Translations under genes and position numbers: made by a program
The notes under the pieces: model-generated
The model's input: only the letters and a program-made list of their open reading frames with translations
Told to the model about the DNA's origin: nothing
Databases searched by the model: none
Shown: piece after piece, positions 1-64,000 of the stretch
Layout: each line of letters opens with the position of its first letter
How positions within the stretch are numbered: position 1 is the stretch's first letter
Assembly (NCBI GenBank): GCA_007693965.1
Contig: RECQ01000046.1
Location: 124,001-188,000 of the forward strand
From: Phycisphaeraceae bacterium
Lineage (GTDB): Bacteria > Planctomycetota > Phycisphaerae > Phycisphaerales > UBA1924
Direction: 5' to 3'
DNA: 64,000 nucleotides

Positions 1-2
1 AG

Positions 3-512
3 ATCCACCACAACGTCGGAGGCCTGCCCAAGGACCTTAAGTTCGAACTGGTCGAGCCGCTGCGTGATCTCTTCAAGGACGAGGTGCGCAAACTGGGCGA
101 GGTGCTGGGCCTGCCGGATCGGATCGTCTGGCGCCACCCCTTCCCAGGGCCGGGGCTGGCGGTGCGCGTGCTGGGCGAGGTGACCAGGCCGCAGCTCGAC
201 CTGCTGCGCGACTGCGACGAGATTCTGCAGGAAGAGGTCATCTCCGCCAACCTGCACCGGGCCCTCAGCCAGGTCTTCGCGGTGCTGCTGCCGGTGCAAA
301 GTGTTGGCGTGATGGGCGACGGCCGGACGTACGAGAGCGTGGTGGCGATCCGAGCCGTGGAGACGCAGGACTTCATGACCGCCGACTGGGCCCGGATCCC
401 CTACGACGTGCTGGACACGATCTCGCGGCGGATCATCAACGAAGTCCGCGGCGTGAACCGGGTTGTCTACGACATATCGAGCAAGCCTCCGGCGACGATT
501 GAGTGGGAGTGA
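3..512 (+). CDS. guaA: GMP synthase (glutamine-hydrolysing), C-terminal part
   Basis: This is the 3' end of guaA; the gene starts before the window. GMP synthase converts XMP to GMP with glutamine and ATP in the cytoplasm. The frame is open from base 3 and begins with HHNVGGLP, followed by [18 protein letters not shown], both hallmarks of the C-terminal dimerisation domain. The protein ends in PPATIEWE, the usual terminus of the family, so the 3' end looks intact. The GATase and ATP-pyrophosphatase domains lie outside the window. The next gene begins about 32 bases after the stop. Confidence 0.95.
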
Positions 513-544
513 ACGGGGCTGGCGCGTCAACCAGGGACACTGCC

Positions 545-829
545 GTGAACATCCGCCTGTACATTGATCCAGAAACCGCCCAGCCACACATCTTCAGACA
601 CGGAGTTCGCGAGCATGAAGTCGAGGAGGTCCTCGCCAGACCCATGGAGGACCGCTCCGGCCGGGAGGGATCGCGGGTCGCCATCGGGAGAACCCGAAGC
701 GGACGCTACCTCAGGATTATTTATGTTCCCGACAGCCGATCGAATGGCGTCTTCATCATCACGGCCTACGATCTGAAGGGAAAACCGCTGGCCGCCTTCA
801 AACGGAGAATGCGAAGGAAACCCAAATGA
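545..829 (+). CDS. DUF4258/BrnT-like small protein, candidate toxin
   Basis: A 94-residue basic protein resembling the small RNase-like toxins grouped under DUF4258/BrnT. An HGV..HEVEEVL helix near the start is followed by strands with RYLRIIYVPD and a terminal ITAYDLKGKPLAAFKRRMRRK. I chose the GTG at 545, which has AGGGAC about seven bases upstream; an in-frame GTG at 503 would overlap the end of guaA. The stop overlaps the next start by ATGA, so the two genes are translationally coupled, as toxin-antitoxin pairs often are. The toxin role is inferred from fold resemblance and pairing only. Confidence 0.7.
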   Translation: MNIRLYIDPETAQPHIFRHGVREHEVEEVLARPMEDRSGREGSRVAIGRTRSGRYLRIIYVPDSRSNGVFIITAYDLKGKPLAAFKRRMRRKPK

Positions 830-1023
830 GCGAGAATCAGTATCCACCCAACTGGGATGAAGATCGGATCCGTCGTGTGCTGGAGCACTACAAGAGCCAG
901 TCCGAAGAGGAGGCCGTCGCCGAGGACGAGGCTGCCTGGGATGACGTCACACAGACCATCATGGCTGTCCCCGTCGACCTCGCGCCGGCGGTCCGGGATC
1001 TGCTCTCAAGAAGGGCTTCCTGA
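826..1023 (+). CDS. Small acidic protein, candidate antitoxin partner
   Basis: A 65-residue, strongly acidic protein whose ATG overlaps the stop of the preceding basic DUF4258-like gene by four bases. The sequence has a WDEDRIRRVLEHY segment, an acidic AVAEDEAAW middle and a C-terminal VPVDLAPAVRDLLSRR helix. Pairing of this type of small acidic protein with a DUF4258-like protein is common in planctomycetes and cyanobacteria. No DNA-binding fold is obvious. Antitoxin function is inferred from order, charge and coupling. Confidence 0.65.
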   Translation: MSENQYPPNWDEDRIRRVLEHYKSQSEEEAVAEDEAAWDDVTQTIMAVPVDLAPAVRDLLSRRAS

Positions 1024-1144
1024 CTGTCGCAGAGCGTTGAGCGTGTGGGACTCGCGACTCCGCGAGCAATCTGAGCGTCTGGATCATCCCGTGCGGCGAG
1101 GACGCGGCCGCGACTCGTGACCACGTACGTGGAGAAAGAGCGCG

Positions 1145-1372
1145 ATGTCATCGAAGATCAAAGAATTTGACGTGGTCGCCCTGCATATTGATCTCCCTGA
1201 TGCGGGACTCTGCGCAGGGCAGACCGGGACGGTCGTCTACGTTCACAATGACGGCGAAGCGTTCGAAGTCGAGTTTCCGATCGAGGCGCGGCGCAGTGTT
1301 GTCGAGACGGTCGATGCGAAAGACCTGCTCAAACTCCTGAACCTCGGGATTCGCAGGGCGCAGGCGGGGTGA
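1145..1372 (+). CDS. DUF4926 domain protein
   Basis: A 75-residue protein matching the DUF4926 pattern: FDVVALHIDLPDAGLCAGQTGTV and then EAFEVEF, ending near VDAKDLLKL. The start ATG has GGAGAAAG about five bases upstream. Members are small SH3-barrel-like proteins found beside toxin-like genes in accessory loci; their activity is unknown. It lies 121 bases after the candidate toxin-antitoxin pair, on the same strand. Confidence 0.75.
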   Translation: MSSKIKEFDVVALHIDLPDAGLCAGQTGTVVYVHNDGEAFEVEFPIEARRSVVETVDAKDLLKLLNLGIRRAQAG

Positions 1373-1425
1373 TTCGCGAGTCCATCGTGTGCTCAAGCAG
1401 CGCGAGAGCCTCTCAGAGGAGTAAG

Positions 1426-1488
1426 ATGGCGTTTTCAGCGTTTCGCACGCTTCTACGCCGCGCCCGCTCCGGACCCGCCTTCGCATGA
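1426..1488 (+). CDS. Possible 20-codon leader ORF before aroB
   Basis: An ATG at 1426 preceded by AGGAG opens a 20-codon frame (MAFSAFRTLLRRARSGPAFA) whose TGA overlaps the aroB ATG by ATGA. aroB itself has no clear ribosome site, so translation of this leader could deliver ribosomes to it. The alternative is that TAAGAT at 1422-1427 is a promoter -10 and the frame is chance. No homology is recognised. Confidence 0.3.
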   Translation: MAFSAFRTLLRRARSGPAFA

Positions 1489-2657
1489 TCGCTCACCGCA
1501 TCACACTTCATTCAAGCGCCGACCGCTCCTACGACGTCGCCATCGGCGCCGATCTCCTCTCCACGCTCGGCCCGCGCCTCGAAGCTCTCTTCGCCGCCCG
1601 CCCTCCGAGGCGCGTCTTCGTCGCCCACGACGACCAGCTCCCCTTCGGCCTCGTCGAGACGGCCACCGAATCCCTCCGCCAGGCGGGCTTCGAGGTCGCC
1701 TCCGAGACCATTCGCGCCTCCGAAGAAAACAAAACGCTCGAAACGCTCCAACGCCTCCTCATCGCCCTCGCCGAGTCGCGGCACGAGCGGACCGAGCCGG
1801 TCGTCGCCCTCGGCGGCGGGGTTACGGGCGATGTCGCCGGCTTCGCCGCGGCTTCCTACCGCCGCGGCGTGCCGGTCGTTCAGTGCCCCACCACGCTTCT
1901 CTCGATGGTCGACGCCTCCGTCGGAGGCAAAACGGGCGTCAACCTGCCCACCGCCTCCGGCCTCAAGAAGAACCTCGTCGGCTCCTTCTGGCAGCCGGCG
2001 CTGGTGCTCATCGACATCCACGCACTGCGCTCCCTCCCCGATCGCCACTTCCGCGCCGGGCTCGCCGAATGCATCAAGCACGGGCTGATCGCGCGCTCGG
2101 TGGGCGTCGAGACCGATCTGCTCGACTGGACCGGCGCCAACATGGCGGCGATCGTCGCGCGTGATGAATCCATCCTTCCCGAGCTGATCCGGCGCAACGT
2201 GGCCGTGAAGGCACACGTCGTCAACGGCGACGAGCGCGAGGAGGCGCCCTCCGCCGCCGGAGGCCGGGCCCTGCTGAATCTCGGCCACACCTTCGCCCAC
2301 GCCATCGAGACCATCCCCGGCCTCTCCCCCGACGGCGACGCCTCCCACGCCCCCCTGCTGCACGGCGAGGCGGTGGCGCTCGGCCTCGTGGCGGCGGCAG
2401 CGGCGTCGGCGCGGCTCGGCGAGCTCGATCCGTCCCACATCGACGCGGTCCGCGCCATCCTCACGCAGGCGGGCCTTCCCATCGCCATCTCCGACCTGCC
2501 GGACGCCGAGCGCATCATCGAGGCGATGTCGCACGACAAGAAGGTCGCCTCAGGCCGCCTGCGGCTGGTGCTGCCTGTCTCACAGGGCGAGGCCCGCGTG
2601 ATCGAGGATCCGGCCCGTGAGGCGGTCGAGGCCGGCGTCGACGCCATACGGTGTTGA
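1485..2657 (+). CDS. aroB: 3-dehydroquinate synthase
   Basis: AroB converts DAHP to 3-dehydroquinate, the second step of the shikimate pathway, using NAD and a divalent metal. The 390-residue length is close to the family norm. Visible motifs are the NAD-binding GGGVTGDVAGFAAASYRRGV region, PTTLLSMVDASVGGKTGVN, the metal-site AECIKHG and NLGHTFAHAIE, and LLHGEAVALGL. The ATG overlaps the stop of a possible 20-codon leader. It is the only shikimate gene in the window and is followed by 148 non-coding bases before the ParA gene. Confidence 0.96.
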   Translation: MIAHRITLHSSADRSYDVAIGADLLSTLGPRLEALFAARPPRRVFVAHDDQLPFGLVETATESLRQAGFEVASETIRASEENKTLETLQRLLIALAESRHERTEPVVALGGGVTGDVAGFAAASYRRGVPVVQCPTTLLSMVDASVGGKTGVNLPTASGLKKNLVGSFWQPALVLIDIHALRSLPDRHFRAGLAECIKHGLIARSVGVETDLLDWTGANMAAIVARDESILPELIRRNVAVKAHVVNGDEREEAPSAAGGRALLNLGHTFAHAIETIPGLSPDGDASHAPLLHGEAVALGLVAAAAASARLGELDPSHIDAVRAILTQAGLPIAISDLPDAERIIEAMSHDKKVASGRLRLVLPVSQGEARVIEDPAREAVEAGVDAIRC

Positions 2658-2805
2658 AATCCCCAAACTGGGGCGTTTTCTGCCCTTGTTCAAGGGTCCG
2701 GATACGAACATCCGATAAGTCGCACGAGGGCGCGGGCGCCGCGGCGGTCGTCGATCGCTCCGGTCTCGCGTCCATCCATGAACTCCTAGCAGCTGGAGAT
2801 GGCCC

Positions 2806-4215
2806 GTGCGCACCATCGCCATCGTCAATCAGAAGGGTGGATGCGGGAAGACCACCACCGCCATCAACCTCGCCGGCGTTCTCGCGCGCCGGGGTCAGCG
2901 CACGCTGCTGGTCGATCTCGATCCGCAGTCGCACTGCGCCGTCGGCCTCGGCATCCCGGATGACGGCGTCGACATGCACATCGGCGATGCGATGCTGCTC
3001 GAAGACCCGACGCGCTTCGATGAATCGCGGCTCCTGTGGCGCATCAACCGCAATCTCGACCTCGCCCCCAGCGCCATGAAGCTCGTCGCGCTTGAAGCCG
3101 CCCGCGGCGGGCTGGCCGACGCCGCCGACCGCGACCAGCGCCTCGTCCGCGTCCTTGACCGCTTCCGCGATCGCTACGAATGGGTTCTCATCGACTGCCC
3201 CCCCGCCATCGGGCTGCTGACCTACAACGCGCTCCGGGCCGCGGACGAGACGGTTATTCCCGTCGAAACCTCCTTCTTCGCCATGAAGGGCGCCGACCGG
3301 CAGGTGCGCACCATCCGCTCCCTCGCCCGGCGCCTCGGCGGACAGACCCCCTATCGCATCCTCGCCACCATGCACGATCCGGAGAGCTCGCTTGCCTCGG
3401 AGCTTCTGCACGAGCTCGATCAGCAGTTCGGCGACCGGCTGATCCCGCATGTGATCCGCCTGGATCGCAAGCTCAAGGAGGCGGCGACCTTCGGCCAGCC
3501 TCTCGTCGATTACGATCCCGACGCCGCCGGCGCCCGCGACTATGCAGCCGTCGCCGAGTTTCTGAACGAGAATGCTCCCGGAAAAACCCGGGCCCGGCCG
3601 CACGACGCGTCGACGGTCGCCGCCGTTGAGAAGCCCGTCCCCATCACGCAGACGAAGATCAACTCCATCGCGCCGCCTGTGCAGCCGACGGCGATGCCGG
3701 AGGTGGAGGTCCCCGCGACGCAGAGCCGGGCCGCGGACCTGGCCCGCCGGGCCCGCCAGCTTCTGGAGCGGAGCGCCGAAATCCAGTCGCGCCTGGAGGC
3801 GGACGCCGATGTGAACGCCGCCATGCGGCGTATGGAGCGGCCCGAGCGCCCCCATCCCGAGGCCGCCGAGAGCAAGCGGTCCCAGCTGGCGAGGATTCTC
3901 GGCGCCGTCGAGACCAGCCGCGGCGTGCTCTTCTCCTACGTCGCCCCGCCCGGGCGGCGCGTCGCCATCGCCGGCGACTTCAACCGCTGGTCCGACTCGA
4001 CCACGCCGCTGCGATACAACGACTCCGTTGGCGTGTACGAGACGATCGTCGAGCTTCCGCCCGGACGCTGCGAGTATCGCCTCGTTGTCGATGGACACTG
4101 GCAGCCCGATCCGTACAACCGAAACACAACGGTGAATCCGTTCGGAGAGCGGAACAGCGTCGTGGTCGTGACACGCAGAACCGCGGATCAATACATCGGC
4201 GAAGGCGCCGACTGA
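2806..4215 (+). CDS. ParA/Soj-type ATPase fused to a glycogen-binding (CBM48-like) domain
   Basis: A 469-residue two-domain protein. Residues 1-250 form a ParA/MinD ATPase: deviant Walker A KGGCGKTT (10-17), Walker A' VDLDPQ and Walker B VLIDCPP. A linker with a charged helix follows, then residues about 368-455 form an AMPK/CBM48-type carbohydrate-binding domain (VAIAGDFNRWSDS, YETIVELPPGRCEYRLVVDG, NPFGE). The GTG start at 2806 has GGAGA about six bases upstream. ParA ATPases position cargo on DNA or membrane; CBM48 domains bind alpha-glucans. The next gene, 18 bases away, encodes a MinD-like protein without a P-loop, and no parB is present. Localisation of a glucan cargo is my inference. 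Confidence 0.88.
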   Translation: MRTIAIVNQKGGCGKTTTAINLAGVLARRGQRTLLVDLDPQSHCAVGLGIPDDGVDMHIGDAMLLEDPTRFDESRLLWRINRNLDLAPSAMKLVALEAARGGLADAADRDQRLVRVLDRFRDRYEWVLIDCPPAIGLLTYNALRAADETVIPVETSFFAMKGADRQVRTIRSLARRLGGQTPYRILATMHDPESSLASELLHELDQQFGDRLIPHVIRLDRKLKEAATFGQPLVDYDPDAAGARDYAAVAEFLNENAPGKTRARPHDASTVAAVEKPVPITQTKINSIAPPVQPTAMPEVEVPATQSRAADLARRARQLLERSAEIQSRLEADADVNAAMRRMERPERPHPEAAESKRSQLARILGAVETSRGVLFSYVAPPGRRVAIAGDFNRWSDSTTPLRYNDSVGVYETIVELPPGRCEYRLVVDGHWQPDPYNRNTTVNPFGERNSVVVVTRRTADQYIGEGAD

Positions 4216-4233
4216 CCCACCGAGGATAGAGCG

Positions 4234-5619
4234 ATGCACAGCAGCGCCTGGCGCGATGGCGGTTCGGGGTCGGAGATACCCCCCGTCGCCGATGACAACG
4301 CATACGACACCCTGACCGAGCTCTTTCTCGGTGAGTTCGGTGACTGCGCCCACGAGGCTGATGCGCCCTCTGATCCTGAGCCGCAGACCAGGCCTGCCCC
4401 ATCACGCGCCGAAACACCCACGCCACAGCGCCGGCCGGACAAACCCACGATCGAAGCCCTCGTCCTCGGTCACCTGCCCGTCATCGCCGGGCCATGGGCC
4501 GCCCAGTACGCCGCCCGACAGGCGGAGGACGACCAGCGATCCGTCGCCCTGCTGCGCCTCGGCGCCGGGCAGCTCTCCGTCGAACTCTTCGCGCCCCGCG
4601 GCGATGCGATCGAGGTCCCCCGCCGCACCGACGATCTGCACCTTGCACTGCAGGAGGCGGCCCGGCGCACAGATCGATGGATCCTTCGCGTCGAGTCCAC
4701 CGACGAGCCCTCGCTCGCGACGCATCCCGATGTCGAAACCATCACGCTGCTCTGCGGCGCCGATGAGGCGGCCATCGTCTCGTCATACCGAACCATCAAG
4801 TCGCTCGCGACGGGCGAGAACGGGCTCGCCGAGAGCGCCGACGCCCCCGCGATTCGCGTCGCAGTCATGGGCGCCGGAGGCGAGCGGGCCGATCGCGCCT
4901 GCCTGAAGCTCCGCCGCGCAGTCGACGCCTTCCTGGGCAGGCCGCTCGACATCGCCCCTCCGCTGGAGCGCATGGCGCCCGCGCCATCGCTGCGGCTGTA
5001 CCAGGCGCCCGTGGATCTCGATGCGACCGGACTTCTCACCGAAATCGAAGACGCCCTCCGGCCAACCACAGCGCCGACTCCCGCCTCGTTGCGATACACC
5101 GGAGATGAAGTCGACACACCAGCGCAGGCCGAGACGCCTGCGACGCCAGAACATGCAGGAGCGACAGCGCCGAACTACCGGTCCATGGTTGATTCGACCG
5201 TCGATCGTACTGCGGATGTCCTCCTCCACGCCGCGCCGGCGCTCCACACACAGCCCGGCGCGGTATTTTCCGTTCATCTCAAGGGGCTCCACACCCTGAC
5301 CGCGCGGTGCCCGTACGACGAAGCGGTCGAGCTCGCGCTCGACGGCGCCGGCGCGCTGCACCTGCTCGCCGAAGCCCGGCCCGAGGCCCTCTCGGCGTTC
5401 GCGATCGTCGAGGAATGGGCCCGGACCCATGCGTCCCTGCTGGCGATGACCGACGAGCACGCCCGCGGCATGGACACCAGCGCCCCCGCGCAGCGGCACC
5501 TGTTCACCGATTCACCGAAAACCGTCCGCCGCCTGCTGGACACCGATGTCCAGGTGCATCTGCTGGCGAAAACAGTGGTGGACGGACGCGATGTGCTCGT
5601 AAGCGCGGCGTTGAATTGA
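4234..5619 (+). CDS. MinD/FlhG-like protein lacking a P-loop
   Basis: A 461-residue protein co-transcribed with the ParA-CBM48 gene. Residues about 70-260 follow the order of a MinD/FlhG fold: a strand and helix where the Walker A would be (GHLPVIAGPWAAQYAAR), then ITLLCGADEAAIVSSYRTIKSLA, which matches the MinD segment TPEPTSITDAYALIK, then a strand and helix ending in DAFLGRPLDIAPPLERM, like the FlhG VNxV...FLGxxLxxLG segment. No GKT/GKS lysine is present, so ATP hydrolysis is unlikely. A Pro/Ala-rich linker leads to a second domain (about 330-461) that I do not recognise. The assignment to this fold is by pattern only. Confidence 0.6.
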   Translation: MHSSAWRDGGSGSEIPPVADDNAYDTLTELFLGEFGDCAHEADAPSDPEPQTRPAPSRAETPTPQRRPDKPTIEALVLGHLPVIAGPWAAQYAARQAEDDQRSVALLRLGAGQLSVELFAPRGDAIEVPRRTDDLHLALQEAARRTDRWILRVESTDEPSLATHPDVETITLLCGADEAAIVSSYRTIKSLATGENGLAESADAPAIRVAVMGAGGERADRACLKLRRAVDAFLGRPLDIAPPLERMAPAPSLRLYQAPVDLDATGLLTEIEDALRPTTAPTPASLRYTGDEVDTPAQAETPATPEHAGATAPNYRSMVDSTVDRTADVLLHAAPALHTQPGAVFSVHLKGLHTLTARCPYDEAVELALDGAGALHLLAEARPEALSAFAIVEEWARTHASLLAMTDEHARGMDTSAPAQRHLFTDSPKTVRRLLDTDVQVHLLAKTVVDGRDVLVSAALN

Positions 5620-5621
5620 GT

Positions 5622-5745
5622 GGTGAGTACCGAGTACCGAGTACCGAGTACCGAGTACCAAGTTCCGAGTACCTAGTACCGAGTTCCGAGTTCCGAGTTC
5701 AGAGTTCAGAGCACACAAGACTCGGCACTCGGTACTCGGAACTCC
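5622..5745. repeat. CCGAGTA tandem array with inverted right arm
   Basis: Between two converging genes lies a run of degenerate 7-9 base units (GAGTACC, GAGTTCC, GAGTTCA) from 5625 to 5710, then ACTCGGCACTCGGTACTCGG at 5722-5741, which is the reverse complement of the same unit. The whole can fold back on itself. The same unit family recurs at 21241-21442. It may act as a bidirectional transcript end, but there is no T-run. Confidence 0.85.
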
Positions 5746-5751
5746 CACTTC

Positions 5752-8700
5752 TCACGCCGGCTGCAGTGACGGCTCGGGCTCCTGTTCCGCCTTCTTCCGG
5801 CGCGACTTCTTCGATTGCTTCTTCGCAGTGGGCGCCGGCGTGTCGCCCGGAGCCGCCTCGTCGCGGCCGAGCAGAACGCGCAGCCCGCTCGACATCTCCA
5901 GCACCAGGCTGAAGAACAGCGGCACGAGGAAGATCGTGAAGAACGTCGCCACGATGAGGCCGCCGATCACCACCGAGCCCAGGCCCCGGTACAGCTCGGA
6001 TCCGGCGCCGGGGAAGAGCACCAGCGGCAGCATGCCCAGCACCGAGGTGGTCGTGCTCATGAAGATCGGGCGGATGCGCGTGCGGACCGCCTCGGCGATG
6101 GCTTCGGTCGGCGGCATGGTCTCGCCTTCTTCGCCCGCGCGTGTACTGCTCGTCGCCGCCGTGCCTCTCATGAAGTTCAACGACTGATGCACGATCAGAA
6201 TTGCGTTGTTCACCACCACGCCGATCAGGATGATGAAGCCGAGCATGGTCAGCACATCGAGCTGCTGCGGCTGGAGGATCGGGTTGCGCATCGTGATCTC
6301 GTGCACGATCTTCAGCCCCGCGAACCCGCCCACGATCGCCAGCGGCACGGTGAACATGATCACGAAGGGGTAGATGAAGCTCTCAAAGAGCGCCGCCATC
6401 AGCAGGTACACCACCACCAGGGCCCACACCAGGCGGGCCAGGGCGAGCTCCGGCGTCGTGGCGAGTCCGAGCAACAGGCCGCCGATCACCACGGCCAGCA
6501 GCAGCGCGCCCGCCGCCCCGTAAGCGAAGACGGCCCGGCGCCGGCGCATCGCGCGGACGATCCCGAACACGGCCACACCGGCGCCGGCGAGCATGATCAG
6601 CCAGGACACTCCGGTCGCAGCGCGCTGCCACGGCGCCGCAGCGGCATCCGGATTCCTCGAGCCCACCAGCGAACGCTTCACCTCGTCCAGCTTGGCCGCC
6701 GTCCCCTCGAGACGGATGCGCATGGTGCGATCGATCAGGCCCGCGGCCTGCACCGGCTCCACAATCTCCCTGCGGATCTCGCGCATCACGCTCTCAAGCG
6801 GTTCGCCCGAGGGCGGCGTGATGCGGATCGTGACGCTCGACAGCTCCTCGATGCGCTGGATCTCCTGCGGCGCCTGCGCGGGCACGATGTCCGCGATCGT
6901 GTCCATCGGCACCACGCGACCGCTCGGAGTCACGATCGGGATTGTCGCGAGCTGCTCCTTGTAATCCAGCCTGCCGCCGACGGGGACAACCACAAGGTCG
7001 ATGGTGTCGCCGTTGAAACTGAAATCGCCGACGAAGGCGCCGTCGAAGAGGGCGCGCGAAGCCACGCCCAGATCGCGCGTGGTCATGCCGAGCTCGCGCC
7101 CGGTGTTGTTCAGGCGCAGCCGCCACTCCGGCTGCGTCAGGTTGAAGTTCTGCGGATCCGGCCGCACGTCCTGGAATCCGAATTTCTCCCCGGAGAGGTC
7201 GAACATCCGTCGCGCCGCGGTGGTGACAGCATCCAGGTCGGGGCCGGAAACTTCGAGGTTGATCGTGTTCCCGCCGCCGGCGCCGCGGCCGAAGAGCGAG
7301 GTCTGCCGGGCGCCGCCGAAGGCGTCCGGGATGGTGTTCATCGCATTGGTGACAAGCTGGCCGACCGGCGCGACGACCTGCGGCTTGGCGCTGGTGGCGC
7401 CCATGAACATGCCGCCACCGCGCACGCCGATGAAGAAATTCTCGAGCGGAACGGGGTCGAAGGGTGGAGGCGGCTCAGGTCCGCCGCCGCGGCGTGGAAT
7501 CGGTGGGAGCGCCCCGTACGACTCCGGGTCGTTCGGATCTGCGGCGACGTACGGCGCCAACTGCGTCTCCAGACGACCCGATATGCTCAGCAATTGATCC
7601 AGCGACTGCCCCGGCGGCACCAGCAGCCCGCCGAAAACAAGGTTGCGGTTGCCCGCGGGCAGGTAGTCCAGCGGCGGCGCCAGCATGTAGGCGCCCAGCA
7701 GACTCATACCCGTCATGGCGATGATGATCGCCGGACGAAGCGTCCAGCCGCGCCAGCCGGTCATCAACCATTTCACAGCCGAGCCGACGTTGTACACCAG
7801 CCTGCCAAGCAGTGGCGCCAGGCCGAACAGACTCTTCCACCGCTTCTTGATCGGTCCATACGAGCTCTGGTTCTGCGCGCTCATCCACCGCGACGACGCC
7901 GCGGGAATCACCGTGATCGAGACGATCAGCGACAGGGCCACCGCCGCCACCACCGCCAGCGCGATGTCGCGGAAGAGCTGCCCGGCTTCTTCCTGGATGG
8001 TGAGGATCGGGATGAAGACGGCGATGGTGGTCAGCGTCGAGGCAAGAATGGCGCCCCACACCTCGCGCCCGCCGTTGTAGGCCGCCTCCATGGGCGGATC
8101 GCCGGCCTGCAGGCGCCGGTAGATGTTCTCCAGCACCACGATGGCGTTGTCCACCACCAGCCCCACGGCGAAGGCCAGCCCCGCCAGCGACACCACGTTC
8201 AGGCTTCGCCCGAGCGCCAGCAGCACCAGGAACGTGCCGATCACCGAGATCGGGATCGCCAGCGCCACCACGCCGGTGGAGACAAACGATCGCAGGAACA
8301 GCAGCAGCACCAGCGCCGCCAGGGCGCCGCCGATCCACAGGTTCTGCGTCACAAGCTGGATCGAGCTGGTGATGTAGATCGTCTCGTCATACACCTGCCG
8401 CATGCGCAGATCGGGTCCGACGGTGGGATGGATGTTGGGCAGAATCCGCTCGCGCACCTCGTCGAGGCGGGCCTGCAGGCCTTCCATAATCTCCATCACG
8501 TTGGATCCACCCTGGCGGATGGCGTTGATGGCGATCGCCTGGCCGGCGATGGAGCGGACGAAGCCGCGAAGCTTTTCGTAACCGATCTCCACCTCGGCGA
8601 CATCGCGCACGAAGATGGGCGCCCCGTCGCGGTGGACGATGACGGTGTTCAGTACCTCCTCTTCGGTCTCGAACCGGCCGAGGACGCGGATTCGATAGTC

Positions 8701-9396
8701 GCGCTTGCCCTCGGCGATGTCGCCGGCGGAGATGTTCTCGTTCTCTCGCTGCAGGGCTTCGATCAGATTCTGGTACGTCAGGTTGTAGCGCGACAGGGCC
8801 GTCGGATCGGCGAGCACGCGAGCCTCGCGCTGACGCCCGCCGAAGATGTTGATCTCGGCAACACCGTCCACGCGCTCCAGGTACGGACGCACCTCCTTGT
8901 CCAGCGCGTCGTACAGCGTGGTGATGTCGAAATCAGGATGCTTGTGCGCATGCTCCGGATCGACCTCGATGATGATCCACGCGATCGCATTCTCCGCCGA
9001 TCCCTCCGCGGCCTTGATGACCGGCTCATCAACGTCCTGCGGATACGACGGCACCTGGCGCAGCGAATCCGATACCTCCTGCAGCGCCCTGCGAATGTCC
9101 GCCTCGATGAAGAATTCGAGCGTGATCTCCGAAGCGCCCTGCCTCGACACCGACAGCATCGTGCGCAGGTTCGAGACGTTCTTGAGGAGCTTCTCCTGCT
9201 CCTTGGTGATCTGGTCGACGATCTCCTCCGGGCTGCGCCCCGGCCAGTTGGTCGTGACCGTGATGATGGGCCGGTCCACGTTGGGCGCGAGCTGGATGGG
9301 GATCGCGCCCAGACCGATCAGGCCGAACATCACCAGCAGGATCACGCCCACGGCGACCGTCACCGGCTTCTTGATGACAAAGCGGACAATGTCCAA
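5752..9396 (-). CDS. Multidrug efflux RND transporter permease (HAE1/AcrB family)
   Basis: A 1214-residue inner-membrane RND pump subunit that exports substrates using the proton gradient. It starts with the typical DIVRFVIKKPVTVAVGVILL first membrane helix; the TM4 region GLAFAVGLVVDNAIVVLEN carries the proton-relay aspartate at about residue 416, with asparagine next to it as in many HAE1 members. A second six-helix bundle follows near residue 970. The C-terminus is a lysine-rich tail (KKQSKKSRRKK). It lies three bases after the adaptor gene and is the last gene of the marR-adaptor-pump operon. No outer-membrane TolC-type gene is in the window. Confidence 0.95.
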   Translation of the reverse strand: MDIVRFVIKKPVTVAVGVILLVMFGLIGLGAIPIQLAPNVDRPIITVTTNWPGRSPEEIVDQITKEQEKLLKNVSNLRTMLSVSRQGASEITLEFFIEADIRRALQEVSDSLRQVPSYPQDVDEPVIKAAEGSAENAIAWIIIEVDPEHAHKHPDFDITTLYDALDKEVRPYLERVDGVAEINIFGGRQREARVLADPTALSRYNLTYQNLIEALQRENENISAGDIAEGKRDYRIRVLGRFETEEEVLNTVIVHRDGAPIFVRDVAEVEIGYEKLRGFVRSIAGQAIAINAIRQGGSNVMEIMEGLQARLDEVRERILPNIHPTVGPDLRMRQVYDETIYITSSIQLVTQNLWIGGALAALVLLLFLRSFVSTGVVALAIPISVIGTFLVLLALGRSLNVVSLAGLAFAVGLVVDNAIVVLENIYRRLQAGDPPMEAAYNGGREVWGAILASTLTTIAVFIPILTIQEEAGQLFRDIALAVVAAVALSLIVSITVIPAASSRWMSAQNQSSYGPIKKRWKSLFGLAPLLGRLVYNVGSAVKWLMTGWRGWTLRPAIIIAMTGMSLLGAYMLAPPLDYLPAGNRNLVFGGLLVPPGQSLDQLLSISGRLETQLAPYVAADPNDPESYGALPPIPRRGGGPEPPPPFDPVPLENFFIGVRGGGMFMGATSAKPQVVAPVGQLVTNAMNTIPDAFGGARQTSLFGRGAGGGNTINLEVSGPDLDAVTTAARRMFDLSGEKFGFQDVRPDPQNFNLTQPEWRLRLNNTGRELGMTTRDLGVASRALFDGAFVGDFSFNGDTIDLVVVPVGGRLDYKEQLATIPIVTPSGRVVPMDTIADIVPAQAPQEIQRIEELSSVTIRITPPSGEPLESVMREIRREIVEPVQAAGLIDRTMRIRLEGTAAKLDEVKRSLVGSRNPDAAAAPWQRAATGVSWLIMLAGAGVAVFGIVRAMRRRRAVFAYGAAGALLLAVVIGGLLLGLATTPELALARLVWALVVVYLLMAALFESFIYPFVIMFTVPLAIVGGFAGLKIVHEITMRNPILQPQQLDVLTMLGFIILIGVVVNNAILIVHQSLNFMRGTAATSSTRAGEEGETMPPTEAIAEAVRTRIRPIFMSTTTSVLGMLPLVLFPGAGSELYRGLGSVVIGGLIVATFFTIFLVPLFFSLVLEMSSGLRVLLGRDEAAPGDTPAPTAKKQSKKSRRKKAEQEPEPSLQPA

Positions 9397-9399
9397 GGA

Positions 9400-10602
9400 T
9401 CAACGCTCCAGGCTCAAGCTCGGGTGAGTGACGGAGGCGGGCGCCGGCCGCATCGCCTCACGGGTTTCGGAGAGGTCTTCGAGAATCTCGAGCGGCTGAC
9501 CGGGAAAGAGCCGCTCGTTCCCCTCAACCACAAGCTTCATGCCGGGCTGCAGGATGGCCGAGCGGATCGCGATGCGGTCGCCGGAGGCGAAACGCGTGTT
9601 GACACGCGCCACCGCCGCCACGCCCTCGTTGTTGAAGTACACATACGACCCGCCGTCGTCGCGCAGCACGGCGTCCTTGTGCACCGTGAGAAAATCCTCC
9701 CGACCGCCGGTGGGCATGAAGCCGATCGCGCTCATGCCCGGCTTGTACAGCAGGTCCGGATTCTCCAGACGCACGCGCACCGTGCCCATCCGCGACATGG
9801 GATCGATCGATGGCAGGATGCCGATCACCGGCGCCTCGACCGTCTCGCCCGTCGCGTCGATCCGAATCTGGATCACCAGGTCAGGGCGCGAGGCGAACCG
9901 CAGATGCGCCTGCGGCACCGAGAGCCACACATCCACGTTCTCCAGCGCCAGCATCTCCACCACCGGGTCGCCATCGCTCACCCACTCGCCCAAGTCTACT
10001 CGCTTGGCCACCACGCTGCCTGAGAAGGGCGCCGCCACAGTCATGTCGTCCAGACGCTGACGAAGCTGAGACAGCTCGGCCTTCGCGACCTCCACCTCGG
10101 CCTCCGCCTGCTGCAGTCGGGCCCGCTGTTCGCCCACATTGGTGCGGGCGTCGTCCACCTCGTTCTGCGATGCGGAGGCACGGGCCTGCAGGTCGATCAG
10201 CCGCTTCAGATCGCGCTCGCCCTTCTCAAGGCGGAAACGACGTTCTTCAACAACGCCCTCCCTCCGGCGCACCTCGGCCTCGGCCCGCGCCACATCAAGG
10301 CGCACCAGCCGCGAGTCCAGAACGGCGAGCGGCTCTCCGGCTTCGATGAAATCGCCCTCCTGCACCAGCATCTCGGCGATGCGCCCGGTCGCCTCGGCAG
10401 CCACGAAGGAGCGGCGCGGGGCGCGCAGATCGCCCGTCGTCTCGCGCAGGGGCTCCAACGACTCCATTCGGACATCGTCCACGCGCACCATCGCCGGGGG
10501 CGGCCCGCCGGAGGGCTGCGCCAATGCGCCACCACACGCCAGGAGGGGCGCCGCCAGGGCGAGCCGCCGCACCATTTTCATCCCGATGCTTCGCAAACTC
10601 AT
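9400..10602 (-). CDS. Efflux RND transporter periplasmic adaptor subunit
   Basis: A 400-residue membrane-fusion protein linking the RND pump to the outer membrane. A signal peptide (LALAAPLLACGGALA) is followed by a lipoyl half-motif (GRIAEMLVQEGDFIEAGEPLAVLDS), a long alpha-hairpin (about 95-180, heptad-rich), the second lipoyl half (TVAAPFSGSVVAKRVDLGEWV) and beta-barrel and membrane-proximal domains. Its ATG overlaps the marR stop by ATGA, so the regulator and pump are one transcription and translation unit. Confidence 0.93.
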   Translation of the reverse strand: MSLRSIGMKMVRRLALAAPLLACGGALAQPSGGPPPAMVRVDDVRMESLEPLRETTGDLRAPRRSFVAAEATGRIAEMLVQEGDFIEAGEPLAVLDSRLVRLDVARAEAEVRRREGVVEERRFRLEKGERDLKRLIDLQARASASQNEVDDARTNVGEQRARLQQAEAEVEVAKAELSQLRQRLDDMTVAAPFSGSVVAKRVDLGEWVSDGDPVVEMLALENVDVWLSVPQAHLRFASRPDLVIQIRIDATGETVEAPVIGILPSIDPMSRMGTVRVRLENPDLLYKPGMSAIGFMPTGGREDFLTVHKDAVLRDDGGSYVYFNNEGVAAVARVNTRFASGDRIAIRSAILQPGMKLVVEGNERLFPGQPLEILEDLSETREAMRPAPASVTHPSLSLER

Positions 10603-11138
10603 CGTGCAGCCTCCCGCCGGCTTTCTTCCGATTGCTCCAGCTTTGTTTCAAATCGCTCCAGGTTGTCTATCAGACTCTGAAGTGTGCATTCGGTTCGCTC
10701 GACTTCTTCAGGATTGATCCCGTCGAGGAAAAATTGTTCGAAGACCTTCGCCAACTCGCGCGTCTGCTCCAGCGCTGTTCTGCCCTGATCGGTGAGATGC
10801 ACGAAGAGCGAGCGGCCGGAGCCGGGCTGCGTGCGCCGCTCGACCAGCCCCTCGTCCTCCATCGCCGCCAGCATCCGGCTGACGTTCTGCGCGCTCAGCA
10901 GCGCATCTTCGCTGAGCTGGCGCACCGTCGGCGGCTCCTCCACGCGCCCGAGCGCGCACAGCAACAGCCATCGCGAACTCGTCAGACCGATCGGCGCCGT
11001 CAGGCGGTCGCCCAGTCGCATCATCATGTTGTTCACCGTGAAGAGCCGGCGCACCAGCGCTGACTCCTCACCGGCGCACGCGTGCGTCTCGGCGCAGGCC
11101 GGCGTGCTCTGAGCTGGCGATCCGGTGGATCTGGGCAT
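10599..11138 (-). CDS. MarR-family transcriptional regulator of the efflux operon
   Basis: A 179-residue winged-helix repressor. The HTH lies in RQLSEDALLSAQNVSRMLAAMEDEGLV, followed by the wing RRTQPGSGRSLFVHLTDQG. I chose the ATG at 11138 because on the minus strand AGGAG sits six bases upstream; the frame stays open to 11339 but the extension crosses the promoter. It is the first gene of the pump operon, and a perfect 12-base palindrome overlaps its promoter -35. Autorepression released by a pump substrate is the likely mode, by analogy with MarR/EmrR. Confidence 0.9.
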   Translation of the reverse strand: MPRSTGSPAQSTPACAETHACAGEESALVRRLFTVNNMMMRLGDRLTAPIGLTSSRWLLLCALGRVEEPPTVRQLSEDALLSAQNVSRMLAAMEDEGLVERRTQPGSGRSLFVHLTDQGRTALEQTRELAKVFEQFFLDGINPEEVERTECTLQSLIDNLERFETKLEQSEESRREAAR

Positions 11139-11212
11139 AGCTGACTCCTCGCCGCGGGCCGCGGCCTTCCCCCTCGGCCGGTCCGTGCCGAGCCGGGCGC
11201 ACAGGGGGAGAA

Positions 11213-11240
11213 ACAATACGCCCCCGACGCCCTTCGTCAA
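11213..11240 (-). promoter_or_regulatory. Promoter of the marR-efflux operon
   Basis: On the minus strand TTGACG (11240-11235) and TATTGT (11218-11213) are separated by 16 bases, about 75 bases upstream of the chosen marR start. The -35 is embedded in the palindrome at 11237-11248. Confidence 0.55.
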
Positions 11241-11248
11241 CATGTTGA
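11237..11248. promoter_or_regulatory. Candidate MarR operator
   Basis: TCAACATGTTGA is a perfect 12-base palindrome, typical in length and symmetry for MarR-family dimers, and it overlaps the -35 hexamer of the marR operon. Binding here would block RNA polymerase. Confidence 0.55.
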
Positions 11249-11304
11249 TTCGTCTGAAACCCAATTCGGTTGCGGCGATTCCACCGGCTCCCGCCCCAGC
11301 GCGC

Positions 11305-11333
11305 AAAACGGCCTCCCACAGGGCGGGAGGCCG
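11305..11333 (-). terminator. Intrinsic terminator after clpX
   Basis: On the minus strand a perfect nine-base stem (CGGCCTCCC / GGGAGGCCG, loop of seven) is followed directly by TTTT. It lies 46 bases past the clpX stop and separates it from the marR promoter. Confidence 0.8.
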
Positions 11334-11378
11334 ATTCAATACGGAGTATTCAGTCCTCTATCGCCGCATCGGCGCGGC

Positions 11379-12728
<1,350 letters not shown>

Positions 12729-12903
12729 GGACGCCTCGTGTGGCCTTTGGAACTGCTCGTACTGACTCAGGTGCGCTCGTGCGGAGCCCTCAGTGTATCG
12801 GCTGGGGCCCGCTCTTTCTCCATGCGCCTGCGAGACAGGACCCGATTCACGTGTCCTTGCGTCCGGTTGCGACGACTCGGGCCGGCGCGGGGGGTGTCCA
12901 CCC

Positions 12904-13362
12904 TCAACCCCCCGTCCCAGAACCAGAGTCGCCGCCGTCAGCCTTTCCTCGATTCGGACCCGCCCCATTCCGGGGCTGCTGCGGCCCCTCATCCGACGGA
13001 CCGGGCAAGGGCTCGCCGGTCAGGTCATACCCCGGCGCCGCCCGGCGTTCGTCGGGGGGGTCCGTCGCGGCGTCGTCCTCGGGCGACCCGGCCTCGTCGT
13101 CGTCGTCAGCCGCCTTGGCCTGGTCCACCTCGACGCCCAGCCTCGCCATCGCCGCGGCGCGGAGGACGCGGTGCTCCCGCTCGCTGATCTCCCCCCGCTG
13201 CTTGAGCCTGCGGATGTCTTCAAGCGTCAATTCGGCGCCCGCGCCGCCGGTGGGCGCATCGGAGAGCATCCGGCGCCGGATCTGCAGGAGTATGAAGGCG
13301 AGCAGAACGACAGCCGCGGCCAGAGCCGCCAGCCAGAACAGGAGTTGAACCGTGGGGGACAT
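12904..13362 (-). CDS. Small membrane-anchored protein with SHOCT-like segment
   Basis: About 152 residues if started at ATG 13362; in-frame ATGs at 13404 and 13425 add up to 21 residues. One transmembrane helix ([20 protein letters not shown]) is followed by [20 protein letters not shown], a SHOCT-like short helical motif, and a long acidic, Pro/Gly-rich disordered tail. It lies between tig and clpX on the same strand, the place of clpP in many bacteria. The function is unknown; a cytoplasmic tail tethered to the membrane is all the sequence supports. Confidence 0.7.
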
Positions 13363-13437
13363 TGCAAGTGCGACGAGCGTTGCGGCCCCTTCACAGTGCG
13401 TCATGGCTGCAACTGTAGCCCGCATGAAGCCGAAGCA

Positions 13438-14823
13438 TCACGTGTTCGACTTCTTCTCCATGGCGGCGCGGAAGTCCTCCATCGAGACTTCCTTCACGTT
13501 CGCCTTGGCCAGGACCGCATCCAGCGCCTTGTGCTCGCGGATCTGCTGGGCCACGCCGTTGATGCGCCCCGTCCGCACCAACTCGTTGCGCAGTTCCTCT
13601 GGGCGCTGGTTGTTGCTGGCGGCCATCTGGGCGATGCGCCCATAGACCTCGTTCTCGCTGATCGTCACATCTTCCTGCGTCGCGACCTTGTCGAGGATGA
13701 AGAAGAGTTTCAATTCCCGACCCGCCACCTCGGAGGAGCCGGAACGCATCTCAGCGATGTGCTCCTCGATCTTCTCGACCGGCGTGCCCCGGTGCATCAT
13801 CTCCATCCGCTGGCGCTCCAGGTTGCGCTCCGCCTGGCGGGCGGTGATGCTCTCGGGCAGCTCGATTTCGACCGAGTCAATCAGGTGCTTGGCGATCTGC
13901 TGGCGCATTGCCTGCTGCTGCTCGATCATCACGCGCTGGTTGAGCTTAAGCATGATGGTCTCGCGAAGCTGCTCCTCGGACTCAAAGCCGTACTTGGCCA
14001 CAAGCGCTCCGGTCGTCGCGGGGACGATGCGATACACCTCGTTCACCTGGAACTCGATGACGATGTCCTTGCCGCGGATCGACTCGGTTTCGTGGTTCTC
14101 CGGGCCCTTGGTCTTGACGGTGATCGTGTCGCCCTTGCCCGGCTCGCCGATCTGCTTGGCGAAATCGGAGACCACGACACCGAGGATCATGCCCTCGCCC
14201 TTCTTCTCCGCGGGCGGAACCTGGATCACGGCGCCCTCGATGTCGAGGATCGTCTCGTCCTTGTGCAGCAGCTTGCCGTGGCCGAGGCAGTAGTCCCCCA
14301 TCTCGGCCTTCTCGCGACCTTCAAGGTCGCCCTCGTTGTTCTGGAGCTGCTTCAGCTCGCGCTCGACCATCTCCTCCGTCACTTCGAAGAGAGGCTTGAG
14401 CACCTCCATGCCTTCCAGTTTGGGAAGTTCGAAATCGGGCGCGACCTCCACCTCGACGCTGAACTTCAGCGGCTGCTTGCCGCTCATGTCCGCATCCTTC
14501 AACTCATCGCCGCCTTCGGGCTCGCCCAGTACACGCAGCGAGTTCTCCTCGATGCACGCCTGGTACGCCTCGGTGACCAACTCCTGCTTGGCCTCATCGC
14601 GGATGGCGGCGCCGAAGCGCTTCTCGACCAGCGATCGCGGCGCCTTGCCGGGCCGGAAGCCGGGCAGGGACACCTGTCCCGCCAGGCCGCCGAACTTGTC
14701 GGCAACCGCCTGCGTGACTCGCTCGGCGGGGATTTCGAAGGTGAGCTTCTTGCGGCAGGGACCCACATCCTCGATCTGCACGGGGGCAGGGGCTTCTGCG
14801 ACTGCGGCGTCTTTTTTGGCCAT
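13438..14823 (-). CDS. tig: Trigger factor
   Basis: A ribosome-bound chaperone and prolyl isomerase, 461 residues. The ribosome-docking signature GFRPGKAP is at 55-62. The middle FKBP-type PPIase region (about 170-260) is divergent, with an insertion around GHGKLLHKDETILDIEG, and the C-terminal chaperone arms (about 280-440) are helix-rich and charged (QQQAMRQQIAKHLIDSVE). The ATG start at 14823 gives MAKKDAAVAEAPAP before the first domain strand. It heads a minus-strand set with a membrane protein and clpX. Confidence 0.93.
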   Translation of the reverse strand: MAKKDAAVAEAPAPVQIEDVGPCRKKLTFEIPAERVTQAVADKFGGLAGQVSLPGFRPGKAPRSLVEKRFGAAIRDEAKQELVTEAYQACIEENSLRVLGEPEGGDELKDADMSGKQPLKFSVEVEVAPDFELPKLEGMEVLKPLFEVTEEMVERELKQLQNNEGDLEGREKAEMGDYCLGHGKLLHKDETILDIEGAVIQVPPAEKKGEGMILGVVVSDFAKQIGEPGKGDTITVKTKGPENHETESIRGKDIVIEFQVNEVYRIVPATTGALVAKYGFESEEQLRETIMLKLNQRVMIEQQQAMRQQIAKHLIDSVEIELPESITARQAERNLERQRMEMMHRGTPVEKIEEHIAEMRSGSSEVAGRELKLFFILDKVATQEDVTISENEVYGRIAQMAASNNQRPEELRNELVRTGRINGVAQQIREHKALDAVLAKANVKEVSMEDFRAAMEKKSNT

Positions 14824-15006
14824 GGCGATGCTGGCTCCGGCGCGGATCTGAAAAAGTGTGTGGGGCCGATCTGCGATCGAACGCCCGTCTCTGCGGCGAC
14901 AATCCGACCCTCTCTCCGGCCGGACGCGAGCCCCGCAAGATAGTCGGCCGGCCCGCCCACCGCCACCGCAGGGCCCCCTCCCCCTGCTCCTGCGTCCCCG
15001 GGCCCG

Positions 15007-16290
15007 TCAGCCCCGCAGTCGCCGGCGCCAGCGGTTCTCCAGCGACCTCGGATCTCCGAAGGCCTTACGGAAAAGCTCGCCCTGGCGCTGCGGGCTGATG
15101 AATCCCGGCGGCTCCTCGAGCACACTCGCCAGATATTCCCCCAGCGAGCGCCGCTCGTACCTGTAGAGATAGGCCAGCAGGGCGTAGCTCTGGCTGTACA
15201 TCACATCGGCCACCTCGGCCTCGTCGGAGGGCGGGCGGATCAGCTCCACCAGCGTCTCCAGGTCAAACAAACTCCCGTCGGCCCGGTGTGCGTCAAACTC
15301 CTCCATGCGGGACTTCGTCACATGGTCAGGACCGAAGGCGGCCTCGGGACGGTCCGTCTCGAAGGAAGAGGCCAGCCCCTCCGTGATCCAGAAGGCGTAC
15401 TGGTGTGAGCGTGACTGCACACCTGAGTTGAACGCCAGCAGGTGGATCGCTTCGTGGATGGTCTTGGACTTGGAGGCCTGCTCCGCTTCGCGATGCAGGC
15501 GGGCGCGTTCTCGATCGACATTGCGTGCGATCTCATCAGCGTGGGCCCAGAGATTTCGCGCCGTCTCTTCGCGGCGCTCGCGTCGGGCGGCGCGGGCTTC
15601 GTTGCGCATCTCCGCCGCGGACTGCTCGATCTCGCTGAGCTGATCAAACGCCCGCACGAAGGAGGGACCGGTGCTGTCGTCGTAGAACACGACCCGGTTG
15701 CTCAATCCGGCGTAATACCCGGCGATCCAGGGGGCATCGACGCCGTCGTGCACACTGGCGAAGGCCACGTACATGGCGTGGTCGGAAAAGAGCACGCACT
15801 GCAGCTTGTGCCGCGGCGGAACAGCCGGATATTCCAGCCGATCCATCACACGGAAGAACTGGTGATACGCCCGCTCCAGCAGCGACGCCTTGTCACGGGT
15901 CCAGTCGCGATCGGCGTCGGACAGAATGACGAAACGGGCCGTCTCGTGGCGCACGAAGCCGTCGCCCAGCAGCGCCTGGGTCTCTGCGAAGGCCGTCTCA
16001 TCGACTGGCGTCTGGAATCCACTGGCGCGGTGCAGCTCACGCAGCGCCCGGGCGGCCTCGGCACGATGCGAGACGGCGGTCCACGCGCGGCGAAAGTGGC
16101 GATCCGCCTCGTGCAGATCGCCCCGGCGCCGGGCGGCCTCCCCCGCGCGCATCGATGCCGACGGATCGCCCTCTGCCTGCCGGACCTCGGCCCCCGCGCG
16201 CTGGGCGGCCGTCAGGCCGATGCCGGCCGACAGGGACCAGCCGGCCAGCACCGCCAGCACGAACACAAGTGCTTCTGCGCGCAGCTTCAT
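15007..16290 (-). CDS. DUF1570 family secreted zincin-like protein
   Basis: A 427-residue exported protein with an N-terminal signal (ALVFVLAVLAGWSLSAGIGL). Residues 40-75 resemble a tetratricopeptide helix pair. The DUF1570 domain contains the metallopeptidase motif HEAIH at 279-283 and a downstream ITEGLASSFE, whose glutamate could be the third zinc ligand. A charged coiled-coil (about 215-272) precedes the motif. DUF1570 proteins are abundant in planctomycetes; the substrate is unknown. It is divergent from nuoB across a 220-base gap. Confidence 0.85.
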   Translation of the reverse strand: MKLRAEALVFVLAVLAGWSLSAGIGLTAAQRAGAEVRQAEGDPSASMRAGEAARRRGDLHEADRHFRRAWTAVSHRAEAARALRELHRASGFQTPVDETAFAETQALLGDGFVRHETARFVILSDADRDWTRDKASLLERAYHQFFRVMDRLEYPAVPPRHKLQCVLFSDHAMYVAFASVHDGVDAPWIAGYYAGLSNRVVFYDDSTGPSFVRAFDQLSEIEQSAAEMRNEARAARRERREETARNLWAHADEIARNVDRERARLHREAEQASKSKTIHEAIHLLAFNSGVQSRSHQYAFWITEGLASSFETDRPEAAFGPDHVTKSRMEEFDAHRADGSLFDLETLVELIRPPSDEAEVADVMYSQSYALLAYLYRYERRSLGEYLASVLEEPPGFISPQRQGELFRKAFGDPRSLENRWRRRLRG

Positions 16291-16438
16291 CGTCTCACTC
16301 CTCCAGACCGCTCGTCATCGGAGGGGCGAGGGGCCCGCTGGATGGCGGGATCGTCTGGGGAAGGCATCCGGCGCCGCCTGTGTGGACAGCGCCGGTTGGT
16401 CCGCGCGGTTATCGCCCGCCCGCCCGGCATCCAGCCGC

Positions 16439-16444
16439 TAGGAT
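16439..16444 (+). promoter_or_regulatory. Possible -10 element of nuoB
   Basis: TAGGAT lies 66 bases before the nuoB ATG. TANNAT hexamers occur at similar positions before many genes here, but no good -35 is visible. Confidence 0.3.
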
Positions 16445-16510
16445 GAGACGAAGACACAAGGAGCCGGACGCTTTACGCCGATCCGTCCTGCCTGACCACC
16501 GAGGAGCGCC

Positions 16511-17089
16511 ATGGGCATCGAAGCCGCCATCACCGCCGAAGGATTCATGACCACCCAGCTGCAGCGGCTGATCAACTGGTCTCGCCGCAGCTCGCTCTGG
16601 CCCATGCCCTTCGCCACCGCCTGCTGCGGCATCGAGCTGATGGCGACCGCCTCCAGCCGCTACGACCTGGCCCGCTTCGGCGCCGAGGTCATGCGCTTCA
16701 GCCCGCGCCAGAGCGACCTGCTGATCGTCGCGGGCCGCGTCGCCATCAAGACCATGCCGGTCCTGCAGCGCATCTATCAGCAGATGGCCGAGCCGCGCTG
16801 GGTGATCTCGATGGGCGCGTGCGCCTCGACCGGCGGCGTCTTCGACACCTACGCCACCGTGCAGGGGTGCGACCAGTTCATCCCGGTCGATGTCTACGTC
16901 CCCGGCTGCCCGCCGCGGCCCGAGCAGCTCATCGAGGGCGTGATGGCGATCCAGCGCCACATCGACAACGAGGGCATCCCACCGACGCAGGGCGGCAAGC
17001 GCATGCCCCTCAACATCGCCCTCGCGCCGACCCACGCCGTGCGCCCGCAGCCGGTCGGACTCCGCATCGGCGCCGCAGGGGCGAACTGA
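16511..17089 (+). CDS. nuoB: NADH-quinone oxidoreductase subunit B
   Basis: NuoB carries the N2 iron-sulfur cluster that passes electrons to quinone in complex I. All four ligand cysteines are visible: the pair in TACCGIE (38-39), GACAS (104) and PGCPPRP (133). The 192-residue length is normal. GAGGAG four bases before the ATG is a strong ribosome site. No other nuo gene is nearby, unlike the usual nuoA-N operon; repeats follow it. Confidence 0.95.
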
Positions 17090-17227
17090 ATCGCACGAGG
17101 CATGCCGCCTTCGCAGGCGCGCTGCGGAGCAGAATTGACAGTGCGCGTTTGTGCGTCGCTCGGGTGCGAGTGCGATGGTCGCCGCGCTTCAGGGCGCACG
17201 AGTTGCGGTTTGTTCGATGAAACGAAT

Positions 17228-17311
17228 GGGACTGATGGGACCTGTGGGACTGATGGGATGGTGGTATGGTGGTATGGTGGTATGGTGGGATGGTGGGATG
17301 GTGGGATGGTG
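17228..17311. repeat. GGGACTGATGGGA and TGGTGGTATGG tandem repeats
   Basis: Two GGGACTGATGGGA copies run into three TGGTGGTATGG-type units and then three TGGTGGGATGG-type units. The block is G-rich on the plus strand and could form G-quadruplex-like structure. No inverted arm is seen. Confidence 0.8.
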
Positions 17312-17341
17312 TGTCTGACACGCGGCTGCTCGCAGCGGGGT

Positions 17342-17395
17342 CTGAAATTCTTAGATTTCAAATTTGAGATTTGAAATTTGAAATTTCAGATTTCA
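17342..17395. repeat. AT-rich fold-back repeat (GATTTGAAATTT)
   Basis: Alternating direct and inverted copies of AGATTTGAAATTT and AAATTTCAAATCT make an almost wholly self-complementary stretch. It is the most AT-rich point of the window. Confidence 0.8.
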
Positions 17396-17526
17396 TACCC
17401 AACACGCGCACCCCTGCCGCGCCAAGCCCATCCGCACAAAACCCCGACTCCCGCTCCCCGCTCCCCGACCGCGCGTAGCGCATACACTTCTGACAGCGCC
17501 ATGCGCAGCGAAGAAAGGAGACCGTG

Positions 17527-18165
17527 ATGCACACTTCATTACAGAATTGCCTCCTCCTGGCCTGCGGCGTCTCCCTGGCGCTCACCGCTGGCGCCGCGTC
17601 CATGCGACAGGTCGACCAGCCCGCCAACACGCCAGAGCGATTCGTTGACCCTGATCCGGCGCCGGCGCGTGCCGCGATCGAGCGGCTTGTCGAGGAGGGC
17701 AGAAAGTTTGAGGCGCGGGATGAGCGCGATCGTGCGCTCGCACGCTACGCCGCGGCCCTCACGCTCGATCCCGATGATGATCAGGCGCGCCAGTCGATGG
17801 TGCGACTCGCCCTGCAGGGCGCCGAAGCGCCAGACGATGCAGAGCCCGCGCCCGACGCCGACCTTCGCGGTGAACTGATCCGCATGCGCGGCGACATCGC
17901 CGACTCGCGACGCGACCGCGATGAACTCCGTCGCCACCTCGCCCGCGTCGAGGCCTCGATCGACGCACAGAACGCCGTCATCGCCCGCCTGAACACCGCC
18001 ATGGACGATCGCGGCCGGGCGGAGCCGATCGTGAATCGGCTGGACCGCTCACTCAGCGAGCTCGAACGGCGCATCTCACGCTTTGACACCGAGATCAACG
18101 GGCTGCGACGGGACATCAGCCGCGTCGAGCGCGAAGTGAGCAGCCTGCGCTCGCGCATCCGCTGA
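17527..18165 (+). CDS. Exported TPR-like/coiled-coil protein
   Basis: A 212-residue protein. The ATG at 17527 has AGGAG seven bases upstream; a GTG one codon earlier is the alternative. A signal peptide (NCLLLACGVSLALTAGAASM) is followed by a single TPR-like repeat (EEGRKFEARDERDRALARYAAALTLDPD within about 50-80) and then a long charged coiled-coil from about 115 to the end (RDELRRHLARVEASID, LERRISRFDTEINGL). This is the pattern of an envelope scaffold protein. No known family is recognised. Confidence 0.75.
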   Translation: MHTSLQNCLLLACGVSLALTAGAASMRQVDQPANTPERFVDPDPAPARAAIERLVEEGRKFEARDERDRALARYAAALTLDPDDDQARQSMVRLALQGAEAPDDAEPAPDADLRGELIRMRGDIADSRRDRDELRRHLARVEASIDAQNAVIARLNTAMDDRGRAEPIVNRLDRSLSELERRISRFDTEINGLRRDISRVEREVSSLRSRIR

Positions 18166-18261
18166 TCCGACCTCGCAACTTGCGATCGCAGCTCACGTGC
18201 GCATGATCATTGTCCAACACCTTTCAATCTTCCCGGAACCCGGAACACCGGAGCGACACCA

Positions 18262-19068
18262 ATGAAGACCAAAGAACACGAATCGACCGATCATTCGCAA
18301 TCCGTCTCGCCCGAGTTCACACGGCGCGACGCTCTCACAGCGCTCGGCGCCATCGGCGCGCTCGCCGCAACGCCCGCGGCGCTCGGCGCCCGCCGCGGCG
18401 ACGAGCCGCGCGTCCGCCCGCCTCTCACCATGGAGCAGCTCGGCTGGGACCAGCGTGAGCGGCGTTACAAACTCCCCGACCTTCCCTACGCTCCCGACGC
18501 CTTGGAGCCGCACATCGACGCCGAGACGATGCGCATCCACCACGGACGCCACCACCAAGGCTATGTCAACGGCCTCAACCGCGCAATGGAAGAACTGGCG
18601 AAGATCCGCGCGGGAGACGGCGACGCCGGTCTGATCAAACACTGGTCGCGCGAGCTGGCCTTTCACGGAGCCGGCCACGTAAACCACGCGCTCTTCTGGC
18701 TCACGATGGCGCCCTCCGGCCGCGGCGGGGGCGGCAGGCCGTCCGGCGAGTTGGCGGCCCAGATCGACCGCGACTTCGGCTCATTCGACGGCTTCGCCAC
18801 CCACTTCAAGGCGGCGTCGAACGCGGTCGAGGCGTCGGGCTGGGGCTGGCTGGTCTTCGAGCCGACTTCGCGCAAATTGCTGGTGATGCAGGGCGAAAAA
18901 CAGCAGGACCTCACCATCTGGGGAGTCCGCCCGCTGATGGGTGTCGACGTGTGGGAGCACGCGTACTACCTGAAATACCAGAACCGCCGCGGCGACTACG
19001 TGGACGCATTCATGAACGTGATCAACTGGCCCATGGTCGAGCGGCTCTTCGCGCATGCTCGCATGTGA
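18262..19068 (+). CDS. Superoxide dismutase (Fe/Mn family), exported by a Tat-type signal
   Basis: Dismutates superoxide to peroxide and oxygen. The 268-residue protein has a 60-residue N-terminal extension with a twin-arginine motif (FTRRDALTALGAIGALAA, Arg 21-22), which points to folded export. The mature domain carries the metal ligands in IHHGRHHQGYV, GHVNHALFW and GVDVWEHAYYL (His, His, Asp, His). Cytoplasmic SODs lack such a signal. It stands alone and converges on queG across a fold-back repeat. Iron versus manganese cannot be told from the sequence. Confidence 0.92.
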   Translation: MKTKEHESTDHSQSVSPEFTRRDALTALGAIGALAATPAALGARRGDEPRVRPPLTMEQLGWDQRERRYKLPDLPYAPDALEPHIDAETMRIHHGRHHQGYVNGLNRAMEELAKIRAGDGDAGLIKHWSRELAFHGAGHVNHALFWLTMAPSGRGGGGRPSGELAAQIDRDFGSFDGFATHFKAASNAVEASGWGWLVFEPTSRKLLVMQGEKQQDLTIWGVRPLMGVDVWEHAYYLKYQNRRGDYVDAFMNVINWPMVERLFAHARM

Positions 19069-19088
19069 TGGAAGCTGCACTGTTCTGA

Positions 19089-19272
19089 TTGAACGCGGAG
19101 AACGCGAAGGAACACGGAGGGAGATTGAGAGAGACGGAGTCGGAAGAAAAGAGATGCGCAGAAACTTGTGAATCGGCGCAGGCAAGGCATCTTCCCTTAT
19201 CCCCTCTCACTCTCTTCTTCTGACTCTCTCTTCCTCCGTGTTCCTCCGTGTTCCTCCGCGTTCAATCCCCTC
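19089..19272. repeat. Fold-back element, GAACGCGGAG family
   Basis: The left arm (19089-19153) starts TTGAACGCGGAGAACGCG and continues with ACACGGAGGGAGA. The right arm (19204-19272) is its imperfect reverse complement, ending CTCCGCGTTCAATC. It sits between the converging sod and queG genes, and the right arm overlaps the last codons of queG. Relatives lie at 43883-44240 and 50108-50260. Confidence 0.85.
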
Positions 19273-20348
19273 CTCGAATCAAGAACATCAATCGCCGCCG
19301 CCCGCACCTGATCGGGCTCGAGCTCGTCATTCGCGATGCGCTGGATCGCCGCGAGCAGGTCGGGGTCGGCCCGCTCTCGAAGAATGTTCCCCGCCACGAT
19401 CAGCGCGTTGCGCTTCATCATCTCCAGCTTCGCCCGTTTCATTGAGCTCTTCGTGAACGCGGCGCGGCGGTCGTCCTCGCTCCAGCCGAGCACCTCCAGC
19501 ACATCGAACCCCTCACGCCGCGGCGTGTACGCCGGGTTGGCGCCGACCGCGTCCCACGGGCCCGGCGCATGCCGCGGGCTGTTGTGCGGGCAGACCTCCT
19601 GGCAGATGTCGCAGCCGAAGAGCCAGTCGCCGATGGGCTCGTGAAATTCAGGATCGATCCGCTCACGGTGCTCAATGGTGAGATAGCTGATGCAGCGCGA
19701 CGCGTCGACGCTGTAGGGCGTGATGGCGTCGGTCGGGCAGGCGTCGATGCAGCGCGTGCAGGCGCCGCAATGGTCCTGAACCGGTTGCTGCTCCGCCGGG
19801 GGATCGATGTCGAGCGTCGTCAGTGCCCCGCCCAGCAGCATGTAGCTGCCCAGGCGCGGATGGATGAGAAGCGTATGCTTGCCGATCCAGCCCAGCCCGG
19901 CGCGGGACGCGTGTTCGCGCTCCAGCACGGGCGCGGTGTCGGTGAAGGCGCGGAACTGCTCGTCCGGATGGCGCTCGCGGAGGGCGTCGCACAGCGTGTG
20001 CAGGCGTTTCTTGATGACGGTGTGGTAGTCATCGCCGCGGGCGTAGCGGGCGATGCGTCCGAGCCTCGGCGTCCGCGGCTTCTGCGCAGGCGCCTCGCGG
20101 CGCGTCTCGTACAGATCCGCAACCAGGATCATCGAGCGCGCCCCCGGCAGCATTGCAGCGGGGTCCAGTCGCTCCTCGAGTCGCTGCTCCATCCACCCCA
20201 TCGTGCCGTGGCGCCCCGCCTCCAGCCATGCCACCAGCTCGCGGGCGCGCGATGACGGCTCGGCCGGGCACACCCCCGCCAGCGCGAACCCCATGCCGCG
20301 GCACATCGAGACAATCTCGTCGCCAAGCGGGCCGACGTCTTCCTGCAT
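19197..20348 (-). CDS. queG: Epoxyqueuosine reductase
   Basis: QueG reduces epoxyqueuosine to queuosine in tRNA, using cobalamin and two 4Fe-4S clusters. The 383-residue protein shows the cluster motifs CGACTRCIDACPTDAI and GCDICQEVCPHN and the conserved LGWIGKHTLLIHPRLGSY segment. The C-terminal helical repeat ends near AAIDVLDSR; the last 22 or so residues (RGLNAEEHGGTRRKRESEEE...) are encoded by the fold-back repeat rather than by family sequence. TACCAT lies six bases before the ATG. The sugar-isomerase-like gene ends 19 bases upstream. Confidence 0.93.
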   Translation of the reverse strand: MQEDVGPLGDEIVSMCRGMGFALAGVCPAEPSSRARELVAWLEAGRHGTMGWMEQRLEERLDPAAMLPGARSMILVADLYETRREAPAQKPRTPRLGRIARYARGDDYHTVIKKRLHTLCDALRERHPDEQFRAFTDTAPVLEREHASRAGLGWIGKHTLLIHPRLGSYMLLGGALTTLDIDPPAEQQPVQDHCGACTRCIDACPTDAITPYSVDASRCISYLTIEHRERIDPEFHEPIGDWLFGCDICQEVCPHNSPRHAPGPWDAVGANPAYTPRREGFDVLEVLGWSEDDRRAAFTKSSMKRAKLEMMKRNALIVAGNILRERADPDLLAAIQRIANDELEPDQVRAAAIDVLDSRRGLNAEEHGGTRRKRESEEESERG

Positions 20349-20354
20349 GCTGCG

Positions 20355-20360
20355 ATGGTA
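20355..20360 (-). promoter_or_regulatory. -10-like element of queG
   Basis: TACCAT on the minus strand ends six bases before the queG ATG, placing the predicted transcript start at or next to the start codon. Confidence 0.35.
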
Positions 20361-20366
20361 GAGCCT

Positions 20367-21227
20367 TCAGACGGCGGCGACGGCCTTGTGGGTCGGCGAA
20401 CCCACAGCCCCCCATTCGTACATCCGCTCCGCCGCGGCGGGCAGGACCCGTTCGGCGCTTGCCAGCTCAGGCATCCACATCCGGTCCCACTCAAAGACCA
20501 GCGGCCCGCTCCAGCCGCTCCGGGCCAGCTCCTGCGCGAACTCGCTGCACGGCGCCTCGCCCTCGCCCAGCGCACACGGCGCGCCGTCGCGATGGTCCTT
20601 CATCCGCGCCAAGAGCAGCCGATCGCCCAGCGCCGCCAGCGCGCCCGGGGCGTCGTCGCCGGCCCTGGCGCCGACGGCCATCGAATAACTCACGCCCAGC
20701 AGCGGACTCGACACCTCATTCACAATTTCGAGAATCTGCTCGGCCCGAGGCCACCCGCCGCCATTTTCCAGAGCGATGCGGGCGCCGCTGTGGCGGGCCG
20801 CATCGACGGCGAGCTTCAACCGCTTCACGATGCGCCCCATGGCGCGCTTTGGTGACTCGGCGCCGGCCGGCTCGAAGGCGAAGACGCGCACCAGCGGCGC
20901 GTGCAGGCGGTCGGCCAGGTCGATGTGCAGTTTGACATCGCGCACCGGCGCCTCGAACCCGCCGAGGGCGAATCCGATCACCGGCGGCGTGACGGTCTGA
21001 TCAAATCGCGAAGAGGTCGCGATGGATTCAATGGAGATGCCGCGCTGGCTGAAGATCGCCCGCGTCTTGCCCTCGTCCGTCAGCACGGGGTCGGAGGCGA
21101 GGTGCGATGAACCGGGCCCGAACGTGCGTAGCTCGACGCCGAGAAAGCCATATTCGGCGCCGGCGTCGGCGACGCGCTCGAGCGTCCAGTCGGGGCAGGC
21201 CAGCGTGCTGAAGGAGGGTCGGTACAT
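20367..21227 (-). CDS. Sugar phosphate isomerase/epimerase family (AP-endonuclease-2-type TIM barrel)
   Basis: A 286-residue TIM-barrel protein. It begins MYRPSFSTLACPDWTLERV, typical of the family, and carries barrel-strand motifs VRVFAFEP, ARIALENGG (metal-ligand glutamate), SYSMAVGA and PLVFEWDRM. In many members a histidine replaces the tyrosine in SYSM, so metal binding may differ. It lies 18 bases upstream of queG on the same strand. The substrate cannot be inferred. Confidence 0.82.
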   Translation of the reverse strand: MYRPSFSTLACPDWTLERVADAGAEYGFLGVELRTFGPGSSHLASDPVLTDEGKTRAIFSQRGISIESIATSSRFDQTVTPPVIGFALGGFEAPVRDVKLHIDLADRLHAPLVRVFAFEPAGAESPKRAMGRIVKRLKLAVDAARHSGARIALENGGGWPRAEQILEIVNEVSSPLLGVSYSMAVGARAGDDAPGALAALGDRLLLARMKDHRDGAPCALGEGEAPCSEFAQELARSGWSGPLVFEWDRMWMPELASAERVLPAAAERMYEWGAVGSPTHKAVAAV

Positions 21228-21240
21228 GGGGGGAATGGTA

Positions 21241-21442
21241 CAGAGTTCTGAGTTCTGAGTTCTGAGTGCCGGGTTCCGAGTGGTGAATTCCGAGTACCGA
21301 GTCCTGAGTTTCGAGTGCTGTGAATCGGGTCGTTCTGCACAGCCCGGACGACGGCATCAAGGCGGAGACCAGCGAAAGAGATCATGGCCACGTGATTCAG
21401 TGCCCGGCACTCGGTACTCGGTACTCGGAACTCACTCTCTCA
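21241..21442. repeat. Second CCGAGTA/TTCTGAG array with inverted right arm
   Basis: From 21241 to 21321 there are consecutive GAGTTCT, GAGTGCC, GAGTACC and GAGTCCT units. After a 75-base spacer, GGCACTCGGTACTCGGTACT and CGGAACTCACT (21405-21436) run in the opposite sense. The unit is the same as at 5622-5745. The block sits between two minus-strand genes. Confidence 0.8.
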
Positions 21443-23494
21443 CCTCGGCCCCGTGCGGCCCTGCAATTCCAGCGTGAGCTCAATCTCCTCGCCATCGCGC
21501 TCGACGACGATGACGACCCGGTCGCCCGGTTCGTGAGCCGCCAGTCGCTCCATGAGCCCCGCGACGCCCGCCATCTCCTCACCTCCCCAGCGGATGATGC
21601 GATCGCCCGCCAGCACCCCTGCGTTCGCCGCGGTGGTTCCCTCGGTCACACCGCCGACCAGCAGGCCGGGTGTGTCATCCGAATAATCGCCGGGAGCGAT
21701 GCCCAGTTGCACGCGTGCCCGTGTGACCGGCCCGGCGCCGCGGCCGCGCTGCCCGCCCACCTGCACATACTCGAGCCCCTCAGGACGCATGGCGATGTCC
21801 GTCGCGATGTCGCCGACCAGGTTGGCGATGGCGACCGCGCCGACATGGTTGATCGTCGAAGCCACGTCAAATACGGAGTGATACTCGGGGTGGATGCCAG
21901 TGAAGAACCCCAGCACCGGAATGTTCTCCTGCACAAACACCGCCTGGTCCGAGGGCATCTGCCCGCTGTCGCGCATGTTCACGTTCAGTCCCGACGCATC
22001 CACACGCGGCTGCACGATGTCGCGCAGCCCCGTCGCCGTGCCGACGCCGTTCAACTCCAACCCGTTCTCGCGCAGACGCCCGATCATGTCCATGTTCATC
22101 ATCAGCGTGATCTGCGAAAGCGACATCGTCGGATTCGCCACGAAATGCCGCGCGCCCAGCAATCCCATCTCCTCGGCGCTGAACGCGAGGAAGAGAATCG
22201 AACGCGCATCCGCATCCTCAGGAAGCTCGGCGTATTCCGCCGAAAGCCGATCGGCCAGCAGCAGCACGCCCGATGTTCCCGAAGCATTGTCATCCGCCCC
22301 CGCGTGCACCTCGCCCGCATACTGCGGCGTGCGCGAACCGAAATATCCATACCCGATGTGGTCGTAGTGCGCCCCGATCACCACGTACTCATCCGCCAGG
22401 GCCCCACGCCCGGAAAGCACCGCGCCGACGTTCGACGTCGCGATCTGCTCGCGCTCCGCCTCGACCGCCATGTCGAACACAAGCTCAGGAAGCTCCATCG
22501 CTCCCGTCGACCCTTCATCCGCCATCCGCCGCAGATCCATCAGGCCCCAGCCCTTGCCCATCGAGGCCCGCACCATGTCGTCTGCGGCTTCCGTGCTCAT
22601 CATGATCACCGGCGTATCGATGCTGCCGCCGATGCGCGATGTGTCGATGTTCATCAGCCGGTCCGCGCGATCGTCGTCGGCGCCGGGCGGATTGACCAGG
22701 ATCACCCCCGCGGCCCCGCGGTTCACCGCCGCCCGCGCCTTGGGCAGCAGGCTCGCCCGCGAAGACCAGCCGTCATCGCTCCAGCGGCTCCGGCCGTCTT
22801 CGTCCATGGGCTCAAACCGCAGCAGCATCGCGATGGCGCCATCAAGGTTGTCGCCTTCGAGGAAGCTGGAATATCCCTCAGGACCGCTCTCGACGCCGTA
22901 GCCGATGAAGACCACCGGCCCGCTGATCTCCTCGCTGGCGCCGAAACCCAGCGGATTGAAATCAGCCTCAGGACTGAGCTCGATATGCACACCGTCCTGC
23001 TCGATGCGATACGCCGCCTCTTCGCGCTCGACGATCGTCTCCCCGGGAACGGTGAACGTCTGCCGGAACGTGGCGCCCTCACGAATCTCCTCGGCGCCGC
23101 CCGGCGTCATCACCAGCTCGTCGAACGCGGGTTCGAGCCCGAAGATCCCGAAATAGTGCTCGATGTATTCCGCCGCCAGCTCGATTCCGCGCGTCCCCGG
23201 CGCCCGGCCCTCGAAGAACGGATTGCTCAACGTGGTGACGTGCGCGTGGTACGCCCGCACCTGCGGCCCCTGTTCCTCCAGATACGCCGCGATCCGCGAC
23301 TCCGTCGCCTTTGCGCGCATCGGCCTGGCGCCGCCCGCCGGGGCGGATCTCGAACCCGACCGCTCCGATGTCCGAAGCTCCGTCGCCGCGCCCATCGGCG
23401 CATCCGTCGCGCAACCGGCGAACACCAGCGCCGTGGCGGCGCACCCGGTCAGGGCTGAGAGGTGAAAGAGACGCAGTCTTGGGGTCAGGCGCAT
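21440..23494 (-). CDS. M28-family zinc aminopeptidase with PA and PDZ domains, lipoprotein
   Basis: A 684-residue secreted peptidase. I chose the ATG at 23494 with GGAG upstream; a GTG lies seven codons earlier. A signal peptide ends in a lipobox-like VFAGC. The PA domain (about 150-310) precedes the M28 catalytic domain with zinc-site motifs GAHYDHIG, HAGADDNASGT, AFSAEEMGLLG, MNMDMIG and a late SVFDVASTINH. A C-terminal PDZ domain (about 590-684) has GLLVGGVTEGTTAANAGV. Planctomycetes carry many such M28-PDZ proteins. The substrate is presumably peptides in the periplasm. Confidence 0.92.
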   Translation of the reverse strand: MRLTPRLRLFHLSALTGCAATALVFAGCATDAPMGAATELRTSERSGSRSAPAGGARPMRAKATESRIAAYLEEQGPQVRAYHAHVTTLSNPFFEGRAPGTRGIELAAEYIEHYFGIFGLEPAFDELVMTPGGAEEIREGATFRQTFTVPGETIVEREEAAYRIEQDGVHIELSPEADFNPLGFGASEEISGPVVFIGYGVESGPEGYSSFLEGDNLDGAIAMLLRFEPMDEDGRSRWSDDGWSSRASLLPKARAAVNRGAAGVILVNPPGADDDRADRLMNIDTSRIGGSIDTPVIMMSTEAADDMVRASMGKGWGLMDLRRMADEGSTGAMELPELVFDMAVEAEREQIATSNVGAVLSGRGALADEYVVIGAHYDHIGYGYFGSRTPQYAGEVHAGADDNASGTSGVLLLADRLSAEYAELPEDADARSILFLAFSAEEMGLLGARHFVANPTMSLSQITLMMNMDMIGRLRENGLELNGVGTATGLRDIVQPRVDASGLNVNMRDSGQMPSDQAVFVQENIPVLGFFTGIHPEYHSVFDVASTINHVGAVAIANLVGDIATDIAMRPEGLEYVQVGGQRGRGAGPVTRARVQLGIAPGDYSDDTPGLLVGGVTEGTTAANAGVLAGDRIIRWGGEEMAGVAGLMERLAAHEPGDRVVIVVERDGEEIELTLELQGRTGPR

Positions 23495-23683
23495 CAGCAG
23501 GCTCCATGCAGACACAGTGGCGGGCGTCGGCCGACCGACGCCGGATTGCAGACTCAGCGCACCCGGCGCGCAGCATGTCCGAAGTGGTGGTTCAAAGAAA
23601 CAACAATACCAAGGCTCATACCCCCTGACACCATTGCGGTTCCCGCCCCATCCCGCCTACACTTGCTTCCCGCAGCCCTCAGA

Positions 23684-23697
23684 CCGCTCAAAAGCGG
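23684..23697. other. Small hairpin in the gcvPA leader
   Basis: CCGCTCAAAAGCGG folds into a five-base stem with a four-base loop, between a TACACT -10-like hexamer (23658-23663) and the gcvPA start. It does not match a glycine riboswitch. Confidence 0.3.
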
Positions 23698-23757
23698 CAT
23701 CCACCCACCATTTCGGTTCGAATTCACGGCGAGAGTGACTCCCAGAGGCTTCATTTC

Positions 23758-25134
23758 ATGGACTACACATCAATCACCCCCGAACAGCGCTCCAGAATGC
23801 TCCAGGCCATCGGGATCACCTCGATCGATGCGCTCTTCGCCGCCATTCCCCCCCAGTTTCGCTTTTCCGGACCTCTGAACCTGCCCCCCGGCGCTTCCGA
23901 GCTCGAGCTCCAGCGCCAGCTCGGCCAGGTCGCGACGGAGAACCACGGCGCCGACACCCTCGCCTGCTTCATGGGCGGCGGCGCCTACGACCACTTCATC
24001 CCCGCCTTCATTGACCAGATGATCTCCCGCGGCGAGTTCCTCACCGCCTACACCCCCTACCAGGCCGAGGCCTCGCAGGGCTCGCTCCAGGCCTTCTTCG
24101 AGTTCCAGACCCAGATCGCCCGCCTCACCGGCATGGACATCGCCAACGCCTCGCTTTACGAGGGCGCCAGCGCCGCCGCCGAGGCGGTTTCGCTCGCCCT
24201 CAACAGCACCGGCAAGCGCCGCATCCTCGTCGCCGACACGCTCCACCCGGACTACCTCTGGGTCCTGCGCACACACCTGAGCGACCTGCCCGTCGAGATG
24301 GTCATGCTCAAGACCGGCTCGGAAGGTCGCGTGAACCCCGCCGATGTCGAGAAGGCCGCGGACAACGACACCGCCTGCGTCGTCGTCGCTTCGCCCAACG
24401 TCTACGGCCTGCTGGAAGATCTTGAAGGCTGCTTCGGCGCCGCCCGGCGTAAGGCGAGCGAGGGCGCCCGGCCACTTGGCATCGCGGTCTTCAACCCCAT
24501 CGCCTGCGCCCTGCTCAAGCCGCCCGGCCTCAGCGGCGCCGATGTCGCCGTCGGCGAAGGCCAGCCGCTGGGCGTGCCGCTCCAGTTCGGCGGTCCCTAC
24601 CTCGGCCTCTTCGCCACCCGGCGAGAGCACATCCGGCGCATGCCGGGCCGCCTCGTCGGACGCTCCGCGGACGCATCCGGACGCCCGGCGTACTGCCTGA
24701 TCCTCCAGACCCGCGAGCAGCACATCCGCGGCGCCAAGGCCACGAGCAACATCTGCACCAACCAGGGCCTCCTCGCCCTCCGCGCCACCATGTACATGAG
24801 CGCCATGGGCCCCGAGGGCCTGCGCAACGTCGCCGGGCAGAGCTGGCACAAGGCCCACTGGCTCGCCGGTGAAATCTCCAAACTCCCCGGCTACGGACTC
24901 AAGCACGACGGCCCCTTCTTCAACGAGTTCGTCGTCACCTGCCCGGTCCCCGCGGCGAATGTGATCGACGCCGGACGCGAGCACAACGTCCTCGCCGGCG
25001 TCGACCTCTCCACCGACCGCATGTCGAAGATCGGCGACGAGAACGAACTGCTCATCGCCGTCACCGAAAAACGCTCCCGCGCCGACATGGACCGCCTGCT
25101 CGACGCCATGAAACAGGCGAACGCCAAACGCTGA
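23758..25134 (+). CDS. gcvPA: Glycine dehydrogenase (decarboxylating) subunit 1
   Basis: The N-terminal half of the two-subunit P-protein of the glycine cleavage system, which decarboxylates glycine and loads the aminomethyl group on GcvH. The 458-residue protein shows MGGGAYDHFIPAFIDQ, TAYTPYQAEASQGSLQAFFEFQT and NASLYEGASAAAEA, all diagnostic. The PLP lysine is in the partner subunit, 103 bases downstream. gcvT and gcvH are not in the window. Confidence 0.96.
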   Translation: MDYTSITPEQRSRMLQAIGITSIDALFAAIPPQFRFSGPLNLPPGASELELQRQLGQVATENHGADTLACFMGGGAYDHFIPAFIDQMISRGEFLTAYTPYQAEASQGSLQAFFEFQTQIARLTGMDIANASLYEGASAAAEAVSLALNSTGKRRILVADTLHPDYLWVLRTHLSDLPVEMVMLKTGSEGRVNPADVEKAADNDTACVVVASPNVYGLLEDLEGCFGAARRKASEGARPLGIAVFNPIACALLKPPGLSGADVAVGEGQPLGVPLQFGGPYLGLFATRREHIRRMPGRLVGRSADASGRPAYCLILQTREQHIRGAKATSNICTNQGLLALRATMYMSAMGPEGLRNVAGQSWHKAHWLAGEISKLPGYGLKHDGPFFNEFVVTCPVPAANVIDAGREHNVLAGVDLSTDRMSKIGDENELLIAVTEKRSRADMDRLLDAMKQANAKR

Positions 25135-25140
25135 ACGACA

Positions 25141-25193
25141 CGAACCCCAACGATCCCCAACGCCCCCCAACGAGCCCGAAGCGCAAGCGAGGG
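25141..25193. repeat. CCCCAACG triplet and GCGCAAGCGAGGG motif
   Basis: Three 10-base units starting CCCCAACG are followed by GAGCCCGAAGCGCAAGCGAG (25172-25191). The latter resembles a short interspersed motif frequent in planctomycete intergenic regions. It separates gcvPA from gcvPB. Confidence 0.5.
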
Positions 25194-25237
25194 ACCTCTC
25201 TCCCAAACGCTCCAACGCCTCCCGAAAGCCACACGAA

Positions 25238-26788
25238 ATGACCACGATGCAGAGCAATCCCCCCACCGGCGCCGCGGACAAGAAGACGCCGCACGACTCG
25301 GAGACCTCCGCCGCCCACACCCGCGGCGAGCGCCGTCACGAGCCGTCGATCTTCGAGAAGTCCTCCCCCGGCGCCCGCGCTGTCGGCCTTCCCGAGCTCG
25401 ACATCGAGCCCACCGCGATCCCCGCTGACCTCGCCGCCCCGGCGCCGCGGCTCCCTGAGCTGGGCATGCTCCAGGTGATCCGCCACTACACGCACCTGTC
25501 GCAGCGCAACTTCTCCATCGACGGCGAGTTCTACCCGCTCGGCTCGTGCACGATGAAGTTCAACCCGCGCATCAACGAGTGGGCCGCCACGCTCCCCGGC
25601 TTCACCGGCGCCCACCCGCTGCAGGACGACCGCGACATCCAGGGCACGCTTCGCATCATGTACGAGACGCGGCGCATGCTCGAGGAGATCGCGGGCCTGC
25701 ACGAGGCGAGCCTCCAGCCCGCCGCCGGCGCCCACGGCGAGTACACCGCCCTCAAGGTCATCCGCGCCTACTTCCGCAGCAAGGGCGAGACGCAGCGCAC
25801 CAAGGTCCTCGCGCCCGCCAACGCCCACGGCACCAACCCCGCCTCCTGCGCCATGTGCGGCGCCGAGGCCATCACCGTCAAGGCGCCCGAGGGCTACACC
25901 GATCTCGACGACCTCAAGCGCATCATCGAGCAGGAAGGCCCCGACACCATTATGGCCTTCATGATCACCAACCCCAACACCGCCGGCCTCTTCGACGGCA
26001 TGATCGGCGAGGTCGCCGACATCATCCACGACGCCGGCGCCCTGCTCTACCTCGACGGCGCCAACATGAACGCCATCCTCGGCAAGACGCGCCCCGGCGA
26101 CTTCGGCGCCGACGCCATGCACTACAACACACACAAAACCTTCTCCACCCCCCACGGCGGCGGCGGACCGGGCGCCGGACCCATCGTCGTGCGCGACTTC
26201 CTCGCGCCATTCCTCCCCGTGCCGCAGGTGGTGCAGCAGAAGGACGGCGCCTTCGCCCTCGACTACAACCGCCCCCACTCCATCGGCAAGGTGCGCAGCT
26301 TCTTCGGCCAGTTCGGCGTGCTGCTGCGCTGCTGGACCTACATCCGCGCCTGCGGCGCCGAGGGCCTTGAAAACGTCTCCGAGCTGGCGGTCCTCAGCGC
26401 CAACTACCTCGCCGCCCGCCTCCAGAACCGCTACGAAATGCCCTTCTTCAACCCCGAAAAGGGCCGCTACGCCGCCCACGAGTTCGTGACGGTTCCCGAG
26501 ACGCTGCTGAACAAGGGCGTCACGCTCAACGACATCGCCAAGCGCCTCATCGACTACGGCATCCACCCGCCCACCATGCACTGGCCGGTGCGCAACTGCC
26601 TGATGGTCGAGCCGACCGAGACCGAATCACTCCGCACACTGGACGAGTTCGTCGACGCCATGCTCGCCATCGCCGACCAGATCGAGAGCGACCCCGAATC
26701 GCTGGCGAAAGCGCCGCAGCACGCGGTGGTGGACCGAGTCGACATCGTCGGCGCGGACCGAAAGCCGACGCCGGTGTTTGAGGGGTGA
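25238..26788 (+). CDS. gcvPB: Glycine dehydrogenase (decarboxylating) subunit 2
   Basis: The PLP-binding half of the P-protein, 516 residues. It contains GSCTMKFNPRINEW, QPAAGAHGEYTALKVIRAYF, NPNTAGLFD and the PLP-lysine segment HYNTHKTFSTPHGGGGPG. A 40-residue polar N-terminal extension (TGAADKKTPHDSETSAAHT) precedes the conserved KSSPGARAVGLPELD. It forms the GcvPA/GcvPB heterotetramer with the gene upstream. Confidence 0.96.
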   Translation: MTTMQSNPPTGAADKKTPHDSETSAAHTRGERRHEPSIFEKSSPGARAVGLPELDIEPTAIPADLAAPAPRLPELGMLQVIRHYTHLSQRNFSIDGEFYPLGSCTMKFNPRINEWAATLPGFTGAHPLQDDRDIQGTLRIMYETRRMLEEIAGLHEASLQPAAGAHGEYTALKVIRAYFRSKGETQRTKVLAPANAHGTNPASCAMCGAEAITVKAPEGYTDLDDLKRIIEQEGPDTIMAFMITNPNTAGLFDGMIGEVADIIHDAGALLYLDGANMNAILGKTRPGDFGADAMHYNTHKTFSTPHGGGGPGAGPIVVRDFLAPFLPVPQVVQQKDGAFALDYNRPHSIGKVRSFFGQFGVLLRCWTYIRACGAEGLENVSELAVLSANYLAARLQNRYEMPFFNPEKGRYAAHEFVTVPETLLNKGVTLNDIAKRLIDYGIHPPTMHWPVRNCLMVEPTETESLRTLDEFVDAMLAIADQIESDPESLAKAPQHAVVDRVDIVGADRKPTPVFEG

Positions 26789-26802
26789 TTTTCTGATTCG
26801 GG

Positions 26803-26913
26803 CGGTCGAGCTCACGCTGAGACGCAGAGCTCGCGGAGGCGGAAGACAACCATCGGGTTTCGATTCTCCATCAAATGGCTATCTCTGCGCACTCAGCGCC
26901 TCTGCGTGAGAGA
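26803..26913. repeat. Fold-back repeat, CTCACGCTGAGACGCAGAG family
   Basis: CTCACGCTGAGACGCAGAG at the left and CTCTGCGCACTCAGCGCCTC, TGCGTGAG at the right form an imperfect inverted repeat about 60 bases apart, between the converging gcvPB and DUF2283 genes. It could serve as a two-way transcript end. Confidence 0.7.
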
Positions 26914-26921
26914 ATAAATCC

Positions 26922-27119
26922 CTACGCCGCGATGCCCTCGACCGTCAGTCGGCTGATGTCCGTGCGCTCACTCGCGTGCTCGAAGGTGATGGCGCAGACA
27001 TTGCCCTGTGCATCCAAATCCAGAACCGTGTTTTCGTCAAGATCCCGTGACTTCATGGCCATGCCCTCGAGCAGCTCAATATACAGCATGTCGGTGTCTT
27101 CGAAGTACTTGACTTTCAT
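26922..27119 (-). CDS. DUF2283 domain protein
   Basis: A 65-residue protein with the family pattern: VKYFEDTDMLYIELLEG, then DLDENTVLDLDAQGNVCAI and a terminal SRLTVEG. DUF2283 proteins are small and often paired with DUF4258 proteins; a DUF4258/DUF2283 pair also occurs at 40.4-40.9 kb. Here it follows recQ by three bases, with no DUF4258 partner. The function is unknown. Confidence 0.85.
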   Translation of the reverse strand: MKVKYFEDTDMLYIELLEGMAMKSRDLDENTVLDLDAQGNVCAITFEHASERTDISRLTVEGIAA

Positions 27120-27122
27120 GCG

Positions 27123-29399
27123 TCACCCCCGCCGCGCTTTCACATGCCCCACCACCACGCGGATCTCCTCGTACGGAACCTTCCCCTCCAGCTTCTCGTA
27201 GATCGGCCGCAGCAGCGCCAGGTCCCCATCCCCCATCGCCGCCTCCACCGCCTGGTACGTCTCGTCGTTCACCCACGCATCCACGCGCTCGGGCTTGCGT
27301 TCGACGATGTACATCTCCAGATACCTCGCCGCCGTGCTGACCGCGCGGCCCAGCTTCCCGGCGACCTCCTCGACGCTCATGCCCTGCTCGAACAGCTCCG
27401 CGGCGACGGGCGGACACTCGGGCGGCTTCTTCGGCGCCGGCGCGGGCGACTGTATCTCCCCGCCCGCATCCACCTCCAACCCGATCTCGCCGCTCGCGCT
27501 GCGGATGCGCTCGATGAACCGCTCCCCGAAGTTCGCCAGCTTGTTCTGCCCCACGCCCTTGATCTCGATGAACGCCGCCGCCGACCCCGGCCGGCGCCGC
27601 GCCATCTCTTCCAGCGTCACATCTGAGAAAACCACATACGGCGGCACGCCCATCTCGTCCGCGATCGTGCGGCGAAGCTCGCGCAGTTTCTCAAACAGCC
27701 GCGACTCATCGACGGACAGCGGCCGCGCCTCAGCGGCCGTTCCGGCGCCGCGCGATCGCGACCGGCCCCTCGAACTCGCCCCCATCTCCAGATGCTTCTT
27801 CGGCGCGCACAGCCGGATCTCCCGCCGCTCGCGCAAAGCCTCGGCGCCGTCGCCTGTCAGGTGCAGCACCGGGAACTTGCCTTCTTCACGGCTGAGCAGC
27901 CCCGCATCCACAAGCTGGTTGATGGCGCTGATCACATCCTCCCGCGCGCTTCCCGCGAGCAATCCGAAGACGCTCAGCTCGTGATGGCCGCGCTCCATCA
28001 CCTTCGCCACGCGCTTCCCGAGAAGAACATCGGCCACGTGCCCCGCGCCGAACGCGTTGCCCGAAGCCCCGCGCAGGCGGGCCACGCACGACAGAATCTT
28101 CTGCGCAACCACCGTCGAGTCCGGAACTTCCTCAAGCTCATCGAGGCAGAAGTCGCAGGCGCCGCAGTTATCAGGCTCATACGCCTGCCCGAAATACTCC
28201 GACAGCGCCCGGTGGCGGCACCGTGCCCCGGAGCAGAACCGGCGCATCTCCTCCAGGGAAGCCCGCTGCGCTTCCAGCGACTCCGGCGTCGCCCCGCCCT
28301 CGGCGGCGGACAGATCCAGCAGCCTCGTCCACCGCGCCACATCCGCCGACGAATACAGCAAAAGACACTCCGCCGGCAGCCCGTCGCGCCCGGCCCGCCC
28401 CGTCTCCTGCTGATAATGCTCGATCGACTTGGGCATCGCCGCGTGGATCACGCAGCGCACATCGCTGCGGTCGATCCCCATCCCGAACGCCACCGTCGCC
28501 ACCACCACGTGCAGCCGCTCACTGCGAAAATCGTCCTGGATGCGCGTGCGCTCCTCGCCGGGCAGGCCCGCGTGATACGCCTCGGCGCTCACGCCGATCG
28601 ACCGCAGGCTCGCCGCCAGCGACTCGGTGTCCTTGCGGCTGATGCAGTAGACGATCGCCGCCCGCTCCTTGTGACGCTTGATCGCCTCGGCCACCTGCTG
28701 CTCCAGGCGCACCCGCGGCAGCACACGATACGTCAGGTTCGGCCTGTCGAAGATCCCCACCAGCTCCGCCGCGCTGCGCAAACGAAGTTGGGCGATGATG
28801 TCCTCGCGCACCCGCGGCGTGGCCGTCGCGGTGAACGCCTGGATCGGCGCGTTCGGGAAGCGATCGCGCAGCTCGGCCAGGCGCCGGTACTCGGGGCGGA
28901 AATCGTGCCCCCACTGGCTGATGCAGTGGGCCTCGTCGATGGCGAAGCCGGCCAGCCCCGGGCCGCGGCTCTCCAGCCGCTCGAGCCACGACAGAAACCG
29001 CTCGCCCAGCAGCCGCTCCGGCGCCACCAGCAGCAGGCGCAGCTCGCCGGATTCGACCTGCCGGCGCAGCTCCATCCGCTCGGCGCCGCTCATGTTGCTG
29101 TGCACCGCGCCCGCCGCGTAGCCCGCGAGGCGCAGCCCGTCCACCTGGTCCTTCATCAATGCGATCAGCGGCGAAACGACCACGCACAGGCGCCCCGTCA
29201 CCAGCGGCGGAACCTGATAGCACAGCGACTTGCCGCCGCCGGTGGGCAGGACCACCAGCGCATCGCGTCCTTCAAGGGCCGCATCGATGGCCTGCCGCTG
29301 CAGCGGCCTCAGCTCGTCGAAGCCCCACACATCCCTCACCACGCGCAGAACTTCGGTCGTCCGATCCGCGCTCGCTCCGTCTGTCGCGCTCAGCCCCAT
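27123..29399 (-). CDS. recQ: ATP-dependent DNA helicase RecQ
   Basis: A 3'-5' superfamily-2 helicase for recombination and fork repair. The 758-residue form starts at ATG 29399 (MGLSATDG); the open frame reaches back to 29447 through a hairpin. Motifs: Walker A LPTGGGKS, IDEAHCISQWGHDFRPEY, the QxxGRAGRDG helicase motif, the zinc cysteines in CRHRALSEYFG and NCGACDFC, an HRDC domain (about 565-640) and a C-terminal HTH_40-type domain (about 660-758) with GMSVEEVAGKLGRAVSTA. It is followed by a DUF2283 gene three bases away. Confidence 0.95.
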   Translation of the reverse strand: MGLSATDGASADRTTEVLRVVRDVWGFDELRPLQRQAIDAALEGRDALVVLPTGGGKSLCYQVPPLVTGRLCVVVSPLIALMKDQVDGLRLAGYAAGAVHSNMSGAERMELRRQVESGELRLLLVAPERLLGERFLSWLERLESRGPGLAGFAIDEAHCISQWGHDFRPEYRRLAELRDRFPNAPIQAFTATATPRVREDIIAQLRLRSAAELVGIFDRPNLTYRVLPRVRLEQQVAEAIKRHKERAAIVYCISRKDTESLAASLRSIGVSAEAYHAGLPGEERTRIQDDFRSERLHVVVATVAFGMGIDRSDVRCVIHAAMPKSIEHYQQETGRAGRDGLPAECLLLYSSADVARWTRLLDLSAAEGGATPESLEAQRASLEEMRRFCSGARCRHRALSEYFGQAYEPDNCGACDFCLDELEEVPDSTVVAQKILSCVARLRGASGNAFGAGHVADVLLGKRVAKVMERGHHELSVFGLLAGSAREDVISAINQLVDAGLLSREEGKFPVLHLTGDGAEALRERREIRLCAPKKHLEMGASSRGRSRSRGAGTAAEARPLSVDESRLFEKLRELRRTIADEMGVPPYVVFSDVTLEEMARRRPGSAAAFIEIKGVGQNKLANFGERFIERIRSASGEIGLEVDAGGEIQSPAPAPKKPPECPPVAAELFEQGMSVEEVAGKLGRAVSTAARYLEMYIVERKPERVDAWVNDETYQAVEAAMGDGDLALLRPIYEKLEGKVPYEEIRVVVGHVKARRG

Positions 29400-29445
29400 G
29401 CGGGGAATGTACCAGCCCTGCAGCGCCGGCACGATGCGCGCAGCC

Positions 29446-29476
29446 ACATGCCCTCCCAGTCATGGGGAGGGCATGT
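29446..29476. promoter_or_regulatory. Perfect 12-base inverted repeat between csrA and recQ
   Basis: ACATGCCCTCCC and GGGAGGGCATGT pair perfectly around a seven-base loop. It lies about 100 bases after the csrA stop and 47 bases before the recQ start. No T-run follows on either strand, so it is more likely an RNA structure or an operator than an intrinsic terminator. Confidence 0.6.
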
Positions 29477-29576
29477 CAGACACACACATGGCTTGTGATG
29501 AGACAGCGCGATCGCCCGAGGGCCCACAGCCCGGAGCGGAAAGAAACTTCTTGACACGCCGCGAACGGAGGGACTG

Positions 29577-29804
29577 TCAGCCCTGGCCGCCGGAGGCGGT
29601 CGGCTTGATGGCGCCGACGACCTGGGGTCGCTCGGAGAGGATCTGATCCGCGACCTCGCGCCGGTGGACATCCACCTCGCGCGGGAACTCGAAGGCCAGG
29701 CGAACCCGGTCGCCCTTGACCCCCGCGACACGAACCACCCCGAGCGGACGCGCAGGGTCTCCGATGACGACTTCCTCCCCCTCACGTCTTGTGATGACCA
29801 GCAT
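29577..29804 (-). CDS. csrA: Carbon storage regulator CsrA
   Basis: A dimeric RNA-binding translational regulator that recognises GGA in hairpin loops. The 75-residue protein begins MLVITRREGEEVVIGD and has VAGVKGDRVRLAFEFPREVDVHRREV, which contains the RNA-contact residues. The family is usually 60-70 residues; the extra length is a Gly/Ala tail. A strong AGGAGGT ribosome site lies seven bases upstream of the ATG. fliW and flagellar genes, its common neighbours, are absent. Confidence 0.95.
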   Translation of the reverse strand: MLVITRREGEEVVIGDPARPLGVVRVAGVKGDRVRLAFEFPREVDVHRREVADQILSERPQVVGAIKPTASGGQG

Positions 29805-29889
29805 GGAAAGGACCTCCTGTCCTGTCGACCAGTGCGGCCGAACAGACCCACCTGCAGCAGACTAGCAAGAGAACGCCCGGACTCGAACG

Positions 29890-29926
29890 AAAAAAACCCG
29901 ATCCGGGGCCCTTTTTTGCCCCGCTT
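29890..29926 (-). terminator. Terminator between nfuA-like gene and csrA
   Basis: On the minus strand CGGGGC..GCCCCG and the overlapping CCCG-GAT-CGGG hairpin are followed by seven T. It lies about 90 bases past the NifU-like gene. Confidence 0.55.
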
Positions 29927-30017
29927 CGTGTCCCCAACCCTCTGTCAGATAAGAAGATGGCGTCCTGAGCCCGCTCAGCCCTCCTGCGAGCCCTTTCCCC
30001 GGACTTCCGTGCCTGTC

Positions 30018-30302
30018 TCAGTCCACGGCCTCGACCGCGGTCACCTCCGGAATGTTGTGCTTCAGATTCTGCTCGATCCCCATCCGCAGCGTCATGGTGC
30101 TGGAGGGGCAGCCGACACAGGCGCCGTGGAGCCGAATCCGGACCACGCCCGCGCCCGTCACCTCGACCAACTCGATATCGCCCCCGTCGCTCTGCACGGC
30201 GGGGCGGATCAGATCGAGAATCCGTGAGACTCGATCGCTCAGCGGGAGTTCCTGTGCAGACGCTGCGCGATCTGCCGCTGGTGTGGTGGACGCTTTCGCC
30301 AT
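30018..30302 (-). CDS. NifU-like C-terminal domain iron-sulfur carrier (NfuA type)
   Basis: A 94-residue iron-sulfur scaffold or carrier. It shows LIRPAVQSDGGDIELVEV and the cluster-binding GACVGCPSSTMTL (CxxC), then LRMGIEQNL. There is no A-type domain as in NfuA of enterobacteria. TAGAAT ends six bases before the ATG and there is no ribosome site, so the mRNA is probably leaderless. Divergent from the lipoprotein gene. Confidence 0.92.
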   Translation of the reverse strand: MAKASTTPAADRAASAQELPLSDRVSRILDLIRPAVQSDGGDIELVEVTGAGVVRIRLHGACVGCPSSTMTLRMGIEQNLKHNIPEVTAVEAVD

Positions 30303-30308
30303 GGCCCG

Positions 30309-30314
30309 ATTCTA
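30309..30314 (-). promoter_or_regulatory. -10 element of the nfuA-like gene
   Basis: TAGAAT on the minus strand, six bases before the ATG, predicts a transcript beginning at the start codon. Confidence 0.5.
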
Positions 30315-30435
30315 CGGCCCCGAATGCCTCCGGGCCAACGTGTGAGCCGATCCGGCGATTCCGAAGGGCCTTTCCGGGCGGCGCCGGTGGATCGCCCTGC
30401 CCGGCCGATCGGGGCCGCCACGCATGGCGCGGGCG

Positions 30436-30441
30436 TACACT
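30436..30441 (+). promoter_or_regulatory. -10 element of the lipoprotein gene
   Basis: TACACT ends seven bases before ATG 30449, predicting a leaderless or nearly leaderless mRNA. Confidence 0.45.
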
Positions 30442-30448
30442 GACTCGC

Positions 30449-32008
30449 ATGCGACCGAGAATCCAGCCCACACGACGCTCCCAGGACATGCGAGCACATC
30501 GGAATCCAGCCCACAGACGCTGCAGCGCCTTCACACTGGCAGGCGCCCTCGCCGGCGCTATGACGATCTGCCTGCTCGGCGCCGGCTGCGCGGGGGACAA
30601 GACGGATCCACAGTCCGTCACCGCAACCGACACCACCGCCCCGCTGCGCTATCGCGTCGAGGCCATGCGCCGCGACTGGGAAGCTCTGCGCGACAGCGAT
30701 GCAGATCGCGCCGCATTCCGTGAATCACTCAAGAGCATCGCCTGGCGACGCAGCGAGCCCCCGACGCTCCGCCTCGGCGCCATCGAAATCCTCGCCGACG
30801 ATGACCCGGACGACACCGCCGCCATGCTCGCGCTCATGCTTCCGACGGAGACGAGCTGGGACATCATCGGCGCCGTGTGCGAGATGGGCGTCGAGCGGCA
30901 ATGGACAGGTCTCACGCCCGCGCTGGTGCGGAGCTGGTCGCGCCCTGTGCCTCGTCCAGGCGATGATGCGCGCCCGGAGCGGGCCGCCATCGCTGCGCTG
31001 CATCCGGATCGCTCCATCGAGAGCGTCGTCTTTGAAGTTTTTTCCACGCCGACCGAAGGGCGCTCCGCGGAGCGGGCCCGCGCCGACGCATGGGCCCTGC
31101 TCACCCGCATCGACGACGGGGGACAGCGCACGCGCGACATGCTGCTCGCGATGGATGAAGAGCCTGATGATCCGCTGCTCGGCGCCCTCCACGCCGGCGC
31201 TGTCAAGCTTCGGGCCGTCCCCGAGACAACCGAGCAGCTCGATCTGCTGCGCCGCATGCGAGCGCCTGAGCGGCGCGAATTCTGGATGCAGAGCGCCGAC
31301 GCCATCGCTCGCCTGAACGACGCACAACTCCAGGGCTTCGAGCTGCGCCACGCATCGGGCGTTCGATGGGCCGCGATCTTTGCGCCGCACCTGCTTGAAG
31401 CGTCTCGCGAAGAGCTGCTGTCGGATGCAAGGCGCGCTCTCGACGGCGTTCGCCCTTACCACCGCACCGTCGACCACGCCGATGTCATGGCGGCGCCGAA
31501 GGAGACGCTGGACGAGTGGCACGATCACCTCTCCTACGGCGACCTGCTCCTGATCATCATCGCGAAGAAGGCCATCGAAGATCCCTACGTCGTTGAACAG
31601 CTCTTCGAGCAGGCCGACGCCGACCGGCGCGACGGCTCAACCGAATACGGCGGCGTGCTCGACGCGGTCTGGCCGAGCGATGCAGGCGCCGACCGCTCCA
31701 CCATCGCGACGCCCCGCTTCGACGCACTGCTCTTCCCGCCCCGCCCCAACCAGCGGCACGGACCCAACCGCTTCGTCGCCTCACCCGAACTGCTCGACAG
31801 GGGCACGGATGCGCTCTTCCACTACCACTTCCACGCCCAGCGGCACAACAACCGCGACTACGCCGGCCCGGGACAAGGCGACTTCGAATACGCCCGCCGC
31901 TTCGGTCGCTCGTGCCTGGTCTTCACTTTCATCAACCGCAACACGCTGAACGCGGATTACTTCCAGCCCAACGGCGCGACGATCGACCTTGGCGTCATCA
32001 CGCGCTGA
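30449..32008 (+). CDS. Lipoprotein of unknown function
   Basis: A 519-residue protein from ATG 30449; an in-frame ATG at 30488 gives a more usual signal peptide. A basic start is followed by a hydrophobic helix and the lipobox LLGAGC. The body is helical and Arg/Asp-rich, with a HEAT-like middle. The C-terminal third has FHYHFHAQRHNNRDYAGPG and ends with FINRNTLNADYFQPNGATID, which suggests a globular domain. No family is recognised. The M48 protease gene starts 39 bases later. Confidence 0.75.
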   Translation: MRPRIQPTRRSQDMRAHRNPAHRRCSAFTLAGALAGAMTICLLGAGCAGDKTDPQSVTATDTTAPLRYRVEAMRRDWEALRDSDADRAAFRESLKSIAWRRSEPPTLRLGAIEILADDDPDDTAAMLALMLPTETSWDIIGAVCEMGVERQWTGLTPALVRSWSRPVPRPGDDARPERAAIAALHPDRSIESVVFEVFSTPTEGRSAERARADAWALLTRIDDGGQRTRDMLLAMDEEPDDPLLGALHAGAVKLRAVPETTEQLDLLRRMRAPERREFWMQSADAIARLNDAQLQGFELRHASGVRWAAIFAPHLLEASREELLSDARRALDGVRPYHRTVDHADVMAAPKETLDEWHDHLSYGDLLLIIIAKKAIEDPYVVEQLFEQADADRRDGSTEYGGVLDAVWPSDAGADRSTIATPRFDALLFPPRPNQRHGPNRFVASPELLDRGTDALFHYHFHAQRHNNRDYAGPGQGDFEYARRFGRSCLVFTFINRNTLNADYFQPNGATIDLGVITR

Positions 32009-32047
32009 GATTGCGTTCTCCTCGGCTGATCGCCAGAGCCTCATCCT

Positions 32048-33604
32048 TTGCTGCATCCGCTGATCATCATCCTGATCGCCGTTTTCTTCGTGCACCAGGC
32101 GAAGGGTGTGTGGTTCGAAGTTCCCGGCGTCGGCGCGGCCGAAGCCGCAGCGCTCACCTTGTCAGCGCACTTCATCATCGCCGTCTTCACCGGGCTGTGG
32201 CTGATGCGTCTGGCACGCCTCATCGATCGCACCGGAAGCGTACGGCTGGTGAACGCGGGCGAGCGGATCGTCCTTCTCTCGCAGATCCTCGCAACCGCAG
32301 TGCACGCAGTCGCTGTCCTTGCGCTGGGCTGGCTCGACGCCGTGCGCGCTGTCACCGGCAATCTGGTGCTGGTGGACGAGGCCATCGCCATCCTGCCCCC
32401 CCTGCTCGTCTTTGTTGCGGGATGGTGGTCCTTCTACCCCATCGAACGCCGCCTGCGCGAGGCCATGCTGCTACGTACGCTTGACCGCGGCGAGCCGGTC
32501 CACCCGATCCCAACCCGCTGGGCCTACGTCTGTGATCAGGCCCGGCACAAGGCGCTGATCATCCTGGCGCCGCTGGCGTTGATTCTCGCATGGCACGAGA
32601 TCGTGGTCACCGGCGCCGGCGCTCTCGCAGGGCGTGCTCCGTGGCTCGCCGACCCGAGCATTGGTCCGGCTGCGATCTCCGGCGCCCAGTTGCTCGGCGT
32701 CGCCGCGATCTTCCTCATCTCGCCCTTCATCGTGCGCATCATCTGGAACACCGTGCCGCTCGGCCCCGGTGAGCTGCGCTCAAGTCTCGAAGACTTGTGC
32801 CGGCGCCACCGCGTGCGTGTGCGCCGCATGCTGGTGTGGCGCACGCACGGGATGATGATAAACGGCGCTGTCGTGGGCCTGATCGCGCCGCTGCGCTACA
32901 TCCTGCTCACCGACGCCCTTCTCGAACGCCTGCCGCAGGAGCAGATCGAGGCGGTGATGGCCCACGAGGTGGGGCACGTGCGCCGGCGCCACATCATCTG
33001 GTTGCTCGGGGCCCTGATCACCACGCTGGGCGTCTCACTCGCGCTCTTCCTGCTGCCGCTCGAACTGATCGCCGGTCGCTTCGCGCTCACCGTCGGCTCG
33101 CCGCTGGTGCAGACCTATGAAACGCTGGCGATGATCGGCTCCATCGGGGCGGCGCTGCTGGTCTTCGGCTACATCAGCAGGCGCTTCGAGCATCAGGCCG
33201 ACGCCTTCGCCGCCCTGCATATGAGCGGCCTGACGCGCGACAACGACGGCGCCGGAGTCGTGATGACCGAGGAGGGCGCCGAAGCCATGGCCGGCGCCCT
33301 CGGCGCCGTGGCCCGCCTGAACCACATCCCGCCGCAGAAGTTCACCTGGCGTCACGGGAGCATCGCGGATCGGCAGCGGGCCCTCCGCGCCGCCGTCGGC
33401 GTGAGCGCCCGCGCGCTTCCGATCGACCGCGCTGTGCGCCGTCTCAAACTCCTCACGATTCTCGGGCTGGTGGCGCTGGCCGGGCTGACCGCGTGGGAGA
33501 TCGCCGCCCAGTCGCGTCAATCGACCGCTTCGATGATCAGCGATTCATACTGGTCGACGACTGCCTCGATGCATTGGATGTGTGCTCCTGAGCCACCGTG
33601 GTGA
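32048..33604 (+). CDS. M48-family membrane zinc metallopeptidase
   Basis: An integral membrane protease of the HtpX/Ste24 class, 518 residues from a TTG at 32048 with no clear ribosome site. Several membrane helices cover residues 1-240; the zinc motif is HEVGH near residue 305, and the third ligand lies in EHQADAFAALH. The last 28 codons (after QSR) look unlike coding sequence of this genome. In the +2 frame from 33517 the DNA reads SIDRFDDQRFILVDDCLDAL and stops at 33591, so a frameshift near 33515 is possible. Confidence 0.87.
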   Translation: MLHPLIIILIAVFFVHQAKGVWFEVPGVGAAEAAALTLSAHFIIAVFTGLWLMRLARLIDRTGSVRLVNAGERIVLLSQILATAVHAVAVLALGWLDAVRAVTGNLVLVDEAIAILPPLLVFVAGWWSFYPIERRLREAMLLRTLDRGEPVHPIPTRWAYVCDQARHKALIILAPLALILAWHEIVVTGAGALAGRAPWLADPSIGPAAISGAQLLGVAAIFLISPFIVRIIWNTVPLGPGELRSSLEDLCRRHRVRVRRMLVWRTHGMMINGAVVGLIAPLRYILLTDALLERLPQEQIEAVMAHEVGHVRRRHIIWLLGALITTLGVSLALFLLPLELIAGRFALTVGSPLVQTYETLAMIGSIGAALLVFGYISRRFEHQADAFAALHMSGLTRDNDGAGVVMTEEGAEAMAGALGAVARLNHIPPQKFTWRHGSIADRQRALRAAVGVSARALPIDRAVRRLKLLTILGLVALAGLTAWEIAAQSRQSTASMISDSYWSTTASMHWMCAPEPPW

Positions 33605-33639
33605 TCCACCCTTCCACGAGCCGCAGCGCTGCAAATCTC

Positions 33640-33645
33640 TACAAT
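33640..33645 (+). promoter_or_regulatory. -10 element of dapF
   Basis: TACAAT ends six bases before the dapF ATG and there is no ribosome site, predicting a leaderless mRNA. Confidence 0.5.
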
Positions 33646-33651
33646 CGCGCC

Positions 33652-34620
33652 ATGCGGTTCACCAAGGTCGAAGCCCTCGGCAACGATTTTCTCGCCATCG
33701 ACGGCCTCGCTGAGACTACGCTCGCGCATCTCCCCCAGCGACCCGACTTTCCCGAGCTGGTCCGCGCACTCTGCGATCGCAGCTGCGGCGTGGGGGCGGA
33801 CGGCGCGCTCGTCCTCGGCCCACCCGACGACCCCGACGCCGTCGATTTCCGCATGCGCATCTTCAACGCCGACGGCGCCGAGGCGGAGATGTCCGGCAAC
33901 GGGCTGCGCTGCGCCGCGATGCTGGCGCACGCGCGGCTGGGCCTGCTGAGCCAGCGCGTTCAGACCGGCGCCGGCGTGCGCGCGGTTGAGGTCCGGACCG
34001 ATGAGAGAGGACAGTTCACAGGCGCCATCGTCGACATGGGTGAACCGGTTTTTGATCTGGAGAAGATCGGTGTGATTCAGGACCGGCTCGCCGCAGCGGT
34101 GGAGGGCGCGATCGTGCCACCGACCGCCGTCCGCGGCGGTCGGTGTGGTGAATCGTCCATCGACACTGGGAAGCACCGACCGCCGGGGACGGCGGTCGGT
34201 GGCACGGTTGAGCACACTGTTTCGGGTGTGCGCGGAATACTCGTCTCGATGGGAAATCCCCACTTCGTCACCTTCCTCGACGAGCCGCCGAAATCGCAGT
34301 CGGCAGAGCTGGCGCATCTCGGCGCCGCGATCGAGCGCCACCCGGCGTTCCCGAACCGGATCAACATCGAGTTCGTCCACGCCCCCCTTCGCGACCGCGC
34401 GTTCGTCCTTCCCTGGGAGCGCGGCGTGGGCTTCACGCTCGCCTCCGGCACCGGCGCCTGCGCGGCCCTCGTCGCCGGCGTCCTTGCCGGCCGGCTCGAT
34501 CGCGAAGCAGAAATCGGATCGCCCGGCGGGGCGCTGCGCGTCCGCTGGGACGAGGCCTCCGGGCGTGTGTTCCTCGATGGACCGGCCACGATCGTCTCCG
34601 AAGGAGACTGGCCGCTCTGA
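33652..34620 (+). CDS. dapF: Diaminopimelate epimerase family protein, both catalytic cysteines replaced by serine
   Basis: DapF interconverts LL- and meso-diaminopimelate for lysine and cell wall, using two cysteines. The fold is clear: VEALGNDFLAIDG, SCGVGADGALVL, FNADGAEAEMSGNGLRC, SMGNPHFVTFLD and ERGVGFTLASGTGACAALVAG. The usual CGNG cysteine is Ser81 (TCC codon) and the usual ACGTGA cysteine is Ser265 (TCC). The protein is 322 residues, about 45 longer than usual, because a palindromic repeat at 34113-34206 is translated as residues about 155-185. Ser/Ser DapF-like proteins may have another role; epimerase activity is doubtful. Confidence 0.88.
   Translation: MRFTKVEALGNDFLAIDGLAETTLAHLPQRPDFPELVRALCDRSCGVGADGALVLGPPDDPDAVDFRMRIFNADGAEAEMSGNGLRCAAMLAHARLGLLSQRVQTGAGVRAVEVRTDERGQFTGAIVDMGEPVFDLEKIGVIQDRLAAAVEGAIVPPTAVRGGRCGESSIDTGKHRPPGTAVGGTVEHTVSGVRGILVSMGNPHFVTFLDEPPKSQSAELAHLGAAIERHPAFPNRINIEFVHAPLRDRAFVLPWERGVGFTLASGTGACAALVAGVLAGRLDREAEIGSPGGALRVRWDEASGRVFLDGPATIVSEGDWPL
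34113..34206. repeat. Palindromic REP-like element inside dapF
   Basis: CGTGCCACCGACCGCCGTCC (34113-34132) and its exact reverse complement (34187-34206) are the ends. Just inside lie GGCGGTCGGTG (34135-34145) and CACCGACCGCC (34174-34184). Each end can therefore form its own hairpin, or the whole can form one. The insert keeps the dapF frame open. Confidence 0.9.
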
Positions 34621-34672
34621 GCGGCCCTGCGCCCCCGCACGCCGTCGATCCCACGCCGCCGCGCGGACCCAC

Positions 34673-34678
34673 TACCAT
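34673..34678 (+). promoter_or_regulatory. Possible -10 element of the SucC-like gene
   Basis: TACCAT lies 41 bases before the GTG start, inside the dapF-sucC gap. No clear -35 is seen. Confidence 0.3.
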
Positions 34679-34719
34679 GCCCCGCCCGGCAATTTCCCTC
34701 CGGCGAGAGCGAGACACAC

Positions 34720-36324
34720 GTGGCCAGACTGCACGAACATCACGGAAAATCACTGCTCGCCAGGGCCGGGGTGGCGATCCCGAAGGGGCACGTCGCCCGC
34801 ACGCCCGCCGAGGCCGCCCACGCCGCCCGGGACATCGGCGGGCGCGTGGTCCTCAAGATCCAGGCCTGGACCACCGGCCGGGCGGCCATGGGGGGCGTCG
34901 CCTTCGCCGACACGCCGGATGCGGCCGAGGCCGCCGCCAGGAAGCTGCTGGGCATGAAGGTCGGCGCCTTCCCCGTCGAGCAGGTGCTCGTCGAAGAAGC
35001 GGTGAAGATCCGCGATGAACTCTTCGTCTCCATCACCATCGACGACGCCGCCCGGGCGCCGGTGATGCTGTTGTCGCTCGAAGGCGGCAGCGGCATCGAA
35101 GAACGCGGCGCCGATGTGCACCGGCTGCCGATGGACGTGCGCGCCGGCCTCGACTCCGCCGCCCTGCGCCGCCTGCTCGCCGAATCGAAAATCGACAAGT
35201 CCATGCACGAGAAGCTCGCGGACGCCATCGAGCGCATCGCGAAGCTGGCGAAACAGGTCGAGGCCCGCTCGCTGGAGGTCAACCCGCTCGTCACCACCGA
35301 AGACGGGCGCGTCATCGCCGCCGATTGCCGAATCGCCATCGACGACTACGCCGTCTTCCGCCACCCCGACCTCGGCATCGACATCGCCCGCGAGCTCGAC
35401 CACCCGCCCACCGACCTCGAACGCACCGCCTACCGCATCGAGCAGGCGGACCACCGCGGCACCTTCTACTTCGCCCAGCTTCCCGTGCCCGACGATGCGC
35501 ATGATCGCGCGGTCGGCTTCCACGGCGCCGGCGGCGGGGGATCGATGATGTCGATGGACGCCGTCGGCCGCGCCGGCTTCGCGCCCGCCAACTTCACCGA
35601 CACCAGCGGCAACCCCTCCGCCGCCAAGGTGTACGCCGCCGCCCGCATCATCCTGGCCCAGCCCGGCATCGTCGGCTACTTCGGCTCCGGCAGCGGCGTC
35701 GCCAGCCAGGAGCAGTACCACTCGGCGTACGGCTTGGCCAAGGCGTTCCTCGAACTCGGCCTCGACATCCCCGCAGTGGTGCGCCTCGGCGGCAACAGCG
35801 AGGACCGGGCCGTCGAGATTCTCGAGGACGCATGCCGCGGCCTGAAGGCGAGTGTGAAAGGATTCAAGAAGGACGATCCTCCCGAGAAGTGCGCCGAGGC
35901 GTTCGCGCAGCTCGTGAAGCAGAACGGCGCGAAGGCGTGGAAGCCGCGCGAGCGCCGCGTGCCCGCCTTCGTCGGCGACACCGACGCCGACAGCTTCGCC
36001 ATCCGCTTCGGCGGCGACTGGGGCGGCTCAGTATGGATCGACGTCGAGCGCTGCACGCCCGAAATCACCGACCTGGTCGTGAAACACAGCGGCGGCGTCC
36101 TGAAGAAAGACGAGCAGGGCTTCCCGACACTGGCGATCTCGAAGGAGGAAGCCGCCTCGCGCGATTCAGAGATGATCGCCTGCGAGATCGAGTGCATCCG
36201 CGCCGGGCATCCGGTGGTCTTCGTCGATCTGCCCATCACCGGGCTGGACAGCGAGGCGAGCCACGGCATCGCCGCGGCCATCGAGGGCGGCGCGGCGACG
36301 GTCAACCCGGAGGGGCACGGCTGA
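34720..36324 (+). CDS. SucC-like acyl-CoA synthetase beta subunit, candidate citryl-CoA synthetase large subunit
   Basis: An ATP-grasp plus CoA-ligase protein that would form an acyl-CoA from a carboxylate, CoA and ATP. The N-terminal part is ATP-grasp (RLHEHHGKSLLARAGVAIPKG, VLKIQAW, LEVNPLV). The central CoA-ligase part has GGGGSMMSMDAVG, TDTSGNPSAAKVYAAAR and VVRLGGNSEDRAVEIL. The 534-residue length far exceeds SucC (about 390), from a C-terminal extension of about 130 residues that I do not recognise. The start is GTG 34720 with a weak GAGA. It pairs with a SucD-like gene after one base, and a citryl-CoA lyase-like gene follows. Succinyl-CoA or malyl-CoA synthetase are alternatives. Confidence 0.75.
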   Translation: MARLHEHHGKSLLARAGVAIPKGHVARTPAEAAHAARDIGGRVVLKIQAWTTGRAAMGGVAFADTPDAAEAAARKLLGMKVGAFPVEQVLVEEAVKIRDELFVSITIDDAARAPVMLLSLEGGSGIEERGADVHRLPMDVRAGLDSAALRRLLAESKIDKSMHEKLADAIERIAKLAKQVEARSLEVNPLVTTEDGRVIAADCRIAIDDYAVFRHPDLGIDIARELDHPPTDLERTAYRIEQADHRGTFYFAQLPVPDDAHDRAVGFHGAGGGGSMMSMDAVGRAGFAPANFTDTSGNPSAAKVYAAARIILAQPGIVGYFGSGSGVASQEQYHSAYGLAKAFLELGLDIPAVVRLGGNSEDRAVEILEDACRGLKASVKGFKKDDPPEKCAEAFAQLVKQNGAKAWKPRERRVPAFVGDTDADSFAIRFGGDWGGSVWIDVERCTPEITDLVVKHSGGVLKKDEQGFPTLAISKEEAASRDSEMIACEIECIRAGHPVVFVDLPITGLDSEASHGIAAAIEGGAATVNPEGHG

Positions 36325-36325
36325 T

Positions 36326-37234
36326 ATGGCGATCCTGATAGACAAATCCAAACGCGTCCTCGTGCAGGGCATCACCGGGCGCGAGGGCCGGGCCCGCACG
36401 CGGCTGATGCGCGACTACGGAACCAACGTCGTCGCCGGCTGCACGCCGGGCAAGGGCGGCGAAGACGTCGAGGGCGTGCCGGTGTTCAACACCGTCGCGG
36501 ACGCCCAGCGCTCCGCGCAGGAGAGCGGCGCAGTCGTTGACATTTCTGTGATCTTCGTCCCCGCGCGCCTCGTGAAAGACGCGGCCATCGAGGCGATCGA
36601 GGCGGGCGTGAAGCTGCTGCTGCTCGTCCCCGACCGCGTGCCCATGTGGGACGCGATGGAGATCGCCGCCGCGGCGAAGGACCACGGCGCCGCCTTCATC
36701 GGGCCAAACACGCTGGGCGTTCTGTCACCGGGCGAGGCGGTCATCGGCATGATCGGCGGCCGCGCCGAGTCGGCCCGCGAATGGTTCAAACCCGGCGATG
36801 TCGGCGTCATCAGCCGCAGCGGCGGGATGACATCGTCCTGCGGCTACTACCTCGGCCGCGCGGGCGTCGGCCTGTCCACACTCGTCCACGTCGGAGGCGA
36901 CGCGGTGCTCGGGCTGCGCATCCCCGATGTCGCCCTCATGTTCGAGAACGATCCGCAGACCAGGGCCATCGTCCTCTTCGGCGAGATCGGCGGCAGCCAG
37001 GAAGAAGACCTCGCGCGGCTGATCGCTGAGAAAAAGGTGACCAAACCCGTCATCGCCTACATCGGCGGCAAGGCCGCCCGCGAGGGAACGCGCTTCAGCC
37101 ACGCGGGCGCCATTATCGAAGGCGCCCGCGGCACGCACGAGGGCAAAGTGAAAGCCCTCCGCGAGGCGGGCGCGACGGTGGTGGACGGGTTCGGGGAGCT
37201 GCCGGAGGCGGCGGTGGGCGTACTGAGCCGTTGA
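36326..37234 (+). CDS. SucD-like acyl-CoA synthetase alpha subunit, candidate citryl-CoA synthetase small subunit
   Basis: A 302-residue alpha subunit that binds CoA and carries the phosphohistidine. Visible are VLVQGITGREGRARTRLM, GCTPGKGG, FIGPNTLGVLSPGEA, VGVISRSGGMTSSCGYYLG and FSHAGAIIEGARGTHEGK, with the active histidine in SHAGA. It starts one base after the SucC-like stop, so the subunits are coupled. The specificity assignment rests on the citryl-CoA lyase-like gene downstream. Confidence 0.8.
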   Translation: MAILIDKSKRVLVQGITGREGRARTRLMRDYGTNVVAGCTPGKGGEDVEGVPVFNTVADAQRSAQESGAVVDISVIFVPARLVKDAAIEAIEAGVKLLLLVPDRVPMWDAMEIAAAAKDHGAAFIGPNTLGVLSPGEAVIGMIGGRAESAREWFKPGDVGVISRSGGMTSSCGYYLGRAGVGLSTLVHVGGDAVLGLRIPDVALMFENDPQTRAIVLFGEIGGSQEEDLARLIAEKKVTKPVIAYIGGKAAREGTRFSHAGAIIEGARGTHEGKVKALREAGATVVDGFGELPEAAVGVLSR

Positions 37235-37314
37235 TATCGAATGCCTATGGACAAGGGCGACACATTGATGCGACGGCACGGTCCGTTCCGACTAAAATTT
37301 CTTCAGGAGAACCC

Positions 37315-37590
37315 ATGAAGGAAAAAATCAAAATCTCCAAGGAACAGCTTGAGGAGCTCTATCGCAGCGGCGCCCCAATCGTCGTGCCGGTGGAAGGCGG
37401 CGGAGAAGTGGTTGTCCAGGACGCCGACGCCTATCGACGGATGCTGGCGGTGCTCAATGAACTCGATGTGATCGAGAGCGCCCGCATCTGCTCCGAACGA
37501 TGGGAGGCCATGCGCACCGCCGGGGATCCTGGCATGCCTGTCGCCGATTTCTTCGCGGATGTGCGTCGTCGACTGCGGCCCGCCGGATGA
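37315..37590 (+). CDS. Phd/RelB-like antitoxin candidate
   Basis: A 91-residue protein with a strong AGGAG five bases before ATG 37315. An N-terminal ISKEQLEELYRSGAPIVVPVEG segment is followed by a helical DADAYRRMLAVLNELDVIE, resembling the dimerisation and toxin-binding parts of Phd/YefM antitoxins. A 21-codon frame overlaps its stop. It interrupts the synthetase-lyase gene set on the same strand. Confidence 0.6.
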   Translation: MKEKIKISKEQLEELYRSGAPIVVPVEGGGEVVVQDADAYRRMLAVLNELDVIESARICSERWEAMRTAGDPGMPVADFFADVRRRLRPAG

Positions 37591-37652
37591 AACGCCGGCG
37601 AGTCACGGTCGCAGCCGATGCGCGGGGTGAGGTGGAATGCGAGATGAACTGA
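37587..37652 (+). pseudogene. 21-codon ORF, possible toxin remnant
   Basis: ATG overlaps the antitoxin-like stop (ATGA) and opens MKRRRVTVAADARGEVECEM before TGA. The start resembles that of ParE/RelE toxins, but the body is missing. It may be a truncated toxin or chance. Confidence 0.25.
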
Positions 37653-37693
37653 CAGAGCCCTGACTCCCTCGAATACAACTGCGAAACAACACC

Positions 37694-38491
37694 ATGCCCG
37701 ACCCCTGGCCCACCGCCATCACCAACATCAAGCCCAACAGCGTCCGCGTCCGCGGCTACGACATCGCGGAGCTGATGGGGCGCTGCTCGTTCGGGCAGAT
37801 GGTCTATCTCCTGCTGCTCGGCGAGCCGCCCGACGCCCCGACCGGGCGTCTGATGGAGGCGATCCTGGTCTCGAGCGTCGATCACGGCGCCACGCCGCCC
37901 AGCGCGCTCGCGGCGCGAACCGTCGCCTCGACGGGGGCTTCGCTCAGCGCCTCCGTCGCCGCGGGCGTCATGAGCATCAACCGGCATCACGGCGGCGCCA
38001 TCGAGGCGTGCGCCCACACGCTCGGCGAAGTGGTCGAAAAGGCACGCTTCGGCAAGACGCTCGATGAAGCGTCGGATGACGTGATCGGCGGCTACAAAAA
38101 GCGCGGCGAGCGCATCGCCGGCTTCGGCCACCGCGTCCACACCGCCGACCCGCGCACCAGGCGCCTCTTCGAGCTCGCCGCGGAAGCCGGCGTCGGAAAC
38201 ACACCCGACACCGAGCCCAGCCACGTCGACGCCGCCCGGGCGCTCGAGCGCGCCTTCGCCCGCGCCGGCAAGCCGCTGCCCATCAATGTCGACGGCGCCA
38301 TCGGGGCGATCCTCGCCGATCTCGGCTTCGACCACGCAACCATGAATGGCATCTTCATGATCGCCCGTGCGCCGGGTCTGGTCGCCCACGTCGTCGAGGA
38401 GCAGCATCGCATGAAGCCGATGCGCAAGATCGATCCCGCCAGCCACACCTACGACGGACCCGCCGATCGTACAGCGCCGAACCAGGAATAA
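37694..38491 (+). CDS. Citryl-CoA lyase-like protein (short citrate synthase family)
   Basis: A 265-residue citrate-synthase-fold protein, far shorter than citrate synthase (about 370-430) and the size of the CclA citryl-CoA lyases of the Aquificales. Catalytic residues are in place: His64 in SVDHGATPPS, His98/99 in NRHHGGAIE, His146 in GFGHRVH and Asp200 in INVDGAIG, with APGLVAHVVEEQ closing the active site. It would cleave citryl-CoA to acetyl-CoA and oxaloacetate, or run in reverse. It lies downstream of the SucC/SucD-like pair. Confidence 0.78.
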   Translation: MPDPWPTAITNIKPNSVRVRGYDIAELMGRCSFGQMVYLLLLGEPPDAPTGRLMEAILVSSVDHGATPPSALAARTVASTGASLSASVAAGVMSINRHHGGAIEACAHTLGEVVEKARFGKTLDEASDDVIGGYKKRGERIAGFGHRVHTADPRTRRLFELAAEAGVGNTPDTEPSHVDAARALERAFARAGKPLPINVDGAIGAILADLGFDHATMNGIFMIARAPGLVAHVVEEQHRMKPMRKIDPASHTYDGPADRTAPNQE

Positions 38492-38502
38492 CGTTCACCG
38501 CC

Positions 38503-39072
38503 ATGGCCCAGCGCCCCACACTCACCACCGACCGCCTCATCCTGCGGCCCTTCGAGCTTTCCGACGCCGGCAATGCCCAGCGGCTGGCGGGAGATAAGAA
38601 AGTCGCCGCCACCACGCTCTCGATCCCGCACCCGTACCCCGACGGCGCCGCAGAGGAGTGGATCGGGACGCACCAGGCGGCGTTCGATGAGGGGAATGGC
38701 GTCGAGTTCGCAATCACCGATCGCGAAAGCGGCGAGCTGATCGGCTCGATCGGCCTGCGCATCAGCCGCGAACATGCGCACGCCGAGCTCGGCTACTGGA
38801 TCGGCGTTCCCCACTGGGGCAACGGCTACGCCACCGAAGCCGGGCGGGCCGTCATCGACTACGGATTTCGCGAGTTGTCATTGCGGCGGATCCACGCCCA
38901 CCACGCACCCCGCAATCCCGCCTCCGGACGCGTGCTCGAGAAGCTGGGAATGCGCCCCGAGGGCGTCATGCGCGAACACATTTTCAAGTGGGGTGAGTTC
39001 GAGGACTGCGTGCTCTACGGCCTGCTCAGGAGCGAGTACGATTCCGATTCCGCCTCCGCCGCGCGTCGCTGA
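38503..39072 (+). CDS. GNAT-family N-acetyltransferase (RimJ/RimL type)
   Basis: A 189-residue acetyl-CoA-dependent acetyltransferase. It begins with RLILRPFELSDAGNAQRL and has AELGYWIGVPHWGNGYATEA, the acetyl-CoA pyrophosphate loop, then RRIHAHHAPRNPASGRVLEKLGM. This is the RimJ/RimL group, acting on protein N-termini or small amines; the substrate cannot be told. It starts 11 bases after the citryl-CoA lyase-like gene. Confidence 0.9.
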   Translation: MAQRPTLTTDRLILRPFELSDAGNAQRLAGDKKVAATTLSIPHPYPDGAAEEWIGTHQAAFDEGNGVEFAITDRESGELIGSIGLRISREHAHAELGYWIGVPHWGNGYATEAGRAVIDYGFRELSLRRIHAHHAPRNPASGRVLEKLGMRPEGVMREHIFKWGEFEDCVLYGLLRSEYDSDSASAARR

Positions 39073-39120
39073 GCCGGGCCGGCGCAGGTTCCACTTCGAC
39101 CACTCCCTGGAGTTTCATCC

Positions 39121-39705
39121 GTGCCGCACACAACCGAGCAGATCGCAGAGCTTCTTCCCGAGATCATGGACATCACCGACGCCGGCCTGCGCGACAAGGT
39201 CGCCGCAGTGTGGAGCGAGGCCATCGAGACCGGCGCCGGCGGCAAGGGTTGGACATTCGATGAGCTCCGCGCCGTCCCCTTCACGCTCCTCGCCGGCGAC
39301 ATCGACCTGCGCTACATCGAACACCTGCGCTCATGCGCACAGCAGTGCATGTCCATCGCGGATGTGCTGAACAACATCTTCGGCGACCGCATCCCCATCC
39401 ACCGCGACCACCTGCTCGCGGGCTCGCTGCTGGCCGACGTCGGCAAGCCGCTGGAGTTCGACCGCGATGCGGCCGGCAAACTCATCAAGGGGCGCTACGG
39501 CGAGATGCTCCGCCACCCCTTCAGCGGCGTGGCCATGTGCTACAAGCACGGCATCCCCCCCGAGGTGATGCACATCGTCGCCACCCACAGCCACGAGGGC
39601 GACAAGGTGGAGCGCTCGATCGAGAGCATCATCTTCCACCACGCGGATTTTGTGGACTTTGATATTGCGAAGTTCCTGGGCAAGCACGGATCGAACCGGC
39701 CCTGA
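39121..39705 (+). CDS. HD-domain phosphohydrolase-like protein
   Basis: A 194-residue protein from a GTG at 39121. The HD segment is RDHLLAGSLLADVGK, with later histidines in HPFSGVAMCYKHGIP, HIVATHSHEGD and FHHADFVDFD that could complete a two-metal site. The substrate is unknown. It is on the same strand as the GNAT gene, 48 bases after it. Confidence 0.8.
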   Translation: MPHTTEQIAELLPEIMDITDAGLRDKVAAVWSEAIETGAGGKGWTFDELRAVPFTLLAGDIDLRYIEHLRSCAQQCMSIADVLNNIFGDRIPIHRDHLLAGSLLADVGKPLEFDRDAAGKLIKGRYGEMLRHPFSGVAMCYKHGIPPEVMHIVATHSHEGDKVERSIESIIFHHADFVDFDIAKFLGKHGSNRP

Positions 39706-39711
39706 CCACCG

Positions 39712-39717
39712 TATAAT
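39712..39717 (+). promoter_or_regulatory. -10 element (TATAAT) of the nucleotidyltransferase gene
   Basis: A consensus TATAAT ends five bases before ATG 39723, with no ribosome site between them, predicting a leaderless mRNA. Confidence 0.6.
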
Positions 39718-39722
39718 CCGCC

Positions 39723-40316
39723 ATGAGCGCGAGTTCTTCCGATTCAACTGATCTTCTGCAACGGATGGTGGATGCCGTGGAGCTGGTTCGGCGTCGTCTG
39801 CTGAAAGCATCGGCCGCGCTCGGGAGCGCCGGCATCGACTACGCAGTGGTCGGGGGCAACGCAATCGCGGCGTGGGTCGCCACGGTGGATCGCGCTGCGG
39901 TCCGCAACACGCAGGATGTTGACATCATGATCCGGCGGCAAGACCTCGACGCCGCCTCGAAGGCGTTGGAGGGAGCGGGCTTTGTCCACCGCCACGCCCG
40001 GGGGCTGGATCTCTTCCTCGACGGCCCCGACGCCGGCCCGCGCGAGGCGGTGCATCTGGTCTTCGCGGGTGAGCTGGTCAAGCCGGGCGAGCCTGCTTCG
40101 AACCCCGATGTCGTCCCCTTCACGGACATGGGCGCCTTCCGTGTACTGAATCTCGAGTCGCTGGTGCAGATCAAGCTCACCGCGTTCCGCGACAAGGACC
40201 GCACCCACCTCCGCGACCTGATCGAAGTCGGGCTGGTCGACCAGTCCTGGACGGACCGGCTGCCGCCGGCGCTGGCCGAGCGACTACAGGGGATACTCGA
40301 CACTCCGGATGGTTGA
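39723..40316 (+). CDS. Nucleotidyltransferase-fold protein (AbiEii/MNT-like)
   Basis: A 197-residue protein with a minimal nucleotidyltransferase core: GIDYAVVGGNAIAAW and NTQDVDIMIRR, the GG and DxD motifs. The later VLNLESLVQIKLTAFRDKDRTHLRDL helix is typical of AbiEii and related toxin-type transferases and of stand-alone housekeeping ones. It is the first gene of a short accessory block that includes an Mrr nuclease. A tRNA- or nucleotide-modifying toxin or defence role is inferred. Confidence 0.75.
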   Translation: MSASSSDSTDLLQRMVDAVELVRRRLLKASAALGSAGIDYAVVGGNAIAAWVATVDRAAVRNTQDVDIMIRRQDLDAASKALEGAGFVHRHARGLDLFLDGPDAGPREAVHLVFAGELVKPGEPASNPDVVPFTDMGAFRVLNLESLVQIKLTAFRDKDRTHLRDLIEVGLVDQSWTDRLPPALAERLQGILDTPDG

Positions 40317-40397
40317 GGCTGAGCCTGCCCCGATTGGTGACTTTTCGAGCGCTACCGGACCGGGATTGCCCGTCCACGCCACTAGAATAATCGCGCC

Positions 40398-40415
40398 ATG
40401 TCCGAGCCACGGTGA
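40398..40415 (+). other. Five-codon leaderless mini-ORF
   Basis: ATG TCC GAG CCA CGG TGA begins 6 bases after AATAAT (40386-40391) and ends 15 bases before the DUF4258 gene. It may be a leader peptide of the DUF4258/DUF2283 pair. Confidence 0.25.
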
Positions 40416-40430
40416 CCAAGCGATCGCATC

Positions 40431-40700
40431 ATGAACCAGCAGCCCGACAAGCCGATCCGCCTCTCCGCTCACGCCCGGCAGCAATGCATCGAGCGGGGGG
40501 CCACGGTCGAGGAGGTCGAGCGGGCGATCCGCGAGGGAGGGCGCGAGGCGGTCAGACAAGGCCGGTGGATGCACCGCTATAATTTCGAATTCAATGCGGA
40601 ATGGCAGGGGCGTCGATACGCCGTGAAGCAGGTCGCCCCGATCGTCGCGGAGGAAGACACCGAGCTCGTTGTCGTGACTGTGTTCACATTCTATTTCTGA
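40431..40700 (+). CDS. DUF4258 domain protein, candidate toxin
   Basis: An 89-residue DUF4258 protein: RLSAHARQQCIERGATVEEVERAI, then RYNFEFN, RYAVKQVAPIVAEEDTELVVVTVFTFYF. The family fold is like RelE/BrnT toxins, but many members lack proven toxicity. It is followed 11 bases later by a DUF2283 gene, a common pairing. TAGAATAAT at 40383-40391 is the likely promoter -10. Confidence 0.82.
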   Translation: MNQQPDKPIRLSAHARQQCIERGATVEEVERAIREGGREAVRQGRWMHRYNFEFNAEWQGRRYAVKQVAPIVAEEDTELVVVTVFTFYF

Positions 40701-40711
40701 AGGATCAAGTC

Positions 40712-40930
40712 ATGCGAATCAGTTATGACAGCGAAGTTGATGCCCTGTACATCCGCCTCATCGAGGGCGTCCGGCAGTGCCGCACGGTCCGGCTGACCGA
40801 CGAGATCAGCCTGAACCTCGGCGCCGACGAGACGCTGGTGGGCATCGAGATCCTCGATGCGAAGCGCGTGCTGGGGCAGGGCGACCTGCCGCGGATCGTG
40901 GTGGACAATCTGCCGATCGCCGCGGCCTGA
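40712..40930 (+). CDS. DUF2283 domain protein, partner of DUF4258
   Basis: A 72-residue DUF2283 protein: RISYDSEVDALYIRLIEG, then TVRLTDEISLNLGADETLVGIEILDA. The start ATG at 40712 has AAGGA about seven bases upstream, overlapping the DUF4258 stop. Pairing with DUF4258 suggests an antitoxin-like role, by inference. A second DUF2283 copy lies after recQ. Confidence 0.85.
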   Translation: MRISYDSEVDALYIRLIEGVRQCRTVRLTDEISLNLGADETLVGIEILDAKRVLGQGDLPRIVVDNLPIAAA

Positions 40931-40975
40931 AGATTCGATGTCGCGGCGGCTGGATGCTTTCTACAAGGCCTGAGC

Positions 40976-41893
40976 ATGAAAACTCCGTCATTCCAAGATC
41001 TCACACTTCCGATGCTTCAGCTTGCTTCCGACGGACGTGAACGCACCATTCGTGATGGGATGGACGCGATCGCCCGATCAATGAACCTCTCCAAAGAGTC
41101 GCTCGAAGAGAAGCTCCCTAGCGGAGTCCAGACTCGATTCTACAACCGCTTCGGTTGGGCGCTGACCTATCTTCGACGCGCTGGACTTCTAGAAAGTCCG
41201 AAGAGGGGTTTCTTTTGCATCACGGACCGAGGCCGAGAAGTGCTCAAGGAGAATCCGAGTCGTATTGATCTCAACTATCTGAAGCGTTTTCCGGAGATCG
41301 AGGAGTTTCGCAAGGGAGAGAACAATCAGAACGACGCAGCAGAAACCGACTCCACGACTGTAGAGACCGACCAGACGCCGGAAGAGATCATCGAAGCAGG
41401 CTACAAATCTCTCAACCGCGAGTTGGCGGCTGAGCTTCTTGATCGAATCAAGGAATGCCCCCCGGATTTCTTTGAACGCCTCGTTGTCGATCTCCTCGTT
41501 CGAATGGGATACGGCGGCTCCCGCGCTGACGCCGGCAGAGCGATCGGCCGATCCGGCGACGATGGTGTCGACGGCATCATCAAGGAAGATCGCCTCGGCC
41601 TCGACGCCGTGTACATCCAGGCCAAGCGTTGGGAGAGCAACGTCGGTCGTCCGCAGCTCCAGGCCTTTGCCGGGAGTCTTGAGGGCAACCGTGCGCGCAA
41701 GGGCGTCATGATCACCACCTCCCGCTTCTCGCAGGACGCGGTCGAATACATAGGCCGCATCGAGAAGCGCATCGTACTGATCGACGGAAACCTACTCGCT
41801 GCGCTCATGATCGAGCACGGCGTCGGTGTGAGCCCTGTCGCCGAATACACAATCTGTCGAATTGACAACGACTACTTCGAACAAGGTGAGTAA
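40976..41893 (+). CDS. mrr: Mrr-type restriction endonuclease
   Basis: A 305-residue Mrr-family nuclease. The N-terminal winged helix (about 1-100) has YNRFGWALTYLRRAGLLESP, a serine/threonine/glutamate linker follows, and the PD-(D/E)XK domain has FFERLVVDLLVRMGYG, the aspartate in GDDGVDGI (199) and QAK in YIQAKRW (215-217). Mrr cuts modified DNA. Its base composition is clearly less GC-rich than the flanking metabolic genes, which suggests transfer. No methylase or specificity gene is adjacent. It abuts the aconitase gene after four bases. Confidence 0.92.
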   Translation: MKTPSFQDLTLPMLQLASDGRERTIRDGMDAIARSMNLSKESLEEKLPSGVQTRFYNRFGWALTYLRRAGLLESPKRGFFCITDRGREVLKENPSRIDLNYLKRFPEIEEFRKGENNQNDAAETDSTTVETDQTPEEIIEAGYKSLNRELAAELLDRIKECPPDFFERLVVDLLVRMGYGGSRADAGRAIGRSGDDGVDGIIKEDRLGLDAVYIQAKRWESNVGRPQLQAFAGSLEGNRARKGVMITTSRFSQDAVEYIGRIEKRIVLIDGNLLAALMIEHGVGVSPVAEYTICRIDNDYFEQGE

Positions 41894-41897
41894 CCCC

Positions 41898-43880
41898 ATG
41901 TCCGCAGGACATTCCCCCCAGACCGCCATCGAAAAAATCGCCCAGCGCCACGCCGTCGATCTCGACCCCGGCGAGGTCGTCCGCGCCGGCGCCTTCCTCA
42001 ACATCCGACCCAGGCACATCATGACGCACGACAACACGTCGGCCGTCATGGGCAAGTTCAAGGAGATCGGCGCCGCCCGCATCGCCGACCCGCGCCAGCC
42101 CGTCTTCGCCATGGACCACGACGTTCAGAACATCACACCCGAAAACCTCGGCAAGTACGCGAAGATCCAGCAGTTCGCCCGCGAGCAGGGCGTCGACTAC
42201 TACCCGCCCGGCCGCGGCATTGCGCACCAGGTGATGGTCGAAGAGGGCTACGTCACTCCCGGCGCCATGGTCGTCGGCAGCGATTCGCATTCGAACCTCT
42301 ACGGCGCCGCCGCGGCCCTCGGCACGCCCGTCGTGCGCACCGACGCCGCCGCCATCTGGGCCACCGGCCAGACCTGGTGGCAGGTCCCCGAGCTCGCCCG
42401 CGTCACCCTCACCGGGCGCCTGCGCCAGGGCGCGACGGGCAAGGACGTCATCATCGCCCTCTGCGGCCACTTCAACCACGATGAAGCCCTCAACTTCGGC
42501 GTCGAGTTCGCCGGCGACGGCGTCGCCGGGCTCTCCGTCGAGCAGCGCATGACCATCTCGAACATGACCACCGAGTGGGGGACGCTCATCGGCATGTTCC
42601 CCTTCGACGAGGTGTTGCGCGACTTCCTTCTGGAGCGCGCCGATTTCTTCAAGGCCCGCGCCGAGAAAGGCGGCCCGGCGCCGCGCTATACGCGCGAAGA
42701 TGTCGATCGCTGGTGGAGCGAGCGCGCCGACATCAGCGCCGATGAAGACGCCTTCTACTCCCGCGAGCTGACGCTCGATCTCTCAACCGTCATCCCCCAC
42801 GTCGCCGGTCCGAACGAAGTCAAGACCATCACATCGCTGCCCGAGATCGAGAAGCGGCGCGTGCGCATCAACAAGGCCTACCTGATGAGCTGCGTGAACG
42901 CACGCCTGGGAGATATCGAGCTCGCCGCGTCGATCATGCGCGGCAAGAAGGTCGCCGAAGGCGTCGAGTTCTATCTCGCCGCGGCCTCGAGCGAAGTCCA
43001 GCGCATCGCCACCGAAAAGGGCTGGTGGCAGGACCTTCTCAACGCCGGCGCCATCGAGCTTCCCTCCGGCTGCGGCGCCTGCATCGGCCTCGGCCGCGGC
43101 ACGCTCGAACCCGGCGAGGTCGGCGTCAGCGCCACCAACCGCAACTTCGAAGGGCGCATGGGCAGCCGCGAGGCCGACTGCTACCTCGCCAGCCCCGCCG
43201 TCGTCGCCGCCTCCGCGATCAGCGGCTACATCTGCGCGCCCGAGCGCGTCGAATCAACCGCCGTCCGCGGCGAATGCCGCTCGCAGAAGCCCGCGGCCGG
43301 ATCGTCCGGCGCCGTGCGCATCCGCGAGGGCTTCCCCGCCCGCATCTCCGGCCGCGCCCTCTTCCTCCCCAAGGACAACCTCAACACCGACGGCATCTAC
43401 GGCAAGGACGTCACCTACCGCGACGACCTGACGCCCGAGCAGATGGCCGCCGCGGCCTTCGCCAACTACGACCCGAGTTTCCAGAAGATCGCAAAATCCG
43501 GCGACATCATCGTCGGCGCCCGCAACTTCGGCACCGGCTCCTCACGCGAGCAGGCGGCGACAGCGCTCAAGCACTTCGGCGTCGCCCTCGTCATCGCCGC
43601 CAGCATCAACCAGACCTACAGCCGCAACGCGTTCAACAACGGCTTCATCTGCATCGAATGCCCGGACCTCAGCGACGCGCTCGCAGCGCGCTTCAGCAGC
43701 GAGGCAGAAAAAGGCGATCGCACAATCGCCGGTCCCGGACTCGAAATCGACTTCGAGAAGTCCTTCGTCCGCTGCGAAGGCGCCGAATACCCCTTCGCTC
43801 CCCTCAGCCCGGTGGCGCAGGAACTGATCGTCGCCGGCGGCAGTGAGAGCGTGGTGAAGGAGCGGCTGGCGGCGGTGTGA
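41898..43880 (+). CDS. Aconitase-family hydratase, LYS4 (homoaconitase)-like
   Basis: A 660-residue aconitase-fold protein with a 4Fe-4S site. Cluster cysteines lie in MSCVNARLGD (about 332) and PSGCGACIGLG (about 392 and 395). The segments VEFYLAAASSEVQRIA and GVSATNRNFEGRMGS match fungal LYS4 homoaconitase better than AcnA/AcnB. The swivel domain (about 480-660) has NFGTGSSREQAATALKH. The start ATG 41898 was chosen over an upstream in-frame ATG that would overlap mrr. Aconitate hydratase of the TCA cycle is the more cautious reading. Confidence 0.88.
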   Translation: MSAGHSPQTAIEKIAQRHAVDLDPGEVVRAGAFLNIRPRHIMTHDNTSAVMGKFKEIGAARIADPRQPVFAMDHDVQNITPENLGKYAKIQQFAREQGVDYYPPGRGIAHQVMVEEGYVTPGAMVVGSDSHSNLYGAAAALGTPVVRTDAAAIWATGQTWWQVPELARVTLTGRLRQGATGKDVIIALCGHFNHDEALNFGVEFAGDGVAGLSVEQRMTISNMTTEWGTLIGMFPFDEVLRDFLLERADFFKARAEKGGPAPRYTREDVDRWWSERADISADEDAFYSRELTLDLSTVIPHVAGPNEVKTITSLPEIEKRRVRINKAYLMSCVNARLGDIELAASIMRGKKVAEGVEFYLAAASSEVQRIATEKGWWQDLLNAGAIELPSGCGACIGLGRGTLEPGEVGVSATNRNFEGRMGSREADCYLASPAVVAASAISGYICAPERVESTAVRGECRSQKPAAGSSGAVRIREGFPARISGRALFLPKDNLNTDGIYGKDVTYRDDLTPEQMAAAAFANYDPSFQKIAKSGDIIVGARNFGTGSSREQAATALKHFGVALVIAASINQTYSRNAFNNGFICIECPDLSDALAARFSSEAEKGDRTIAGPGLEIDFEKSFVRCEGAEYPFAPLSPVAQELIVAGGSESVVKERLAAV

Positions 43881-43882
43881 GA

Positions 43883-44240
43883 TTGAACGCAGAGAACGCG
43901 GAGGGATCAGAGGGGGAGAAGGAACTCGGAGGGACACGGAGTTGCGGAGGGAGACGGAGTTGGATTGTGAGATGATGTGATGCCGCGAGCCGGGGCGTCC
44001 ACGCCCCGATGAAGCACAGACGCCGCGACAAGACTTTATTCCCGAATCGCGCGCTCAAACATCGCCCGCCGGGCCCTCTGCAATCCCTCGCACGCCCCCG
44101 CTCCCTGCGGTATCCTCACCGCCCCGGCGAGCGGCGACCCCTCCCAACCAAATTCCGACTCCGTCTCCCTCCGCCCCTCCCTCTCACTCCGCGTTCCATC
44201 CCCCCTCCCAGCCCTCTGCGCCCTCCGCGTTCAACACATC
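43883..44240. repeat. Large fold-back element, GAACGCGGAG family
   Basis: The left arm (43883-43963) begins TTGAACGCAGAG AACGCGGAGGG and ends GGAGGGAGACGGAGTT. The right arm (44157-44240) is its degenerate reverse complement, ending CCCTCCGCGTTCAACAC. The centre holds a separate perfect palindrome at 43991-44008. It fills most of the 396-base gap between the aconitase and dehydrogenase genes; no gene is seen in it. Confidence 0.85.
43991..44008. repeat. CGGGGCGT-CC-ACGCCCCG hairpin
   Basis: Two exact eight-base arms around a two-base loop, in the middle of the larger fold-back element. No T-run follows, so it is REP-like rather than a classical terminator. Confidence 0.75.
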
Positions 44241-44276
44241 AAAACAGCCCAAACCCCCGACAGGAGAAGCACTTCC

Positions 44277-45416
44277 ATGGCCAAGTACCGAATCGCGTGG
44301 ATGCCCGGCGACGGCGTCGGAAACGACGTCATGGAGGCCGCCCGCATCGTCCTCGACGCCCTCAAGTTCGACGCCGAGTACATCCCCGCCGACATCGGCT
44401 GGGAGTTCTGGTGCAAAGAGGGCGACCCACTCCCCGAGCGCACCATCAAGACGCTCAAGGAGACCGACTGCGCCCTCTTCGGCGCCATCACCAGCAAGCC
44501 CCGCGACGAGGCCAACGACGAGCTCGACCCCTCGCTCAAGGGCAAGGGCCTCTCCTACTTCTCGCCCATCGTCAAGCTGCGGCAGATGTTCAACCTCCAC
44601 ACCAACATGCGCCCCTGCAAGGCCTACCCCGGCAACCCGCTCAACTACCGCGACGACATCGACCAGGTCGTCTTCCGCGAGAACACCGAGGGCTCCTATG
44701 GCGGCGTCGAGTTCTTCCCCCTTCCCGAAGAGGTCTACACCGCCCTCTGCCTCAACCCCAAGATGAAGCCGTGGAAGGACAAGGGCCTCGACAACATCGC
44801 CCTCTCCACCCGCATCATGAGCAAGCAGGGCTGCGAGAGCATCTGCCGCCAGGCGCTTGACTATGCGAAGAACAACGGCCGCAAGCGCGTCACGCTGGTC
44901 GAGAAGCCCAACGTCCTCCGCGAGACCGGCGGCCTCATCACCCGCGTCTTCCGCGAGCTGAGCAAGGGCTACGGCGACCTGTGGACCGACGAGGCCAACA
45001 TCGACGCCATCTGCATGTGGATGTTCAAGAACCCGCAGGACTACGACGTGCTGGTTGCGGAGAACATGTTCGGCGACATCATCTCCGACCTCTGCGCCGG
45101 CCTCGTCGGCGGCCTGGGCTTCGCCTCCGCCGCCAACATCGGCGACAAATACGCCGTCTTTGAGCCCACCCACGGCAGCGCCCCCAAGTACGACGGCAAG
45201 TACGTCGTCAACCCCATGGCCATGCTCCTCACCGCCAAGCTCATGTTCGACTGGCTGGGAGAAGACGACCTGGCCACGCGCCTCGAAGGCGCCATCGCCG
45301 ATGTCATCAAGGAAGGCAAGGTCGCCACGTACGATGTCCGAGGCGTCAAGGCGGGCCAGCCGGGCGCGAACACGACGCTGGAGGTTGCGGAGGAAGTGGC
45401 GCGGAAGGTGAAGTAA
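44277..45416 (+). CDS. Isocitrate/isopropylmalate/homoisocitrate dehydrogenase family protein
   Basis: A 379-residue beta-decarboxylating dehydrogenase. Family motifs are GDGVGNDVMEAA, the substrate segment LRQMFNLHTNMRPCKA and RENTEGSYGG, the catalytic lysine in LVEKPNVLRETGGL, the metal aspartates in ENMFGDIISDLCAGL, and EPTHGSAPKYDGK. The Lys-Tyr after HGSAP is the NADP-type pattern. The gene follows the LYS4-like aconitase across the fold-back repeat, which fits either isocitrate or homoisocitrate as substrate. Confidence 0.87.
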   Translation: MAKYRIAWMPGDGVGNDVMEAARIVLDALKFDAEYIPADIGWEFWCKEGDPLPERTIKTLKETDCALFGAITSKPRDEANDELDPSLKGKGLSYFSPIVKLRQMFNLHTNMRPCKAYPGNPLNYRDDIDQVVFRENTEGSYGGVEFFPLPEEVYTALCLNPKMKPWKDKGLDNIALSTRIMSKQGCESICRQALDYAKNNGRKRVTLVEKPNVLRETGGLITRVFRELSKGYGDLWTDEANIDAICMWMFKNPQDYDVLVAENMFGDIISDLCAGLVGGLGFASAANIGDKYAVFEPTHGSAPKYDGKYVVNPMAMLLTAKLMFDWLGEDDLATRLEGAIADVIKEGKVATYDVRGVKAGQPGANTTLEVAEEVARKVK

Positions 45417-45735
45417 GGCTTCGCAACCACACCTCTTCCGTGGATTCACCCACAAGAGCGCCCGTGAACCTGGCGACGGCAGACCTGCAGCAACCTGCGC
45501 AGTGTTGCCTGCGAGCAGAATCCAAACAGGACGCGACTGACGTATTCAGAACAAACGAATGGGGCGGAAATAACTGGATTCCTCCGGGATCTGCCCTATG
45601 CGCGCACGCTATTTAACTCTTGGCCCACGAGCATGACTTCATAAAATGTATGTGGAGAACTGAATCGGGCGCTCTCATGCAAACAATCAGCATGTGGGGC
45701 CCATCTGGAAGACACACGTACATCGGAGGAAGAAC
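45417..45735. other. Gene-free interval with promoter
   Basis: This 319-base gap is less GC-rich than the flanking DNA. No coding signal or repeat is seen. Its right half contains the promoter and a GGAGG ribosome site (45725-45729) for the PEP-CTERM-like protein. Confidence 0.6.
45619..45646 (+). promoter_or_regulatory. Promoter of the PEP-CTERM-like gene
   Basis: TTGGCC and TAAAAT are separated by 16 bases, about 90 bases before the start codon, in an AT-richer stretch. Confidence 0.4.
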
Positions 45736-46464
45736 ATGTTTCGTTTCTGCACAGCGCCACTTGTGGCGACAGCTTTCGTATGCCTCGGCATACCGGCGGC
45801 GAGCGTTTCTGCATCAATCAACCTGGTGGGGTTCAACCTCACCACAGCGGGCAATACGACGCCGGATCCACAGAACTGGAATCGCATCTCAACCACCACC
45901 GGCGCGCTCATGAACGTGATGGATGAAACCGGTGCGCCCAGCGGCTTCAACATCTCCTGGGGCGGGACGCCGACCGGGCCGCTGTTCCTGGGCACGAGCA
46001 CGCTCGCGCCCGACGCCACTCCGCAGTATGACTATGACCTCTCGGGCATGACCGGATACGGTTTTCGAGCCGGCAGCGAGCTCACCTTTAACCTCTCCGG
46101 CCTCAATCCAGACACACCCTACGAGTACTGGATTGTCGCATATCGTGGCGGCGGCTTTATCGACACGACCGCGAGCATCAGCGATGGCGACTCACTCGAC
46201 GCCACCACTTTCAATCAGTTCCTCGCATTCGATGACAACGATGGCCGATTCGTCGTCAACACCGCAGCGTCCAGCGACTCTCAGAACTGGAACGACCTCT
46301 CATTCATCACCAACAGCAGCTCGAATGGAACCCTGACCATCAACATAAATGGAGTCAGTCAGATCACGGTGCTCGGCGCTTTCGCGATCCGCGAAATTCC
46401 GACGCCGGGGACCGCGGCGGTCCTCATCGCTCCGCTTCTCCTCGGCGCCCGCCGCCGCCGGTGA
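45736..46464 (+). CDS. Secreted protein with PEP-CTERM-like sorting tail
   Basis: A 242-residue exported protein. The ATG at 45736 has GGAGG six bases upstream. A signal peptide (APLVATAFVCLGIPAASVSA) leads to a beta-rich body with many Thr, Asn and Ser residues (SELTFNLSGLNPDTPYEYWIV resembles a fibronectin-III strand pair). The C-terminus is IPTPGTAAVLIAPLLLGARRRR in form: a proline turn, a hydrophobic helix and four arginines, the PEP-CTERM/exosortase-type signal common in Phycisphaerae. The body matches no known family. Confidence 0.82.
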   Translation: MFRFCTAPLVATAFVCLGIPAASVSASINLVGFNLTTAGNTTPDPQNWNRISTTTGALMNVMDETGAPSGFNISWGGTPTGPLFLGTSTLAPDATPQYDYDLSGMTGYGFRAGSELTFNLSGLNPDTPYEYWIVAYRGGGFIDTTASISDGDSLDATTFNQFLAFDDNDGRFVVNTAASSDSQNWNDLSFITNSSSNGTLTININGVSQITVLGAFAIREIPTPGTAAVLIAPLLLGARRRR

Positions 46465-46514
46465 GCGAAGCTGAAGAATTCCGCAGACTGCAGACCGGCG
46501 CGAGTCCTCCTGAT

Positions 46515-46547
46515 GCGGGCGTCCACCACTCGTGGGCGCCCGCGTTT
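46515..46547 (+). terminator. Terminator after the PEP-CTERM-like gene
   Basis: GCGGGCGTCCAC and GTGGGCGCCCGC form a 12-base stem (one G-T pair) with a five-base loop, followed by GTTT. It lies 50 bases past the stop. Confidence 0.6.
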
Positions 46548-46618
46548 CATAGCGCACAGTGCGGCCGCAGCTCTCGACGCCGCAGCCACCAGGCTCGATC
46601 CCGAAGCTGAGAATCGGG

Positions 46619-46624
46619 TAGCAT
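46619..46624 (+). promoter_or_regulatory. -10-like element of the 89-residue gene
   Basis: TAGCAT ends eight bases before ATG 46633, with only TTTCCCCCC-type sequence between. Confidence 0.4.
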
Positions 46625-46632
46625 TTCCCCCC

Positions 46633-46902
46633 ATGCCCAAAGGCCAGCACCTCTCCAACCACCAGCGCGGCATCGTCAAGCGGTACTACGACAACCGCGA
46701 CACGATCATGGCCAACAAGCTCGCCGAGCTTGTCTCCGATCTCGCCCTGTGCGAGAGCGAGAAGAAGGCCGCGTCGCTGTGGAAGCGCGTCGAGAAGGCC
46801 CTGGCCGGCGCCAAGGTCGAGCCGAAGCGCATCGCCCGCATCGTCGAGGATCGCGATGTGAAGGAGCTGGCGAAGCTCGCCGGCGAGCTGGCGTCGGGCT
46901 GA
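46633..46902 (+). CDS. Small basic helical protein of unknown function
   Basis: An 89-residue, lysine-rich, all-helical protein from ATG 46633 (MPKGQHLSNHQRGIVKRYYDN). It has two helical hairpins, LAELVSDLALCESEKKAASLWKR in its middle and IARIVEDRDVKELAKLAGEL at its end. The start NHQRGIVKRYYDNRD recalls small conserved planctomycete proteins, but I cannot name a family. It stands alone between a terminator and an outer-membrane gene. Confidence 0.75.
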   Translation: MPKGQHLSNHQRGIVKRYYDNRDTIMANKLAELVSDLALCESEKKAASLWKRVEKALAGAKVEPKRIARIVEDRDVKELAKLAGELASG

Positions 46903-47016
46903 GCGGCGGCGGGGCCGGACGACCCCGAATCCATCGCACACCCCCGGCGGCGTAATCCGCGCGGGCCGCGGGTTCACAATCCATCACGACTGCATCCCAC
47001 GATTCACACCGCCCGT

Positions 47017-47054
47017 TTGACCGCGACGGAAGCCGCATGTAGCTTCTGCTACAT
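47017..47054 (+). promoter_or_regulatory. Promoter and hairpin before the outer-membrane gene
   Basis: TTGACC and TAGCTT are separated by 17 bases. TGTAGC-TTCT-GCTACA (47039-47054), a perfect six-base stem, overlaps the -10 and could be an operator. Confidence 0.45.
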
Positions 47055-47103
47055 CGTAGAACCAGAGCTACCAGCCGACATTGCCCCACGATGGAGCCTA
47101 ATC

Positions 47104-47937
47104 ATGATTCACCGCTCGCCGCTGCCTGTCGCCGCCACACTCCACGTTCTGCTGCTCGTCCTCGCCGCCGATGTCGCCGCGGCACAGCCGGGCCACTCCC
47201 CCGGCGAGCTCCGCCCCCTCGGCCCCGAGCCGCATGCATACACCACCGAGCGCGGCCGCTTCCAGATCGAGCTCTCGCCCCTGAGCTGGGCATACGACCG
47301 GCAGCGATCCGGCGGCGAGAACCGCCGCGTCGACACCTTCGACGCCCCCTTCTTCTTCAAGTACGGCCTCACCGATCACCTTGACATCCAGATCGGCGGC
47401 GAGTTCTTCGTCTTCGAGCGCGATCACAACCGCGCCACCGGCGACACCGACCGCAACAGCGGCTTCGGCGATCTCTCCCTCCGCGCCAAGTACAACCTCT
47501 GGGGCAACGACGGCGAGGGCGACACCGCGATGGCCGTCATGCCCTTCGCCACCTTCCCCACCGGCAGCAGCGACATCCGCCAGCGCGGCGTCCGCGGCGG
47601 CGTCATGCTCCCCTTCGAGTACGAGTACGCCAACGGCCGCACCATCGAGTTCACGCCGTCATTCGCAGGCGTGCGCAACAGCGACGACGACGGCTACGTC
47701 TTCGAATACGCCAATCTCCTCACGCTCACCTTCGAGGTGACGGACGGGGTGACGCCATTCATCGAGTTTGAGAGCAGCGTCACCACCGAGAGCGGTGATC
47801 CATGGGTCGGCCTTGTCGGAGGCGGCATCGAGTTCGTGGTCAATGACAATATGGTTGTCGGGCCCGCCATCCATTTCGGCGTCACCCGCGGCGCCGACGA
47901 TGTCGCCGTCTCGCTGACGCTTGTCGTCCGGTTCTGA
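47104..47937 (+). CDS. Outer-membrane beta-barrel protein (phenol-degradation MetA/transporter-like)
   Basis: A 277-residue protein. The ATG at 47104 has GGAG eight bases upstream. A signal peptide (PLPVAATLHVLLLVLAADVAAA) precedes a barrel of alternating strands (YGLTDHLDIQIGGEFFVF, GFGDLSLRAKYNLWG, VMPFATFPTGSSD) ending in a terminal phenylalanine (TLVVRF), as expected for outer-membrane insertion. The LSLRAKYNLW and FATFPTGS segments match the MetA-pathway-of-phenol-degradation family. The transported substrate is unknown. Confidence 0.8.
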   Translation: MIHRSPLPVAATLHVLLLVLAADVAAAQPGHSPGELRPLGPEPHAYTTERGRFQIELSPLSWAYDRQRSGGENRRVDTFDAPFFFKYGLTDHLDIQIGGEFFVFERDHNRATGDTDRNSGFGDLSLRAKYNLWGNDGEGDTAMAVMPFATFPTGSSDIRQRGVRGGVMLPFEYEYANGRTIEFTPSFAGVRNSDDDGYVFEYANLLTLTFEVTDGVTPFIEFESSVTTESGDPWVGLVGGGIEFVVNDNMVVGPAIHFGVTRGADDVAVSLTLVVRF

Positions 47938-47973
47938 TCGCGCTGCCAGCGGGGAGAACGTCGGCGCAGCGCC

Positions 47974-47979
47974 TACAGT
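47974..47979 (+). promoter_or_regulatory. -10 element of the 193-residue lipoprotein gene
   Basis: TACAGT ends five bases before ATG 47985, predicting a leaderless mRNA. Confidence 0.45.
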
Positions 47980-47984
47980 TGCGC

Positions 47985-48566
47985 ATGCCCCGCCGCAGCC
48001 CGCTGGCTTCACTCGCCCTGTGCGCCCTGCTTCTGCTGGTGCTCCCCGCGTGCGCTGCCCCCGCCCCCGCCGACCGCCTCTCCGAACTCTCCGACCATGA
48101 CCTGCAGCGCCAGCTCCGCTGGGTGGCCCGTGGGCCGGACGACCACCGCGTCTTCCGCGAGGCCGGCGGGCGGGCGGCGTACATGGATCGCCTGCGGACC
48201 GAGATCCTCGATCGCCATCCGCAGTGGCCGGACGACGTCCGCGCCGCGATCGAAGACGGCGTCGTCACGCTGGGCATGCACAAGGACCAGGTCCAGGCCG
48301 CGGCGGGCTGGCCCAACGAGTATCCCCGCCGCTTCTGGCCGCCGCGGACGAGCTTCGGCATGGACGGCGAACGCGACCTCGAACACTACCGCTGGACGCT
48401 GCCCCTGCGTCAGTGGACCTACGGACGCTCCCCGGGCCACGTGATCGTCTTCTTCGACGCCGAAGAGCGCGTCGAACGCATCCGCGACAACCGGAAAAAT
48501 GCGGACGTCGAGCGGGTGCGGACGCCGGGGACGCCCGCCGGGACGGACGGCGCGCCGGACGGCTGA
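47985..48566 (+). CDS. Lipoprotein with BamE/SmpA-like region
   Basis: A 193-residue lipoprotein with a signal peptide ending in LVLPAC. The middle segment VVTLGMHKDQVQAAAGWPNE resembles the start of BamE/SmpA domains, where a strand-helix follows GMTKEQV. The C-terminal RQWTYGRSPGHVIVFFDAEERVERI is strand-rich and also fits. A TTG two codons upstream is an alternative start. It sits between the outer-membrane protein and the PrpD-family gene. Confidence 0.7.
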   Translation: MPRRSPLASLALCALLLLVLPACAAPAPADRLSELSDHDLQRQLRWVARGPDDHRVFREAGGRAAYMDRLRTEILDRHPQWPDDVRAAIEDGVVTLGMHKDQVQAAAGWPNEYPRRFWPPRTSFGMDGERDLEHYRWTLPLRQWTYGRSPGHVIVFFDAEERVERIRDNRKNADVERVRTPGTPAGTDGAPDG

Positions 48567-48658
48567 TCCGGTAGGATGAGCGGCCCGCCGCGGCGATTCT
48601 GATCCGCGTCGGCGGCCACGTCCAACTCACCCCATTCGCGAAGAGAAAAGGTCCGTCC

Positions 48659-50098
48659 ATGAGCGCCAGCGCCGCACCCTCGACATCCACGCCGACCAAG
48701 CACATCTCCCTCGAACTGGCCGAGTGGGCCCGCAGCCTCACCTGGGAGAGCCTCTCCGACGAGGCGATCCATGCCGCCAAGCTCTTCCTCTACGACTCCT
48801 TCGGCTGCGGCCTGGGCGGCTCGACGCAGCACGATGTCGAGATCGCGCTCGACTACGCCAAGGCGCTCGGCGGCAAGCCGAGCTGCACCGTCATCGGCTC
48901 GGGCTACAAGACCGATCCGGTGACCGCGTCGCTGCTCAACTCGCTGTGCATCCGCGCGATGGACTACAACGACATCTACTGGAAGGCCGATCCCTCGCAC
49001 CCGTCCGACATCATCCCCGCCGCGATGAGCATCTGCGAGATGAACGGCCTCTCCGGCAAGGACTTGATCCTCGGCACGATCATCGCCTACGAGGTCGAGA
49101 TGCGCCTGTGCGAAATCGGCCAGCCCGGCATCCGTGAATACGGCTGGCACCACGCGACGCTCACGGCCTTCGCCTCCGCCTACGCCGCGGGCCGGATGCT
49201 CGACCTCACTCCCGAGCAGATGCAGCAGGCGGTGGGCATCAGCGCATCGCACTCGTGCACGCTCGGCGCTGTCACCGCCGGCAAGCTCACGATGATGAAG
49301 AACACGGTGGACCCCATGGCCTGCCGCGCCGGCGTCGAGGCCGCCATGCTCGCCCAGCGCGGCTATTCGGGCCCCGAGCACATCTTCGACGGCAAGGAAG
49401 GCCTCTTCCACACCTTCGGCCACGCGCAGAGCGCCGGCAAGAAGGCCGAGTTCGACGCCAAGCTCCTCGTCGAAGACCTGCCCCACTGCCCCAAGTGCCA
49501 CTACCGCATCGTCGACTGCGGCATGAAGAGCTTCCCCATCGAAGCCCTCAGCCACGCACCCCTCACCGCCATGATGAAGGCCGTGCAGGAGAACGATGTG
49601 AAGGCCGACGACGTCGAGGAAATCAAGGTCGAAGTGATCGCCCGGGCCGCGGACATCCTCGGCGACCCCGCCAAGTATCGCCCCACCACGCGCGAGACTG
49701 CGGACCACTCGCTCCCCTACTCACTCGCCGTCGGCCTGGTCGACGGCATGGTCACGCCGCTGCAGTTCCGCGAGGAGCGCGTGCGCGATGAGAAGCTCAT
49801 CCCCGTGATGGACAAGGTGAAGGTGGTTGCGAACCAAGAGTTCGAGGCCCTCTTCCCCAAGTTCCAGCCCAGCCAGGTGACGCTGACGCTGAAGAGCGGC
49901 AAGAAGGTGACCAAACGCGTCGACGTCCCCAAGGGCGACCCGCGCGACCCGATGACCGAAGACGAAATCAAGGTGAAGTTCGATGCGCTGGGCGTCGAGG
50001 TCGTCGGCAAAGAGAAGTGCGACGCCGCGGGCAAGCTCATCATGGCGATCGAGAAGGAGAAGACGCTGGATCGGTTGTTCGAGCTCCTGACCGCTTGA
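48659..50098 (+). CDS. MmgE/PrpD family protein (2-methylcitrate dehydratase-like)
   Basis: A 479-residue all-helical dehydratase that removes water from 2-methylcitrate or related acids. Signature segments are LFLYDSFGCGLGGSTQHD, NDIYWKADPSHPSDIIPAAM, YGWHHATLTAFASAYAAGRML and HCPKCHYRIVDCGMKSFP. The ATG start is preceded by GAGAAAAGG, and TAGGAT at 48572-48577 is a possible promoter -10. No prpB or prpC is adjacent. Iminodisuccinate epimerase-like activity is another known use of this fold. Confidence 0.9.
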   Translation: MSASAAPSTSTPTKHISLELAEWARSLTWESLSDEAIHAAKLFLYDSFGCGLGGSTQHDVEIALDYAKALGGKPSCTVIGSGYKTDPVTASLLNSLCIRAMDYNDIYWKADPSHPSDIIPAAMSICEMNGLSGKDLILGTIIAYEVEMRLCEIGQPGIREYGWHHATLTAFASAYAAGRMLDLTPEQMQQAVGISASHSCTLGAVTAGKLTMMKNTVDPMACRAGVEAAMLAQRGYSGPEHIFDGKEGLFHTFGHAQSAGKKAEFDAKLLVEDLPHCPKCHYRIVDCGMKSFPIEALSHAPLTAMMKAVQENDVKADDVEEIKVEVIARAADILGDPAKYRPTTRETADHSLPYSLAVGLVDGMVTPLQFREERVRDEKLIPVMDKVKVVANQEFEALFPKFQPSQVTLTLKSGKKVTKRVDVPKGDPRDPMTEDEIKVKFDALGVEVVGKEKCDAAGKLIMAIEKEKTLDRLFELLTA

Positions 50099-50107
50099 GT
50101 GTGGGGT

Positions 50108-50260
50108 AACGCGGAGGGCGCGGAGTTTCGGAGGAAAACGGAGGGGGAAGATTTGTGTTCTGGATTCGCAAGCCGCCGTGGAATTCACACCGCCGCGCCT
50201 TCTCAATCCATCTTTCCCTTCTGACTCCGTCTCACTCCGAAACTCCGCGCACTCCGCGTT
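50108..50260. repeat. Fold-back element, AACGCGGAGG family
   Basis: AACGCGGAGGGCGCGGAGTT (from 50108) continues to about 50145. The right arm (50221-50260) ends AACTCCGCGCACTCCGCGTT, the near-exact reverse complement. The arms are about 38 bases with few mismatches and a 75-base spacer. It fills the gap between the PrpD-family and DinB genes. Confidence 0.88.
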
Positions 50261-50309
50261 CATCCCTTCTGGATCATTCATCCCTTCTGGATAAAAGAAA
50301 GGCCCCCAG

Positions 50310-50807
50310 ATGAACCGCGCATTGATCGACGCCCTCGTCCGCGCCTGGGATGACCAGCGCGGCTATGCGCACCGCCTCGTCGCCGATCTCTCCGACGCGG
50401 ACATGCTCGCCCAGCCCGTTCGCGGCGTGGTGATGAACCATCCGGCATGGATTCTCAGCCACCTGACCGCCTACGCCACCGTCTTCAGCGCCATCCTGCG
50501 CGAAGAGCCTGTTCAGGACCCCGCAGACCATCCCCACGGCCGCAACTCGCGCCCGCTCGACGATCCCGGCGCCTATCTCCCGAAGGACGAGCTCGTCGCA
50601 ACCTTCACCGCGTCCTACGACGAGGTCGCCGAGCTGATGCGCACCGTCGATCCGGCGATCTTCGATCGCGATGCCCCCCTCGAACGCTGGCGCGAGCGAT
50701 TTCCTCGCATCGCCGACGTCGCCGTCCAGCTCACCGTCAAGCACATGGCCACGCACCTGGGCCAGCTCAGCGCCTGGCGCCGCGCCGGCGGCCGCCCGCC
50801 AGTCTGA
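50310..50807 (+). CDS. DinB-family metal-binding helical-bundle protein
   Basis: A 165-residue four-helix-bundle protein. The metal histidines lie in VMNHPAWILSHL and the C-terminal KHMATHLGQLSAWRR, the DinB/YfiT arrangement. DinB proteins bind nickel or zinc and include thiol-dependent transferases; most are uncharacterised. It stands alone between two repeat blocks, just before the M20 peptidase gene. Confidence 0.88.
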   Translation: MNRALIDALVRAWDDQRGYAHRLVADLSDADMLAQPVRGVVMNHPAWILSHLTAYATVFSAILREEPVQDPADHPHGRNSRPLDDPGAYLPKDELVATFTASYDEVAELMRTVDPAIFDRDAPLERWRERFPRIADVAVQLTVKHMATHLGQLSAWRRAGGRPPV

Positions 50808-50813
50808 ACAAAA

Positions 50814-50858
50814 CCCCATTGCCCATTGCCCATTCCCCATTGCCCACGACAACGCCTT
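50814..50858. repeat. CCCATTGCCCATT tandem repeat
   Basis: Four consecutive CCCATT units (CCCATTGCCCATTGCCCATT then CCCCATTGCCC) follow the DinB stop. No inverted arm is present. Confidence 0.75.
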
Positions 50859-50962
50859 CTTCCCCCCAAGAACCCCCTCCATCTGACCGATAAGGCCCGC
50901 GTGCTACCATGCCCTGCCGCGGCGTCCGTGCGCCCGCATCCGCCTCAACCCGGGAGTCGTCC

Positions 50963-52243
50963 TTGCCCGCCTCGTCCGCACAACTGAGCCAGCAGGAGAG
51001 CGCCCTCTGCGCCGACATCGCCTCCCGCGCGCGCACGATGCTGGAAGACCTGCGGACACACGTCGCCATCCCCACCGGCGGCGTCTACACGCCCGGACTC
51101 GACGAATACCGTGGCATTCTGCTCGAACGCATCGTCAAGCTCGGCGCCGCCGTCGAACTGAAGCCCGGCAAGCACAAGCCCGAGTGGCTCTACGGCGTCG
51201 ATCCCGGCGAGCCCGTGCCGCCCATCGCCGTCTGCCGCCGCCCCACGCGCACCACGCCGCGGATTCTCATCGCCTGCCACATCGACACCGTCTTCGATCC
51301 CCGCGGCCACTTCCGCGAATTGGCCGTCGCCCCGGACGGCAAAACCGCCACCGGCCCCGGCGTCGTCGACATGAAGGGCGGCATCCTCATCGCGCTCAAC
51401 GCGCTCGAAGCGCTGGCGGAAGCCGGCGTCGATGTCTCGTGGACCCTGCTCCTCAACAGCGATGAAGAGACCGGCTCCTACCAGAGCGAGCACATCCTCC
51501 AGCACGAAGCCCGCGAGCACGACCTGGGCATCTGCACCGAGCCCGCGCTCGCCGGGGGCGAGCTTGCCATCGAGCGCATGGGCAGCGGCCAGTTCCAGAT
51601 CGAAACCATCGGCCGCGCCGCCCACGTCGGCCGCGCCTTCACCGAAGGAATCAGCGCTGTCACCGCGCTCGCCGAAACGCTCGTGCAGGTCGCGCAGATC
51701 GCAGATCCCGCCAACGGGCGCATTGTCAGCGTCGGCCCCATCGAAGGCGGCGACGCGACCAACGCCGTCCCCGACCGCGCCCGCGCCTGGGGCAACGCCC
51801 GCTACCCGACCAAGGAAATCGGCGACGAAATCGGCGCCGCCCTCGATGCGCTGCAGCGCAATCTCCCCCCCGGCCCCGCCGAAGCCGCCCATCTCGGCGA
51901 GGATCCCGACGAAACCGAGCATCCCCTGCCGCGCGTCATCGTCCGCCGCAGCTTCAACCGCCCCGCCAAGCCGCTCACCCCCGAGGTCGAGTCGCTGGCG
52001 ATGCGGGCCCGGGCCGCGGCGGAGTCGCTCGGCCAGCGACTTCCCTTCGCGAAAACCGGCGGCGTCTGCGATGGAAACATCCTCCAGGCCGCGGGGCTGC
52101 CCACGGTGGATACACTTGGAGTCCGCGGCGGCGGTCTCCACACGCCGAAAGAGTGGATCGAGATCCCCAGCCTCGTCGAGCGATCCCAGCTCATGGCGGT
52201 GCTGCTCTCGCGCCTCGCCGGCGGAGACCCCGGCCCGACCTGA
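50963..52243 (+). CDS. M20-family peptidase/deacylase (ArgE/DapE/CPG2-like)
   Basis: A two-metal amidohydrolase that removes acyl or amino-acid groups. It is 426 residues from TTG 50963, which has GGGAG about seven bases upstream; an ATG at 50909 gives 18 more residues but overlaps a TACCAT hexamer. Metal-site motifs: ILIACHIDTVFDP, GPGVVDMKGG, NSDEETGSYQ, and the late GVRGGGLHTPKEW. It precedes ast genes; as an N-succinyl-amino-acid desuccinylase it could stand in for AstE, which is inference. Confidence 0.85.
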   Translation: MPASSAQLSQQESALCADIASRARTMLEDLRTHVAIPTGGVYTPGLDEYRGILLERIVKLGAAVELKPGKHKPEWLYGVDPGEPVPPIAVCRRPTRTTPRILIACHIDTVFDPRGHFRELAVAPDGKTATGPGVVDMKGGILIALNALEALAEAGVDVSWTLLLNSDEETGSYQSEHILQHEAREHDLGICTEPALAGGELAIERMGSGQFQIETIGRAAHVGRAFTEGISAVTALAETLVQVAQIADPANGRIVSVGPIEGGDATNAVPDRARAWGNARYPTKEIGDEIGAALDALQRNLPPGPAEAAHLGEDPDETEHPLPRVIVRRSFNRPAKPLTPEVESLAMRARAAAESLGQRLPFAKTGGVCDGNILQAAGLPTVDTLGVRGGGLHTPKEWIEIPSLVERSQLMAVLLSRLAGGDPGPT

Positions 52244-52315
52244 CACCCGCGCCGCAGCAGCGCGAACGACGAATCACAATCCCACAGCCTTCTTTCCTTC
52301 CTGAACCGGTGAACC

Positions 52316-53776
52316 ATGCCCCAGGCCACAACACAGCAGGCGACCACGATCGGACAGCAGATCCGCGAGAGCGAAGCGGTGCGGAGCGGCGTCAGCGCCA
52401 TCGTCGATGAGATCTCGCGCCGCCGCGCCGAGATCACCGAGGTCCGCGGCCCCGTCGACGGACTCAAGACCACGCTCGACGACCTGATGAAGCAGGCCGA
52501 GGACTCCCGCGGCCGCGGCCTGATGATGCCCTACATCGGCTCCGGCGTCGGCAACGGCGCCCTCGTCGAGCTGGTGGACGGCTCCGTCAAGTACGACCTG
52601 ATGTGCGGCATCGGTCCCAACTTCTTCGGCCACTCCGATCCCGACCTGCTCGCCGTCGCCCTCGAAGGCGCCATGACGGACGTCACCTTCCAGGGCTACT
52701 TTCAGCAGAACGCCGATGCGATCCACTTCTCCGACCGGCTCGCGAAGGAGGCGGGGCGCAACAGCCGCCTGCGCCACGCCTTCCTCTGCAACTCCGGCGC
52801 GATGGCGAACGACAACGCCCTCAAGATCTGCTTCCACAACCGCCACCCCGCCGATCGCGTGCTCGCATTCCAGGGCTGCTTCATGGGCCGCTCGATCGCC
52901 ATGAGCCAGATCGGCGACAACGCTGCGTACCGCATCGGCGTCCCCACCAACATCCCCATCGACTACATGCCCTTCTTCGACGAGCCCGCCGCCCAGCGCA
53001 TGAGCGCCGGCGACGCCACCGGCCAGTCGCGCTACATCGACATGTGCGTCTGGCACCTGCGCCAGTACTTCGAGCGATATCCCGACAAGCACGCCTGCTT
53101 CGTCTTCGAGCTGGTGCAGGGCGAGGGCGGCTACAACACCGCGCCGCGCGAATACTTCACCGCGCTGATGGACGTCTGCCGCGACCACAACGTGCCCGTC
53201 TGGGTGGACGAGGTGCAGACCTTCGGGCGCACCACCGAGATGTTCGCCTTCGAAGCCCTCGACCTCGGCGAATACATTGACGTCTGCACCATCGGCAAGA
53301 TGAGCCAGGTCTGCGCCGCCATCTTCACCCCCGAGATGAACCCCAAGCCCGGCCTGCTCTCCGGCACCTTCCTCGGCAGCTCCGTGGCCCTGCGCGTCGG
53401 CCGACGCATGATCGAGCGCCTCCGCGAAGGCGACTACTACGGCGAGGGCGGGCGCATCGCCAAACACCACCGCCACTTCGTCGAAGGAATCAAGGCGATC
53501 GCGCAGAAGCATCCCGACTGGTTCCCCCACAACCGCTCCATCATGGAGCCCTACGGCGGCTTCGGAGGCATGATGCGCTTCTCCCCCTTCGGAGGCGACA
53601 AGGCCAAGGTCGCAAAAGCCTGCCGCTGCATGTACGAGGAAGGCGTCGTCACGCTCTCCTGCGGCCACGGGCCCTACCACGTCCGCATCCTCCCGCCGCT
53701 GGGCGTGATGCGCGAGGAAGAATGGCCGACTGTCTTCGAGCTCATCGAGCGCGGCCTCGCCAAGGCGGCGTCCTGA
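52316..53776 (+). CDS. Class III aminotransferase, AstC/succinylornithine-transaminase-like
   Basis: A 486-residue PLP enzyme, longer than AstC (about 406) because of a 60-residue N-terminal extension. It shows MCGIGPNFFGHSDPDL, LCNSGAMANDNALKI, PVWVDEVQTFGRTTEMFAFE and the PLP lysine in CTIGKMSQVCAAIF. Within the AST route it would move the delta-amino group of succinylornithine to 2-oxoglutarate, giving the semialdehyde for AstD. The assignment rests on the neighbours astA and astD; lysine or other omega-amino acids are alternatives. Confidence 0.82.
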   Translation: MPQATTQQATTIGQQIRESEAVRSGVSAIVDEISRRRAEITEVRGPVDGLKTTLDDLMKQAEDSRGRGLMMPYIGSGVGNGALVELVDGSVKYDLMCGIGPNFFGHSDPDLLAVALEGAMTDVTFQGYFQQNADAIHFSDRLAKEAGRNSRLRHAFLCNSGAMANDNALKICFHNRHPADRVLAFQGCFMGRSIAMSQIGDNAAYRIGVPTNIPIDYMPFFDEPAAQRMSAGDATGQSRYIDMCVWHLRQYFERYPDKHACFVFELVQGEGGYNTAPREYFTALMDVCRDHNVPVWVDEVQTFGRTTEMFAFEALDLGEYIDVCTIGKMSQVCAAIFTPEMNPKPGLLSGTFLGSSVALRVGRRMIERLREGDYYGEGGRIAKHHRHFVEGIKAIAQKHPDWFPHNRSIMEPYGGFGGMMRFSPFGGDKAKVAKACRCMYEEGVVTLSCGHGPYHVRILPPLGVMREEEWPTVFELIERGLAKAAS

Positions 53777-53841
53777 CCATCGACCCCTGAACCCGCGGCG
53801 CCCCGCCGGATCGGCGCGCACGCAGACGGCGAACGGACTCC

Positions 53842-55023
53842 ATGTTTTTCATCCGACAGGCCAAGCCGAACGACGCGGGCACGCTGCTCAAGCTGGCGCG
53901 CATGGTGCATTTCATCAACCTGCCCGCGAACAAAGAGGTCATCTCCGAGAAAGTCCGCTGGAGCGATGTCTCGTTCGCCACAGCCCGGGGCGCGAGCCCG
54001 GAAGACGACGGCACGACCGACCTCGACGCGGGCCCCGGCGCCGGCGCCGCCGGCCGCTCGCCGCAGTTCATGTTCGTCATGGAGGAGACGGAGACCGGCA
54101 ACACCATCGGCGTCTCATCCATCATCGCCTCGATGGGCGCGCCGGGGAATCCGAACATCGGCATGCAGCTCCGCAAGCGCGAGTTCTTCAGCAAGGATCT
54201 CCAGATCGGCGCAACCCACATCACCGCCCAGCTCGTCCAGGACGAGGACGGCCCCACCGAGATCGGCAGCCTCATCCTCGGCCCCAGCTACCGCGGCCAT
54301 CCCGCCAAGCTCGGCAAGCAGCTCAGCCTCATCCGCTTCCATTACATGGCCCTGCACCGGGACCAGTTCAAGGACCGCATCCTCGCCGAGATGATGGGGC
54401 CCATCACGCCCGATGTCGGCAACACGTTGTGGGAATACTTCGGGCGCCGCTTCATCAACCTCAGCTACGCCGAGGCCGACCGCTTCTGCGCCTACTCACG
54501 CGAGTTCATGACCGCGCTGCTGCCCCGCGAGGAGATCTACCTCACGCTCCTCCCCGCCGAGGCCCGCGCCCTCATCGGACAGGTCGGCCCCGAAACGCTT
54601 CCCGCCCGCATCATGCTCGAGAAACTCGGCTTCGTTTACCGCGACCGTGTCGATCCCTTCGACGGCGGCCCGCATCTCGAAGCGAAGACCGACGACATCT
54701 CCATCGTCCGCGACACGCGCCACGTCACGCTCGATGGGTCGTGCCCGGTGCGCGATGCGAAACGCACCGGACTCATCAGCTACGAAGGCGAGGGCGGCGC
54801 CGGCGCCGAGAACGAGTTCCGCGCCGTCATGACCATGTACGCCCCCTCCCGCGGCGAGGCCGGACTCAAACTCCCCGCCTCCGTCATCAAGCTGCTGAAC
54901 GTGAAAGATGGCGCCCGCCTCGGCCTCACGCCGATGGGCGAGCCCCACAAGCCCGAAATGGTGGACAAGCGCCCGGCAAAGAAACGAACCACGAAGAAGA
55001 AGTCACGAAAGGCCTCGTCATGA
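53842..55023 (+). CDS. astA: Arginine/ornithine N-succinyltransferase
   Basis: AstA transfers succinyl from succinyl-CoA to arginine (or ornithine), the first AST-pathway step. The 393-residue protein starts MFFIRQAKPNDAGTLLKLA and has FVMEETETGNTIGVSSIIAS, LILGPSYRGHPAKLGKQLSL and RFINLSYAEADRFCAYSREF, which are typical of the family. A lysine/threonine-rich tail (RPAKKRTTKKKSRKA) is unusual. Its stop overlaps the astD start by ATGA. Confidence 0.92.
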   Translation: MFFIRQAKPNDAGTLLKLARMVHFINLPANKEVISEKVRWSDVSFATARGASPEDDGTTDLDAGPGAGAAGRSPQFMFVMEETETGNTIGVSSIIASMGAPGNPNIGMQLRKREFFSKDLQIGATHITAQLVQDEDGPTEIGSLILGPSYRGHPAKLGKQLSLIRFHYMALHRDQFKDRILAEMMGPITPDVGNTLWEYFGRRFINLSYAEADRFCAYSREFMTALLPREEIYLTLLPAEARALIGQVGPETLPARIMLEKLGFVYRDRVDPFDGGPHLEAKTDDISIVRDTRHVTLDGSCPVRDAKRTGLISYEGEGGAGAENEFRAVMTMYAPSRGEAGLKLPASVIKLLNVKDGARLGLTPMGEPHKPEMVDKRPAKKRTTKKKSRKASS

Positions 55024-56603
55024 GCACGACGGGCGTGAAGCATCCGTCCCTCGCCAATCCGCCCAGCAATCTCATCGGCGGCCGCGCGATCGAACTCACC
55101 GGCGCCGGCGTGCGCTCGCACAACCCAGCGCGCCCGCAAGAAACCGTCTGGGCCGGCGATGCGCCGATCGAGCATGTCGACATGGCCGTCGCCGCCGCCA
55201 ACAAGGCCCTGCCCGCCTGGGCCCGCGCGCCACGCGAGCAGCGCTTCGAAGCCCTGCGCATCTACCAGCGCCTCCTCAAAGATCGCGTCGACGACATCGC
55301 CGACCTTATCTGCGACGAAACCGGCAAGGCCCTCTGGGAAGCCAAACAGGAAGCCGGCCTGCTCGGCGGCAAGGTGGACATCACGCTCGACGACACGCCC
55401 GGCGGCCCCCTCTCGCGCGTCACCGGCTTCGACACGAAGATCACCGACACGCGCACCGGCCGCTGCGTCTTCCGCCCCCACGGTGTGATGGCCGTCCTCG
55501 GCCCCTTCAACTTCCCCGCCCATCTCGCCAACGGCCACATCGTCCCCGCGCTCGCAGTCGGCTGCACCGTCGTCCTCAAGCCCAGCGACAAAACGCCCGG
55601 CGTCGGCCAGCTCATGGGCGAGATCATGACCGAGGCCCTGCGCCAGGCTGGCGCTCCCGACGGCGTCGTCAACGTCATCCAGGGCGCCGCCGACGTGGCC
55701 AGCGCGCTCTCGCGCCACAGCGGCGTCAACGGAATCCTCTTCACCGGCTCATGGCCCGTCGGGCGAAAGATTCTCGAATCCAACCTTGACACGCCCGGGC
55801 GCATCGTCGCCCTCGAGCTCGGCGGCAACAACCCCGCCATCGTGATGGACGACGCCGATCTGCGCCTCGCCGCCATCGAGTGCGCCCGCGCCGCCTTCGC
55901 CACCACCGGCCAGCGCTGCACCTGCACCCGCCGCATCATCGTGCACGAGCGCATCGCCGACCGCTTCATCCCCGCGTTGTGCAAGGCAGCCTCAGCGCTC
56001 GTCATCGGCGCCCCGCGCGCCGAGCATCCCGTCTTCATGGGCCCCGTCATCCGCGCCGAGGCCCGCGACGCCGCCCTGCGCTTCGTCGCCGATCTGTCAA
56101 AGTCCGGCGCCGAGATTCTGGTCGAGCCCGGCGCCCCGACCGATGTCCCCGGAGCGCCCGGCGGCCACTTCATCTCACCCGCCGTCGCACGTGTCGATCG
56201 CTTCTCGCTGGGCGACGACGCCGGCCGCGACGCCGGTTGCGACATCGAGGTCTTCGGCCCGGTCGTGCGCATCTGCGTGGTCAAATCGCTCGACGAAGCC
56301 ATCGAGCAGGCCAACACCACCCGCTACGGACTCGCGGCCTCCATCTTCACGCAGAGTGAACAGTCCGCCGAACGCTTTCTCTTCGATGCCCGCGCCGGGT
56401 GTGTGAATGTGAATGCCGGCACCGCAGGCGCTTCGGGCAAACTGCCCTTCGGAGGCCTCGGCCTCTCCGGCAACCATCGCCCAGCCGGCGCCTTCAGCCT
56501 CGATTACTGCGCCTACCCCGTCGCCAGCCTGATCGAACGCGCCGACGGCTCGACCGCCGCCCTCAGTCCCGGCATGCGATTTGAAGACTCCTGGCTCGGC
56601 TGA
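55020..56603 (+). CDS. astD: Succinylglutamate-semialdehyde dehydrogenase
   Basis: AstD oxidises N-succinylglutamate semialdehyde to succinylglutamate with NAD. The 527-residue aldehyde dehydrogenase shows GPFNFPAHLANGHIVPAL, KPSDKTPGVGQLM, the glutamate in ALELGGNNPAIVMDDAD and the catalytic cysteine in TTGQRCTCTRRI, then EVFGPVVRICVV. The ATG overlaps the astA stop. It is the last gene of the set; the family is normally about 490 residues. Confidence 0.92.
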   Translation: MSTTGVKHPSLANPPSNLIGGRAIELTGAGVRSHNPARPQETVWAGDAPIEHVDMAVAAANKALPAWARAPREQRFEALRIYQRLLKDRVDDIADLICDETGKALWEAKQEAGLLGGKVDITLDDTPGGPLSRVTGFDTKITDTRTGRCVFRPHGVMAVLGPFNFPAHLANGHIVPALAVGCTVVLKPSDKTPGVGQLMGEIMTEALRQAGAPDGVVNVIQGAADVASALSRHSGVNGILFTGSWPVGRKILESNLDTPGRIVALELGGNNPAIVMDDADLRLAAIECARAAFATTGQRCTCTRRIIVHERIADRFIPALCKAASALVIGAPRAEHPVFMGPVIRAEARDAALRFVADLSKSGAEILVEPGAPTDVPGAPGGHFISPAVARVDRFSLGDDAGRDAGCDIEVFGPVVRICVVKSLDEAIEQANTTRYGLAASIFTQSEQSAERFLFDARAGCVNVNAGTAGASGKLPFGGLGLSGNHRPAGAFSLDYCAYPVASLIERADGSTAALSPGMRFEDSWLG

Positions 56604-56624
56604 GGTCCGAATACCGGCCTTTTT
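56598..56624 (+). terminator. Possible terminator after astD
   Basis: GGC-TGA-GGT-CCGAAT-ACC-G-GCC forms a bulged hairpin at the astD stop, followed by five T. Confidence 0.4.
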
Positions 56625-56732
56625 CATCGTATTTCCTCGCCTCTGCCGTCGTCGGGGGTTATGCTGCTTCACTCTGGCGTCACGTCGCCGCAACAGTGCC
56701 AAACCAGCATTTTCTCCCGGCAGGGGATCGCC

Positions 56733-58262
56733 ATGAACATGCATCACCTTCAGACCGCGCACGCCGATCCGGCCCGCGCCCAGCGACTCATCTTCCTCTC
56801 CAGCCTCACCATCTTCATCGTCGGCATCGCGCTGCTGACGCTGGCGACGGTGCATGCATCCGTCGCAATCGGAGAGGATGAGCTCATCAGCGAAGGGCCC
56901 ACCGAGCGCGTTCCCGTCGATGAGAACCACATGTGCGGCTGCGGCCCTTCCTGCGCCTGCGGCGACGCCTGCGGCTGCGCGGACGCCTCCACCGTCGGCC
57001 CCCCGATAGCGCCCGGTCTCGATGGCTACCCCGCCAGCAACGTCACGCTCCTCGGACGCATCGGCATCACCGAATTCGGCTCCTTCACCAGCGGAAACGA
57101 CTGCTGGGGCTACACCTCGCCCTCGGGGCGCGAGTACGCCATCATGGGCCTCAACAGCGCCGCGGCCTTCGTCGAGATCACCGATCCCGTCAACCCGCAG
57201 ATCATCGAGATCATCCCCCACCCCAGCTCTCTCTGGGGCGACATGAAGGTCTACCAGCACTACGCCTACGTCGTGAACGAATCCGGCGGCGGCGTGCAGG
57301 TCATCGACATGTCGCAGATCGACGACGGCGTCGTCACCCTCGTCCGCTCGGTCACATCCAACGGCATCAGCACCGTCCACAACGTCGCCGTCAACGAGGA
57401 CAGCGGCTACCTCTATCTCTGCGGCGCCAACGTCGGCAACGGCGGACTCGTCGCCCTCAGCCTCGCCGACCCCGCCAACCCCGTGGTCGCCGGCGCCTAC
57501 ACCGACACCTATGTCCACGACGCCCAGATCGTCAACTACACCGAGGGGCCCTATGCGGGTCGCGAAATCGCCTTCTGCTTCGTCGGAAGCCTCGGCATCG
57601 ACATCGTCGATGTGACCGACAAGAGCAACATGTTCCGCATGTCGCGCACCACCTACGAGAACATCGGCTACTCCCACCAGGGCTGGATCAACATGGAGAA
57701 CCAGATTCTCTACGTCGATGATGAGCTCGAACGTCTCTTGAACCTCGTACCCGTCACAACCACGCGCGTCTTTGACGTGTCGGACCTCGAAAATCCGCAG
57801 GCCGCGGGCACCTTCACCACCGGCCTCCCCGCCATCGCCCACAACCTCTACCTCCGCGATGGCTTCATCTACCAGGCCAACTACCGCAGCGGCCTTCACA
57901 TTTTTGACGCCCGCGACGATCCCCTCGACCCTGAACACGTCGGCTGGCTCGACACCTTCCCCTCCAGCAACTCCGCCAACTTCAACGGCGCATGGAGCGT
58001 GTACCCGTTCTTCCCCAGCGGCAACGTCATCATCAGCGACCTCGAGAGCGGCCTGCTCATTGTCGACCCCCGTCCCGCCGTCTTCACCGGCGCCAGCCCG
58101 GACCTGTCGGGCGACGGCGCTGTGGGCTCCGCCGATCTGGCCATCCTGCTCGGCAACTGGGGTCCCTGCCCGAACCCTCCCGCCGCCTGTCCGGCGGACC
58201 TCACCGGCGACGGCCAGGTGGGCGCTGCGGATCTCGCCATCCTGCTGGGCGAATGGGGTTGA
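56733..58262 (+). CDS. LVIVD/choice-of-anchor-B secreted protein with dockerin-like tail
   Basis: A 509-residue exported protein. The ATG at 56733 has AGGGG upstream. A membrane-anchor-like helix (LTIFIVGIALLTLATVHASVAI, within about 27-50) is followed by a Cys cluster CGCGPSCACGDACGC and then LVIVD-type repeats (AAFVEITDPVNPQIIEIIPH, VQVIDMSQID, ALSLADPANPVVAGAY, IDIVDVTDKS), which form a beta-propeller. The C-terminus carries two dockerin-like calcium repeats: LSGDGAVGSADLAILLGNWG and LTGDGQVGAADLAILLGEWG. The latter are a Phycisphaerae hallmark. Role unknown. Confidence 0.86.
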   Translation: MNMHHLQTAHADPARAQRLIFLSSLTIFIVGIALLTLATVHASVAIGEDELISEGPTERVPVDENHMCGCGPSCACGDACGCADASTVGPPIAPGLDGYPASNVTLLGRIGITEFGSFTSGNDCWGYTSPSGREYAIMGLNSAAAFVEITDPVNPQIIEIIPHPSSLWGDMKVYQHYAYVVNESGGGVQVIDMSQIDDGVVTLVRSVTSNGISTVHNVAVNEDSGYLYLCGANVGNGGLVALSLADPANPVVAGAYTDTYVHDAQIVNYTEGPYAGREIAFCFVGSLGIDIVDVTDKSNMFRMSRTTYENIGYSHQGWINMENQILYVDDELERLLNLVPVTTTRVFDVSDLENPQAAGTFTTGLPAIAHNLYLRDGFIYQANYRSGLHIFDARDDPLDPEHVGWLDTFPSSNSANFNGAWSVYPFFPSGNVIISDLESGLLIVDPRPAVFTGASPDLSGDGAVGSADLAILLGNWGPCPNPPAACPADLTGDGQVGAADLAILLGEWG

Positions 58263-58388
58263 GAACCCGGAGTCGGAGCGCAGCTCGCGCCGAGCGGGCG
58301 CTGCATCGCGCGATGCGCTGATTCAGCCCGTATCCTGCTCAATTCCCCCGTCTCCCGACTCCTGCAATCTTCAACCCCCGGCATCTTC

Positions 58389-58394
58389 TACAAT
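58389..58394 (+). promoter_or_regulatory. -10 element of metG
   Basis: TACAAT ends nine bases before the metG ATG, predicting a leader of only a few bases. Confidence 0.4.
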
Positions 58395-58403
58395 CCGTCC
58401 ACC

Positions 58404-60029
58404 ATGACCGAGCCGCAGCAGCGTTACTACATCACCACGCCGATCTACTACGTGAACGATCGGCCCCACATCGGCCACTGTTACACCACGCTGGTCGCCG
58501 ATGTCGCTGCGCGCTTCATGCGCCTCTCGGGTCGCGATGTCTTCCTCCTCACCGGCACCGACGAGCACGCCGAGCGCGTCGTCGAAGCCGCCGCCGAACG
58601 AGGTCTCACGCCCATCCAGTGGGCCGACCGCAACGCCGGCGCCTTCGAGGACGCCTTCCGCCTTCTCGGCTTCTCCAACGACGATTTCATCCGCACCACG
58701 CAGAAGCGCCACACCGAGAAGGTCGAGTCCTACATCCGCCGCCTCAACGACTCCGGCGATGTCTACCTCGGCGACTACCAGGGCTGGTGGGACCACACCC
58801 AGGAAGAGTACGTCCCCGAGAACACCGCCCGCGAGCACGACTTCAAGAGCCCCATCACCGGCAAGCCCCTCGAACGACGCCAGGAAAAGAACTACTTCTT
58901 CCGCCTCAGCGCCTACCAGGACCGCCTGCTCAAGCACATCGAATCGAACCCCGGCTTCATCCGCCCCGAAAGCCGGCGCAACGAAGTCCTCGGGCGCATC
59001 CGCACCGGACTGCAGGACGTCCCCGTCTCCCGCGCGGTCGACCCCGACGATCCCAAGAGCGGCTGGGGCATTCTCATGCCCGGCGACGAGAGCCACCGCA
59101 TCTACGTGTGGATCGACGCCCTCTTCAACTATCTCAGCGCCGTCGACACCGATGATCGCCGCAAGTATTGGCCCGCCCAGGCGCACGTGATCGGCAAGGA
59201 CATCCTCTGGTTCCACGCCGTCATCTGGCCCTGCATGCTGATGGCCCTCGGCGAGAAGCTCCCCGGCTGCATCTACGCCCACAGCTTCTGGATCCGCGAA
59301 GGCCGCAAGATGAGCAAGAGCCTGGGCAACTTCATCGACATGCCCACCCTCACCGCCTACATCGATCGCTACGGCCTCGACGCCACGCGCTGGTTCCTCG
59401 CCACCCAAGGCCCCATGGGCGCCACCGACGCCGACTTCGCCCACGCCAAGTTCATCGAGGTGTACAACGCCGATCTCGCCAACGGCCTCGGCAACGCCGC
59501 TTCGCGCGTCTCCAACATGATCGCCAAGTATTTCGACGGCGCCTGCCCCGACCCCACCCGGTGGCACGGCTCTCCGAGCCGTGGCGAGCACGCCGGCCAC
59601 GACTGGCCCGCCATTGCCACAAGCGCCGTCGAAAACGCAATGACAAGGTTCGAAGCCCTCGACATCCCCGGCGCCCTCGAAGCAGCAGTCGCCTTGGCCC
59701 GCCGAGTCGACGGCTACATCCACGCCACAGAGCCCTTCAAGCTCGCGAAGGATCCCGAAAAACTTCCCGAAGTCGGCGCCATCCTCTACCACGCCGCCGA
59801 GGCCCTGCGCATCGCCAGCCTGCTCATGTGGGCCGCCATCCCCGCCAAGGTCGAAGACCTGCAGCGCCGCTTCGGTTGCGAGTTCAACCCCGGCGCTGCG
59901 CCGCTGCGCGATCTTGCCGCGTGGGGCGGCCTCACCCCCGGCGCGCACATCGAAAAAGGCGACGCCCTCTTCCCCCGCGCCGACGGCGAAGAAGCGCCCC
60001 CCGAGCCGGCGCGCGCCGAAACGTCATGA
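58404..60029 (+). CDS. metG: Methionyl-tRNA synthetase
   Basis: Charges tRNA-Met. The 541-residue class I enzyme has the HIGH motif as PHIGHCYTTLVADV, the catalytic KMSKS in GRKMSKSLGNFID, and the C-terminal anticodon-binding helices (ANGLGNAASRVSNMIAKYFDG). There is no C-terminal EMAP/Arc1-like tRNA-binding domain, and the four-cysteine zinc knuckle of the longer forms is not visible. The stop overlaps the next start by ATGA. It heads a chain of coupled genes. Confidence 0.96.
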   Translation: MTEPQQRYYITTPIYYVNDRPHIGHCYTTLVADVAARFMRLSGRDVFLLTGTDEHAERVVEAAAERGLTPIQWADRNAGAFEDAFRLLGFSNDDFIRTTQKRHTEKVESYIRRLNDSGDVYLGDYQGWWDHTQEEYVPENTAREHDFKSPITGKPLERRQEKNYFFRLSAYQDRLLKHIESNPGFIRPESRRNEVLGRIRTGLQDVPVSRAVDPDDPKSGWGILMPGDESHRIYVWIDALFNYLSAVDTDDRRKYWPAQAHVIGKDILWFHAVIWPCMLMALGEKLPGCIYAHSFWIREGRKMSKSLGNFIDMPTLTAYIDRYGLDATRWFLATQGPMGATDADFAHAKFIEVYNADLANGLGNAASRVSNMIAKYFDGACPDPTRWHGSPSRGEHAGHDWPAIATSAVENAMTRFEALDIPGALEAAVALARRVDGYIHATEPFKLAKDPEKLPEVGAILYHAAEALRIASLLMWAAIPAKVEDLQRRFGCEFNPGAAPLRDLAAWGGLTPGAHIEKGDALFPRADGEEAPPEPARAETS

Positions 60030-60637
60030 TCCGCGTCCGTCGCTACACATCGCAAATCGAAGCCGATCGCGCCGCCTCCTACCTGCGCGCCCACGGCGTC
60101 TACGCCCTCGTCGTCAACAGCCACATCCACCAGGCCGCCGCCTCCATGCTCGGCAACCTCAAGTTCACACAACTCGAACTCGTCGTCTCCACCGAAGCCC
60201 ACCGCGCCGCCGCCGAGGCGCTCCTCGAAGAATACGCCAGCCTCCCCCCCATGCCCGATGCCGACCTTGACGCCGCCTCCGCGCCCGACCTCTCACGCCT
60301 CGACCCCCGCGCACACCCGATCGAATGCCCCGACTGCGCCGACGACCTACCACTCGACGCCTCCATCAGCGCCTGCGACTCCTGCGGCGAGCCGGTCGAC
60401 ATCGTCGACCTCCTCCTCCACCGCTACGGCCCCGAAGCCCTGCAGGACTGCTACGAATCAACACCCATCCCCGATCCGCCCCCCGAAATGCTCGAGCAGA
60501 TGGCGCAGATCGCCAGAGAGCGCAGCCGCATCGCCTGCCCCCACTGCGGCCACGACATCGCAGACCTCCCCGCGCGCGGCCGCTGCCCCGCCTGCGGCGA
60601 TCTCTTCGACAAGGACGACCCCATCCGCCGCCGCTGA
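60026..60637 (+). CDS. DUF2007-type protein with two zinc ribbons
   Basis: A 203-residue protein coupled to metG by a four-base overlap. Residues 1-70 match DUF2007 (IRVRRYTSQIEADRAASYLRAH, then LELVVSTEAHRAAAEALLEE). Two zinc ribbons follow: CPDC...CDSC at about 97-120 and CPHC...CPAC at about 172-191. A helical stretch with EMLEQMAQIARERSRIAC separates them. Zinc binding is likely; the ligand of the DUF2007 part is unknown. It is followed 13 bases later by the next gene. Confidence 0.72.
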   Translation: MIRVRRYTSQIEADRAASYLRAHGVYALVVNSHIHQAAASMLGNLKFTQLELVVSTEAHRAAAEALLEEYASLPPMPDADLDAASAPDLSRLDPRAHPIECPDCADDLPLDASISACDSCGEPVDIVDLLLHRYGPEALQDCYESTPIPDPPPEMLEQMAQIARERSRIACPHCGHDIADLPARGRCPACGDLFDKDDPIRRR

Positions 60638-60668
60638 TCTCCCCTGTACCATGGCGCAACAACCCGCC

Positions 60669-61313
60669 ATGACAGACCACGAACACACATTCGAAGACGG
60701 CCCCCCCATCGAAGACGTCGTCCGCTTCTTCCGCGCCGAACGCGCCGGCGAGCTCGCGTTCTCCGGCCACGTGCGCCCCCTCAAGTTCGTCACCGACAAC
60801 GAGACCGGCCACATCATCGCCCCCGTCATGGTCGCGGCGATGGACACCTTCGAGCACGTCCTCCACATCCCCGAAGACACCGACGACGCCCTCCACCTCC
60901 TGCTCACCCCCGAGCCCATCAACGGCGACACCCACCCCGGCGCCGACCGCTGGCGGATCTACCACGGCGAACCGACCGACTTCACCTGGGTCCGCCTTCA
61001 CATCGACACAGCCCGCTACGGCCCCTGGGTCTACGACGGCGACGCACTGATGATCCCGAGCGCCCTCGCAAAGGCCGAGCCCGGCCTCTGCAAACTCCTC
61101 AACGGCGACCCCGAAGCCCTGCGCCGCATGTGCGAATCGTGCGCCGGCGTCGCCGTGGCCGACCCGGTCTGCGTCGGCGTCGATCCCGATGGCGCCCACG
61201 TCCGCGCCCGCTTCGGCATCGTGCGCATCCCCTTCGAATCGCCCGCCGAAACCGAAGCCGACGCCAAGAGCGCCATCGACGCCATGCTGCGCGCCGGGAA
61301 GGGCGATTCATGA
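60669..61313 (+). CDS. PNPOx-split-barrel/DUF2470-like protein
   Basis: About 214 residues from ATG 60669; ATG 60651 adds six residues. The N-terminal half (FSGHVRPLKFVTDNETGHIIAPVM, spread over about 30-60) is strand-rich. The C-terminal CVGVDPDGAHVRARFGIVRI then FESPAETEADAKSAIDAML resembles DUF2470, the domain attached to flavin or haem-binding split barrels such as HugZ. The match is weak. The stop overlaps the amidohydrolase start by ATGA. Confidence 0.55.
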   Translation: MTDHEHTFEDGPPIEDVVRFFRAERAGELAFSGHVRPLKFVTDNETGHIIAPVMVAAMDTFEHVLHIPEDTDDALHLLLTPEPINGDTHPGADRWRIYHGEPTDFTWVRLHIDTARYGPWVYDGDALMIPSALAKAEPGLCKLLNGDPEALRRMCESCAGVAVADPVCVGVDPDGAHVRARFGIVRIPFESPAETEADAKSAIDAMLRAGKGDS

Positions 61314-62614
61314 CCGGCGACACAACCACCTTCACCAAACTCCGCGACGCCCACATCCACCTGCACTGGCACGGCGAGGAGCTCTCGCAGCTCAACCTCG
61401 CCGACTGCGCCAGCCGCGAAGAATGCCTGGAGCGCATCAGCGCCTTCGCATCCGACAAACCGAAGGACCAGTGGATCATCGCCTCCGCAGCGCGCACCGA
61501 GGGATGGATCGATCCGATGTGGCCGACCGCATCCCAGCTCGACGACGCCGCCGGCGGCCGCCCCTGCTTCATCCGCTCCATCGATCACCACTCTCTGTGC
61601 GCCGGGAACGAAGCACTCCGCCGCGCGAAGATCACCGCAAACACCGACCCCGGCCGCGGCGCCGTCGTGCTCGACCAAGCCGGCGCGCCCACCGGCGTCC
61701 TCCTCGAAGAAGCCTGCTTCCTCATCAGCAAAGCCCTCCCCGAGCCCACGCCCGCGCAGCGGAAAGAAACACTCCGCGCCGCCATCCGCGACCTCGCCGC
61801 TCGCGGCTTCGTCGAAGTCCACGACATGCTCAGCGAGCCCTGGCTCGGCCCCGCCCTCGCGGAAATCGACGATGAAGACGGACTCCCCCTGAAAGTGCTG
61901 CTCCACGCGCCGCTCGCCGACATCCGCGCCGCGGCGGACGCGGCGCCGTCGTACCAGCGCGACAACATCCGCCTCGCCGGCGCCAAGCTCTTCTCCGATG
62001 GCGCCCTCAACAGCCGCACCGCCTGGATGCTCGAACCCTACGCCGACCCGCTCCCCGACAACCCCCGCGGCGTCGCCATGTACACCCCCGCCGAACTACT
62101 CAACGCCGTGCGCACGTGCGACGCGATCGGCCTCCCCATGGCCATCCACGCCATCGGCGATGGCGCCGTCCGCGCCGTCCTCGACGCCATCGAGCAGGCG
62201 GCCCCCAAAACACCCGGCTTCCGCATCGAACACTGCCAGTTCGTCGACGAAGCGGACATCCCCCGCTTCGCAACAATGAACATCATCGCCAGCATGCAGC
62301 CCTGCCACCTGCTCACCGACATCGAAGCCCTGCGCCGCCTCACCCCCCACCGCCTCCACCGCGCCTTCCCCGTGCGCGATCTCATCGAATCAGCCCGCAG
62401 CGCCGGCCGCGACCCCGCCGAACTCGTCTGGCTCGGCTCCGACACCCCCGTCGTCCCCCCGAACCCGCAGGACAACATCCAAGGGGCGGTGAATCGACGG
62501 CGCGCAGGGATGCCGAAAACGGAGGCAATTGCACCGGAACAGGCAATCACGCGGAAGGAGGCGTTGGCGTGCATGAAGGCGGTAACCGCATCAAAAGCGG
62601 AGACAATGTCATGA
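61310..62614 (+). CDS. Amidohydrolase (YtcJ-like)
   Basis: A 434-residue metal-dependent hydrolase. DAHIHLHWHGEEL holds the first HxH; RAAIRDLAARGFVEVHDM, LAGAKLFSDGALNSRTAW (carboxylated lysine position), MAIHAIGDGAVRAVLDAIE and RIEHCQFVDEADIPRF are YtcJ-family signatures, ending with LGSDTPVVPPNPQDN. It would cleave an amide or imide bond; substrate unknown. It overlaps both neighbours, and the C-terminus (after AQ-like EAIAPEQAITRKEAL) is somewhat shorter than most YtcJ proteins. Confidence 0.88.
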   Translation: MTGDTTTFTKLRDAHIHLHWHGEELSQLNLADCASREECLERISAFASDKPKDQWIIASAARTEGWIDPMWPTASQLDDAAGGRPCFIRSIDHHSLCAGNEALRRAKITANTDPGRGAVVLDQAGAPTGVLLEEACFLISKALPEPTPAQRKETLRAAIRDLAARGFVEVHDMLSEPWLGPALAEIDDEDGLPLKVLLHAPLADIRAAADAAPSYQRDNIRLAGAKLFSDGALNSRTAWMLEPYADPLPDNPRGVAMYTPAELLNAVRTCDAIGLPMAIHAIGDGAVRAVLDAIEQAAPKTPGFRIEHCQFVDEADIPRFATMNIIASMQPCHLLTDIEALRRLTPHRLHRAFPVRDLIESARSAGRDPAELVWLGSDTPVVPPNPQDNIQGAVNRRRAGMPKTEAIAPEQAITRKEALACMKAVTASKAETMS

Positions 62615-63015
62615 AGGACCGCTCTCTGACGCTCGGACCAGCATCGAAGGCCTTCCTCGACGCTTTCGCGTCCAGTAGCTTCAGAGTCCGTTGCAACTTG
62701 CGCCCTGAATCGTTTTACAGGTCATTCGCCCACGACCTCATACTCAGGCTCGATCCAAGATGGGTTCGATGGATCGAAAAGTCAGAAATACTGATGGAAA
62801 TCTCGACGCCTGAAACAAAGGTAATTCTGATCGATGCGTACGGATCAGAAACTGAATTGCCGCTCGAAGAGGCAATCTACGAGTTGTCTTGGCTCGGCGA
62901 GGGCATTATCTGGATCAGCCCGAAGTTGGCTTTCTACCGGGCGGAGGGGGCGCCGCGTTCGGATGAGTACCTGCTTTCCCGCGATCCGCGCCTTCTGAAA
63001 AGATTCGAGAAGTAG
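62611..63015 (+). CDS. Hypothetical protein, lower GC
   Basis: A 134-residue protein overlapping the amidohydrolase stop by ATGA. It has a mixed sequence (DAFASSSFRVRCNLRPESFY, DLILRLDPRWVRWIEKSEIL, LPLEEAIYELSWLGEGIIWI) without known motif. Its base composition is clearly less GC-rich than the neighbours, which suggests recent arrival. No family is recognised. Confidence 0.65.
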   Translation: MKDRSLTLGPASKAFLDAFASSSFRVRCNLRPESFYRSFAHDLILRLDPRWVRWIEKSEILMEISTPETKVILIDAYGSETELPLEEAIYELSWLGEGIIWISPKLAFYRAEGAPRSDEYLLSRDPRLLKRFEK

Positions 63016-63067
63016 GTAGACCCCTCACTTCTGCCAACGCGGATCGTCTCCACGGAACAATCTCCAC

Positions 63068-64000
63068 ATGCCCAGAGTCGTCATCACACGCGAAACCCCC
63101 GGCGAATACGCCGTCCCCGGCGCCGAGATCATCATCGGCCCCGACGAGGGCTACCTCGACCAGCAGAAGCTGCGCGCCTTCGTCGCCTCGCACGCGCCCG
63201 TCACAGCGCTGGTCACCATGTACCACGACCAGGTGAACGACGAACTCCTCGACGCCGCCGGCCCCGCGCTTCGCGCCGTCTGCAACTTCGCCGTCGGCCA
63301 CGACAACATCGACCTCGAAGCCTGCGCCCGCCGCAACGTGATGGTCACCAACACGCCCGACGCCGTCACCGAGGGCACCGCCGACATGGCGTGGGCCCTC
63401 CTCCTCGCCGCGGCGAGACGCATCCCCGAGGCCGACCGCTACGCCCGCTCGCCCGACTATCCCGCCCGCGGCCAGCTCGGCATGAGCGACCTGCTCGGCC
63501 TCGACATCGCCGGGCGCACGCTCCTGATCGTCGGCGCCGGCCGCATCGGCTACGCCGTCGCGCTCCGCTCGCTCGGCTGGGGCATGCGCATCCTCTACGT
63601 CGCCCGCACGCGCCACCACGACTTCGAGTTCGCCCCGCTCAATGCGCACAAAGTCGAACTCGACGAAGGCCTCGCCGAAGCCGACTACATCAGCATCCAC
63701 ACCCCACTCACAAAAGAAACCCGCCGCCTCATCGACGCCCGCCGCCTGCGCCTCATGAAGCCCCGCGCCATCCTCATCAACACCGCCCGCGGCCCCATCA
63801 TCGACGAAAAAGCCCTCGTCGAAGCCCTGCGCGAACACCGCATCCGCGCCGCCGGCCTCGATGTCTACGAAAACGAACCGACCCTCACCCCCGGCCTCGC
63901 CGACCTCCCCAACGTCGTCCTCTCCCCCCACATCGGCTCCGGCGGAGAACGCTACCGCGAGATGATGGCGGCGATCGTCGTCGACAACCTGCGCGCCGTC
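63068..64000 (+). CDS. D-2-hydroxyacid dehydrogenase (glyoxylate/hydroxypyruvate reductase-like), 3' end cut
   Basis: At least 311 residues, open at the right edge. It begins MPRVVITRETPGEY and contains the NAD-binding LLIVGAGRIGYAVALRSLGW, then YISIHTPLTKETRRLI, the arginine in NTARGPIIDEKAL, the glutamate in DVYENEPTLTPGL and the histidine in SPHIGSGGERYREM, the catalytic triad. It reduces a 2-oxoacid such as glyoxylate or hydroxypyruvate, or oxidises phosphoglycerate. The ATG at 63068 follows AACAAT by six bases, so this may also be leaderless. Confidence 0.9.
   Translation, partial: MPRVVITRETPGEYAVPGAEIIIGPDEGYLDQQKLRAFVASHAPVTALVTMYHDQVNDELLDAAGPALRAVCNFAVGHDNIDLEACARRNVMVTNTPDAVTEGTADMAWALLLAAARRIPEADRYARSPDYPARGQLGMSDLLGLDIAGRTLLIVGAGRIGYAVALRSLGWGMRILYVARTRHHDFEFAPLNAHKVELDEGLAEADYISIHTPLTKETRRLIDARRLRLMKPRAILINTARGPIIDEKALVEALREHRIRAAGLDVYENEPTLTPGLADLPNVVLSPHIGSGGERYREMMAAIVVDNLRAV

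Follow-up and report, generated by a model that had tools for sequence, protein, structure and literature searches.

A DapF-family protein with serine at both catalytic cysteine positions in a Phycisphaeraceae bacterium

A dapF gene with two serine codons

Our analysis concerns a 64,000-nucleotide stretch of contig RECQ01000046.1 from a Phycisphaeraceae bacterium (hereafter the window), in which a gene of the DapF family follows an M48 peptidase gene. The features on which the argument rests are these:

32048..33604, + strand: M48 peptidase gene upstream of dapF (Pfam M48; start codon not settled)
33652..34620, + strand: DapF-family gene with Ser/Ser at the catalytic pair (open reading frame and translation, 322 aa; TIGR00652 and PF01678 matches)
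33670..33675, + strand: codons 7-8, Glu-Ala in place of His/Gln-Gly (also in 7 of 12 acidobacterial Ser/Ser DapFs)
33892..33894, + strand: codon 81, TCC, Ser at the first catalytic Cys position (MSGNGLR; translation, alignment)
34106..34213: double palindrome, in frame within the variable loop between the two domains of dapF (arms 34106-34145 and 34174-34213; repeat search)
34444..34446, + strand: codon 265, TCC, Ser at the second catalytic Cys position (ASGTGAC; translation, alignment)

The dapF gene runs from an ATG at 33652 to a stop codon at 34618-34620, the longest open reading frame beginning at 33598. Its product scores 219.5 bits against the curated DapF model TIGR00652 (cut-off 114.65) and 145.6 bits against PF01678, the sole Pfam family reported at an E value of 0.001. 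Ser81 and Ser265 align onto both catalytic cysteines of DapF, which we take to be Cys73 and Cys217 in E. coli numbering, so that the protein lacks the cysteine pair of this family. Translation and alignment thus confirm what a sequence-only reading had claimed, namely that both catalytic cysteines are replaced by serines encoded by TCC. Five other cysteines are retained (41, 45, 87, 165 and 270), which argues against a general drift from cysteine to serine. Read by eye, the PROSITE signature PDOC01029, in the form with Cys quoted in PMC8225329, breaks at Ser81, and the protein also has Ala at residue 76. A search of the genome (3.48 Mb, 74 contigs, 97.7% complete) found one PF01678 gene, the window dapF itself; the second, canonical dapF that the same reading had named as a possible counter-case was not found there.

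The palindrome in dapF consists of two hairpins in inverted orientation, with 40-nt arms that are 90% complementary and each contain a palindrome, and its fold has a z score of -11.35. The inter-domain loop that holds it measures 67 aa, compared with at most 65 and mostly 33-52 in the other rows of the family. The window genome contains the exact 28-mer hairpin pattern at this place only, and 2 of 100 genomes of the family have it, the window's own and G224. An Rfam search of positions 30000-40000 gave no match at the gathering threshold. Downstream of dapF, the region 34720-38491 holds a succinyl-CoA-ligase-like beta and alpha pair, whose NCBIfam scores fall short of the cut-offs, and a citryl-CoA lyase that passes the cut-off of NF004869; their similarities suggest a two-step citrate-cleavage set. 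The ligase-like beta gene has a match in the dapF flanks of 5 of the 55 family rows.

Conservation and modelled fold

We defined conserved columns as those at 95% or more in 107 DapFs from outside both the family and the acidobacterial set described below (105 of the 107 being Cys/Cys), which gave 51 columns. The window protein keeps 47 of these, its departures being G8A, S76A, C81S and C265S, and other family rows depart at 0 to 20 of the 51. Residues N11, N83, N202, N238, E256 and R257 are invariant in alignment A1; we take the conserved Asn, Glu and Arg residues of DapF to be substrate-binding. The GC3 value of dapF is 0.82, against 0.85-0.91 in four adjoining genes. The AlphaFold model has a mean pLDDT of 90.4 and displays the two-domain DapF fold, with values below 50 only at residues 161-176 and 178-183, within the palindromic insert. 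Ser81 and Ser265 directly precede modelled helices 82-96 and 266-278, and the cysteines of solved DapFs likewise stand at helix N-termini (PMC12039745).

The nearest solved relatives of the window protein are DapFs by sequence as well as by fold, and its first 26 PDB fold matches are either DapFs, two of them bound to RppH, or O-ureidoserine racemase. In sequence as in modelled fold, the protein is thus a member of the DapF family. Judged by its conserved positions, it is not in general decay: with 4 of 51 conserved columns changed, the binding residues kept and a confident model, the earlier opinion that the change is not random decay is borne out. By its catalytic residues, it nonetheless does not qualify as a diaminopimelate epimerase, and annotation as one should await an assay.

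Descent and distribution of serine-bearing DapFs

Both of our trees place the window protein within its own family. In one it belongs to a set of 19 tips, the other 18 being family rows, with a FastTree support of 0.957; in the second, from which 2 of 106 rows were omitted as too short, it falls into a 36-row set with an SH-aLRT of 96, in which 33 rows belong to the family and 3, the window among them, carry no group label. Its nearest rows differ between both trees. As in the window, 37 of the 55 family rows have a tblastn match to the M48 gene that precedes dapF in the same orientation; in L149, the match lies elsewhere in the flank. We conclude that the window dapF is the family's own, vertically inherited gene. 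Horizontal gain from the acidobacterial Ser/Ser lineage was considered and rejected on the trees and the shared M48 neighbour. The acidobacterial proteins are placed elsewhere in both trees, and this separation makes the double Cys-to-Ser change look convergent. An approximately unbiased (AU) test of a single origin of Ser81 with L165 and L168, the two family DapFs with serine at the first site, gave p = 0.864 on a quick tree with long branches that leaves out L113 and rows at most 60% filled. Within the family, Ser81 and Ala8 may therefore go back to a single event, and even then Ser265 would be peculiar to the window protein.

Cysteine pairs dominate among the relatives. A DapF match was found in 184 of the 198 genomes of the class sample, and all 29 loci examined from the 183 other genomes with a match are Cys/Cys. 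Of the 100 genomes in the family sample, 55 gave a DapF match (54 above cut-off), and 50 of the 55 rows besides the window align as Cys/Cys. L149 is Cys/Ser, whereas L165 and L168 have the reverse, Ser/Cys. Trimming to 420 aa removed the second site of L166, whose untrimmed motif has Cys, and L170 ends at the first catalytic site. The 175-row alignment, with all proteins trimmed to 420 aa, omits one class locus (L112, Cys/Cys). Among the best 80 of 551 loci, the exceptions to Cys/Cys are L015 (Ser/Ser), L042 (Ser/Cys) and L075 (Cys/Ser). The genomes searched included no further species of the window's genus, and we found no description of natural Ser/Ser DapFs among the open-access papers searched.

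The serine-bearing family members differ in their surroundings. L149 has Glu7 with Gly8, and its genome (G254) carries DapB and LysA above cut-off; the DapF of its congener G287 (L151) is Cys/Cys. L165 (G207) and L168 (G198) are strongly diverged, with Ser at the first site and Ala8, and depart at 11 and 20 of the 51 conserved columns, respectively; their genomes lack DapB above cut-off.

The Ser/Ser protein L015 comes from a record entitled “Acidobacteria bacterium”, a title that is the sole ground for the group name used here. With this protein as query, each of 12 genomes of its order (that of G293) gave exactly one DapF match, and all 12 proteins align as Ser/Ser; three representatives (P0002, L254 and L264) score above the DapF model cut-off. 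In G293, the only one of the 12 checked for DapB, dapB directly adjoins dapA. LysA is above cut-off in 3 of the 12 genomes (G297, G298 and G299); the G293 match, at 281 bits, lies just below it and those of the other eight reach at most 108.7 bits. At least some genomes with Ser/Ser as their only detected DapF thus carry genes that make or use diaminopimelate (DAP). For 10 of the 12 acidobacterial dapFs, the gene neighbourhoods were assessed, in part by eye, and nothing in them pointed to another substrate.

Other changes accompany the serine pair. Glu7 occurs in 12 of the 13 Ser/Ser rows against 4 of the 155 Cys/Cys rows, the combination Glu7-Ala8 in 8 of 13 (window included) against none of 155, and Val259 in 11 of 13 against 8 of 155; these counts reflect few independent events, since a single order supplies 12 of the Ser/Ser rows. 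Within the family, Ala8 is found in all three rows with Ser81 (the window, L165 and L168) and in none of the 51 Cys81 rows whose residue 8 can be read. Against such a link, 4 Cys/Cys rows from outside the family have Ala8 too, and His7-Gly8 is retained in the serine-bearing L042 and L075 and in L264, which is Ser/Ser. An independent-pairs test, in which L164, without residue 7, was wrongly coded as changed, gave a median p of 0.25 from four pairs, too few to reach significance. Over all columns, general convergence between the window and the acidobacterial set is weak: the window matches 6 of the 32 acidobacterial states that occur in at most 20% of Cys/Cys rows, a level that 3 of the 50 Cys/Cys rows of the family also attain, and 2 of 25 when the limit is set at 10%, a level reached by 11 of 50.

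Pathway context and possible roles of the serine pair

DapB was not detected in the window genome, a draft 97.7% complete, by TIGR00036 or PF05173, and the best LysA match scores 114.8 bits, below the cut-off of 297.9; by these two markers, no DAP pathway is detected in the genome. MurE is present, with a DNPR motif that we take to denote the meso-DAP type. The sequence-only reading had offered, as one explanation, that lysine and DAP come from another route such as DapL. DapL consumes the product of DapB. It starts from tetrahydrodipicolinate (PMC3102117), and this precursor would be missing where DapB is undetected; with LysA also below cut-off, the proposal finds no support as it was put. 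The substrate in the window genome is probably not newly made LL-DAP.

The situation is common in the family. Above cut-off, its 100 genomes include 25 with DapB, 33 with LysA and 97 with MurE, and 55 have a DapF match; some are incomplete, which makes single absences unsure. DapF accompanies DapB in 24 of 25 genomes and occurs in 31 of the 75 without DapB, the window's included, the other 44 having no DapF match. The window dapF would hence be one of many that outlive the pathway. Among 50 MurE loci examined in 49 genomes (L189-L218 and L223-L242), 49 contain the DNPR motif, L226 giving no match. Set against MurE above cut-off in 97 of the genomes, the lack of DapB in 75 and of DapF in 45 raises the question of where the third peptidoglycan residue comes from. 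Ten family genomes (e.g., G119 and G230) have LysA above cut-off and neither DapB above cut-off nor a DapF match.

We tentatively favour, at somewhat short of an even chance, the view that the window protein represents a Ser/Ser form of the DapF active site that is being maintained. It would probably still be a proton-transfer enzyme. Known DapFs remove the alpha proton with a thiolate and return one from a thiol on the opposite face (PMC12039745). Here, the two serine hydroxyls, each at the N-terminus of a central helix, would take over the transfer of an amino acid's alpha proton, and Glu7-Ala8 would be part of the adaptation to the serine pair, the states at residues 7, 8 and 259 being common in the acidobacterial Ser/Ser group and rare in Cys/Cys DapFs. 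We put this functional view first because the Ser/Ser pair is found in 12 of 12 acidobacterial genomes and the remaining active site is kept. A possible benefit would be escape from oxidative shutdown, in view of the disulfide that switches off the C. glutamicum DapF (PMC5296763). The different isomerisation by serines suggested from the letters of the window is possible, and the DapA-DapB or LysA genes of some acidobacterial members suggest that the pair may even serve the ordinary reaction. A bolder proposal, which we regard as doubtful, is that cofactor-independent amino-acid epimerases have in Ser/Ser a true second catalytic pair. This pair would have arisen at least twice, in the window's lineage and in the acidobacterial order, where it is the only detected DapF, with Glu7-Ala8 as the adaptation letting a hydroxyl do a job thought to need a thiolate.

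Several alternatives have to be weighed against a maintained variant. Single Cys-to-Ser mutants of PddB have less than 0.1% activity and M. tuberculosis DapF is said to behave alike (PMC8225329). Since such engineered mutants are nearly inactive, a dead remnant is a serious rival, although on balance the less likely reading: selection on DAP epimerisation may be gone in the window genome, with DapB undetected and LysA below cut-off, and a DapF no longer needed after the loss of both might have been inactivated recently, still folded but on its way out. The 44 DapB-less family genomes without any DapF match, the palindrome inside the reading frame and the eroded conserved columns of the serine-bearing L165 and L168 all fit such a course. 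It accords poorly with an intact reading frame with a GC3 of 0.82, with a protein changed at only 4 of 51 conserved columns, two of which are the catalytic pair itself, and with the recurrence of the same pair in all 12 genomes of another order.

Improbable is a one-base lyase or dehydratase, in which one serine would remove a proton and elimination rather than inversion would follow. The proline racemase superfamily has a Ser/Thr member that is a dehydratase (PMC4113996), and such enzymes appear among the PDB fold matches of the window model, but the window sequence and its conserved columns are those of DapF, and the acidobacterial genomes with DapA-DapB (G293) or LysA (G297-G299) have no other DapF match. 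Slightly less probable again is a non-catalytic role, in which the protein would be kept to bind a partner or sense a ligand. A complex with RppH is known for E. coli DapF, solved RppH-DapF complexes (6d13 and 6vck) are among the fold matches and the substrate-binding residues are kept; against this, the present data indicate no partner and the family retains Cys/Cys in at least 50 of its 55 other rows. A sequencing or assembly error at codons 81 and 265 is hardly credible: the assembly is in 74 contigs, but two separate codons both read TCC while the other cysteine codons are TGC or TGT, and the linked Glu7-Ala8 would have no reason to arise by error.

Comparison with known systems sharpens these choices. 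With DapF (TIGR00652, PF01678), the window protein shares sequence family, modelled fold and substrate-binding residues, and differs in its Ser/Ser pair and in a genome with no detected DapB and no LysA above cut-off. The histidine racemase HisR of Fusobacterium nucleatum is likewise a DapF homologue in an organism without a DAP pathway, acting on another substrate; unlike the window protein, it retains both cysteines, and its turnover is “greatly reduced” when either becomes serine (PMC11602996). The window protein lacks the cysteine pair expected of a HisR. Natural serines at the first position also occur in the same fold superfamily, in an active Ser/Cys 4-hydroxyproline epimerase and in trans-3-hydroxyproline dehydratase, whose Ser stands opposite a Thr that takes no part in catalysis (PMC4113996). 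Both belong to the proline racemase family and have Cys or Thr at the second position, where the window has Ser; the window protein itself is not a member, its PDB dehydratase matches sharing about 14% identity. The laboratory DapF mutants C73S and C217S (PDB 2q9h and 2q9j) bear serine at the same sites, but they are engineered and single, whereas the window presents a natural double replacement. By analogy, the Ser/Ser pair could be a two-base epimerase in adapted surroundings, a one-base lyase, or dead.

A working Ser/Ser DapF would challenge the accepted mechanism of a thiol-thiolate pair. Its natural occurrence in all 12 genomes searched of the acidobacterial order, some with DapA-DapB or LysA, means that either hydroxyls suffice in the right surroundings or meso-DAP is made otherwise. 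A cysteine-free form would also matter for inhibitor design, since DapF has been put forward as an antibacterial target to be hit at its cysteines.
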